Part shown: piece by piece, positions 1-41,638 of the stretch
Position numbering within the stretch: position 1 is the stretch's first letter
Layout: each line of letters opens with the position of its first letter
Virus record (IMG/VR): IMGVR_UViG_3300035188_000416
Span: 1-41,638 of that record
Direction: 5' to 3' (one strand)
DNA length: 41,638 nucleotides
DNA from: a virus
Notes under the pieces: model-generated
Seen by the model: only the letters and a program-made list of their open reading frames with translations
Told to the model about the DNA's origin: nothing
Databases searched by the model: none
Translations under genes and position numbers: made by a program

Positions 1-908
1 GTTGTGCTGGTAATATTTGTTGTAAATGATGAAATACCAAACGCAAGATCCGCAGGATTAAAGATGTCATAATTTCTTATAAAATCCAATGTCAATCCAC
101 CACTCTGTAATAAGAATACTGCTTTTCGTGCCAATCCATTAGAACCAGTTGTAAATGCAGAATTTTTTGTAATACCACTATTAACAGCAAATAATGGTTG
201 ATCCATAACAATGGAACCAGTAGGGCCTGTTGGCCCTGTATTTCCCTGAGTTCCCGGAGCACCAGTAGGACCAGTAGGACCTGTTGGACCTGTGTTTCCA
301 GTATTACCTTGAATACCCGGATCACCAGTAGGACCTGTTGGTCCAGTTGGGCCTGTTGGGCCTGTTGGGCCTGTCGGCCCAGTTGATCCGGTTCCTCCAG
401 ATCCAGTTCCTCCAGTTCCGGTTCCACCTATTACAGATATTGTAACACCAGCAGGAGATTGTTGGAGAGTTATTCCACTTCCTGCAAAAAGAGTTAGTTC
501 ATTTGGACCGGTTGGGCCTGTTGCTCCAGTTGTTCCTATTTGTCCTGTATTTCCTGTCGTTCCTCTCTGTCCAGCAGGGCCAGTTGGGCCAGTTGGGCCA
601 GTTGGACCCGTAACACCATCTACTCCATCAGCGCCCTGAGGACCGCAGGGTCCTATAGGACCAGGAGCACCACTCAAACCATCCAAACCCGGAGGACCAG
701 TAGCACCAGTTGCTCCGGTTGCACCAGTTGCTCCGGTTGCACCAGTGGGTCCTATTGGCCCACCAGATGGTCCGGTTGGGCCCGTAGAACCAGTTGCACC
801 AAATAAAACTGTAGATTCCAAATCCCAACCAATACCATTCCATACCCATGTTCTACCACCATAGGTATAGGTTTGAGTTATAGATGGATCTGGGAAATTA
901 ATGGCCAT
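1..908 (-). CDS. Collagen-like tail fibre protein, N-terminal part (runs off left edge)
   Basis: The open frame starts at an ATG at 908 and is still open at base 1, giving at least 302 residues. The N-terminus ([19 protein letters not shown], then a W-x-W-N-G segment) matches the start module of two other fibre genes here, at 2718 and 6873. It is followed by Gly-X-Y collagen-like stretches rich in GPTG and GATG, a short beta-type spacer (around [17 protein letters not shown]), more Gly-X-Y, then a non-repetitive segment that continues past the edge. Collagen-like repeats form trimeric rods in phage fibres, so a host-contact fibre is the likely role. No Shine-Dalgarno is visible; a late-type ATAAATA lies six bases before the ATG. 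Function is inferred from composition and neighbours. Confidence 0.85.
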
Positions 909-914
909 TACTAA

Positions 915-921
915 TATTTAT
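915..921 (-). promoter_or_regulatory. Late-type promoter ATAAATA, nearly leaderless
   Basis: ATAAATA on the minus strand is followed by six bases (TTAGTA) and the ATG of the fibre gene at 908. It matches the core of the T4 late promoter TATAAATA recognised by gp55-RNA polymerase. With T4 spacing the transcript would start at or one base before the ATG. Confidence 0.55.
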
Positions 922-936
922 TCAAAAGGTAAAAAG

Positions 937-1010
937 TTAAAGTCCTGCTTTACCTCTTATGGCTTCAAAATTTTGTTTAATTTCTTGGGAAATCTAATGG
1001 CATGTGTTAA
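937..1010 (-). pseudogene. Remnant of a fibre-gene start module
   Basis: In the 113-base gap between two genes lies ATG at 1003 reading MPLDFPRN then a stop. The surrounding bases (TTAACACATG and on) closely match the start of the collagen fibre gene at 6873, which reads MALDFPTN. A one-base shift in the CCC run would continue the frame as QEIKQNFEAIRGKAGL to a stop at 937. It looks like the broken 5' end of a duplicated fibre or small gene, not a working gene. Identification rests on similarity seen by eye. Confidence 0.35.
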
Positions 1011-1021
1011 TTACTTAACAA

Positions 1022-1324
1022 TCAAACATCTGTTGATCCAACAAACTCACCATTCGGAATGGACTTTGTAAAGGTATATGCAGATTTTACCTCATTCATT
1101 CCCGCAGCATCAATGACAGCAGGTGCAAACCACACATCAAAATCAAACACATTAATGATTCTTTCATCAAGAGGAACCTTATTGTCTATTCTTGCTTGTT
1201 CAGAAACATATCCATCCAAAATAACTGTACCTGTCTTGGCGGTATGATTCAGAGTCAGAGTACGAATCTTCCAATATTGCGAATAGGTTCCTGTAGGATG
1301 TTGAATAATTTGTTGAAGTGCCAT
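1022..1324 (-). CDS. Small virion-associated protein (100 aa), unknown
   Basis: A 100-residue protein beginning MALQQIIQHPTGTYSQYWKI, without signal peptide or membrane segment. It is soluble-looking and beta-rich. The start codon overlaps the stop of the preceding gene (TAATG), with a GGAG ribosome site, so translation is probably coupled. It sits in a run of fibre and virion genes, and a structural or fibre-accessory role is likely from context only. No family was recognised with confidence. Confidence 0.75.
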   Translation of the reverse strand: MALQQIIQHPTGTYSQYWKIRTLTLNHTAKTGTVILDGYVSEQARIDNKVPLDERIINVFDFDVWFAPAVIDAAGMNEVKSAYTFTKSIPNGEFVGSTDV

Positions 1325-1644
1325 TATGTTGACTCCAATACTGATACGATGATATCAAGTCCCGCAGTTAATCCTGCTGTAACTTTGAGTGTATCTCCTG
1401 TTACGAGTGGAATTGGTGCATCAAGTGCTTGGTATGTTGATTGAATTGGAACTGCTGCTGCACGAACAATGTAGTAACCCGTTGCTCCCTTGAACAACTG
1501 AACAGATACACTATTGGCTACTGTGGTGTTGCTGTTGGCAACATGAATAGCATTCACTATTGCAGTTCCTGTGATTCCTGCATAGATTGTGGTGGCTGCT
1601 GTGACACCGACTGAAGTTGCGTAATTTGTGTATATGTCTGGCAT
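1324..1644 (-). CDS. Small virion-associated protein (106 aa), unknown
   Basis: This 106-residue protein is rich in Ala, Val, Thr and Ser with alternating hydrophobic beta-strand patterns (for example TAIVNAIHVANSNTTVANSV). It has no charged clusters and no signal peptide, typical of a small virion or decoration protein. It has its own perfect T4-type late promoter TATAAATA just upstream and a good AGGA ribosome site. It precedes and is coupled to the 100-residue gene. The structural role is inferred from late promoter, composition and neighbours. Confidence 0.78.
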   Translation of the reverse strand: MPDIYTNYATSVGVTAATTIYAGITGTAIVNAIHVANSNTTVANSVSVQLFKGATGYYIVRAAAVPIQSTYQALDAPIPLVTGDTLKVTAGLTAGLDIIVSVLEST

Positions 1645-1659
1645 TGTTGTTTCCTTTAA

Positions 1660-1667
1660 TATTTATA
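1660..1667 (-). promoter_or_regulatory. T4-type late promoter TATAAATA
   Basis: This is the exact eight-base T4 late promoter consensus on the minus strand, 15 bases before the ATG at 1644. It leaves a short leader containing the AGGA ribosome site. It fits with gp55 and gp45 being encoded in the same window. Confidence 0.7.
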
Positions 1668-2718
1668 CTGTTGGTGGAGAGTTTTTGTATGGGTGATTCG
1701 ATGGAAGACTTGAAGTAAGTCCCCATTTCCATGCAAGGTAGCCTTCGATAAGTTGACTTTGGTCAAACGAAATGTCTTGCGTCAGGATGATTTCTCCTAT
1801 CCATGAGTTCCATGCAGATGTAGTAGCAGTTCCGACATCTGACCCAATACGAATTCCAGTTGTTGACAATGCGCCTGTTCGCCCACTCGCAGATGTCTGT
1901 GTTCCACCGTTTGCGGAAATTGAGATGTTGTCGGCTGTCACTCCTGCTGTGCCAAAACGACCAGAGAGAAGAACTGCCGCATTAGAAAGACCCGTAATTA
2001 CAGGAGTCAGGGTGCCTACGGGGGCCCCCGCAAGATGGGCGACACTACCATTACTAGGACCACCACCAAAAAATCCTTGTGGGTAGGCAGACGGTGGGGA
2101 CCCACTATCACCAGTTAGTTTTGTTACCCAAATTCTTGGATAGGTGCCAGATGAGATCAGTCCAGCACCAGACACTACAACAAAGGTACAATACTGCCTA
2201 TTTGGAGCGATAGAAAAATTAGGAGTGTCAAGTTTAGTTGCAGATGCTGCGGTGAAAGAAATAGCCGACAGACCATTTTGAGCATTCAATAATAACGATG
2301 GTGATCTTACGGCTGTTGTTGCATTTCGCCCGTTTCCTGATTTATCCCGCCACTCGGACACCGTGCTTGTCCCCGTAATTGTACTAGAATCTGCCCCATC
2401 CAACCAAAGTGATGTCGTGATTTGTGCAGGTGTCCATAAATTAGAAGCAAACTCTCCCAAATCTCTCTCAATGTTGTGCTTCAACATAGGAATAGTTCCT
2501 GCCTTTGTACGGCGTTGATCTGTGGTTGCATTGTATCCGCTGTTGAGTCCAAATCCTCGTTTAGGAATTAGAAGATTCTGCTTTGACCAGATATTACTTT
2601 TTTGTATTCCTGTTTCTTGACGCACACCAACCCATGAAGAACCATCCCATGCCCACACTTTTCCTTCGTAGGTGTATTCTTGGTTTACTGATGGAGATGT
2701 TGGAAATTGTATGGGCAT
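1663..2718 (-). CDS. Fibre protein with concanavalin/LamG-like domain
   Basis: A 351-residue protein. Residues 1 to about 35 (MPIQFPTSPSVNQEY, then a W-x-W-D-G-S-S-W segment) form the same start module as the fibres at 908 and 6873. From about residue 95 a beta-rich domain reads LWLDGADSSTITG, then EWRDKSGNGRNAT, ending with EGYLAWKWGLTSSLPSNHPYK. This pattern is common in LamG/concanavalin-like domains of phage and bacterial surface proteins. Such domains bind sugars, so it may help receptor recognition. A weak ribosome site (AGGTT) precedes the ATG, and the upstream small gene stops four bases before it. The virion role is well supported; the ligand is unknown. Confidence 0.82.
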   Translation of the reverse strand: MPIQFPTSPSVNQEYTYEGKVWAWDGSSWVGVRQETGIQKSNIWSKQNLLIPKRGFGLNSGYNATTDQRRTKAGTIPMLKHNIERDLGEFASNLWTPAQITTSLWLDGADSSTITGTSTVSEWRDKSGNGRNATTAVRSPSLLLNAQNGLSAISFTAASATKLDTPNFSIAPNRQYCTFVVVSGAGLISSGTYPRIWVTKLTGDSGSPPSAYPQGFFGGGPSNGSVAHLAGAPVGTLTPVITGLSNAAVLLSGRFGTAGVTADNISISANGGTQTSASGRTGALSTTGIRIGSDVGTATTSAWNSWIGEIILTQDISFDQSQLIEGYLAWKWGLTSSLPSNHPYKNSPPTV

Positions 2719-2721
2719 TTA

Positions 2722-2862
2722 TCAACCTATGCTAATTCTCTCTGGAAGAGCCAATCTCAGGACAAACCACGAACTGTCTGCCTCAAATGCAGATATCGTT
2801 CCCGATGCCTGTACTGGCATATCAAGAAAGAAGTATTCGCTGTAGAAAATGATGTCATCCAT
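2722..2862 (-). CDS. Small ORF, 46-aa protein of unknown function
   Basis: A 46-codon frame (MDDIIFYSEYFFLDMPVQ at the start) begins one base after the stop of the 813-residue virion gene and ends three bases before the next ATG, filling the gap exactly. An AGG lies a few bases upstream as ribosome site. The tight fit on both sides and a normal amino-acid mix argue that it is real. It has a hydrophobic, aromatic N-terminal stretch too short to call a membrane segment. A small virion accessory protein is possible; function is unknown. Confidence 0.6.
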   Translation of the reverse strand: MDDIIFYSEYFFLDMPVQASGTISAFEADSSWFVLRLALPERISIG

Positions 2863-2863
2863 T

Positions 2864-6876
<4,013 letters not shown>

Positions 6877-6880
6877 TTAA

Positions 6881-6888
6881 TACTTATA
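6881..6888 (-). promoter_or_regulatory. Weak late-promoter-like element TATAAGTA
   Basis: TATAAGTA differs in one base from the T4 late consensus and lies seven bases before the ATG at 6873, which has no Shine-Dalgarno. It overlaps the stop codon of the upstream gene. It may drive an almost leaderless fibre message; support is positional only. Confidence 0.35.
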
Positions 6889-8119
6889 TGATTTCGAACC
6901 ATGAAAGATCTGTATAACCTTCTGTGCCATTTTCCGTAGGAACCAGTACAAGAACAAATGTATCGCTTACTCCCAGTTGAGTTCTTCCTAATTGAAAATT
7001 GAAATCATTTACGCTAGATACATCCAAGGTTCCGCTGCTACTTATATATCCACCGATAATATCAGTTCCACCAGTAACTCCCGTAGCCGTAATATTATAT
7101 TGAACATTTCCATTGAAATGTGTTGCCCACGTGTTTCCCGTTAAAGTTGGATTTAATAAAATTCTATATTGCACTACTAATGGTTTGTTATTTGTTCCCG
7201 GCTCTATTGCCACACTAATATTTGACGGTACAATAATACTATCCAATCTATCGGGGGCCAATCGTATTGCAACCAGTGGATATTGAGTTCCTGCTGTTGT
7301 TAAAGTATGGGGTGTAGTTCCACTGTGGGTTACGTTGTATCTTCTGCTGAATCCTTCATAACCAGCTTCAGATAATATTGTTGAACATATTTGTCTTAAT
7401 GTACTGCTTCCGGTTTGTCCTGTTGTATTTTCAATTTCATATCTCAAAGGCAAACATGCAGTTGTCATATAGGTTGTGGAATTTTTATTCGTATTGTAGA
7501 ATGTATGTGCTACAATGGGTTTTCCGTCTATAAAAAATCCAGTTCGAACATCACCCACACCCAACCATTCGACATCCATCCAAAAAATATTTCCTTTTGT
7601 TACATCTAAAGTTACACCAGAAGGACCAGATCCATTGAATGGATCTCCATTCCAGTTTGATTGTGGTACTGTTTGTGTTGTATTTAAAGAAGCCGAAGCC
7701 AAGCAAAGAGATAGAGTAAGACCATCTTGTTGTAAATATACTCCATTATAAGGTGTTGCTCCAGTAAAACCACCAGTAACTCCGAAGTAACCAACTCTTT
7801 GTCTCAAACCATTTTTTGGTTGAGACATTGCAAATGTGTTTATTATTGTAAGAGACTTTCCTGGCTGATAAGGAAATACTTTTTTGGTTTCGGAGTAAAT
7901 TTTAGACCCTACTGTCAAGCCTGAAGTTAATGACACAGTGCTTTCTGTTATATTATGGGAATATGTTCCGCCAGTTGCACCTCTGTAATCCCATTTGTCA
8001 CTTACTTGGTATCTTTGTTGACTGTCAAATAGCGTAAATGGATTAGAAACTTTAAGCCGATTGAATGCATCAACCGCTGTCCCTTTAAATCCTACAAGAT
8101 CGTTGTATAAGTATGACAT
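6884..8119 (-). CDS. Virion structural protein (411 aa)
   Basis: A 411-residue protein whose N-terminus contains GTAVDAFNRLKVSNPFTLFD followed by a Q-x-R-Y segment. This is a signature I associate with virion proteins common in marine T4-like phages. The remainder is beta-rich with many Gly and Thr and no catalytic motif, including a WMDVEWLGVGDVRTGFFIDG stretch that resembles a lectin-like sandwich. The start codon follows the upstream stop by one base, with GGAG about 11 bases before it. It lies between two collagen-like fibre genes, so a fibre-associated or baseplate role is likely. The exact position in the virion cannot be told. Confidence 0.8.
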   Translation of the reverse strand: MSYLYNDLVGFKGTAVDAFNRLKVSNPFTLFDSQQRYQVSDKWDYRGATGGTYSHNITESTVSLTSGLTVGSKIYSETKKVFPYQPGKSLTIINTFAMSQPKNGLRQRVGYFGVTGGFTGATPYNGVYLQQDGLTLSLCLASASLNTTQTVPQSNWNGDPFNGSGPSGVTLDVTKGNIFWMDVEWLGVGDVRTGFFIDGKPIVAHTFYNTNKNSTTYMTTACLPLRYEIENTTGQTGSSTLRQICSTILSEAGYEGFSRRYNVTHSGTTPHTLTTAGTQYPLVAIRLAPDRLDSIIVPSNISVAIEPGTNNKPLVVQYRILLNPTLTGNTWATHFNGNVQYNITATGVTGGTDIIGGYISSSGTLDVSSVNDFNFQLGRTQLGVSDTFVLVLVPTENGTEGYTDLSWFEII

Positions 8120-8120
8120 T

Positions 8121-10112
8121 TTATATTATTCTCCATCCATTTCTGTAAATGAAATTTAATCCAGCGTTGTCCAAGTTTATTATTGCTGAATTTTGATTGT
8201 CTATCTTGTGTGTTGTTGTGGCACCAATAATTGTTATTTGACGGCTTACTCCAGCCCCAGCATTTCCAGATTCATCTTTTACCACAATTTGTCTTCCTGT
8301 TTCTGGATTGCTCGGAAGAGTTATGGTCACTGGTCCTGCGTAACTTACTCCAATGTAATAATCAATTGGAAGGGCCGAGTAAGTTCCACCGGAAATAAAT
8401 GTTGTCGTTAGAATTGAGGTTCCACCCCCAGTAGTGGTCGCAGTGTTGGTTGGTTGAACCCATTGATTGCTGTTTCCATCGTTTATGTAAACATACTCAA
8501 TCCCAGTGTCAGAATCCATCCACCTGTCGCCTTGGGTTATTCCGGATGGTGATGCAGACTGATAATAAAATCTATTTGCTGCTGAAGATTGTGTTGAGCC
8601 ATCAGCAAATGCTATGAAAGCACCACCCGTAGTTCCTATTACCAATCCTTTTGGAATTTCAAGGTTTTGAGTTGTTGTGTCTAGTTTAAAATTTGCTTGT
8701 GCAGCCAATCTTGATGTACTTGAATCCCTATATTGAACTGCACCACCAATAGATTTTGGTAAATCGGTAACTTCAATTTTTAAAACACCAATGCCACTAG
8801 AAGGCTCTATTGTTAGACTTCCATTCGGAGATGCAATAGATTGAACATAATTACCTACTGGTCCTGTTGGACCTTGGGCACCAGTGGCACCTTGAGGACC
8901 AGTAGGACCAATGGGACCTTGAATACCCGGAGGACCTTGTTCCCCTGTTGGGCCTGTAGGTCCTGAGCCAGATAAACCAGCACCACCGCTAATCTGTACT
9001 TCTACATTTTTACCTTTTCGAATTACATTTACACCAGCACCAGTAAAATTAATATCATTCACAGATTTTAGAATCTGTGCTTTATTAAACTGTATTCCAA
9101 CTGCACCACCACCAAGAGATCCACTGCTTAAATCAAAGGTTCCAGTCCCCTTCAGTGTTCCTAATTTCTCTATTAGTTTTTCAAACTTCTTTGAATCAAA
9201 TGATAAGTGTTTTTCTTTTTCGTCATAAACTAATGGATAGGAAACACTGATGATTCCTGATTCGCCAGGATCACCTTTATCCCCCTTGTCTCCTTTATCA
9301 CCTTTTGGTCCCTGAGAACCATCCTTACCATCTCTTCCATCTTTCCCCTTTAGTCCTTGTCTTCCAATAGGACCTCTTTCGCCAACATCACCTTTAGGAC
9401 CAACTAATCCTTGCTGTCCATCCTTACCATCACGACCGGCCGCGCCAGCGGGGCCAGGTTTGCCTTCAGGTCCTGGTTCCCCGCGTTCACCTTTTGGTCC
9501 TTGAGGACCAGGCATACCATCTTTACCATCTAAACCGGGAGTTCCTTGTTCTCCCTTTTCACCTTGTTCACCGCGTTCTCCTTGTATTCCTTGATCGCCC
9601 TTATCTCCCTTTTCACCTTTTTCACCTTGGGGCCCTATCTCTCCCTGATCGCCCTTATCTCCCTTTTCTCCTTTGTCTCCTTTTGATCCTTGATAACCAA
9701 CAGGACCCATAGGACCACGATCACCTTGCAACCCGCGAGGACCCTGAGAACCCTCTTCAACAATTTTTTGTTGTATTACTTTGTTTACAACAATATATTC
9801 TTTTGTTGGCTCTTCTGTAATTTGTTCTCTATATGGATCAAATAGTTCTTGTATCTCTCGTACAGAACCTTCTAAAGTAACTGTTCCCTTTGGTGTGTCT
9901 ATTGTTACTTTAGATAATCCCCTACCAAACAACCAAACCTTTTCTGATTCTGTTTGCTCAGATATACTTACAATTGCTCCCTTCTCAAGACCAATTGCTT
10001 CTTTTACTAATACAAATTTATCACCGGGCGTGTGATTACCAACAACAATCTTGGAGGAACCAATAACTGGCTCTCCTTCATTATTGTCAAAGTAATCAGA
10101 GAAGGTTTTCAT
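8121..10112 (-). CDS. Collagen-like Lys-rich fibre protein (663 aa)
   Basis: A 663-residue protein. Residues 1-120 are a globular, charged N-terminal domain, possibly the virion anchor. Residues of about 123-285 are classic Gly-X-Y (GDKGEKGDKGDQG type), rich in Lys, Glu, Asp and Pro. A beta linker, a second short GPTG block near 390-420, and a GDRWMDSDTGIEYVYINDG domain near 535 follow. The protein ends with a common phage-fibre tip pattern (VTITLPSNPETGRQIVVKD to the final NGWRII). The ATG overlaps the stop of a 41-residue gene (ATGA). Lys in the Y position is the collagen hydroxylation/glycosylation site in animals; no hydroxylase gene is seen here. Confidence 0.87.
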   Translation of the reverse strand: MKTFSDYFDNNEGEPVIGSSKIVVGNHTPGDKFVLVKEAIGLEKGAIVSISEQTESEKVWLFGRGLSKVTIDTPKGTVTLEGSVREIQELFDPYREQITEEPTKEYIVVNKVIQQKIVEEGSQGPRGLQGDRGPMGPVGYQGSKGDKGEKGDKGDQGEIGPQGEKGEKGDKGDQGIQGERGEQGEKGEQGTPGLDGKDGMPGPQGPKGERGEPGPEGKPGPAGAAGRDGKDGQQGLVGPKGDVGERGPIGRQGLKGKDGRDGKDGSQGPKGDKGDKGDKGDPGESGIISVSYPLVYDEKEKHLSFDSKKFEKLIEKLGTLKGTGTFDLSSGSLGGGAVGIQFNKAQILKSVNDINFTGAGVNVIRKGKNVEVQISGGAGLSGSGPTGPTGEQGPPGIQGPIGPTGPQGATGAQGPTGPVGNYVQSIASPNGSLTIEPSSGIGVLKIEVTDLPKSIGGAVQYRDSSTSRLAAQANFKLDTTTQNLEIPKGLVIGTTGGAFIAFADGSTQSSAANRFYYQSASPSGITQGDRWMDSDTGIEYVYINDGNSNQWVQPTNTATTTGGGTSILTTTFISGGTYSALPIDYYIGVSYAGPVTITLPSNPETGRQIVVKDESGNAGAGVSRQITIIGATTTHKIDNQNSAIINLDNAGLNFIYRNGWRII

Positions 10113-10234
10113 CTATGAAAAATAAGTGTTTTAGTTTGTGTTTGTATTGTTATAGAGAATATTTTCTTATCTCCAGAAAATACTTGTCTCTTATTAGAAA
10201 TCTTTTTTGATTTTTCTGTTAGTACTAATTTCAT
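10109..10234 (-). CDS. Small ORF, 41-aa basic protein of unknown function
   Basis: A 41-codon frame (MKLVLTEKSKKISNKRQVF and on) whose ATG overlaps the stop of the upstream gene and whose TGA overlaps the ATG of the collagen-like fibre. Both junctions are ATGA. This double coupling, and its exact filling of a 118-base gap, support it as real. It is strongly basic (many Lys and Arg) with a beta-like C-terminal half. Function is unknown; it could also act mainly to couple translation of its neighbours. Confidence 0.6.
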   Translation of the reverse strand: MKLVLTEKSKKISNKRQVFSGDKKIFSITIQTQTKTLIFHR

Positions 10235-10668
10235 CTGGTTACTCTTGGAGATGAATCAAATCGTCCTTCCATAAGACGAATCACATTGTTTCCGGTTGTG
10301 CCTTTGATTTGAATGTCGTATACAAACTTACCAATCGGCATATCACCCATACCAACCCCAGAGACAAACAATAACATGCCACCAGTTTGTCCTGTTGCTC
10401 CGTCTATTGAACGGTTCAAAGAAATACCGCCGTAGCCTCCAGTAAAACCATATGTTCCTCCCATAGTTCCTCCTGTTAAACCCACAGTAGCACCAAATGG
10501 ATTACCTGTTAATACAGCAAGAACTCCGTCCATCTCATAGGATCTACGGATTTCCATCTTTGCTGAATAGTTTGATAAGTTTATTGGATTACCATCGTCA
10601 TCCAAATAACGAATGTGCAACCAAAAATCAGAACCTTGTTCTGCCGGAATATCGTAATTTACTGACAT
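10231..10668 (-). CDS. Small virion protein with Ig-like N-terminal strand pattern
   Basis: A 145-residue protein starting MSVNYDIPAEQGSDFWLHIR, followed by DDDGNPINLSNYSAKMEIR. This pattern is seen at the start of phage baseplate and receptor-binding proteins with an Ig-like or BppU-like fold. A Gly/Thr-rich middle (GLTGGTMGGTYGFTGGYGG) follows, then a C-terminal beta region. It has an AGGAG ribosome site within a hairpin loop and an ATAAATA upstream, so it heads the late structural block. A fibre- or baseplate-linked virion role is inferred from these features and neighbours. Confidence 0.75.
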   Translation of the reverse strand: MSVNYDIPAEQGSDFWLHIRYLDDDGNPINLSNYSAKMEIRRSYEMDGVLAVLTGNPFGATVGLTGGTMGGTYGFTGGYGGISLNRSIDGATGQTGGMLLFVSGVGMGDMPIGKFVYDIQIKGTTGNNVIRLMEGRFDSSPRVTR

Positions 10669-10689
10669 AGATTAGCTCCTAACTAATCT
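10669..10689 (-). promoter_or_regulatory. Hairpin with Shine-Dalgarno in its loop
   Basis: AGATTAG and CTAATCT form a perfect 7-bp inverted repeat around the loop TTAGGAG, which is the ribosome site of the gene starting at 10668. The right arm ends just before the ATG. It could present or mask the site. If transcription starts six bases after the ATAAATA, the first stem bases would be missing from the message. Confidence 0.4.
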
Positions 10690-10695
10690 ATTTAT
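10689..10695 (-). promoter_or_regulatory. Late-type promoter ATAAATA
   Basis: ATAAATA on the minus strand, directly upstream of the hairpin and ribosome site of the virion gene at 10668. It separates the sugar cluster from the virion cluster. It matches the other ATAAATA elements of the window. Confidence 0.5.
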
Positions 10696-10696
10696 C

Positions 10697-11902
10697 TTAT
10701 CTGCTAATGCGTTCTTTTCTCTTAAACGCCTTTTGCTTCTTCTGTTCCTTCTGAAACATCTTCTGTTCTACTCTATTTTCATTCATGCTAATCTTCATTT
10801 GTGTCATTACTTTTTCGTACTCATGAAGATTTTTTGTTACACGCTCTACTTCAGATTCTGGGAGTAATTTACGATCCAACAAAGCCTTGCAAGCATTATA
10901 ACCTACTTCTACTTTTCCGGCATAAAATGCGGTGCTACCAATTTCATCAAGAATACCATATCGATAAACATCATTATCGATGAACAGAATGTCATCCTTT
11001 GGGTATGGAATTTCAGCAGCCATTTTAGCGAACACATAAGCAAGTGCTGGTTTACCATTTAATCTATAAATTCTTGCAACTTGATATAGTGGTTCTGCTC
11101 TCTGAGGTCTTGTGTTATATGCATCCAAGAATGCTTGTTGTATTTCTATCCAAGGTTTGTTCTGCAATGCTCTGCAAATACCAATACGGTAAATTGAATA
11201 GTAGACTTCTTCCGGCCAACCACCCATCTCTGCTCGCTTTATATAAGCGGCTTCTGATTTTTCCCATTGATGAGAATCAAAGTAACTTTGAGCAAGATAG
11301 AATTGATAACGAACATTTCCTGGCTCATCAATCAATGCTTTTTCTAATGTCTCTGCGTCTTTCTTATACTTATCAATTGGATTGATATCTTTGTTTCTAG
11401 CACCCATTGTTCTTGCAACAACGCGGTAGTTGCCCATCAATCTTTCTAAAACTGGTTGGCGCTGATCTTCCAGTGCAGGGTATTCATGTAGTACACCAAA
11501 ATACTTCCAACCCAAACCACTCTTAAAGATCTGTGTTCTCCACCAAGAGAAATCCATTCTTCCCATGAGAACCGCATATCCTTCGTGGCCACCAATCTTA
11601 TCTAATGGTAATTTACCCTCAAGATAATCATCAGCGTCAATCATGAAGATATAATCGGCTTTACCATCTGCTAACTTGAGTGCTTCGGTTCTGTTATGCC
11701 CGAACCCAACCCAAGGTCTTTCGTGAAGTTCTCCGGGAATTCCCTTTTCCGCAAAATAGTTTTTAATAAACTCTTGAGTTCCATCAGTTGATCCTGTGTC
11801 AACGATCACCCAATAATCAATTTGATCATATATCGTATCAAAGCACTCTTTTATAATGTGAGTTTCATTTTTAACAATCATTGATAAGCATAATTTTGGC
11901 AT
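10697..11902 (-). CDS. GT2 glycosyltransferase with TPR-like C-terminus
   Basis: A 401-residue protein with a GT-A fold glycosyltransferase domain at residues 1 to about 120. The N-terminal strand is LCLSMIVKNETHIIKECFDT, then VDTGSTDGTQEF, and the metal-binding acidic motif is MIDADDY. The region from about 180 to 330 is helical with repeat-like pairs (NVRYQFYLAQSYFDSHQWEKS), typical of TPR-type tails in this family. The C-terminus is very basic (KKQKAFKRKER). It would transfer a sugar from a nucleotide-sugar in the cytoplasm. It has its own ATAAATA and an AAAGGAC ribosome site and lies next to the fibre genes. The acceptor is unknown. Confidence 0.85.
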   Translation of the reverse strand: MPKLCLSMIVKNETHIIKECFDTIYDQIDYWVIVDTGSTDGTQEFIKNYFAEKGIPGELHERPWVGFGHNRTEALKLADGKADYIFMIDADDYLEGKLPLDKIGGHEGYAVLMGRMDFSWWRTQIFKSGLGWKYFGVLHEYPALEDQRQPVLERLMGNYRVVARTMGARNKDINPIDKYKKDAETLEKALIDEPGNVRYQFYLAQSYFDSHQWEKSEAAYIKRAEMGGWPEEVYYSIYRIGICRALQNKPWIEIQQAFLDAYNTRPQRAEPLYQVARIYRLNGKPALAYVFAKMAAEIPYPKDDILFIDNDVYRYGILDEIGSTAFYAGKVEVGYNACKALLDRKLLPESEVERVTKNLHEYEKVMTQMKISMNENRVEQKMFQKEQKKQKAFKRKERISR

Positions 11903-11920
11903 AATAAAGTCCTTTGATAT

Positions 11921-11927
11921 TATTTAT
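11921..11927 (-). promoter_or_regulatory. Late-type promoter ATAAATA
   Basis: ATAAATA overlapping the stop codon of the epimerase gene, 18 bases before the ATG at 11902, with an AAAGGAC ribosome site between. It suggests late expression of this glycosyltransferase together with the fibres. Confidence 0.5.
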
Positions 11928-12922
11928 CTCTTCCAGTAATCATATAAACCCATTTCCAACTCGTATTCTGGCCAAACAAATTGTTTTCTGATTGGTTGCT
12001 TTTTTGACCATTCCCACATCTTTTTTAAACCATCATATAAAGATGTTTTGCTGTCATCAAATCCTAAAACTTTTTGTGCTTTTTTGTGTGAAACCCAAGC
12101 ATGTTTTACTTCATGTCTTTGTTCCAAATAAATTATATTGGAATTACCAGTAAGAGAAGAAACAAGTTTTGCTGCTTCATTTATGGTGTATTCTTTTAAA
12201 CCACCAATGTTGAATACCTGTTTTGATGCCTCTTCTGATACACCACATTTCCAAAAATATTCAACACAATCATCAATATAACTAAATGCTCTAGTTTGTT
12301 CGCCAGAACCAAATATAGTTATTGGTTCTCCTAGTATACTTTTATACATCCATATTCCTAGAACATTTCTATACTTGTCCCAAATGTTTTGTTTTTCTCC
12401 ATAAACATTATGTGGTCTAATTATGCACCAATCTAAATTATGTTGTTCTCCTGCTATCTGAATATCAAGTTCGCAAGCATACTTAGCAACACCGTATGGA
12501 TCAATTGGTTTTGGAACATAGTCCTCAACAAATGGTGGTTTTGCCTCACCATAAACAGCCATACTGCTTGTAAATACTAATCTCTTAATATTATACTTAA
12601 TGCAATTGTTTACTATTTGAGTTGTAGTAATTAAGTTATTATTATAGTTAAAGGAACGAATAAAAGGACTAAGGCCCTCTGCGGCATAAGCGGCAAAATG
12701 AAAAACATAATCAATTTTGTTTTCTGAAAAAACCAAATCTAATTTTTGTTTATCCATAAGGTTAAATTCATAAAATTTAACCTTGGGGTTTACGTTCTCT
12801 ATGTAACCACCGGATAAATCATCTATTCCTATTATTTTTATTTCTGGGTGCTTTTCGACCAAAAAGTCTGCCAGTCTAGAACCAAGAAGACCGGCAACTC
12901 CTGTTATTAATACGTTAATCAT
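11924..12922 (-). CDS. NAD-dependent sugar epimerase/dehydratase (extended SDR)
   Basis: A 332-residue extended short-chain dehydrogenase. The Rossmann motif VLITGVAGLLGSRLADFL is at residues 4-21, the catalytic Ser region is FTSSMAVYGE, and YGVAK supplies the Tyr and Lys. IIRPHNVYGE follows, as in UDP-glucose/UDP-galactose 4-epimerases. It would interconvert or oxidise nucleotide-sugars for the neighbouring glycosyltransferases. The second glycine-rich position is GVAGLLG rather than GGAGFIG, a tolerated change. A GAGGA ribosome site and an 8-base overlap with the upstream gene fit an operon. The precise sugar substrate cannot be told. Confidence 0.87.
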   Translation of the reverse strand: MINVLITGVAGLLGSRLADFLVEKHPEIKIIGIDDLSGGYIENVNPKVKFYEFNLMDKQKLDLVFSENKIDYVFHFAAYAAEGLSPFIRSFNYNNNLITTTQIVNNCIKYNIKRLVFTSSMAVYGEAKPPFVEDYVPKPIDPYGVAKYACELDIQIAGEQHNLDWCIIRPHNVYGEKQNIWDKYRNVLGIWMYKSILGEPITIFGSGEQTRAFSYIDDCVEYFWKCGVSEEASKQVFNIGGLKEYTINEAAKLVSSLTGNSNIIYLEQRHEVKHAWVSHKKAQKVLGFDDSKTSLYDGLKKMWEWSKKQPIRKQFVWPEYELEMGLYDYWKR

Positions 12923-13598
12923 TATGTTTATTCCTCACATGTTTCCAGGCATCATCTAGTAAATGTTTACCATGAAAACCAAATACGTTTTCTAAATTAT
13001 TAAATAAATCATTTTTGGTTTCTAAAGAAAATCTACCAGCAGTATTTATATCAGCAAAAACAATTCCTTTACTTACCAAATAATCATTGGCTAACGCACA
13101 CAAAAACACATCTTCATTTGGATGTCCTGGCTGATAATTTAGATCAGAACATTCTTTAATGAATTTTTTACTTCTAAGACAAAATCCACCATTGCCAACT
13201 GCTGCTTTTTCTCCAAAGTGCTGAACCCAAGGAAATTGTGGTTCTGTTTTATATCTTATCCAAGGAGCACCAATATAATCATAATTCAGAAATGAGTCAT
13301 CCCATAGTTCTGGATTTATAATAAACCCATCTTCTTGTACTAATAAGTAATGAGTAAAATCATATGGCTCTAAGAATTTATAAAGATGGTTTATACAAAA
13401 CTTGTTATAGGTAAAATAATCAAATTTTTCAACTATAATATTTGTTACATCAATACTATTGATTGGATTTACGCCAAAATGAATATGAGTTTTAAATAAT
13501 AATCGAGAACGACATTGTTTTATTACTTCGGTTAGTCTTTCGACTTTATCACCAACCCCGTCAATTGTTAATAGACAAATTTGTTCTAAATTTTTCAT
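12915..13598 (-). CDS. DUF5672-type glycosyltransferase-like protein
   Basis: A 227-residue protein containing YLLVQEDGFIINPELWDDSF, then YDYIGAPWI and GNGGFCLRSKKFI. These are the marks of the DUF5672 family, which resembles GT-A glycosyltransferases and is common in surface-glycan clusters. EDVFLCAL near the C-terminus may be the base/acceptor motif. It overlaps the upstream gene by 38 bases, so the ATG may not be the true start, though no better candidate is seen. A sugar-transfer role is inferred from family and context. Confidence 0.78.
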   Translation of the reverse strand: MKNLEQICLLTIDGVGDKVERLTEVIKQCRSRLLFKTHIHFGVNPINSIDVTNIIVEKFDYFTYNKFCINHLYKFLEPYDFTHYLLVQEDGFIINPELWDDSFLNYDYIGAPWIRYKTEPQFPWVQHFGEKAAVGNGGFCLRSKKFIKECSDLNYQPGHPNEDVFLCALANDYLVSKGIVFADINTAGRFSLETKNDLFNNLENVFGFHGKHLLDDAWKHVRNKHND

Positions 13599-14022
13599 GT
13601 TGATATCTTAATGGATTATCAGTGCAAATTCCATAAACTTTTTGTGGTATTTCTACATCTTCGGTTAAAACGGTAATACCAGAAGAAAGATAATTATCTG
13701 GATAACACCAAGGAATACCCTTACTTGTCAGTGTCATTTCATCTGTTTTATGCCAAAACCAATTCAGTGGTTTCGAAAACAACCAGTCTACAGCCAAAAA
13801 ATTCTTTGCGTGTATCCAAAGGGTTTCCGAATTAGAAAGCAAAAATTTAGATTGAATATGAATTTCTGGTTCATCGTGGCCGAGATATAATTCACCATTT
13901 AAAGACCACAAATCTACTTCAACATCAAAACCATGTTCAATACATTCTTCTATGGCAAATATTTTATTTTCTCTGGAAATGTCTCTACCGGATAAATTTC
14001 CCCTATGACTTATTATTTTCAT
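13561..14022 (-). CDS. Short GDPD-like phosphodiesterase
   Basis: A 153-residue protein beginning MKIISHRGN, with EN at residues 18-19, GFDVEVDLWSLNGELYLGHD and later WCYPDN. The HRG, E-x-D and GHD residues are the metal and acid-base residues of glycerophosphodiester phosphodiesterases (TIM-barrel). The family is usually about 230-300 residues, so this is a short version. The tail GICTDNPLRY keeps the family's last strand. It might remove or process a phosphodiester-linked group on a surface glycan, which is inference. Overlap with the upstream gene (ATGA) places it in the sugar operon. Confidence 0.75.
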   Translation of the reverse strand: MKIISHRGNLSGRDISRENKIFAIEECIEHGFDVEVDLWSLNGELYLGHDEPEIHIQSKFLLSNSETLWIHAKNFLAVDWLFSKPLNWFWHKTDEMTLTSKGIPWCYPDNYLSSGITVLTEDVEIPQKVYGICTDNPLRYQHEKFRTNLSINN

Positions 14023-14813
14023 TGTAGAGAATTTGTAATTTCTTCGATAATGTGTTTCACATTTAATTCTTCTGCATCTTTAATAACTTGCTCTAGAGAA
14101 TAATTAACTAATTCTCTCTGCTCTTTCATAAACTGTTTTTCTGAGTTGAATTGGTTGGTTACACTGTCGGAATGTGTTCTATGATAAAAAACAGAATTAT
14201 TATCTTTCGCTCCAATTAATTTATGAGAATACACAAATTGTAAATGTTCATATATTGCCGCGGCTTTTTCGACTTTATCCAATATTCCATTACTCAACCA
14301 AGAATCTGCTTTCAATATGCTCGAATGACAAAATGCATATGAACCAATATTAATAGAATCTTTATTCAGTTTTTCAAATTTAGAGAGATCATCACTGATG
14401 ATATTTCCCCTATTGTCTATTACTTGAACTTTGCTCCAACTTAATTCTAAATTTTGTTGCTCCATCAATGACAATTGGCTTTCAATTTTATTGCTACCCC
14501 AAACATCATCATAATGACAAAATGCTAAGTATTTTGACTCATATCGAACCCATTCATTGTATATTTTTTTCCATATACTACCTCTACGCATAAAGTGATA
14601 TGGCTCATAAAGATTTACATCAAAGCCAGAATTGTATATGCTATTTTGAATATTGTTTGGTAAATTATTATCCGCAGCAAATACAACCTTATATGAATAC
14701 TTTGTTTTTTGATTTTTCAAAGAATCTATACACACATCCAAATACTTTTGCACTGGAGTTCCAGGCGAAGATATCCCAATTGGTATTACTATTAATAAAT
14801 TAAGTTTACTCAT
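14019..14813 (-). CDS. GT2-family glycosyltransferase
   Basis: A 264-residue GT-A type protein. The N-terminal strand LNLLIVIPIGISSPGTPVQK and a helix around CIDSLKNQ are followed by VVFAADNN. The acidic motif YDDVWGSNKIESQ sits where GT2 enzymes bind the metal and nucleotide-sugar. An HSSILKADSW-like segment follows. The ATG overlaps the stop of the cupin gene (ATGA). A cytoplasmic sugar transferase in the same polycistron is likely. Donor and acceptor are unknown. Confidence 0.8.
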   Translation of the reverse strand: MSKLNLLIVIPIGISSPGTPVQKYLDVCIDSLKNQKTKYSYKVVFAADNNLPNNIQNSIYNSGFDVNLYEPYHFMRRGSIWKKIYNEWVRYESKYLAFCHYDDVWGSNKIESQLSLMEQQNLELSWSKVQVIDNRGNIISDDLSKFEKLNKDSINIGSYAFCHSSILKADSWLSNGILDKVEKAAAIYEHLQFVYSHKLIGAKDNNSVFYHRTHSDSVTNQFNSEKQFMKEQRELVNYSLEQVIKDAEELNVKHIIEEITNSLQ

Positions 14814-15121
14814 ATAATATACTTATCTTTTGGCATAGATGGAGTTTTTATAACTAATAAACAACAATCAACTAGGCATTCAAATTCATTTTCAATATTT
14901 GGTTTAATGACAATAATATCATTTTTTTCCCATATTTCATTTAACATTTTTATTTTTCCGTATAATACTACGGTATATTCTGTTGTTTCTTTATGATAAT
15001 GTTTTAAATCTTTATCACCAGTTTTATAATATTTAATTCCTACTTCTAGGTCTTTAGTTCGCAATAAACTCGGAACAAAATCGCCAACCAACCAACCATT
15101 TGTAAATTGTGTTATATTCAT
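14810..15121 (-). CDS. Small cupin-fold protein
   Basis: A 103-residue protein with HYHKETTEYTVVLYGKIKML, the His-x-His, Glu and Gly pattern of cupin motif 1. A second short barrel strand set (NDIIVIKPNIENEFE) follows. Small cupins of this kind occur in sugar clusters as isomerases/epimerases or sensors. I take the ATG at 15121, which overlaps the stop of the small frame upstream (TAATG). An in-frame TTG at 15136 lacks a better ribosome site. The activity cannot be assigned. Confidence 0.72.
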   Translation of the reverse strand: MNITQFTNGWLVGDFVPSLLRTKDLEVGIKYYKTGDKDLKHYHKETTEYTVVLYGKIKMLNEIWEKNDIIVIKPNIENEFECLVDCCLLVIKTPSMPKDKYII

Positions 15122-15201
15122 TATTTGTTTTTCCAAAGTATATCAGCATGTTTTTTAACATCATCAATCCAAAGAAGATTAGTAAAATTATCATATTTCA
15201 T
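15121..15201 (-). CDS. Tiny ORF, 26-aa peptide linking two sugar genes
   Basis: A 26-codon frame (MKYDNFTNLLWIDDVKKHAD and on) whose ATG overlaps the nucleotidyltransferase stop (ATGA) and whose TAA overlaps the cupin ATG (TAATG). Both junctions are of the type used by the surrounding real genes. It may be a real small protein, a remnant of a larger gene, or a coupling peptide. No family was recognised. Confidence 0.45.
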   Translation of the reverse strand: MKYDNFTNLLWIDDVKKHADILWKNK

Positions 15202-15917
15202 CTTTTAATTTGTCCCAAATAAACATTCAAATCTTCTGGTGTGCCTATACCGTACATTTTGTTTACATAAAATGGTATAAGTATTTTACCATCAGAAATA
15301 TATTCATTGTATACCGGAGCAACATAAAATTCATTATTTACTTTTATGTTCTTTTCTATCATTTGTTCTGTATATTTTACATAATCACAACCCTTCTTGT
15401 ACCAATAAATCCCGCAAGTTGCAATATTAGATATTGGATTTTTTTCCTGTAGTTCGGTGATTATACCTCTAGAATTGACTCTAACAAACGACCATTTAGG
15501 ATGTATAGCATTGAACGTAAAAATTATACCATCTACGTTTGTTAGTGATTTTAGTAATTTAAAATTCTCCGCTGAATATTCAACCACCTGATCTGAATTA
15601 GCAATCAAAAGTTCATCATCATCATTAATTAATTTTTTTGCTAGTAATGTTGTACAAGCGGCACCCTCAGTTAACCCATCCACCTCTACAATTTCAAAAT
15701 TACCGTTTGTGATCCTATCAAGAGTTGTTTTCAAACCACTATATTTTTGCAGATGTTCTTTACGAACTAAAAAAATATAGGTAGCATCGAAGTCTAAATT
15801 TTCTGTAACAACTTGTATCATTGGTTTACCATTAACATCTATTAATGGTTTTGGGAAAGTATAGCCTTCCTTTGCAAATCTACTTCCCTCACCAGCCATT
15901 GGAATTAATATTTTCAT
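15198..15917 (-). CDS. Sugar-phosphate nucleotidyltransferase
   Basis: A 239-residue protein opening with KILIPMAGEGSRFAKEGYTF, then PKPLIDVNGKPMI. This is the nucleotide-binding signature (G-x-G-S-R-F and P-K-P) of RmlA-like nucleotidyltransferases. ANSDQVVEY is the metal-binding region, and NNEFYVAPVYNEYI near the C-terminus supports the sugar-phosphate site. It would activate a sugar-1-phosphate as an NDP-sugar for the glycosyltransferases around it. No trimeric left-handed helix domain is present, so it is the short form. The exact sugar is unknown. No clear ribosome site is seen. Confidence 0.87.
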   Translation of the reverse strand: MKILIPMAGEGSRFAKEGYTFPKPLIDVNGKPMIQVVTENLDFDATYIFLVRKEHLQKYSGLKTTLDRITNGNFEIVEVDGLTEGAACTTLLAKKLINDDDELLIANSDQVVEYSAENFKLLKSLTNVDGIIFTFNAIHPKWSFVRVNSRGIITELQEKNPISNIATCGIYWYKKGCDYVKYTEQMIEKNIKVNNEFYVAPVYNEYISDGKILIPFYVNKMYGIGTPEDLNVYLGQIKR

Positions 15918-15924
15918 GATTGAT

Positions 15925-16527
15925 TCATTCTAAATAAGGACTAATAATATCTATGGTAACTTGACTCGGATCTTTTACTCTAATACATGTGGTTGCATTA
16001 GATGCCTTTGCTGCTTGCATTCCTTTTACAGAGTCTTCAACTATTATTGTTTTTGTGGGATCTGCATTTAATTTTTTTATTGCTAGATTATAGCAATCTG
16101 GGCTTGGTTTATTGTTTTTAACATCTTCATTCGTTATTAATAAATCCATAAAATCAAATTGACCAGTTGCCTTTAGCATTTCTGTTGCTGTTTCCTTTAT
16201 TGAATTAGTAACGCAAGCAATTTTATAATCATGAGATTTCAAATAAGTATGTAACGTTACTTTTTCTGGCATATTTGTTGCTTTAGAACGAATGGTTGTT
16301 AAAGTATAAACTTGTTTCAGTCTATTAATTTCTTTTGCTTCGGTTTCTGAAATACCCATCATTTCTAATTTAACATGAGTAGGCAATCCATTATAAAGAG
16401 TTAAATGAAGATCTCTTGGTATTGGATCTTTCTGAAAATGCATTAGAGCCAAATTTAATGCTTCATAATGCCAATCACAAGCATCAACTAATACACCATC
16501 AAGATCAAATAAAATTGCTTTATTCAT
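15925..16527 (-). CDS. HAD-superfamily sugar phosphatase or phosphomutase
   Basis: A 200-residue HAD hydrolase. Motif I is ILFDLDGVLVDACDWHYEAL, with the two catalytic Asp residues at 8 and 10. The Thr/Ser motif is ACVTNSIKET, and the acidic motif near the end is IIVEDSVKGMQAA. The cap is a small helical one, as in beta-phosphoglucomutase-type enzymes. In a sugar cluster it would dephosphorylate or rearrange a sugar phosphate just before the nucleotidyltransferase step. GAGGA is its ribosome site; the start is in ATGA overlap with the upstream gene. Confidence 0.86.
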   Translation of the reverse strand: MNKAILFDLDGVLVDACDWHYEALNLALMHFQKDPIPRDLHLTLYNGLPTHVKLEMMGISETEAKEINRLKQVYTLTTIRSKATNMPEKVTLHTYLKSHDYKIACVTNSIKETATEMLKATGQFDFMDLLITNEDVKNNKPSPDCYNLAIKKLNADPTKTIIVEDSVKGMQAAKASNATTCIRVKDPSQVTIDIISPYLE

Positions 16528-17348
16528 ATTCTTCCTCGGAATCCATCATTATTTGCCAACCACATATAAAGTGCTTCTTTAGAAACATCAGAAGGAACTG
16601 CATCAATTAGAACTTGCATCCAATCGGTTCCATACTTTTCGACAAATCCCTGATTCATGTTTTGTCTTGCCAATTGTGCAAATTGATTTGTTTCTAAAGT
16701 TTCTCTGGTTTGTTCTTTGTTTTTATACGAAGTAAATGGATCGTGAAATACTCCCACTCTATCAGTTATATAAGTTCTATATCCATTTTTATGGAGTTGA
16801 TATGGCATATCATAATCCAATCCCCAACCATAAAAAAATCTATTATCTAGAAAATTTTCCCCACACTTATCCCAAGCCATTGCTGATACCATAGGACAGA
16901 CAATTTCACTAAAACTTTCCTTTCTAGTTTGATTATCTGTGAGCCTACAAAGGCGTCTAAACCCCGGATGCATATTACTCTGATATGGATGTATTTGTCC
17001 ACAGTCCGGATGCTTTTTCATTTCTTCATACAAAATAGAAATCATATCCTGATTGTCTATAAATTTAGCATCATTGACAAAAAGCATATATGCATCATAC
17101 TTTTCTCCTGTTTTATACTTTAAAACAGAATCTGCATATGATTTTAGAAGATTAAATCCCCTAGTCATTCTGCAACCATCTTTAACCCAAAGAGTTGCAT
17201 ATTTAGAACAATTATCTAATCCAGAACCCGTTTCAATTACATGCAAATCATAATTAACACCCCTAGTATTTTCTATTATTTTTTCACAAAGAGAATTTGT
17301 AAGTGAAGGGAAATTATGGCTAACCAGCAAAATGCAAACTTTATTCAT
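16524..17348 (-). CDS. GT2-like glycosyltransferase
   Basis: A 274-residue protein with the GT-A opening MNKVCILLVSHNFPSLTNSL and an ETGSGLDN strand. LFVNDAKFIDNQDMI fills the acidic metal site, and GWGLDYDMPYQLHKNGYRTY resembles the acceptor region of rhamnosyl-type transferases. I choose the ATG at 17348 because GGAG lies six bases before it and it directly follows the upstream stop. An earlier in-frame ATG at 17393 lies inside the upstream gene. The substrate is unknown. Confidence 0.82.
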   Translation of the reverse strand: MNKVCILLVSHNFPSLTNSLCEKIIENTRGVNYDLHVIETGSGLDNCSKYATLWVKDGCRMTRGFNLLKSYADSVLKYKTGEKYDAYMLFVNDAKFIDNQDMISILYEEMKKHPDCGQIHPYQSNMHPGFRRLCRLTDNQTRKESFSEIVCPMVSAMAWDKCGENFLDNRFFYGWGLDYDMPYQLHKNGYRTYITDRVGVFHDPFTSYKNKEQTRETLETNQFAQLARQNMNQGFVEKYGTDWMQVLIDAVPSDVSKEALYMWLANNDGFRGRI

Positions 17349-17349
17349 C

Positions 17350-18033
17350 TTATTCTCCATATAAAGAAATACAATATTCTCTCTCTTGTTCAATCACATG
17401 CTGTAGGGAATTTTGTTGTTGATTCGGATGAATCCTATTACAAACTAATGGTTCTTGCATTATTATTGGTTTTCCATATTTAACGTATAATCTTTTATAC
17501 AATTCACAATCAACCAACATTGATAATTTTTCATCCAAATGTTCTTTTACCGTGGTAGCAATTACACTGGGGGAACTGATTGTATTCCCACCCAAATGTA
17601 TTTTATCATGATAAAAAGGTACAATTCTAGTATGCATAGAGTGTATAGAATGACAATGAACCGATCCCATAATTAGCCACTTTGCATCAGTATTTGCTTT
17701 GAAATGTAATTGAATTCTGTCTAGTGCAGTATCATCAATAAAAAAATCATCACCGCACATATATTTGATTATATCTCCTGTGCAATTTTTTATTGCATTA
17801 TTCATATTTGAAGATATCTTTCTTTCTGTTTGTTTGGAATTTAAATACTTAATCTCCATAAAATTACAGTAATATTTAATTAAGTTTTCGATGTTATCAT
17901 CGGTGCTTTGATCGCTGATAACGACCTCATAATTTTTGTAATTTTGTTTATGAATACTGTTAAGTAATTCTGATAAATACAACCAACCAAATCCATGACA
18001 TTCATATGTCGGAATAGCAATTGATATTTTCAT
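17350..18033 (-). CDS. GT2-family glycosyltransferase
   Basis: A 227-residue protein with a textbook GT2 N-terminus: MKISIAIPTYECHGFGWLYL, then VVISDQSTDDN. GDIIKYMCGDDFFIDD carries the acidic DD metal motif. It is short for the family but complete for the catalytic GT-A domain, and a C-terminal CISLYGE ends it cleanly. The start overlaps the upstream stop by the ATGA arrangement. It probably adds one sugar to a surface or fibre glycan; the donor is unknown. Confidence 0.85.
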   Translation of the reverse strand: MKISIAIPTYECHGFGWLYLSELLNSIHKQNYKNYEVVISDQSTDDNIENLIKYYCNFMEIKYLNSKQTERKISSNMNNAIKNCTGDIIKYMCGDDFFIDDTALDRIQLHFKANTDAKWLIMGSVHCHSIHSMHTRIVPFYHDKIHLGGNTISSPSVIATTVKEHLDEKLSMLVDCELYKRLYVKYGKPIIMQEPLVCNRIHPNQQQNSLQHVIEQEREYCISLYGE

Positions 18034-18689
18034 AAATAATCAAACACATAATTGTCTTCTGGATACATTTGATCATTATGACCAGCATGATTAATTTTAT
18101 TTAAACCACTGTCAAAAAGATTTTTTACTTTTGGAGATTTTGTAAAATACGTTGAACCTATCCAAAATTCTCTATCATATATCGAAGGAGTTGTTAAATA
18201 TTCGTGATTTAAGTCATTTATATGTTTCGACGTTGCCCACCAACAATTTCCAGAAAAGTGTGGTTTTTTTCCCAAAAAAGTATCTATTTGCCAATTAGTA
18301 CCAACACAATCATAATCCTTTAAATACTCAATATTATCTTTCCATTTAATTATGGTAAAATAATCCATAAACCTTCTCCATGATTCACAATACTTATTAT
18401 TGTGTTTGACTCCCTTGGTGTGTGTATACATTACCATAGAATTTGAATTTTTTCCACAAAAATCCTTTACTAAGGATAGTGTTGTGTTTTCTTCTCCTGT
18501 ATTTAAAAATCTAACAACATTTGCATTTTTGGGAACATGTGGCAACTCTAAATTACCATTAACTCCTATATGAAGAGTATTTGTGTTTTTCAACAAACCA
18601 CTTATATACATTTTGTGAATTTGATCCAAATAAACAAATTCCCAAATTCCAACTTGACCAACATGATAGAATAGGTGAATATTTGACAT
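18030..18689 (-). CDS. Putative glycosyltransferase (HTKG/WWA family)
   Basis: A 219-residue protein with YTHTKGVKHNNKYCESWRRF, then a W-x-D segment, VGTNW and HFSGNCWWAT. This combination I recognise from putative transferases in bacterial and large-virus surface-glycan clusters, though I cannot name a family with certainty. I use the ATG at 18689 (GGAAA eight bases upstream) instead of an in-frame TTG at 18704. Its stop overlaps the next gene. Sugar transfer is inferred from these motifs and the neighbourhood. Confidence 0.68.
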   Translation of the reverse strand: MSNIHLFYHVGQVGIWEFVYLDQIHKMYISGLLKNTNTLHIGVNGNLELPHVPKNANVVRFLNTGEENTTLSLVKDFCGKNSNSMVMYTHTKGVKHNNKYCESWRRFMDYFTIIKWKDNIEYLKDYDCVGTNWQIDTFLGKKPHFSGNCWWATSKHINDLNHEYLTTPSIYDREFWIGSTYFTKSPKVKNLFDSGLNKINHAGHNDQMYPEDNYVFDYL

Positions 18690-18705
18690 TTTTATTTTTT
18701 CCAAT

Positions 18706-18733
18706 TTCTGGTTAGATTATACATTCTGGTTAG
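18706..18733 (-). repeat. Short direct repeat of 10 bp between genes
   Basis: CTAACCAGAA occurs twice on the minus strand with eight bases (TGTATAAT) between, in the small gap between two transferase genes. It may be chance or a short duplication. The middle resembles a -10 element but no -35 is evident. Confidence 0.35.
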
Positions 18734-18735
18734 CA

Positions 18736-19389
18736 TTAAGATCGAAAAATACAATGAGGTAAATAATAATAGATATTATCTTTTCCTAATTGATCGTTTT
18801 TGTCTAAAATTTTTATGTTTTCATAACCTATTTTAGTAGATAAATGATGTACTGTTCCATGCAGACCATTTGTTTGACCAGAATTAAAGAGTTCCATAAT
18901 AGAATCTGAAAATTGTCTAATCATTTTTTTAGGAAATGCAAAATAATTATCACATGTAAAATTTAAATGATTGTGATTTTTTTCTCGAAACAATACATTC
19001 ATTTTATCATAATCATAGTTTAAAGTAGACATATCTTTTTCAAATAGTATATCAAATCTTGTACTTATTATGAAATCTAAATTTTGATCCAACAATTGTC
19101 GTAAAGATTCACAGTATGTTTTTTGCATAAAAGATAAACTAAAATTTTGCAACAAACATTGTTTAGCCGAATACATCTTTATCAATTCTTCAATATGCTC
19201 GTTTGGATATGTTGTAAGATAGACAGACACATTATTATTTTTTTGAAAAGGTTTTATTAATTTTTCAATGATATTTTCTGAGCAACAATCATATTTTCTA
19301 GTTCTACCTTCTCTACCAACTGAGTCTTTTAAATTAGAATATTTTTCATCTAAATGTGATATTCCTACCAAAGATATTCCTATATTCAT
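18736..19389 (-). CDS. Unknown protein of the sugar cluster, transferase-like
   Basis: A 217-residue protein starting MNIGISLVGISHLDEKYSNL. DFIISTRFDILFEKDMS resembles the acidic region of small GT-A glycosyltransferases (a D-x-L with nearby Asp), and later NYFAFPKKMIRQFSDSIMEL looks acceptor-like. No confident family match. The ATG at 19389 has GGAGGA ten bases before; the TTG at 19398 overlaps that ribosome site and is rejected. It starts six bases after the upstream stop. A transferase is the best guess. Confidence 0.65.
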   Translation of the reverse strand: MNIGISLVGISHLDEKYSNLKDSVGREGRTRKYDCCSENIIEKLIKPFQKNNNVSVYLTTYPNEHIEELIKMYSAKQCLLQNFSLSFMQKTYCESLRQLLDQNLDFIISTRFDILFEKDMSTLNYDYDKMNVLFREKNHNHLNFTCDNYFAFPKKMIRQFSDSIMELFNSGQTNGLHGTVHHLSTKIGYENIKILDKNDQLGKDNIYYYLPHCIFRS

Positions 19390-19394
19390 ATTAA

Positions 19395-20615
19395 TCAATC
19401 CTCCATAAAAATAGAGAATTCTGGAAAGTATTTTAGATATATCGTTGGTTTATCTTTTCTCTTTATTGATATTTTTTTATAAATCTCGTCAAAGAAATTC
19501 CAAGCCAACGGAACAAAGCAAACCAATTCTTTTTCATCCAATTCATCTAATCTACTCATAGGAACAACTTCTATGCTGCTGCCTGGTGTAAATGTGCCTT
19601 GTTTTAGTGGATTATCATCTACGATAAAATCCAAAACCACGCCAGAATAATTTAACATTGTGTTGCCCTTGGCAGGAGAACCATATCCAATTATAGAACA
19701 TCCTGCGTTTTTCAGTTCATCCACAATAAGTTTAAATTTATTAGCAACTTTTTTGGCATTATTTGCATATTTTAAATAAGTTAATAAATTACTCATACCA
19801 TCAATAGTTTCCTCATTGATCATATTATCTACTATTGTTGATCTATTATTCGTCTTCGATATCACAAAAATGTAACTATTTCCGTGTATATCATGTTTTA
19901 CTACATCTGTTAAATATAATCCGGCTCGTTTGCACAAAGTGTCCATAGATTTAACCGTATAATAAGAATAATGTTCATGATAAATTGTATCAAATTCATT
20001 ATTCTTTACCATCGTTGCCTGAGAAATAGTAATGAACAATAAAGAATCATCTTTCATTATATCTTTACATTTAGTTAAAAACTGTAATTGATTTAAATTA
20101 TGAGCAAAAGCATTTTGACAAACAATTACATCAAAACTGGAATCAAATACAACAGATTCAGTATTAAAATATTCACATTTTACATTATGGTTTTTAGAAC
20201 TAATTTCATAAAGATTTGTGGCTGGATCTACCCCAAATGTTTCAAAACCCATTTCTTTGAAGTAGTTTAATTGGGAGCCATCGTTGCAACCAATATCTAA
20301 TACTTTTCCATTTGTTTTATGAGTCTTTTCACAGACCATGTCTACAAACCATTTAAAATAGTCTAATTGAGTTTTGGATGTCCCAGAAACATACAAATAG
20401 TGCTTAAATAATTTGTCCTCATTTACTAAATGAGTCAACTGCAAATGTGAACAATTTGAACAAAAGTTAACAGCAAGAGGATATGATTCTTCTTCTGCGT
20501 GTTTTTCGTTTTTAAACGAATTTGCTAAAGGTTGCTTTCCTAAATCTAAAACTGTTATTAATTTTTTTTGACCACACGCAATGCAATCTGTTTTTATTTT
20601 GCAAGACTGATTCAT
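19395..20615 (-). CDS. Sugar C-methyltransferase
   Basis: A 406-residue protein with three parts seen in deoxysugar C-methyltransferases (NovU/TylC3 type). The first is an N-terminal zinc-binding part (CIACGQKK, later CSNCSHLQLTH) with LGKQPLAN between. The second is a SAM-binding core (KVLDIGCNDGSQLNYFKEMG and FGVDPATN). The third is a C-terminal domain with IIGYGSPAKGNTMLNYSG and DDNPLKQGTFTPGSSI. These enzymes add a methyl branch to an NDP-ketosugar, the product of an RmlB-like dehydratase, whose gene is directly upstream. The start at 20615 (ATGA overlap) is preferred to the ATG at 20627. Confidence 0.88.
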   Translation of the reverse strand: MNQSCKIKTDCIACGQKKLITVLDLGKQPLANSFKNEKHAEEESYPLAVNFCSNCSHLQLTHLVNEDKLFKHYLYVSGTSKTQLDYFKWFVDMVCEKTHKTNGKVLDIGCNDGSQLNYFKEMGFETFGVDPATNLYEISSKNHNVKCEYFNTESVVFDSSFDVIVCQNAFAHNLNQLQFLTKCKDIMKDDSLLFITISQATMVKNNEFDTIYHEHYSYYTVKSMDTLCKRAGLYLTDVVKHDIHGNSYIFVISKTNNRSTIVDNMINEETIDGMSNLLTYLKYANNAKKVANKFKLIVDELKNAGCSIIGYGSPAKGNTMLNYSGVVLDFIVDDNPLKQGTFTPGSSIEVVPMSRLDELDEKELVCFVPLAWNFFDEIYKKISIKRKDKPTIYLKYFPEFSIFMED

Positions 20616-21631
20616 AGTTCCAACCATTCTGGATTATTTAAATACCATTTAGTCACTTGTTTTATTCTTTCAGAAATTGAAACAACTGGTTCCCAACCAA
20701 AAGATCGCATAAGATCACCGCTCAAAGAATATCTCAAATCGTGACCTGGTCTGGTGCTATGGAAATCCAGCATCTCATATTTTAATTCTTTGCCTTGAGC
20801 CTCAGCAATCATTTTTGCCAAAGTTAAATTATCAATTTCTTCTTTACCTACGACATTAAATTTAGAACATTTTGCTCCACCATAATCTGGTTCTGTTTTT
20901 AAATCTTTGCTCAGTATTAAATGAACAGCAGATGCAACATCGCTAGCATGAATGTAAAATCGGCTTCCTGCTTCTGTTTTACTAGAATTCGAGTGTATTG
21001 TAACAGTTTCATTATTTCTAACTTTACGAATGCATAATGGTATGAATTTTTCTGGTGTTTGTCTCTCACCAAAAACATTCATGGTGTGAGTAATTTTCAT
21101 AGGCATCTTGTATGTGTTTTCGTAAGCAACACACAATTCTTCTGCTGCTGCCTTAGAGGCAGAGTATGGATTAGTGGAATTATATCTGTCTCTTTCCTTA
21201 TAATCTACTCCCTTTGGGGCAGCACCAAATACTTCATCTGTGCTAAAGTATAAAAACTTATCTAAATGATCCAACCTACGAGCATATTCCAATAGGTGGG
21301 CAGTTCCAATTATATTATCTTGTATAAACTCCATCGGATGTGTTATAGAACGATCCACATGGGATGCTGCTGCCAAGTGAACGACTGTATCACATTTACC
21401 TATAAAATTAGAGATAAGAGGATTAACTTCTGCTTTAAGATCGTGGAAAACTATCTTTATTCTCTTTTTTGCTTCTGGAATAGTTTTGATAATATCATCT
21501 ATTCTGTTTAGATTTCCAGAATAATCCAAACGATCTAAACTAACTATTTCACAGTCAGTATTTTTCAAAAAGAAATCAATAACATGATGACCAATAAAAC
21601 CAGCACCACCAGTAACCAATATTTTTTTCAT
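20612..21631 (-). CDS. NDP-sugar 4,6-dehydratase (RmlB-like)
   Basis: A 339-residue extended SDR. ILVTGGAGFIGHHVIDFFL binds NAD; YFSTDEVFG gives the Thr-Asp-Glu catalytic set that marks 4,6-dehydratases. YSASKAAAEELC has the Tyr and Lys, and MNVFGERQTPEKFIP the substrate loop. It would convert an NDP-glucose-type sugar to the 4-keto-6-deoxy form, feeding the methyltransferase next to it. It has an ATAAATA upstream and AAAGGAT as ribosome site, so it may head a transcript of the sugar cluster. Family assignment is firm; the nucleotide is not known. Confidence 0.9.
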   Translation of the reverse strand: MKKILVTGGAGFIGHHVIDFFLKNTDCEIVSLDRLDYSGNLNRIDDIIKTIPEAKKRIKIVFHDLKAEVNPLISNFIGKCDTVVHLAAASHVDRSITHPMEFIQDNIIGTAHLLEYARRLDHLDKFLYFSTDEVFGAAPKGVDYKERDRYNSTNPYSASKAAAEELCVAYENTYKMPMKITHTMNVFGERQTPEKFIPLCIRKVRNNETVTIHSNSSKTEAGSRFYIHASDVASAVHLILSKDLKTEPDYGGAKCSKFNVVGKEEIDNLTLAKMIAEAQGKELKYEMLDFHSTRPGHDLRYSLSGDLMRSFGWEPVVSISERIKQVTKWYLNNPEWLEL

Positions 21632-21657
21632 AATAAAAATCCTTTATCAAGTACAAA

Positions 21658-21664
21658 TATTTAT
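21658..21664 (-). promoter_or_regulatory. Late-type promoter ATAAATA
   Basis: ATAAATA overlaps the stop codon of the GT25 gene, 26 bases before the dehydratase ATG, leaving space for a leader with AAAGGAT. It implies late expression of the dehydratase and methyltransferase genes. Confidence 0.5.
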
Positions 21665-22416
21665 TCGTATCTAAAAACAATTCCTTCAATTAATTGAGTA
21701 TTTTCATTTTCTTTTTTATAATGTATTTCGCTATCGCCCCAATAATTGGCTAAACCAACTTGTAGATAATTTGGACACAGAAATGTATCTAATCTATCTG
21801 CAACGCATCTTGTAATAAAATTATCAACCGGATTGAGCATTTTATTTTCTTGATAATATTCTAGTAATTTTTTAGCACCACTTTTTGACAGAATATAACC
21901 AGTTGTGCCTTCTGTGGTTTCCCAATCACAAAATCCTCTGCTTAATTTTACATTTATTTTATCTGTCATATACTCAAATGCTTTTTTGCCATTAATATGA
22001 TGCGGTGAAACACTTTGACACAATATCATATCAAACTCTGGTTTAGGTTCAGACAAAAACCGCCCAATACCACCATTGTCAAAAAGAACATCAGCATCAT
22101 CTTCCAATATTAAATAAGAATCAATATCAGATTCATACAATTCTTTCCAAAGCATATAGTGACTTATAAAACAACCAACTTCTCCTATCTTTATAAATTT
22201 TCTTCCGGCAAAAGAATCAAATAAATTTGAAGTCATGTTAATTTCAAATTTTTGTTCATTGAAAGAAAACACACTACCATCTCTAGTGATATTAGTTTTA
22301 TCGGCTGCATCAAAGAAAGAGAAAGAAAGATTTCTTTCCTTCATGTGTTCATTGATGAATATTCTTCTTTTGGAATTTTGCCTGCTTATTACTTTTATTT
22401 CTATACTTTTAATCAT
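21661..22416 (-). CDS. GT25-family glycosyltransferase
   Basis: A 251-residue protein with SIEIKVISRQNSKRRIFINE near the start. GEVGCFISHYMLWKELYESD follows, then YLILEDDADVLF, and GYILSKSGAKKLL further on. These are marks of glycosyltransferase family 25, which includes LPS galactosyltransferases, animal procollagen galactosyltransferases and the mimivirus collagen-glycosylating enzyme. The catalytic EDD is intact. It overlaps the upstream gene by eight bases. Transfer to LPS or to the phage's collagen-like fibres are both possible. Confidence 0.87.
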   Translation of the reverse strand: MIKSIEIKVISRQNSKRRIFINEHMKERNLSFSFFDAADKTNITRDGSVFSFNEQKFEINMTSNLFDSFAGRKFIKIGEVGCFISHYMLWKELYESDIDSYLILEDDADVLFDNGGIGRFLSEPKPEFDMILCQSVSPHHINGKKAFEYMTDKINVKLSRGFCDWETTEGTTGYILSKSGAKKLLEYYQENKMLNPVDNFITRCVADRLDTFLCPNYLQVGLANYWGDSEIHYKKENENTQLIEGIVFRYE

Positions 22417-23263
22417 TGTTTATCATCTCAAATAAAACTTCATCAGCCATTTTCACAGTTTTGACTCTCTGGAAATTGTCTTCTACTGCATCCAACTTAG
22501 ACATATAAAGATCTTGATTGAGGCTGGTAATGTCAAATTTTTCATCTAATAGAATAATGCCATCCATATTAAATGTTTCTCCTATAGTTGGACTTCCATA
22601 ATACACAGGAATAGTTCCAGTAGCAAAGCAGTCTGTTATTTTTTCTGTGTAATAATTGTCATAAAAATCGTTCTCAACAACTATATGAAACATGTAGTCC
22701 TTTAATCCTTGTATTTTGCTTTTCCACGGTGCGCTGGGTAATTCTATACCAAGTTTCGGAGAACCACAAGCACCACCAAACAAGTCAATGTGTGATTTAA
22801 ATCTTTCAGCGTATTGATGTCTAATTTGATGTCCCTTAGTAAATGTTTTTTGTGATGCAATCATGCTGATAAGTTTGCTCTTATCATAAATTGCATATTG
22901 TGATTCTGGAATCCAAGGAAGATTGCTACCCGCAGGACAATAGTGAAACAGATTTGAAATTTGTGTCAATGATTTATCGGATACAAATATCTTAGTGAAT
23001 CTTAGTTTTAATTTATCGTAATTCCAAAGCAAAAACTTAGATAACTCTGGTACGATGGAACGAGATTCACATACCCACCCATATAATGTTCCGACTTCTG
23101 GCGGAAGACTTTCATATTGAGTTATACTATTATCAATTAAAATTAATTGATTAATCTTTTCCCCGTACTTGGGATAAGTCCATCTAAAGTTTTTTGGAAT
23201 TCTATCAGAGCAAGATGATGCTGTAACTTCAAAAGGAAAACCATAGCCAATAAGTGTATTCAA
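22409..23263 (-). CDS. GT10-like fucosyltransferase
   Basis: A 284-residue protein whose C-terminal half contains FHIVVENDFYDNYYTEKITD, then CFATGTIPVYYGSPTI and ILLDE. This is the conserved GDP-fucose-binding region of the alpha-1,3/4-fucosyltransferase family GT10. The start is a TTG overlapping the upstream stop (TTGA), with GGAGG seven bases before; no ATG fits better. GDP-fucose synthesis genes are not in the window, so donor supply must come from elsewhere or from the host. Family is good, sugar identity less so. Confidence 0.8.
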   Translation of the reverse strand: MNTLIGYGFPFEVTASSCSDRIPKNFRWTYPKYGEKINQLILIDNSITQYESLPPEVGTLYGWVCESRSIVPELSKFLLWNYDKLKLRFTKIFVSDKSLTQISNLFHYCPAGSNLPWIPESQYAIYDKSKLISMIASQKTFTKGHQIRHQYAERFKSHIDLFGGACGSPKLGIELPSAPWKSKIQGLKDYMFHIVVENDFYDNYYTEKITDCFATGTIPVYYGSPTIGETFNMDGIILLDEKFDITSLNQDLYMSKLDAVEDNFQRVKTVKMADEVLFEMINND

Positions 23264-23919
23264 ACTTTTGCCTCCATGAATGAATTACCCGGTGATTGCC
23301 ACTCAATCAAATCATCTGTATATCCCATTTTCTTCAAGGCTTCTTTCTTTGATGGAGCATCGGATAGTCCCATCATAAAAACCGTATTTTCATTTTGATG
23401 ACCAGGCCAAACACAATAATCTGCATTTAGAATTGCAATTTTCTTTTCCTTCACATAATTCATGAGACATCCAATAAATGTCTCATGATCAAAAACACCA
23501 GCCCCAGTAGAACGAACCAAGTCGCATTGCTTTATCCAATCTTGAACAAACATTAAGGTATCTGGATTATAATTAAACCACAGAGGAGATGCCTTAATCT
23601 GTGTCAGTACCTTTGGATCGGTAGACGCAACTCCAACATTAATACCCAAAGAAGAAAATCCATCAAATACATCTGGCACTTTGCATATAAATGTGTCGAT
23701 ATCTAACCATAGAACTGGTTTTTGATGCTCTATAAGTTTAGAATAAATGAATTTTGGTTTTAGAAGACAGTTCTTTTGATAAGAACCATGTGACTCTATC
23801 TCAGCAACTGAGAATGGAATATTAAACTTTCGACATTCTTCAGCAAATCGTTTTCCATGATCTGAATAATAGGTTTTTCCATCTACATCACAAAAATAAC
23901 TAATCACAAGAGTTTGCAT
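23260..23919 (-). CDS. GT-A type nucleotide-diphospho-sugar transferase-like
   Basis: A 219-residue protein beginning MQTLVISYFCDVDGKTYYSD, with an L-K-P-K-F-I segment and PVLWLDIDTFI. The DID acts as the metal-binding D-x-D motif of GT-A transferases. LNADYCVWPGHQNENTVFMM near the C-terminus is typical of nucleotide-diphospho-sugar transferases. It is the first sugar gene after regA, seven bases on, with an AGGA ribosome site. It probably transfers a hexose or pentose. The family was not fixed precisely. Confidence 0.75.
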   Translation of the reverse strand: MQTLVISYFCDVDGKTYYSDHGKRFAEECRKFNIPFSVAEIESHGSYQKNCLLKPKFIYSKLIEHQKPVLWLDIDTFICKVPDVFDGFSSLGINVGVASTDPKVLTQIKASPLWFNYNPDTLMFVQDWIKQCDLVRSTGAGVFDHETFIGCLMNYVKEKKIAILNADYCVWPGHQNENTVFMMGLSDAPSKKEALKKMGYTDDLIEWQSPGNSFMEAKV

Positions 23920-23926
23920 AATAAAT

Positions 23927-24328
23927 TTACTTTCCTATATGATATTTAGGTATCAGTTCCCATTCTTTTTTTTCCTTGAAAGGAATAATTTTTAGTTGTG
24001 CAATACTTAATTGATCGTTCTTGTACTTACTGTTCAGAGGAACAACCAACCCCCATTCCTCCAATAGTTTAACTATTGTGTTTCTTCTTGCAAGATCATT
24101 TTCACTAGTATCTGTCTCAAGACCATCTAACGCCAATAATTCCTTGAAATGAAGAATTGCGTACCTACCTCTTTTGTGAAGTATATGACAACTCTGATAC
24201 AGTTTTTTTTCTTTCTTTGATGAAACGCCAATTCTTGTCAGCGTTTCTTTCACCTTGAGGAAGTCATCTTCATGATTTAGTTTTACTTCCACACCATAAC
24301 CTTCAAAAATATCTTCCGTGTGTTTCAT
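23927..24328 (-). CDS. regA: Translational repressor RegA
   Basis: A 133-residue homologue of T4 RegA, which binds the start region of early phage mRNAs and blocks translation. DFLKVKETLTRIGVSSKKEK, LYQSCHILHKRGRYAILHFK and a final W-E-L-I-P-K-Y-H-I-G-K match the T4 protein nearly residue for residue. It carries about ten extra residues at the N-terminus, including EGYGVEVKLNHED. It follows gp62, as in T4, but is followed by glycosyltransferases, not DNA polymerase gene 43. Its own leader has no strong Shine-Dalgarno; autoregulation is known in T4. Confidence 0.95.
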   Translation of the reverse strand: MKHTEDIFEGYGVEVKLNHEDDFLKVKETLTRIGVSSKKEKKLYQSCHILHKRGRYAILHFKELLALDGLETDTSENDLARRNTIVKLLEEWGLVVPLNSKYKNDQLSIAQLKIIPFKEKKEWELIPKYHIGK

Positions 24329-24351
24329 TTTAAAGCCATTTCTACTATAAT

Positions 24352-24357
24352 ATTATA
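24352..24357 (-). promoter_or_regulatory. Possible -10 element (TATAAT) before regA
   Basis: TATAAT on the minus strand in the 65-base gap between gp62 and regA, about 23 bases before the regA ATG. There is no good -35 hexamer at 16-18 bases, so this is a weak call. Confidence 0.25.
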
Positions 24358-24393
24358 TGCCTTTCATGGTCGGCACAGATATGTAGAATTTGG

Positions 24394-24786
24394 CTACTTT
24401 TGAGAACCACCCTTATAAGTCTGCTGCTTCAGTTTGTCTATGTCCTCTTTAGTCAAAAGTGGTATAACCTCCTTTGCTCTCTTATAAGAATAACCATAAA
24501 CCTCTTTGAGCATATCCATCAGTTCAATCATCCCATGTTCGTCTTTGAGCCATTTACTGTACCGCTTTCGTTGACGAACAGAGAGGCGCAAATAATCAAA
24601 GTGCATCTTCTTTGCAATTCCCGGTATTGAATTCATCTGATTACACTGCATGATCGTATCTGGAAAATAAGACAGGGAATGATTCACAATGTAAGGAACA
24701 TATTCCTTTTCGCTTGGATTGTTTTCCCCATCTAATATGGCTTCTTTAGAGTAATTAATAGCAGTCAGAAAGTCGCCTAATTTCAT
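24394..24786 (-). CDS. 62: Clamp-loader small subunit gp62
   Basis: A 130-residue protein in the place of T4 gene 62, directly after gp44 and before regA. NHSLSYFPDTIMQCNQMNSI and HFDYLRLSVRQRKRYSKWLK align by eye with T4 gp62. The T4 protein is 187 residues; this is shorter at both ends, like the versions in marine relatives. With gp44 it loads the sliding clamp on DNA. The start overlaps the gp44 stop (ATGA), the coupling known from T4. Confidence 0.9.
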   Translation of the reverse strand: MKLGDFLTAINYSKEAILDGENNPSEKEYVPYIVNHSLSYFPDTIMQCNQMNSIPGIAKKMHFDYLRLSVRQRKRYSKWLKDEHGMIELMDMLKEVYGYSYKRAKEVIPLLTKEDIDKLKQQTYKGGSQK

Positions 24787-25721
24787 TTGAATTCACATCC
24801 CATCATAAGTTCTACCACACAAGCAACCAGATTGATTTCTTGATCTGCAACGAACGCAGACTTATATTGATACTCTGCTAGAGTAAGAATAGCGGTTGGG
24901 ATCGAACCGCTCTTCAGATGCTCGTATAACCCATCGTAGAGCTTCCTGAATATGTGCTGAGGATCGTTGTCCATATTAGAAACAACCCACACTCTGGCTG
25001 CACTAAAGTCTTTGCCTTTCATGTGATCCATTAGTTCTTTTATCTTAATATCCCCGACTTCACTCAGAATACCAACATCGATTGTTCCTGCTGAGGAATA
25101 CCGTTGTAGTTCGTTTAAAGTGCGTCTAAAGTCTGGGAAGTGCTTTATAATGAGTTGACTTAGAACCTTCTTCTCATAATTAATCTTCTCTTCTTTGAGA
25201 ATGTATTCACAACGAGCCAAGAAGTCTTTTGCTAGTTGTGGCTTCTCCTTTATTGGAATAGAAAAGTCAATACAAGTACAACGAGAATGAATTGGCTCAA
25301 TGATGCGATTCTTGTAGTTGCAAGTCAGAATAAATCTGCAATTCTTAGCAAACTCTTCAATCGCGCCACGCAAAGCCGGTTGAATTGACTGTGCGTTTGA
25401 GTAATCAAACTCATCCAGAATAACCACCTTCTTGGTATCAGACAACGAAATGGTTGATGCAAATTGCCTAATTTTGGTGCGTAGGGTATCGATATTACCA
25501 TCCTCGGAGCAATTGATTATGATCCAGTCTGCTCCTAGTTGATTACACAAAGCCCTAGCAACGCTTGTCTTACCAGTTCCTGCTTTACCAGACAATAGAA
25601 GATTTGGGCATTCCCCACCTTCTACAATGTCATTAAATGTCTTCTTCAAAGAAGCCGGCAAAATACATTCATCGATTATCTTTGGACGATATTTTTCTAC
25701 AAATAGATTAATAGTGCTCAT
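24783..25721 (-). CDS. 44: Clamp-loader ATPase gp44
   Basis: A 312-residue AAA+ ATPase. Walker A is GKAGTGKT (45-52), Walker B ILDEFDYSN (about 101-109), and sensor 1 region FILTCNYKNRI. HSRCTC contains the Arg finger as in clamp loaders. It forms a complex with gp62 that opens and loads gp45 at primer ends. TTGGAGT precedes the ATG. A terminator lies between it and gp45, so gp45 and gp44 levels can differ. Length fits T4 gp44 (319). Confidence 0.96.
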   Translation of the reverse strand: MSTINLFVEKYRPKIIDECILPASLKKTFNDIVEGGECPNLLLSGKAGTGKTSVARALCNQLGADWIIINCSEDGNIDTLRTKIRQFASTISLSDTKKVVILDEFDYSNAQSIQPALRGAIEEFAKNCRFILTCNYKNRIIEPIHSRCTCIDFSIPIKEKPQLAKDFLARCEYILKEEKINYEKKVLSQLIIKHFPDFRRTLNELQRYSSAGTIDVGILSEVGDIKIKELMDHMKGKDFSAARVWVVSNMDNDPQHIFRKLYDGLYEHLKSGSIPTAILTLAEYQYKSAFVADQEINLVACVVELMMGCEFK

Positions 25722-25731
25722 AGTTTACTCC

Positions 25732-25763
25732 AAGAAAAAGGACGATTGGAAAACCAATCGTCC
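25732..25763 (-). terminator. Rho-independent terminator after gp45
   Basis: A perfect 10-bp stem GGACGATTGG/CCAATCGTCC with a TTTT loop is followed on the minus strand by TTTTTCTT. It sits between the clamp gene and the clamp-loader gene and would end or attenuate the clamp transcript. Confidence 0.9.
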
Positions 25764-25786
25764 CTTTGAGACTCACAGTTTTCTTA

Positions 25787-26476
25787 TCAGTTATGGTAAC
25801 TACTTGTTGATTCAAGTGCAACCCAATACTTCAAAGAAATATCCTTATGAGTAAATTGACTAATTGTTGACTTGGCAATTTTTACAGCATAATCACCGGG
25901 CAAGAACTTGAGATTTTCGATTCGGAAATCAAATTCAAATTCTCCCTTTGGGGCCTTCCCCAACTCCACACTAAACTTATTGCAAGTCGGATCATTCTTG
26001 TCACAAACAACACCAATCAACTTTGAACCATCACTGGTGATGGAAAGATGAGGTAGTTGAAGTACCGAAGAAGCCCTTACAATTTCGTCAAAAATTGTTT
26101 CAGTCAAATCAAAATCCACAACAGCATCTGGCATGTTGATTGACTTGGTTGGAACCGTCAGCAATTTTGGCTCAGAGTAGTAATAAGTAACACTTGAACC
26201 ATTGTTACCTGAAATAACAACATGCTTTTCATTGAACTCAAACTCTGGATCTTTGAACAATGAAACTGTTCCCAAGAACTTATTCATGTCCCAAATACCA
26301 AACTCTGTGTCAAATGTTTCGCTCAGAGTTGCTTCTGCCATCACGTTCTTTGCCGGAGCAACTGTGCTAATCTTGTTGCCTGGCTTTACCAGAAGATTAG
26401 AATTAATAGAAGTAAAGTTCTTTAGAATTGTTAGAGATTGTTTAGAAATTTTAGTCATAGATTTAGTTGAAGTCAT
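25787..26476 (-). CDS. 45: Sliding clamp gp45
   Basis: A 229-residue protein of nearly the same length as T4 gp45 (228). SLTILKNFTSINSNLLVKPG near the start, WDMNKFLGTVSLF, FLPGDYAVKI and the final YWVALEST match the T4 clamp. It forms a trimeric ring that tethers the polymerase, and in T4 it also activates late transcription with gp55 and gp33. Start and upstream stop overlap (TAATG) with GAGGA as ribosome site. A strong terminator follows. Confidence 0.95.
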   Translation of the reverse strand: MTSTKSMTKISKQSLTILKNFTSINSNLLVKPGNKISTVAPAKNVMAEATLSETFDTEFGIWDMNKFLGTVSLFKDPEFEFNEKHVVISGNNGSSVTYYYSEPKLLTVPTKSINMPDAVVDFDLTETIFDEIVRASSVLQLPHLSITSDGSKLIGVVCDKNDPTCNKFSVELGKAPKGEFEFDFRIENLKFLPGDYAVKIAKSTISQFTHKDISLKYWVALESTSSYHN

Positions 26477-26658
26477 TAGTTTTCCTCATCTTGCATTCTA
26501 TCGATGATATCATCAAAGTCAACATTTCCGTGCTTAATATCATCCAATAAACGGCGCGCATCATGTCTTGTTCCTCGGTTTTTCTTTACGCGAGTCTTCT
26601 TAACTGTGCGCTTGAAATCACGATTGTCTGGTTCTTTTCCTTTGTAGTAGTCTGACAT
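26476..26658 (-). CDS. Small charged protein (60 aa), unknown
   Basis: A 60-residue highly charged protein (SDYYKGKEPDNRDFKRTVKK at the start, acidic DFDDIIDRMQDEEN at the end). It is fitted exactly between RNase H (TAA then ATG) and gp45 (TAATG overlap), with GAGGA as ribosome site. Basic N-terminal and acidic C-terminal halves could contact DNA and a protein partner. T4 carries the small RpbA nearby upstream of 45, but no similarity is apparent. Function unknown. Confidence 0.78.
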   Translation of the reverse strand: MSDYYKGKEPDNRDFKRTVKKTRVKKNRGTRHDARRLLDDIKHGNVDFDDIIDRMQDEEN

Positions 26659-27498
26659 TTAAAAATCCTCTAGGTTTGTAATTAGATTCTTTAGTTTTTT
26701 CTCAATCATATAACTCATAACTTTTGACTTTGAGCCAGTAACTGGTTTCTCAAATTCATCAATGATGCTTTGCTCCAACTCCATAGGAATAGCAGATAGA
26801 TCAATGATAGACTTGTTGCGTTCATAAAATGGAAGTTCCGTAATACGGTTATTTACGATGTCATCCATAACTTTGGTCATAACCTTGGTTGTTAGTCTCT
26901 TCTGCTGTTTGTCTTCCGTGACAAAGGTATCATCATCAGACAGAATGTTTGGCACACCATCTGAAGCATCGCCTCTTACGATATGTTCCAGAAGAAACAT
27001 TTTTGGATTTTCTGTCTTAATGTAAGACTTCTTCAATGGACTATATTGGTATACGTTTTCGAATACACCAAGTTGCATGAAGTCTTTATCGTTAGAAAGA
27101 ATCAGAATTTTTTCTGTCTTATGGAAATGCTTACACAAAACAAAGATGATATCATCGGCTTCAGTTGTTTGAACCGTAATGTTTTTGTAAGGAAACACTT
27201 CCTTAATCTCAGAACGAATTGAATGTAAACTGTTGTAGATGGCATCCCAATCTACATCAGATGACTTTTGATTATTCTTTCTGTTCTGCTTGTATTGTGG
27301 AAAAATTTTCTTTCTCCAACAATTACTAGAATCATTACAAATTACTAGTTGTCCGTATTCTCCTCTAAATTCTGAATTATACTTTCTATAAGTATTCAGA
27401 ACCATGTGGCGAATATAATCTTCGTTTAGTTCAGGATAGTCTTTCATTGATTGAAAGATGCTAGCCAAAATTATTTGATTGTTATCTAAGAGTATAAT
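26659..27498 (-). CDS. rnh: RNase H (5'-3' exonuclease) with probable ATT start
   Basis: A FEN-family nuclease like T4 RNase H, which removes RNA primers. Counting from the ATT, metal-binding acids are D5 (ILLDNNQIIL), D56 (CNDSSNC), E113/D115 (EADDII), D137/D139 (SNDKDFMQ) and D177/D180 (RGDASDG). No ATG stands upstream of the first Asp. The first usual start is a TTG at 27468 that would delete D5 and has no ribosome site. AGAGGT lies five bases before the ATT at 27498 and eight before an ATA. I therefore extend the gene to 27498; ATA at 27495 is the alternative. Confidence 0.85.
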   Translation of the reverse strand: MILLDNNQIILASIFQSMKDYPELNEDYIRHMVLNTYRKYNSEFRGEYGQLVICNDSSNCWRKKIFPQYKQNRKNNQKSSDVDWDAIYNSLHSIRSEIKEVFPYKNITVQTTEADDIIFVLCKHFHKTEKILILSNDKDFMQLGVFENVYQYSPLKKSYIKTENPKMFLLEHIVRGDASDGVPNILSDDDTFVTEDKQQKRLTTKVMTKVMDDIVNNRITELPFYERNKSIIDLSAIPMELEQSIIDEFEKPVTGSKSKVMSYMIEKKLKNLITNLEDF

Positions 27499-27509
27499 GT
27501 TGCACCTCT

Positions 27510-27525
27510 GTTTATCAGTATAAAC
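27510..27525 (-). promoter_or_regulatory. Inverted repeat just upstream of the rnh ribosome site
   Basis: GTTTAT-ACTG-ATAAAC is a perfect 6-bp hairpin with a 4-base loop, directly before AGAGGT and the non-ATG start of rnh. It may affect translation or be an operator; nothing else shows which. Confidence 0.35.
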
Positions 27526-27540
27526 AAAGAAATATAAAAG

Positions 27541-27867
27541 TCAATAACTATTTACCCATTGCTCAGTATCGCCGTCTGGCAAATACTTGTAAATTCTTCC
27601 ATTGGTTGTATTGAACCATTCATCGCCCACATTTGGAGTGAGTGGAGTTTCTGCTCCCCAATAAAACTGAATAGTAGAAGAACCACTAGTAAGCATTTGC
27701 CAACCACTTGAATCTCCATGAGCCGGAGATTGATCCTTTATTGGTTTAGTGGCAACATATGTTTGCCCAGAGTAAAAAACAACATCACCCAGCGAGTATT
27801 GAATTAGAACACCATCTGGCGTATGTGATTTATAATTTCCCTTGAAATTTAATTTATCGATATTCAT
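27541..27867 (-). CDS. Small carbohydrate-binding/fibre-like protein
   Basis: A 108-residue protein with two recognisable pieces. Residues of about 22-58 (YSLGDVVFYSGQTYVATKPI, then GDSSGWQML) resemble the chitin-binding type 3/CBM5-12 pattern. Residues of about 68-108 (NVGDEWFNTTNGRIYKYLPD, then a W-V-N-S-Y end) match the GDxWxNxxTG module in the fibres at 5302-6873 and 8121-10112. The start overlaps the upstream stop (ATGA). It sits among replication genes, far from the fibre cluster. A virion-surface role is inferred. Confidence 0.72.
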   Translation of the reverse strand: MNIDKLNFKGNYKSHTPDGVLIQYSLGDVVFYSGQTYVATKPIKDQSPAHGDSSGWQMLTSGSSTIQFYWGAETPLTPNVGDEWFNTTNGRIYKYLPDGDTEQWVNSY

Positions 27868-28988
27868 TTGATTGATCGAAGCAAAAGAGTGTTCGCATTA
27901 ATTCGACCATTTGGCTCTGCTTCTTTTGTGTTTATAGATTTCCAATGATTATTTATTGCACGAATACCATCTTTTTTCATGCACTTAATAAATTCTGCTG
28001 CCTTCTTGATCTTCTTTTCTTTTGAAGTGGTTTTGTCAAACCCGATTAGTGTTGTCCCCTTTACAGTAATTCCACTTCCAGATGTATCAGCGTAATAAAT
28101 TGCTCCCTTTTCTGTCTTTGTATTGAAAACAATAAGGGTAGAAGACCCAACAATACTTTCTGGCAAAATAGACTCTGCTCCGGTCTTTGTATCTTTGATC
28201 AAATACTTCAATTTCTTGACAACTTGATCTGGCTTCTTTTTCTTTTTCTTTCTTGGCTTTCTGTTGCTATTGATAATACCAATATGAAGTCTTAAATAAT
28301 CACAAAGCATTTTGTGGAAATCATAAAGTTTTCTTAATTGGGCTTTAGTGATATAACTATACGCCTCTCTTAATTCTTTATTTTCTCCCAAAAGAGCCAT
28401 GTTTAATTCCTGAACTCTTGGTTCAAAACTCTCTAACATGAAATGACAATGCATACCACTTGGCTCCGCTGACCTTAACCACTCTTCCATTTCAAACTTT
28501 TTATAGTTTGATTTATTGCCAATGATATATTGCAAATAGTCATCAATTTGTTCTTCTAATTCGGAAGCCAATACACAAGACTGTGCTTTGACTCTATCTC
28601 TAACTGAAATTGTTTCTTCTTGTGGTTCAGAGAAAGAAACTTTCTTACCCATTTCAATTAGTTGCAAAATAGTATCATCGACATTTTTCTGAAACATTGG
28701 TGGCAAAATACATCCCTTTGTAGATGCTTTGCACTTACCTCCAATTGAACGAAATGCAAAGACATCTGTTCCGAGTTTTTTCATGTATTGCCAATCTTGG
28801 ATCTTATTCTTTTCCGCATATTCCAATACAGCATTTCGATAGTCTCTTTCGGTGTATCGAATGTTGTACCAGTTAGCAGACATGGCAATTGACCATGCTA
28901 CCTTCTCTATATCCTTGAAATCATCAGGTGTCCAATGTTTCCAAGTGGGTTCTTTACCGTAAAAGATGTCTTCTGTGTTTTGTTTCAT
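27864..28988 (-). CDS. Unknown 374-aa protein of the PLP/methyltransferase cassette
   Basis: A 374-residue protein. The N-terminal half is aromatic and helical (KEPTWKHWTPDDFKDIEKVA, then SANWYNIRYTERDYRNAVLE) with two Cys around KCKASTKGC. A very basic patch (RKPRKKKKKKP) follows near residue 245. The C-terminal half is beta-rich (SSTLIVFNTKTEKGAIYYAD), ending GRINANTLLLRSIK. The layout suggests a nucleic-acid-binding or scaffold protein with a separate beta domain. ATGA overlaps on both sides tie it to the methyltransferase-like gene and the small fibre-like gene. I do not recognise a family. Confidence 0.78.
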   Translation of the reverse strand: MKQNTEDIFYGKEPTWKHWTPDDFKDIEKVAWSIAMSANWYNIRYTERDYRNAVLEYAEKNKIQDWQYMKKLGTDVFAFRSIGGKCKASTKGCILPPMFQKNVDDTILQLIEMGKKVSFSEPQEETISVRDRVKAQSCVLASELEEQIDDYLQYIIGNKSNYKKFEMEEWLRSAEPSGMHCHFMLESFEPRVQELNMALLGENKELREAYSYITKAQLRKLYDFHKMLCDYLRLHIGIINSNRKPRKKKKKKPDQVVKKLKYLIKDTKTGAESILPESIVGSSTLIVFNTKTEKGAIYYADTSGSGITVKGTTLIGFDKTTSKEKKIKKAAEFIKCMKKDGIRAINNHWKSINTKEAEPNGRINANTLLLRSIK

Positions 28989-30568
28989 GGCTTGTAGAAT
29001 ACGAATATCGGTTCATATTTTAGATAAGTCCCGTCAACTTTGCAATAGTTTTTACACTTGGGCACACCATTTTCATCTAGACGATTTTGGCCAGGCATAG
29101 ACTCTAGAGCCATTTTTAAGACACATTGAAATTTCATGCCTAGGTTTTCTAATATATCTCTGGAATCTTTTTCCAAAGGTAGATATTCTCCACCAATCAA
29201 CAGATCGGCAATATTCCAAAGAAGATATCGATCATTTTTTAAATACTCTACACAGGTTTCCAACGTAGGTTTCAAGAAACCATCGCGCCAAGAATCATAT
29301 GTACTGAATTTTTTATATGATTGTTCTGGATCATCCGAATATGCCTCTCTATTAAAGTATGGCGGAGAAGTAAAGATCAAATCTATTTTGCCTTTATACT
29401 TTTGAAAATTTGGATTGTCCTTTATAACTTCAGACCCTTCACAGAAAACTTCATATGTGTTGGTGTGACTAAAGAATGGATTATTTCGGTAAGTCTTTTC
29501 GTTAAAAAAGTCAGCAAGTAGGCTATACCTAGAATTGGTAGCAAAGTGATTATCGGTATTAGGATCAGTACCAATGTAGTGTACAACACGATCATCTCGC
29601 ACAGACATGGCGCCCAATATTCTGCCACCCCATCCGCTTGATGGGTCGTAAATGTTAATTGGTTTGTCTTTTGAAATGTGTTCAGTGTATCTCTCATAAA
29701 GATATTTTGCAGTTAATGGCGGAAAGTTAACAGCAACTTGAATATAACCAATCCTGAAAGAAGCAAATCCGGCAGGAAATACTTTTTCGTTTTTCTTATA
29801 AATTCTGATTGAATAAACTTTATCATCTTTTAAATTCTCTGAGTCAAAGGTGGAATAGTGCCTATATGACATTTTTGGTTTCCACTTTATAAACTGATCT
29901 TTTGTTATTTGTAATATATCACTTTGTTGGATCTGAAAATATCCGGTGTTTAAACCCTCACGGATAGATACCTCTTCCAACATAAAATCGTATCCTTCGA
30001 ATATGTTAGGATTGCTAAAGAATGCTTCTAACCATTCTTCTCCGCTGCTCACATCAACAATTGCATATTTGGTGCTGTTTTTTATGGCAGATAAAGCGTG
30101 TCTGTAAAAAGAATCTCTTCTTAGGTGTCTGGTTGCTCCCCGAACAACTCTATCGTGAAATTTATCATCTGAGAATAAATCATATACGGAATGACCGTTA
30201 TCTTTTTCTGTATAATTAATTCTGGTTTTCATCATGTTAGAAAACCATTGATCTGCTTCTCCACCAATTCTTGCCTTATTGATGATCACATCATCCCCTG
30301 TTCCATCAGTCACTAGTTCATCACTATGCGTAAATTGAGAAACAGGATATGTGGTCATCTTGTTGAATTGATCTATGATATCAGATTCATTTTTCCCAGT
30401 GCGTGGAGGACAGCCATAGGTATCCCATGAGTGTAAAATTTCTTTACGCATATCTTTTACCCAATCACCAAACTCTGTTGGTGTCATGGAAAGAAGATCT
30501 TCAAAGAATACATTTATCTTTGAATTGATCACATAATCATTTCGCTCGTAAAATCCGTAGTTGTTCAT
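28985..30568 (-). CDS. DNA methyltransferase-like protein with large N-terminal domain
   Basis: A 527-residue protein. The C-terminal half has a SAM-binding motif (INIYDPSSGWGGRILGAMS, 305-322) and the amino-methyltransferase motif IFTSPPYFNREAY (398-410), the S-P-P-Y form of N4-cytosine/N6-adenine enzymes. NFPPLTAKYLYERY (281-294) precedes motif I. About 230 N-terminal residues are unassigned and may be a recognition or second catalytic domain. The start at 30568 is in ATGA overlap with the PLP enzyme; an in-frame TTG 15 bases earlier is rejected. It may methylate or otherwise modify bases. The target is unknown. Confidence 0.82.
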   Translation of the reverse strand: MNNYGFYERNDYVINSKINVFFEDLLSMTPTEFGDWVKDMRKEILHSWDTYGCPPRTGKNESDIIDQFNKMTTYPVSQFTHSDELVTDGTGDDVIINKARIGGEADQWFSNMMKTRINYTEKDNGHSVYDLFSDDKFHDRVVRGATRHLRRDSFYRHALSAIKNSTKYAIVDVSSGEEWLEAFFSNPNIFEGYDFMLEEVSIREGLNTGYFQIQQSDILQITKDQFIKWKPKMSYRHYSTFDSENLKDDKVYSIRIYKKNEKVFPAGFASFRIGYIQVAVNFPPLTAKYLYERYTEHISKDKPINIYDPSSGWGGRILGAMSVRDDRVVHYIGTDPNTDNHFATNSRYSLLADFFNEKTYRNNPFFSHTNTYEVFCEGSEVIKDNPNFQKYKGKIDLIFTSPPYFNREAYSDDPEQSYKKFSTYDSWRDGFLKPTLETCVEYLKNDRYLLWNIADLLIGGEYLPLEKDSRDILENLGMKFQCVLKMALESMPGQNRLDENGVPKCKNYCKVDGTYLKYEPIFVFYKP

Positions 30569-31326
30569 GCGCCTACATTCCAAAATAGAGAAATACCTTT
30601 TGCGTGTTGTTTAATAAATTCCCATGCCTTTGCATCGTATGTTGGTGCAGAAGGAAACGGAGGAAGCACCTTTGCTGGTTTATTGAATGGAATTTTGCAT
30701 TCATAAATTTTTGCTCTACCGTAGTCCCCTTTATGTCCTACCATGACAACATTAAATCTAGTGGATGGCCAAGCCAACTGAAGTCCGCGTGTTAGTGTTC
30801 CGCTAGATCCAACAGACCATACTTCGTCTGGAATCATACCGATATTGTATCTTGCAACCTTGATAATGCAAGCCAAAACATCAGGATGATCTCCACCAAT
30901 CGGGATCAACACACGGTTGATTGGATCTTCTTTGACATAATCTTTGGCTCTTTTCTCGGTAACACTCAACATTCCATTTGGAACCCAACGCATATCAGCA
31001 CCAGATGCAATTGCTTCCTGTTGGTATGGATGAAGTTTATTCATGTCTCGTTGAGCCATAAAGATTACTGCTTTTTTCCCATGTCTTGCTGCTGCCTTTG
31101 CAAAACTAATTTGTGCATAACCAGTAGCAGGAGAACTACCATAGACAAACTCTTTATATGGCCATGTTTGTATCATATGATCAATAAACCGCATTTTAGA
31201 ACCACCACCAAGAAGATCATCACGAACAACATGTATACCTTCTTCTACGGTAATAATAGGTCTAGGATTAGGATCTTCCCATCCTTCAACCATAGACAAA
31301 TAATCTTCAGCAGTTGCTAAAATCAT
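30565..31326 (-). CDS. PLP-dependent enzyme, fold type II (ACC deaminase/cysteine desulfhydrase-like)
   Basis: A 253-residue protein with the features of fold type II PLP enzymes. The likely PLP lysine is K44 in GGGSKMRFID, GSSPATGYAQ (63-72) is the substrate/cofactor loop, and VGSSGTLTRGL (172-182) is the phosphate-binding glycine loop. It is shorter than ACC deaminase or D-cysteine desulfhydrase (about 330). It is tied to gp46 by ATGA overlap and to the methyltransferase-like gene by another. PLP enzymes act in some known phage base hypermodifications, so it may alter an amino-acid-derived group. The reaction is unknown. Confidence 0.83.
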   Translation of the reverse strand: MILATAEDYLSMVEGWEDPNPRPIITVEEGIHVVRDDLLGGGSKMRFIDHMIQTWPYKEFVYGSSPATGYAQISFAKAAARHGKKAVIFMAQRDMNKLHPYQQEAIASGADMRWVPNGMLSVTEKRAKDYVKEDPINRVLIPIGGDHPDVLACIIKVARYNIGMIPDEVWSVGSSGTLTRGLQLAWPSTRFNVVMVGHKGDYGRAKIYECKIPFNKPAKVLPPFPSAPTYDAKAWEFIKQHAKGISLFWNVGA

Positions 31327-33053
31327 GCAACATTTAGTTTACTGAAATTCTTTTTCTTTTCAAGAGTAATAACTGTAGGAAATTTATCAACTAAAGAGTC
31401 GGCTCTGTGTGAGATAACAAAAATGTTTGTCTTTGAGTCTAGACCAGTCAATAATTTCATAAACTCTTCTGCTCCAACGGCATCCAGAGAAGAGTCAAAT
31501 ACCTCATCTAAAATCAAAAGATTGCAGTTTGCACTGTTTTTAACTCTTGCTACTTCTCTCCAAGCCAACAGCAAAGACAAATCAATTCGCATCTTTTCGC
31601 CTTCGCTAAAACTCATATAACTAAACGAATCTCTATTACGGCTCTTAATTGTCTCGTTGAATTCTTCGTCTAGATGGAACTGAGCAAAGAAATCCATAGC
31701 CGTTAAAAACTTGTTTACAGTCTTGTTGATAATTGGTAAATAGTTTTTAATAATCTTGCCTTTAATTCCAGAATCACGAAGAAGAATTGATGCAATTTCC
31801 ATACAACGAAGATTTTCTTGAATCTTTCCCCGCTCTTCTTTGATTAAATCAATTCTAGACTGAATGCTTTCCAGTTCCTTCGTTTCAATGTCAATATCAT
31901 CACCACTTGCCTTTGCCGACAGAAACTGTTTCAATTCATTTCTAAGATTGTTTATATTATTTGTCAAATTGGTATGAGACATATTTGACTGAACAATAGC
32001 CAATTTAATATCTGCAATTTCGTTTTGAATTTTTTCATATTTCGAAATTTGTTCTTCTGCTTCTTTTAATTTAGTTTCAATTTCTGCAATTGCTTTGTCA
32101 TACTCTTGCAATTTAGAAGTTTTGGAACCTACTTGTTCTTTCTTAAAATCCTCAGTAATTGCCTGTTTGCATGTTGGACAATTATCGTTTTCACTATAAA
32201 ACCCAATTTCTTTATGACAGTTATCGTGGTTTTGTTGTATTTGTGTTTTAAGTTTTTCAAAGGTTTTAATTGCTTTCTCTGTTTTTATCTTTGCAGTTAA
32301 ATCAAAAGAAATAGAACCAAGTTTTTTCTCTAGTTCTTTTCTTTTGGTTTCAACCTTAGAACAATCATCCTCAAAAGATTTGATCTTATCGGCAAGTTTT
32401 TGTTGCGATTCTGTTTCTTTATTTTTTAGGCTTTCAACAAATTTCTTTTTGAGTTTTAACTTTTCTGTTTCTAGAGAAATGTCAGAATCATAGGCTCCAA
32501 GAATATTCTTTGCTTCAGCAATCTTGCCCTTGAGAATGCTATTCATGGTTGTAAATACATTGATATCAAGAATGTCCTCAATTACGGTTCGTCTATCTGC
32601 TGCGGGCAATTGCATAAAAGGCACAAACGAAGAACTTCCAAGAATAACTACCTGAGTAAATGACTTATAGTTCATTCTAAGAATCTGCTCTTCAAAATGC
32701 TCTTGGTAATCTTTGTTCTTTGCATCCTGATTTAAAAGTTCTCCATTCTTATGGATCTCAAAGATTTTAGGAGACAAACCACGCTTAACTTGATATTTGT
32801 CTGTTCCAATTTCAAAATCAAGTTCAACTAAGCAGTCTTTCTTATTAATTGAATTGACAAGTTGAGGAATGTTTATTTTTCTAAATGGCTTACCAAATAG
32901 AGCAAATGTGATTGAATCTAGGAATGCAAAAGATTTTCCGTTTCCATTTGTTCCAGACACAAGAGTATTTTTTCTTGAGTCTAAATGTATTTCGGTAAAT
33001 GTGTTTCCAAAAGATCCAAAATTCTTGAATCGAATTTTTTTGAATACAATCAT
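31323..33053 (-). CDS. 46: Recombination endonuclease subunit gp46 (Rad50-like)
   Basis: A 576-residue SMC/Rad50-type ATPase. Walker A is GTNGNGKS (34-41), with long coiled coils on either side of a zinc-hook CPTC near residue 291. The signature motif is SFSEGEKMR near 482 and Walker B LLILDEVFD near 511. With gp47 it resects DNA ends for recombination-dependent replication. Its ATG overlaps the gp47 stop. Length agrees with T4 gp46 (560). Confidence 0.97.
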   Translation of the reverse strand: MIVFKKIRFKNFGSFGNTFTEIHLDSRKNTLVSGTNGNGKSFAFLDSITFALFGKPFRKINIPQLVNSINKKDCLVELDFEIGTDKYQVKRGLSPKIFEIHKNGELLNQDAKNKDYQEHFEEQILRMNYKSFTQVVILGSSSFVPFMQLPAADRRTVIEDILDINVFTTMNSILKGKIAEAKNILGAYDSDISLETEKLKLKKKFVESLKNKETESQQKLADKIKSFEDDCSKVETKRKELEKKLGSISFDLTAKIKTEKAIKTFEKLKTQIQQNHDNCHKEIGFYSENDNCPTCKQAITEDFKKEQVGSKTSKLQEYDKAIAEIETKLKEAEEQISKYEKIQNEIADIKLAIVQSNMSHTNLTNNINNLRNELKQFLSAKASGDDIDIETKELESIQSRIDLIKEERGKIQENLRCMEIASILLRDSGIKGKIIKNYLPIINKTVNKFLTAMDFFAQFHLDEEFNETIKSRNRDSFSYMSFSEGEKMRIDLSLLLAWREVARVKNSANCNLLILDEVFDSSLDAVGAEEFMKLLTGLDSKTNIFVISHRADSLVDKFPTVITLEKKKNFSKLNVA

Positions 33054-34090
33054 GCTGAAAGGCTCTCAATATAGAGTTCGTGTATCAGAGATTTTAGTTT
33101 ACCTTTATTTTCCACAGTTTCAAGTTTGTCTATTTCTTCATTGATGATACTCATAGTATCTTGAGCCACATCAACTGTATCAGTTGAAGTTTCAATCATT
33201 TCTTCGACAATATTTAAATTGATAACTCCCGCCTGAACCATCTTATCAATCCAAAGATCAAATTTAACAGGATCTTTCTTTTTGGCTACTAGAACTTTTA
33301 CATATGAGTTTTTGTAATAATCAAAATCATCTCCCATAGGATCATGTTTAGAATCATCATAAACTATGATGTGATACATTTTTTCCGGGTTTTCGATGAA
33401 TTCTAACTCTCGGGTTTCTGTATCTAGTACATGAAATCCTTTTTGCTGCCTTGCATCGGAAAATGTAATTTGATATTGAGTTCCTAAGTAATGAACATTT
33501 TTCTTAGAAGTTTTCCCGTGAAAATGCCCAGACAAAACCATTTCATAGCACGAAAAAATAGAGTCATCCATACCCCCTTCAAAATTAATACCTTGAATAA
33601 CTTCATAACCATTTAATTCAAAATGACCACAAATTACAGAGGCGGGACAGGATTTGATAAATGTTTGAAATTCTTTTTCATTTTCTTTATTAATCCAAGG
33701 AATCATTGCTATCTTAAACCCATCTAACTCTAGCAGTCTTGGTTTTTCATAAAGATAAACTGATTGGTATTTTTCGTGAAACAATTCTCTGATGGAATTT
33801 ATTTCATTTGTGTTCTTATAGAATGTGTCGTGATTGCCTAAAATACAATGCAATTCAACATTGTTGTCTTCGAACCATTGAATGAATCTTTTTCTGACTT
33901 CTGCCAATGTTTGAAAATTGACGTACTTTCGCCTGTCCATCAAATCTCCCAGATGTAAAACTATTTTTATATCATTCTGTTTGCAGTATGGGAAAAACTG
34001 TTTCTCAAAAAATGACATAAAGTATTGCAAAAACAATGGCGAATCATTTCTTGCGCCAAAGTGGGTATCATTAATGATTGCAATTTTCAT
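33050..34090 (-). CDS. 47: Recombination endonuclease subunit gp47 (Mre11-like)
   Basis: A 346-residue metallophosphoesterase. Metal motifs in order are INDTHFGARND, LHLGDLMDRR, LGNHDTFYKN, CGHFELNG and SGHFHGKT, the Mre11/SbcD set. It forms the nuclease of the gp46-gp47 end-processing complex. The start overlaps the gp55 stop (ATGA) and its own stop overlaps gp46. Length and gene order match T4 (gp47 339 residues). Confidence 0.97.
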   Translation of the reverse strand: MKIAIINDTHFGARNDSPLFLQYFMSFFEKQFFPYCKQNDIKIVLHLGDLMDRRKYVNFQTLAEVRKRFIQWFEDNNVELHCILGNHDTFYKNTNEINSIRELFHEKYQSVYLYEKPRLLELDGFKIAMIPWINKENEKEFQTFIKSCPASVICGHFELNGYEVIQGINFEGGMDDSIFSCYEMVLSGHFHGKTSKKNVHYLGTQYQITFSDARQQKGFHVLDTETRELEFIENPEKMYHIIVYDDSKHDPMGDDFDYYKNSYVKVLVAKKKDPVKFDLWIDKMVQAGVINLNIVEEMIETSTDTVDVAQDTMSIINEEIDKLETVENKGKLKSLIHELYIESLSA

Positions 34091-34650
34091 TTTTTTCTTT
34101 TTCTTTTTTTCTTCTTTGGTTCAAATTTTTGAATATCAGATTCGCTAATTTGGAAATGCTCAGACATTGCTTCCTTGACATTCTCTTTTTCAAAATAGTT
34201 TTCTTTAAACCATCTGTGAAAAGCCCCATCATCAAGCATTTCGGTCATTTTAAATTTTATATATGCTTGTTTCTTTTCCTTCTCTATTCTTCTCAAGAAA
34301 GCATAGTATATTATTTGGGTAAAATAAGAAAATGGATTTTTTGATTTATCTGGGTCGAAATTATGGGCATACATCAAACAATTTTCTATGCCATCTGATA
34401 TCATTTCTTCCCTATATGGATAATTAACAAAATTTACTTTTCTAGAGAGATGTTCTGCAATATTCATGAAACACTCTCCAATATAGTTTGTTATTGGTGG
34501 TCTTTCTTCATCTGAGTTTTCTGCCTCAACGCATAACTTTTTCCATTCTACCATCTCGCTGTAAAACAGTTTGTTGTCTATGTAATGATCCTTCTCCGTT
34601 TCCTGCAAAACGGGTAGTTCATCTTTTTGTTTCTTTTTCTTTTTAGCCAT
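34087..34650 (-). CDS. 55: Late-transcription sigma factor gp55
   Basis: A 187-residue sigma-like protein, the size of T4 gp55 (185). A lysine-rich start (MAKKKKKQKDE) is followed by YREEMISDGIENCLMYAHNF and NPFSYFTQIIYYAFLRRIEK, the region-2-like helix that binds core polymerase and melts late promoters. In T4 it recognises TATAAATA together with gp33 and gp45; the ATAAATA elements listed here are its likely targets. TAGGA lies before the ATG and a sigma70-like promoter is predicted upstream. Confidence 0.95.
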   Translation of the reverse strand: MAKKKKKQKDELPVLQETEKDHYIDNKLFYSEMVEWKKLCVEAENSDEERPPITNYIGECFMNIAEHLSRKVNFVNYPYREEMISDGIENCLMYAHNFDPDKSKNPFSYFTQIIYYAFLRRIEKEKKQAYIKFKMTEMLDDGAFHRWFKENYFEKENVKEAMSEHFQISESDIQKFEPKKKKRKRKK

Positions 34651-34671
34651 TATATAAATTCCTATGTGAAG

Positions 34672-34699
34672 ATTTTATAATCTACTTCAAAAAAATCAA
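34672..34699 (-). promoter_or_regulatory. Sigma70-like promoter before gp55
   Basis: TTGATT and TAAAAT separated by 16 bases, on the minus strand, in the 142-base gap upstream of gp55. Each hexamer differs slightly from consensus. It would give a leader of about 20 bases with TAGGA. Plausible early or middle promoter. The rest of the gap is AT-rich with short dyads and no gene. Confidence 0.4.
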
Positions 34700-34792
34700 T
34701 AAAAATCACTTGATTTGTCTTGACAAGATCATTACACTTTCTGTGTCAGGTATGGGAAAAGGACTATATTAATAATATTAAGTAATTAATAG

Positions 34793-35512
34793 TTACTTAT
34801 ACTCGTCAGAGTTTGGATCTGGATTCCAATCCGTCCATTTATTTCCAAAATCTTCTCTGTCTTTTTGTTCCCCAGTATATTTTTTATCATTAATAGACTC
34901 GCGGTTATTTTTCTTTTTGCGCCGTTTTGTTTTCTTTTCATCTAGGCCAAAATGACGAATCATATCCATTATATCTCTGGGATCTATTAGTCCCTCATTA
35001 ATCATATGAGCCAAAACCTGTGGAGAAAAAATCATGTTCATATGAATGATATGGTCTTTTGGAGGAAGATCTTCTTCTTTTGGCTTAGAACTTTTAACCT
35101 TTTCTTCCTCTAGATCTTTGAATATTGAATCAAACATTTCAGAAAGTTTTTCTTCGTATTCTGCTATGTCTAAATTTTTCTTTTTTGGTTTTGCAAAATC
35201 TTCTATTGGTTTGGATTCATATTGAATTTTTTGTTTTTCTTTTTCCAAGAGATAGTGATTCACCACATCTGTTGTTGGCTCTAAAATAGTTGCAACAAAA
35301 TCTAAAGGTATTGTAGTTGAGTCGTTATTACCAAATGCCAACCAATTCTTTAATATAGTTCCTTCTTTTGGATATCCATTTGGATCTGGAATCACTATTG
35401 TTTTAAAGACCATTGGTTGAGTTAGCGTCATCTTTCCATCGGATGAATCAGAAACTTCTGCAATCAATTCTTCACCACTTCTTAGTTTGATTACTTTGTA
35501 AGTTTGAGACAT
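34793..35512 (-). CDS. Unknown 239-aa protein with LSm-like N-terminus
   Basis: A 239-residue protein. The first 75 residues (YKVIKLRSGEELIAEVSDSS, then MTLTQPMVFKTIV) have the strand and Gly spacing of an Sm/LSm-like small barrel. Next comes a helical, charged region (KEKQKIQ to FKDLEEEKVKSSKPKEED), then HIIHMNMIFSPQVLAHMINE, and a basic Lys/Arg tail (KKTKRRKKKNNRE). RNA or protein binding is suggested by fold only. Its place between uvsW and gp55 may mean a link with transcription. No family name is certain. Confidence 0.75.
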   Translation of the reverse strand: MSQTYKVIKLRSGEELIAEVSDSSDGKMTLTQPMVFKTIVIPDPNGYPKEGTILKNWLAFGNNDSTTIPLDFVATILEPTTDVVNHYLLEKEKQKIQYESKPIEDFAKPKKKNLDIAEYEEKLSEMFDSIFKDLEEEKVKSSKPKEEDLPPKDHIIHMNMIFSPQVLAHMINEGLIDPRDIMDMIRHFGLDEKKTKRRKKKNNRESINDKKYTGEQKDREDFGNKWTDWNPDPNSDEYK

Positions 35513-37009
35513 TCATTTCTCCTTGAGTTGAAGAGACACCAATTTATATTTAAACTTCTCTTTAGTATATAGTTTTATACGAGCATCCATGTGATTCAGA
35601 GAATGGTTTCTATATTTTTTATGCCTTAAATCATCGCCTATGTCATAAACATTTACTGAATTTTTTGTTTCGCTTTTTCGCAGTCCTCTTCCAATTGATT
35701 GTAGAACTCTAACAACAGATTTTGATGGAGAAGCAAACACGATATTGTGTATGTTTCTTATGTTTATTCCTGTGGAACAAGTCCCATAAGATGCAATCAA
35801 TATTGCATTGTTTTGATTATCCACTATTTTTCTTATATCTTCCCTTTGTTCGACATCTGTGCCGCCATGTATAAAGAATATTTCTTTATCTGTTATTTCT
35901 TTTTTAAATGTTTCGTATAGTGGTTTCCCGTGAAGTTCTACAAAGTTAAACAGTAACAAAGTATTACCTTTTAGGCTACTGCATAAATTTTTAATAAAAC
36001 GATTTCTTTTATTATTAAGAATCAACCATTTGATTTCTTCTTTATACAGCATTCGTTTGGCTTCTTCAATGTCAGAAGAAGAATACTGTAATAGTATGCA
36101 GTCGATATTAAGATTTGAGAGTAAATTCTTTTCAATAAGGGTTGACGTTGTAGTAACATGAAAAACCTTTCCAAATAGTCCTTCGACTACTAATTTGTGC
36201 GTATGTGTTCCATCTAGTGTTCCGGTTGTTCCTATTCTAATAGGACAATCTGTTAATTTTGACATCAGAGATGATAAAGATTTTGCCTTAAATAAATGAC
36301 ATTCATCTCCTATAACCATTTCAAATTGATCAAAAAATTCTTTTGGTAATTTGTATATACTTTGCCATGTAGAAATTACAACTCTTTTGTGTGTATCTTT
36401 GTCTTTGCCAGATGAAATCGTATAACAATGTCGGTTAACAGACCATTTATTTTCTGTGGAATAATCTGTGAAGTCACTGAACATTTGAGATACCAAACCA
36501 ACTGTAGGGACAACTATTAATATTTTTTTGTCTGGTTTTATATGATCGAGAAAAAACCGAATTAAGCAATATATAATAAGTGATTTACCACTACCTGTTG
36601 GACATAACAATAGTGTTCTTTCTTTTGTTAACGCTTTTGTTATGGCTTTTACCTGATAATCGTGAGCAGTAATTCTCTTACCACTGGCAGTTGGTTTTAA
36701 AAATTCTTCTACAAACTTTGATACTTGTTCTTCTGTATATTTTTTATCTATTGGTTCTGGATATTCTATTGTGTAATTTCGGTCATTGGCAAATTTGATC
36801 ACATAGTCTAATAAACCTGCGTATATTGTATGGCTTAATAGATTAAATAATCTTATTTGTCCATCCCATACTTTATTTTTATATGCCGGAGTATATTGAT
36901 AATTTGGAACAGCAAAGGTAAAGTATTGATTTAACTCTTTGGCAATTCCTCTGTCACAATTTATTTTTATATAAACGGAATTTATATTCTCAATAATCAA
37001 ATCGGGCAT
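35513..37009 (-). CDS. uvsW: Recombination DNA-RNA helicase UvsW
   Basis: A 498-residue superfamily 2 helicase, the size of T4 UvsW (503). Walker A is CPTGSGKS (136-143), the motif II box is IGDECHLF (233-240), motif III GTTGTLDG, and motif VI QSIGRGLRKSE. The N-terminal region of about 1-110 is the small UvsW-specific domain. It unwinds R-loops and branched DNA, shifting origin use to recombination. It lacks a Shine-Dalgarno, and ATAAATA lies five bases before its ATG. Confidence 0.96.
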   Translation of the reverse strand: MPDLIIENINSVYIKINCDRGIAKELNQYFTFAVPNYQYTPAYKNKVWDGQIRLFNLLSHTIYAGLLDYVIKFANDRNYTIEYPEPIDKKYTEEQVSKFVEEFLKPTASGKRITAHDYQVKAITKALTKERTLLLCPTGSGKSLIIYCLIRFFLDHIKPDKKILIVVPTVGLVSQMFSDFTDYSTENKWSVNRHCYTISSGKDKDTHKRVVISTWQSIYKLPKEFFDQFEMVIGDECHLFKAKSLSSLMSKLTDCPIRIGTTGTLDGTHTHKLVVEGLFGKVFHVTTTSTLIEKNLLSNLNIDCILLQYSSSDIEEAKRMLYKEEIKWLILNNKRNRFIKNLCSSLKGNTLLLFNFVELHGKPLYETFKKEITDKEIFFIHGGTDVEQREDIRKIVDNQNNAILIASYGTCSTGINIRNIHNIVFASPSKSVVRVLQSIGRGLRKSETKNSVNVYDIGDDLRHKKYRNHSLNHMDARIKLYTKEKFKYKLVSLQLKEK

Positions 37010-37014
37010 ACTAG

Positions 37015-37021
37015 TATTTAT
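37015..37021 (-). promoter_or_regulatory. Late-type promoter ATAAATA, leaderless for uvsW
   Basis: ATAAATA is followed by CTAGT and the uvsW ATG. The whole stretch TAAATAAATACTAGTATG is identical to that at 38009. T4 spacing puts the start of transcription on the A of the ATG. uvsW is known to be late in T4. Confidence 0.6.
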
Positions 37022-37456
37022 TTACTGCCCGTTAGTGAACTTGGCCCAGTCTATGATAGATCGAATATTCCACTGTCTGTTATTGATAATCTTGATTACA
37101 TTCTCTAGGTAATTAACTTTTTCTCTCTGATAATCTACCTTGAGTCTTTGTTTAATGATCTGATCGTCTGCATCAATTAGGCGATCTACATCTTGTTTTA
37201 GAATATGAAGATCAAATTGATCCCAGCCTTCTTTATCCAGTTCCTCTTGTGTCATCTTTCCACTAAAATACAACCACTTCTTTTTTCTCAGAATATCAAG
37301 TTCGCTTGTCATTCTGGAAAGAGACAGTTTTTCTTCCATGAAGAATAGAAGATACTTGTTGTGTATTTGTGGGGTTCTTGCTGATTCTTGATCCAGTTGT
37401 GTTTGATCCAACTGAATATCTTTTTGAACCATTGCCTTTAAATCATCAAAAGTCAT
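37022..37456 (-). CDS. uvsY: Recombination mediator UvsY
   Basis: A 144-residue protein that aligns by eye with T4 UvsY (137): FDDLKAMVQKDIQLDQTQLD at the start, KKKWLYFSGKMTQEE in the middle and IINNRQWNIRSIIDWAKFTN at the end. UvsY loads the UvsX recombinase on gp32-coated DNA. It is largely helical with no enzyme motif. It has no ribosome site, and a consensus sigma70-type promoter lies so close that the mRNA may start at the ATG. It is adjacent to uvsW, as in T4 relatives. Confidence 0.92.
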   Translation of the reverse strand: MTFDDLKAMVQKDIQLDQTQLDQESARTPQIHNKYLLFFMEEKLSLSRMTSELDILRKKKWLYFSGKMTQEELDKEGWDQFDLHILKQDVDRLIDADDQIIKQRLKVDYQREKVNYLENVIKIINNRQWNIRSIIDWAKFTNGQ

Positions 37457-37462
37457 AATGAA

Positions 37463-37490
37463 ATTATATCACAGCCTATACAGATGTCAA
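37463..37490 (-). promoter_or_regulatory. Perfect-hexamer sigma70 promoter, leaderless for uvsY
   Basis: TTGACA, a 16-base spacer and TATAAT on the minus strand. Six bases follow and then the uvsY ATG, so the expected +1 is the A of the start codon. Both hexamers match the sigma70 consensus fully. The spacer overlaps the stop of the upstream gene. Confidence 0.65.
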
Positions 37491-38009
37491 TGCTTTAAAT
37501 TCGTAATAGGTGTATCTGAATGAAACTCTAGCCGTTAATGGCACATTGTCTGTTTGTTGAATGCTTAGTGGTATTTCACTTAGACTTTCTGGATAAGCAC
37601 CAATAAACTTAATTTCAAATTTTTCTTTATATGAACTATTTGTTAAATATAAAACTATATCAGATGTTCTGTCTTTGTGTTTTACTGTGTTTTCAGTTGA
37701 TGTTAGATTGGCTATTGTTGTGATCCAATCATAGATTTCTTTCCAACCACGCATTTCTTCATCAATAAGAAAATTAACTAATAAAGAGGAAAACTGATAA
37801 CTGTTTCCGGGGAGTTTAACGGTGGTGCTTAGAGTAGTTGGCTGCTCTAATCCTAGCAAGGATATAGATGGAAGAGATACTTGTTGTGCAAAATACGCAA
37901 CAGTTGGTGCTCTGCCTATTGACAACCTAAAAAAGTTACTACTTAAGTAATTGTGATTACTTGGTCTACTTATGTCCGATACAAAATCTATATCTGGTTT
38001 TGTCGCCAT
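37476..38009 (-). CDS. Tail-tube family protein (gp19/gp54-like)
   Basis: A 177-residue protein. LSSNFFRLSIGRAPTVAYFA followed by QQVSLPSISL near the start, MRGWKEIYDWI in the middle and GAYPESLSEIPLSI followed by a V-S-F-R-Y-T-Y-Y-E-F end resemble the strand and helix order of T4 gp19, the inner tail tube. The size is near gp19 (163). T4 gp54 shares the fold but is larger; tail terminator gp3 (176) is another candidate by size. It has a leaderless late promoter and no ribosome site. It follows the gp23 terminator. Confidence 0.72.
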   Translation of the reverse strand: MATKPDIDFVSDISRPSNHNYLSSNFFRLSIGRAPTVAYFAQQVSLPSISLLGLEQPTTLSTTVKLPGNSYQFSSLLVNFLIDEEMRGWKEIYDWITTIANLTSTENTVKHKDRTSDIVLYLTNSSYKEKFEIKFIGAYPESLSEIPLSIQQTDNVPLTARVSFRYTYYEFKALTSV

Positions 38010-38014
38010 ACTAG

Positions 38015-38021
38015 TATTTAT
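38015..38021 (-). promoter_or_regulatory. Late-type promoter ATAAATA, leaderless
   Basis: The element and the five bases after it (CTAGT) before the ATG are identical to those of uvsW. Immediately upstream is the gp23 terminator, so this gene needs its own promoter. Confidence 0.62.
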
Positions 38022-38023
38022 TT

Positions 38024-38056
38024 AAACAGAAAGGGGGGAGTCTTTCGACTCCCCCC
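38024..38056 (-). terminator. Strong rho-independent terminator after gp23
   Basis: A perfect 10-bp stem GGGGGGAGTC/GACTCCCCCC with a GAAA tetraloop, followed on the minus strand by TTTCTGTTT. It follows the capsid gene by about 26 bases and would stop its abundant transcript. Confidence 0.92.
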
Positions 38057-38082
38057 AATCCTTCTCCCCTGTTAACTAATTA

Positions 38083-39468
38083 TCAGAGTCCGAAACCAGT
38101 GTTACCGTGGAGGTCATCTATGCGGAAGATGCGGTAATATTGGTTGCCACCGAGAGCGTTGATGTTTGTGCTCTCAGCGAATGGGTTGGCCACCATTCCG
38201 TAACGAGTCTTAAACCCGATCTTTGGTTGGAAGGTGTTCTGATCAACGGCTCTTACCATTTGTAGTGGGACGTATGGGCAGTAGAATATACCGGCATCGT
38301 ATGGAGATGTACCACGGTATCCTACTACACAGAAGTTAACTCCCAACTTAGCATATGGATCGATATAAACCTTGACGCGGTTGTTTAGAACGCCAGCAAA
38401 GGTGTTGCCGGTGTCATCAACGTCAAGTTGAGCAGTCATTGCTGGGGCGAGGTTGAGGAAGCCACCCATTGTAAGGGCGCTTGCAACGTCGCTTGAGCAG
38501 ATGATGAAGTTACCCTTTCCACGACGAGTCTCCTTAGCAATTACGTTGCACTCACGCTCGATTTGGAACATGAGGCCGCGGAATCTTTCAGCAGACCAAC
38601 GACCATCTGAGTCGGTGTTGAGGTTGTAACGACCTGCGGTGCTTAGATCACCTTGTTGACAACCAGACTTAGCAACACGATAGATGGTTGTAATCAACTC
38701 ACGGTTGATTTCGTTTAGAATCTCGGTGCTGAGAATGTTGGCGAGTTCGCCCTCAGCATCAAGACCGTGAACAGCCTTGAGGTCTTGTGCGAGTTCTGTG
38801 GTGTACTCAGCCTTTAGAGCGCGAGTCTTTGCTTCTACAGCAATACGCTCAATGCTGAATGCCATCTCACGGAATGGAAGCGAACCAGAACCACCTAGAT
38901 CTTCTGCGACTCCTGTTAGAAGACCACGGAATGAATTGATGTCGAAGGTTGTTCCACGAGCGCCTTTGGTATCACCAGCGGTTTCGCCGACTGGATCAAT
39001 ACCACCAGTTGCAGAGAATGCTGCACCGTTTGATGTATTGCCGCTACCACCGAACTTAGCATAAGCCTCTTGGAAGAGCGCTTCTGCACCATTCTGGGCG
39101 TCGTATCTGCTACGCATTGCAAAGATAAGGCCTGTTGGAGCGGTCATTGGTTGAACGCCGGCGATATCATAAGCAATGAGGTTTGGCATAGAACGACGAA
39201 CGAGGCTGATTAGGATTGGATCATAACCAGCAAGGTTGGCGTTTGCGGAACCAGCAGCCTGTGTGACAGAGAAACCACCACCACCCATTGCGTTGGCTGG
39301 AGCCTCGGTGAGGTATTGCTCTCGGAGAGCCTTTTCTTGGTTCTCTAAGAGGACAGCAGTTACCTTCTTACGGTAGCTGTCTCCGATTTGTGGAAGTGCT
39401 TCGTGAGCAAGTAGGGGTTCCCACTTCTCGGTTAGCACATCGTATGATGAGTTTGTTGAAAAATCCAT
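38083..39468 (-). CDS. 23: Major capsid protein gp23
   Basis: A 461-residue T4-type major head protein. The N-terminal scaffold-targeting propeptide ends at LTE (residues 53-55), followed by APANAM, which fits the gp21 protease site that follows Ile/Leu-X-Glu. IGDSYRKKVTAVLLENQEKA precedes the cleavage. MPNLIAYDIAGVQPMTAPTG, RRGKGNFIICSSDVASAL and the final RIDDLHGNTGFGL are typical of gp23. A strong AAGGAGA ribosome site and following terminator fit very high late expression. It is slightly shorter than T4 gp23 (521). Confidence 0.98.
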   Translation of the reverse strand: MDFSTNSSYDVLTEKWEPLLAHEALPQIGDSYRKKVTAVLLENQEKALREQYLTEAPANAMGGGGFSVTQAAGSANANLAGYDPILISLVRRSMPNLIAYDIAGVQPMTAPTGLIFAMRSRYDAQNGAEALFQEAYAKFGGSGNTSNGAAFSATGGIDPVGETAGDTKGARGTTFDINSFRGLLTGVAEDLGGSGSLPFREMAFSIERIAVEAKTRALKAEYTTELAQDLKAVHGLDAEGELANILSTEILNEINRELITTIYRVAKSGCQQGDLSTAGRYNLNTDSDGRWSAERFRGLMFQIERECNVIAKETRRGKGNFIICSSDVASALTMGGFLNLAPAMTAQLDVDDTGNTFAGVLNNRVKVYIDPYAKLGVNFCVVGYRGTSPYDAGIFYCPYVPLQMVRAVDQNTFQPKIGFKTRYGMVANPFAESTNINALGGNQYYRIFRIDDLHGNTGFGL

Positions 39469-39501
39469 TTCTATATTCTCCTTAGTGTTTGTGTTTAGAA
39501 A

Positions 39502-40431
39502 TTAGAGTTTGTTTTGTTTGGCAAGACGATCCAGAGTGCTCAAGTAAACGCCCATGCTTGAGCCTGTTTCTGGTGCAATCTTCTTGTCAGTTGTTTCTTC
39601 TACGAGGTTATTTACGGTTGGGGCGTTTACAAAGTAATTTTCTTTGAGAACGTTAAGTTTCTCTGCATATTGCTCTAGGTTTTCGAATTCGACACCTTCG
39701 GCTAGAGAAGAAAACTTCTCGACTTCAACATCGCTGAGTCCGTCAGCGACTTGTGAGAAAACTTGTCCTGCTTGATAAGCAAGTAGTTCTTTTTCGAGAT
39801 CGATGTTCTTTTGGATTTGCTCATTGAGGTTTGATTCTAATTCCTCATTCTCAGCAAAGAGTCCGTCGATAACATCGTACTTCTCCTCTGGTACTTCGAT
39901 GTAGTGAGATTCGAAGAGTTCCTTAAGTCCGGCCATAAAGTTTTCAGCAATCTCTGTGCGAATGCCGTTCTCTACTGCTAGTTTGTTCTCTTCCATCCAT
40001 TCCTCTACAACGTAACCGAGGTAATCATCAAGTCTCTCTGAAAGTTCTGAAACAGCCTTTTCGACTTCCTCTTGAACTACGTTTGCTGCTTCTGCGAGAA
40101 CTTCTTCCTTGAATTCACTGACGCGCTCGTTAACAGCGGCCTCAAAGATAGTCTTTGCTTTGTTCATGAATTCTTCAGTCAGAGTTTCACCATTGAATAG
40201 AGCATTCAAATGTTCTTCCATTGATTCCTTTTTCTTTTCTTCCTTTTCAGCACCTTGTGGGGCTGCTTCTCCGCCTGGTCCTGGTGGAACGCTAGCGGGT
40301 CTTAGGGTTGCTTGATTTTTTGCACCATCGGAATCCCAGTTTTGGAAGGGGTCCCATTGTACTGTTTTGCCGTCGGCAGTCATTGGGGCTGCACCATTAG
40401 CGGCATGTGTTGGCATTGATTTTTTTTCCAT
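39502..40431 (-). CDS. 22: Prohead core scaffolding protein gp22
   Basis: A 309-residue, highly acidic, helical protein directly upstream of gp23, as in T4. After a Pro/Gly-rich N-terminal part (PPGPGGEAAPQGAEKEEKK) comes EHLNALFNGETLTEEFMNKA and long coiled coils rich in Glu. It forms the inner scaffold of the prohead and is degraded by gp21; several L/I-X-E sites suit that protease. AGGA precedes the ATG and ATAAATA lies upstream. Family assignment rests on position, composition and the LFNGETLTEEF segment. Confidence 0.9.
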   Translation of the reverse strand: MEKKSMPTHAANGAAPMTADGKTVQWDPFQNWDSDGAKNQATLRPASVPPGPGGEAAPQGAEKEEKKKESMEEHLNALFNGETLTEEFMNKAKTIFEAAVNERVSEFKEEVLAEAANVVQEEVEKAVSELSERLDDYLGYVVEEWMEENKLAVENGIRTEIAENFMAGLKELFESHYIEVPEEKYDVIDGLFAENEELESNLNEQIQKNIDLEKELLAYQAGQVFSQVADGLSDVEVEKFSSLAEGVEFENLEQYAEKLNVLKENYFVNAPTVNNLVEETTDKKIAPETGSSMGVYLSTLDRLAKQNKL

Positions 40432-40460
40432 AAGTTTCCTGTCCTTTTTAGAACTATTGA

Positions 40461-40467
40461 TATTTAT
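40461..40467 (-). promoter_or_regulatory. Late-type promoter ATAAATA before gp22
   Basis: ATAAATA on the minus strand, about 30 bases before the gp22 ATG, followed by an AGGA ribosome site. No further late element is seen before gp23, so it probably serves both genes up to the terminator at 38024-38056. Confidence 0.6.
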
Positions 40468-40504
40468 TAAAAGTTGTTTTTTGAGCCCGTATTGATGGTC
40501 ACAG

Positions 40505-41581
40505 TTAATTTGGAACTATTCGATTTGCTCCGACAGTGGTTGCTGCTGCTCCCACTCTAGCAATTGTTTGTGGTGATAATGTAGTTGTTCGTCCTGACAT
40601 TCTTGCCCTTATTTGCTCTGGGGTTTCAAAGGTTCCAGCCTGCGTGGCAAGTCTGTCTTGTGTAATTCTATTTTGAATTCTTTGTGTATCTGCTTGTTGT
40701 ATCATTTCTTTTTCAACAGAAGTATACAGACCGGCTTGCTGTTGTCTGCGACGAACATCGTTCATGGCAGCACCTTGTAGTACTTGTTGTCTTTGGGCTT
40801 CATCTGCTGGAGTTGTGGGTGTAGCCACTCCATAACTAGGACGAATAGCACCAGCAACTCTTTGTTGAATTCTGCCTAATCGTCCTGCTAAAGCACCGAG
40901 TGGTTGGGCTATTTTGCTTTGTCCAATAGTATTCACCGCTGCTGATGCAAGACCTATTGCTCTATCGCTCGCTCCAAATTTTCTTGCTTTAATGTCTTGT
41001 CTTTGCATCGAAGAAGCAACAGCACCAAGTAGGGTATTCATTATACCCATTCCTCTTGATGTTTGAATTTGTCCTAGTCGTGCAGCAGCGGCTTGTCTAT
41101 TTTGTGCTCTTATACCAATACCACTAAAACCAGTTCCTTGGTTTCCGACTGTTTGAGGAACAGCAAATTGGGTAGGAGTTCTTCCTTCTCTTCCTAATGC
41201 CGACCAAATAGAGGTATTTCTTCCCAAACTAGAAGCATCTAATAAACCAGCATTTACTGATCTGCCTAAATTTGTTGTATTTACTAATGGGTTGTTATTA
41301 AAAAAAGTTGGGTTTTCTGTTGGATCAATTAGTACACTACCAGTCCTGCGATCTTGGGGATCGCGTGGATTTGGTTCCATAAATGATCTCTGTACATAGG
41401 ACAAATTTGGGTTTGGTACAAATCTACCACTTCTGATATCTTGTAATCTCCTTGTCAGCGCTTCTGGAGAATATGGGCCAGGATCGATACCAGCATCTCC
41501 AGATGTTCTTGCTCTGGCCGACGCGGCCGCCTCTGTACCAGAGGTAGGCTGTTCAGAAATGTATTTTGAAAAACGAAGCAT
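40505..41581 (-). CDS. Probable internal head protein with capsid-targeting leader
   Basis: A 358-residue protein, very rich in Arg, Gln, Ala and Thr, low in aromatic residues and basic (for example RQDIKARKFGAS). Its first ten residues MLRFSKYISE, then Q, resemble the T4 capsid-targeting peptides of IPII and IPIII (MKTYQEFIAE), cut by gp21 after X-I-x-E. This fits a protein packed into the prohead and cleaved. The rest shows no known domain. It lies directly upstream of gp22, where T4 has prohead genes. The start overlaps the upstream stop (TAATG). Cargo or DNA-binding function is inference. Confidence 0.75.
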   Translation of the reverse strand: MLRFSKYISEQPTSGTEAAASARARTSGDAGIDPGPYSPEALTRRLQDIRSGRFVPNPNLSYVQRSFMEPNPRDPQDRRTGSVLIDPTENPTFFNNNPLVNTTNLGRSVNAGLLDASSLGRNTSIWSALGREGRTPTQFAVPQTVGNQGTGFSGIGIRAQNRQAAAARLGQIQTSRGMGIMNTLLGAVASSMQRQDIKARKFGASDRAIGLASAAVNTIGQSKIAQPLGALAGRLGRIQQRVAGAIRPSYGVATPTTPADEAQRQQVLQGAAMNDVRRRQQQAGLYTSVEKEMIQQADTQRIQNRITQDRLATQAGTFETPEQIRARMSGRTTTLSPQTIARVGAAATTVGANRIVPN

Positions 41582-41638
41582 TAAAGATTTTTGATAAATG
41601 TTTCAAACAGTGTTAATGCTTTTTTCTCTAGATTTTTT
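41581..41638 (-). CDS. C-terminal end of an upstream gene
   Basis: A frame open from the right edge ends with KNLEKKALTLFETFIKNL and a TAA that overlaps the ATG of the next gene (TAATG). Only 18 residues are in the window, too few to name it. A head gene such as the portal or prohead protease is expected by T4 order. Confidence 0.6.
   Translation of the reverse strand, partial: KNLEKKALTLFETFIKNL

Follow-up and report, generated by a model that had tools for sequence, protein, structure and literature searches.

The locus under study raises the question of why a gene for a PLP-fold protein and a gene for an MTase-fold protein stand together between gp46 and the replication genes of a virus. 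In the window, i.e., the whole 41,638-nucleotide stretch of viral DNA that was analysed, gp47 and gp46 lie upstream of the two genes, and RNase H, gp45 and gp44 lie downstream. A sequence-only reading had proposed that the pair may build a base modification. The occurrence of the PLP enzyme beside or fused into the MTase in many phages suggests that their DNA carries a modified base. We tentatively read the two proteins, at slightly below an even chance, as a DNA-base hypermodification module in which the MTase would add a SAM-derived substituent and the PLP enzyme would then convert it on the DNA. The module genes and their coupled neighbours are all on the minus strand (Table 1). The proposed string of genes that are joined by ATGA overlaps and start at the gp46 stop was borne out for the PLP and MTase genes by both the sequence and the coordinates; according to the coordinates, the MTase/374-aa and 374-aa/108-aa junctions also overlap by 4 bp. 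If the MTase instead started at the upstream TTG at 30583, it would be 532 aa long.

Table 1. Coordinates of the genes, junctions and motifs of the PLP–MTase locus in the window.
Feature	Position	Strand	Remark
PLP protein gene, fold-type-II, shortened ACC deaminase/D-cysteine desulfhydrase-like, 253 aa	30565..31326	-	
MTase-fold protein gene, 527 aa	28985..30568 (ATG 30568)	-	
374-aa protein (phrog_11903), translationally coupled neighbour, outside the module	27864..28988	-	
108-aa protein, neighbour only, outside the module	27541..27867	-	
ATGA overlap, gp46 stop / PLP start	31323..31326	-	read directly in the sequence
ATGA overlap, PLP stop / MTase start	30565..30568	-	read directly in the sequence
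K44 codon, predicted Schiff-base lysine in GGGSK	31195..31197	-	hhalign to K51 of ACC deaminase
YDAK motif, residues 230-233	30628..30639	-	aligns with Y294-E295-G-K of ACC deaminase
SAM-binding motif I, DPSSGWGGR	29621..29647	-	
Catalytic motif IV, TSPPYFN	29351..29371	-	

The conserved co-occurrence of the two genes in related phages was confirmed. The MTase was present in all 22 PLP-bearing contigs that were longer than 40 kb, and among 87 non-redundant PLP loci it was found no more than 1.5 kb from the PLP gene in 82, in 71 of which the genes were directly adjacent. A second, ParB-coupled MTase family was paired with PLP in the reversed gene order (79/80 loci). Seen from PLP, the pairing is near-obligate; the reverse fails, as some MTases occur without PLP. 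Moreover, the PLP distances track those of the MTase (partial r 0.585), not those of gp46 (0.02) or gp44 (0.03). In the cultured Erythrobacter phages ZS04 and R6L and in Pseudanabaena phage Pam4, the MTase itself contains the PLP domain, inserted at a common site that lies between its motifs II and III, and the PLP domain of Pam4 is only 22% identical to the PLP protein of the window. The fusion proteins of ZS04 and Pam4 exceed the Pfam cut-offs for both PALP and N6_N4_Mtase; the paper on phage R6L lists its fusion merely as a 'DNA modification methylase' (PMC5463345). Further pairs were found in Staphylococcus phage Alsa_1 and in Mycobacterium phage Vincenzo (gp1/gp2), and the cultured carriers of a pair or a fusion include Microcystis Mae-JY30, Erythrobacter R6L and ZS04, Pseudanabaena Pam4 and Mycobacterium Vincenzo. 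A plasmid-borne system was also considered and gave no match in PLSDB.

The assignment of the PLP protein to fold type II was weak from the window protein alone and became firm for the family. The window protein matched PALP (PF00291) at an E value of 0.0035 and 17.2 bits against a cut-off of 35, whereas PALP was matched by 34 of the 46 family members (best E 5e-14), and the cut-off was passed by relatives in ZS04 (40.1), Pam4 (35.5), Alsa_1 (43.5) and Vincenzo (40.6). As a contig detector, PF00291 missed contigs known to carry PLP, and because of this insensitivity alignment profiles were used for the PLP detection. The AF2 model of the protein (pLDDT 93.3) superposed on 1j0a, an ACC deaminase homologue, with a Z of 23.2 over 246 residues at 2.8 A. 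The predicted Schiff-base lysine K44 was kept in 103/103 non-redundant relatives, S175 and G176, with which the phosphate-binding loop was tested, in 105/105, and G42, R46 and R180 were likewise invariant across more than 100 of them. Y-D/E-A/G-K was retained even in the highly diverged members. ACC deaminase proper was rejected: the counterparts of K51, Y294 and the acid at 295 were matched, but the S78/N79 positions were replaced, and for this reason the reaction of the PLP enzyme is not readable from the sequence.

The label 'SPPY methyltransferase' proved correct, since the window MTase passed the N6_N4_Mtase cut-off (29.2 bits vs 26.7) and has the TSPPY motif. This match is confined to the C-terminal half, which forms the N6/N4 amino-MTase domain; the N-terminal ~280 aa are conserved, and a sequence search among PDB entries gave no convincing relatives for them, and the rows of VIA-align fell mostly on the MTase domain. 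In PADLOC, the window MTase matched Type II MTase models only, and the PLP and 374-aa proteins matched none. Motif I has Arg in place of the Thr of common amino-MTases in both MTase families. The active-site motifs of the MTase did not differ between the phages with and without PLP, and the MTases of phages without PLP were nested inside the tree of those with it. A retuning of the MTase in PLP-bearing phages was rejected, as no column discriminated the groups (only six sequences without PLP after redundancy removal). The next two genes had been counted in the same string. The poly-basic patch of the 374-aa protein is indeed present (RKPRKKKKKK), and the label 'sugar-binding-like' of the 108-aa protein goes back to a CBM_5_12 match below the threshold (E 0.006). 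Their membership in the module did not hold, as they were not co-conserved as a unit: the 374-aa gene is missing from a whole clade that retains PLP and MTase (L022-L029 and L032), and in L041 it directly follows gp46 where the MTase is missing.

Among 73 non-redundant MTase loci, 53 had PLP, 14 had an Asp/Asn-hydroxylase-type enzyme and/or a GNAT instead and six had none. These replacement enzymes occupy the upstream slot of PLP, and none of the 20 GNAT loci also had PLP. In some loci PLP stands next to other metabolic genes, e.g., one for glutamine synthetase in L055 and one for a carbamoyltransferase in L098. In the first step of the module as we picture it, the MTase-fold enzyme would recognise DNA and move a SAM-derived substituent onto an exocyclic amine; the TSPPY motif points to N4 of cytosine or N6 of adenine as the probable target. 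Instead of a plain methyl group, the likeliest substituent would be one that bears an amine and a carboxylate, e.g., the 3-amino-3-carboxypropyl group of SAM, because the enzymes associated with the MTase all come from families with amino acids or amines as substrates. Plain methylation of the base would leave the PLP enzyme nothing to react with. In the second step, the ACC-deaminase-like PLP enzyme would react with the substituent's amine to give a Schiff base and then perform an elimination, deamination or decarboxylation on the DNA. That the MTase motifs are alike in phages with and without PLP favours an action of PLP after the MTase. What was observed is the pairing, the fusions, the conserved PLP-binding residues, the fold as predicted and the swap pattern; the substrate, the product and DNA as the target of both enzymes are what we infer. 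The phage would gain an escape from host restriction and from other defences that target DNA. It is possible, though rather doubtful, that the MTase-fold enzyme gives C or A an amino-acid substituent (3-amino-3-carboxypropyl from SAM, or alanyl) at its exocyclic amine and that interchangeable PLP, GNAT and Asp/Asn-hydroxylase-type enzymes tailor it; this would be a class of amino-acid DNA bases that is independent of hydroxymethylpyrimidines. As first put forward, the base-modification reading is partly supported, the pairing and the fusions being in its favour, but the ViI-type thymidine route and the 374-aa and 108-aa members found no support.

A coincidence, in which PLP and MTase travel in a variable region independently of each other, could draw on the gp46-gp45 interval, which also takes unrelated genes (peptide deformylase, ClpP-like, glycosyltransferase-like), and part of the swap pattern may therefore reflect an insertion hot spot; however, pairs and fusions in several unrelated phage groups, with opposite gene orders and shared distances, make it hardly credible. 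The PLP-fold protein could also serve an ordinary N4-C/N6-A methyltransferase as a subunit for specificity, stability or activation, its catalysis being dispensable. The insertion of PLP inside the MTase, the one-way obligation, the short chain of the family and the precedent of CysK, a fold-II PLP enzyme that activates a toxin by binding (PMC5562914), are in line with such a structural role, which we nevertheless regard as unlikely given the invariance of the six PLP residues, the Y-D/E-A/G-K motif retained despite divergence and an insertion that, judging by the topology, would lie on the face opposite the MTase active site.

Other alternatives leave the PLP enzyme its catalysis and give it a different substrate. 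It may make a special donor out of SAM or a free amino acid, and the MTase would transfer the group that this donor carries, as the CmoA/CmoX precedent (PMC12783734) and the motif I Arg in both MTase families would allow; but this Arg is there with or without PLP, the MTases without PLP are nested in the PLP-bearing tree with no column separating them and CmoA was not found above the cut-off in 23 contigs, so that we rate a donor supply as somewhat more unlikely still than a structural role. It is improbable that an aminoacrylate formed by PLP from serine, O-phosphoserine or cysteine is added directly to the base, with the MTase being separate or targeting. Fold-II PLP enzymes do perform beta-replacements, e.g., SbnA (PMC12414870), and uracilylalanine synthase makes the nucleobase amino acid willardiine, for which a PLP-catalysed formation from serine derivatives was reported (PMC9611319). 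Moreover, the ParB-type systems have a ParB/Srx domain, and SbnI, which has the same fold, is a free serine kinase that feeds SbnA (PMC12704722, PMC12414870). The T4-like systems, however, have no ParB partner at this PLP–MTase locus, the ParB domain also stands beside MTases without PLP (phiFL3A) and the need of PLP for this MTase would be left unexplained. A metabolic helper, which sustains ordinary methylation by clearing amino acids, whether derived from SAH or not, or by providing nitrogen or carbon, would suit the nearest folds (ammonia lyases and desulfhydrases) and the metabolic genes of L055 and L098. A general metabolic gene need not adjoin or enter an MTase in unrelated phages, though, and we consider this explanation marginally less probable than a direct alanylation.

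If the hypermodification module is real, a DNA base not yet described, made by an MTase-plus-PLP route, is present in environmental phages that number several hundred or more. PLP tailoring of the ViI-like kind would then reach beyond hydroxymethyl-dU, and new enzymes for DNA labelling would be gained. The cultured carriers make the route testable, with Staphylococcus Alsa_1, which has PLP, and Alsa_2, which lacks it and has an MTase that is 97.6% identical, providing a natural plus/minus comparison.

PLP enzymes are tailoring enzymes in some ViI-like hypermodified-thymidine pathways, and the ViI pathway starts from hmdU. The comparison with these phages is better than a guess because the profile of the MTase-linked PLP family finds orf00226 of Shigella phage Ag3, the PLP protein of Ackermannviridae, at 67.7 bits, the decoys scoring at most 6.8. 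This protein belongs to the same subfamily by profile and shares the GSK, SGYNS and YEGK motifs, but is 418 aa long and has no annotated MTase beside it in a 5.5-kb stretch; the link is distant, with an identity of about 30% in the part of the protein that aligned. A ViI-type thymidine route found no support: a thymidylate-synthase-family base hydroxymethylase was found in 0/19 long contigs (fragments, so the absence is not absolute) vs 9/14 control genomes, which set aside an hmC/hmdU route. The DNA of ViI carries 5-(2-aminoethoxy)methyl-dU (PMC6449724). An experimental precedent for a DNA-MTase homologue that transfers a SAM-derived handle, which other enzymes extend, is CmoX of the CmoA-CmoX-CmoY system, which makes 5-carboxymethylcytosine in Synechococcus phage S-B43 (PMC12783734). 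That system differs in that it relies on a C5-cytosine MTase, depends on CmoA and works without a PLP enzyme, whereas the partner in the window is an amino-MTase with TSPPY. A CmoX-type route was rejected, as CmoA (Cx-SAM synthase) was found above the cut-off in none of the 23 contigs, and with no hydroxymethylase of the thymidylate-synthase type in the 19 long contigs either, the module is explained by neither of the two routes, CmoX or hmdU. The partners of PLP in Microcystis, Rhizobium, Rhodobacteraceae and Erythrobacter phages, Pam4 and Vincenzo are of the ParB-N6_N4_Mtase fusion type. Such fusions are known from a survey to be enriched in phages (PMC12704722), and its main text is silent on a PLP domain or a PLP neighbour. 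The MTases share the TSPPY/SCPPY motif and the N6_N4_Mtase domain with orphan N4-cytosine/N6-adenine phage MTases, but differ from them in a motif I ending in GWGGR or GGSVR and in the extra conserved N-terminal region. The PLP family resembles ACC deaminase and D-cysteine desulfhydrase in the fold of the whole chain (Z 23.2 and 22.9 with ~245 aligned residues) and, in the case of ACC deaminase, in the Schiff-base Lys in GG-x-K-x-R, the phosphate loop and the final Y-D/E-A/G-K; it differs from ACC deaminase, apart from S78/N79, in being ~70-80 residues shorter, in its own signature, G-(M/Y)-L-x-V-x-x-x-RA(K/R)-(D/E)-Y, and in its tie to a DNA MTase.

In the window, a 41.6-kb IMG/VR virus record from a T4-like phage, the minus-strand genes were found in the order gp47, gp46, PLP (253 aa), MTase (527 aa), a 374-aa protein, a 108-aa protein, RNase H, a small ORF, gp45 and gp44, with ATGA overlaps at the gp46/PLP and PLP/MTase junctions, which bears out the gene string described in the sequence-only reading. 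The "sugar-binding" label that was given there to the 108-aa protein rests on a sub-threshold match. Among T4-like phages, PLP was followed by MTase in 26 of the 27 loci of a first scan, the exception (L031) having no MTase in the stretch covered. In a clade of approximately 65% identity, the 374-aa gene was absent, while PLP and MTase were retained and conserved at 65% and 62%, respectively, compared to 42-55% for gp45, gp46 and gp47. A profile scan revealed at least 571 relatives; the MTase was present in all 22 of the PLP-positive contigs longer than 40 kb that were examined, and the six PLP-positive contigs that lacked it were all fragments of 7-20 kb. In the 87 non-redundant PLP loci flanked by 1.5 kb or more of sequence on each side, an MTase lay within 60 bp of PLP in 71 and within 1.5 kb in 11 more; in L057, one of the five exceptions, it was 6 kb off, beyond an inserted gene. 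PLP distances tracked MTase distances once gp46 and gp44 had been partialled out (partial r 0.585), yet for gp46, the other gene adjacent to PLP, the partial r with the PLP distances was just 0.02. Irregular loci are included in the table; the protein of about 350 aa that follows PLP in four of them bears a weak likeness to a phage beta-glucosyltransferase family.

Features of the window and of loci or contigs (L-numbers) with PLP and/or MTase genes; positions are coordinates of the window or of the locus named
Feature	Context	Position
108-aa protein	weak matches to CBM_5_12 and tail-fibre families; within replication operon	window 27541-27867
2012-aa Cys-rich open frame	separates PLP from its distant MTase	L057:6710-12747
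Asp_Arg_Hydrox (PF05118) 2OG-Fe(II) enzyme	upstream of MTase, PLP present or absent; ~40 loci	L240:2892-4004, L233:2192-3286, L262:1472-2602, L227:2803-3411
GNAT acetyltransferase	immediately upstream of MTase, only loci without PLP; 17 more	L227:3408-3872, L217:3567-4004, L250:3561-4004
Tandem MTase paralogues	after single PLP gene; one MTase in L105	L103:6761-8359, 8296-9933
Glutamine synthetase	begins at PLP stop, in usual MTase place	L055:6751-7454
Aspartate/ornithine carbamoyltransferase	immediately 3' of PLP	L098:6756-7739
~350-aa protein	after PLP, also in L090 and L106; MTase follows it in all but L031	L203:2959-4017, L031:2459-3451
Broken PLP frame (80 + 162 aa)	one contig; decay or assembly error	L029:7974-8726, L083:5974-6726
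PLP gene relocated	gp47/gp46 interval; MTase absent from 20-kb contig	L041:5974-6765

Outside the T4-like phages, a different MTase, with an SCPPY motif and a ParB domain that precedes it or is fused, is located directly upstream of PLP in Microcystis phage Mae-JY30 and in Rhizobium and Rhodobacteraceae prophages. This ParB-type MTase was found near PLP in 79 of 80 IMG/VR loci of that type, mostly directly upstream, and in Mycobacterium phage Vincenzo, gp2 (annotated as "carboxylate deaminase"), which scored above the PALP cut-off, overlaps the ParB-MTase gp1. The ParB-type MTases of Erythrobacter R6L/ZS04 and Pseudanabaena Pam4 enclose the PLP domain between the post-motif-II helix and motif III (WHTGDS), at an identical site even though the Pam4 PLP domain is highly divergent. 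In Staphylococcus phage Alsa_1, PLP is flanked by a window-related MTase and SbcD/exonuclease genes; in Alsa_2, whose identity to it is 96-99% on either flank, a segment of about 1.8 kb that holds the PLP gene is missing.

The PLP protein model (pLDDT 93.3) matched an ACC deaminase homologue (Z 23.2), D-cysteine desulfhydrase (22.9) and threonine deaminase (22.5) in what amounts to a tie. In a profile alignment, K44, the predicted Schiff-base lysine, and YDAK aligned to K51 and Y294-E295-G-K of ACC deaminase, whose S78/N79 are not retained. K44 and the phosphate-loop residues were unchanged across more than 100 relatives; divergent relatives have YEAK or YEGK for YDAK, and counts of YDAK and VVRDD are biased because both served as search patterns. 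The window MTase has a conserved N-terminal half and, C-terminally, a class I amino-MTase domain (DPSSGWGGR, TSPPY), with Trm11/TrmN as the closest solved folds (Z ~15); among the viral models nearest to it, several carry an annotation as N4-cytosine MTase. In both MTase families, motif I has Arg as its ninth residue; common amino-MTases have Thr there.

PLP was absent from 11 of 21 MTase contigs, some longer than 160 kb, and representative MTases without PLP were nested inside the PLP-positive tree. In 73 non-redundant MTase loci, the upstream slot held PLP in 53 (11 also with Asp_Arg_Hydrox), Asp_Arg_Hydrox in seven, Asp_Arg_Hydrox with GNAT in four, GNAT in three and none of these in six; GNAT and PLP never shared a locus. 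The hydroxylases, frequently with an N-terminal extension of about 200 aa, overlap the MTase directly in L240, and L233 has overlapping hydroxylase, PLP and MTase genes in that order. A variable region may explain the non-PLP genes. All three families use amino acids or amines as substrates, from which we infer that the simplest substrate common to them would be a substituent that the MTase places on the base and that bears both an amine and a carboxylate.

Tentatively, the best mechanism would be one in which the MTase acts first and the PLP enzyme second, both on DNA. That the PLP enzyme provides a donor for the MTase is disfavoured because the MTase motifs are unchanged whether or not PLP is present; no column discriminating MTases with PLP from those without it was found in the alignment. 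A structural role of the PLP-fold protein is possible but less likely, its catalytic residues being invariant.

No CmoA or thymidylate-synthase genes were found in the contigs examined, which are fragments, so that this absence is not absolute; the known SAM-handle and hydroxymethyl routes thus do not apply as such. The literature searched, which did not include the main 2013 prediction paper, yielded no description of a PLP enzyme linked to an amino-MTase in the absence of hydroxymethylpyrimidine genes; hypermodification of phage DNA and tailoring by PLP enzymes are already known kinds. The profile of the MTase-linked PLP proteins found the Ackermannviridae PLP protein (67.7 bits; decoys at most 6.8), and Vincenzo gp2 matched 335 phage records, mainly of Salmonella, Vibrio, Klebsiella, Escherichia and Dickeya phages. 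In the thymidine pathway of the ViI phages, PLP enzymes act late, and their substrate is a DNA-tethered amino acid.
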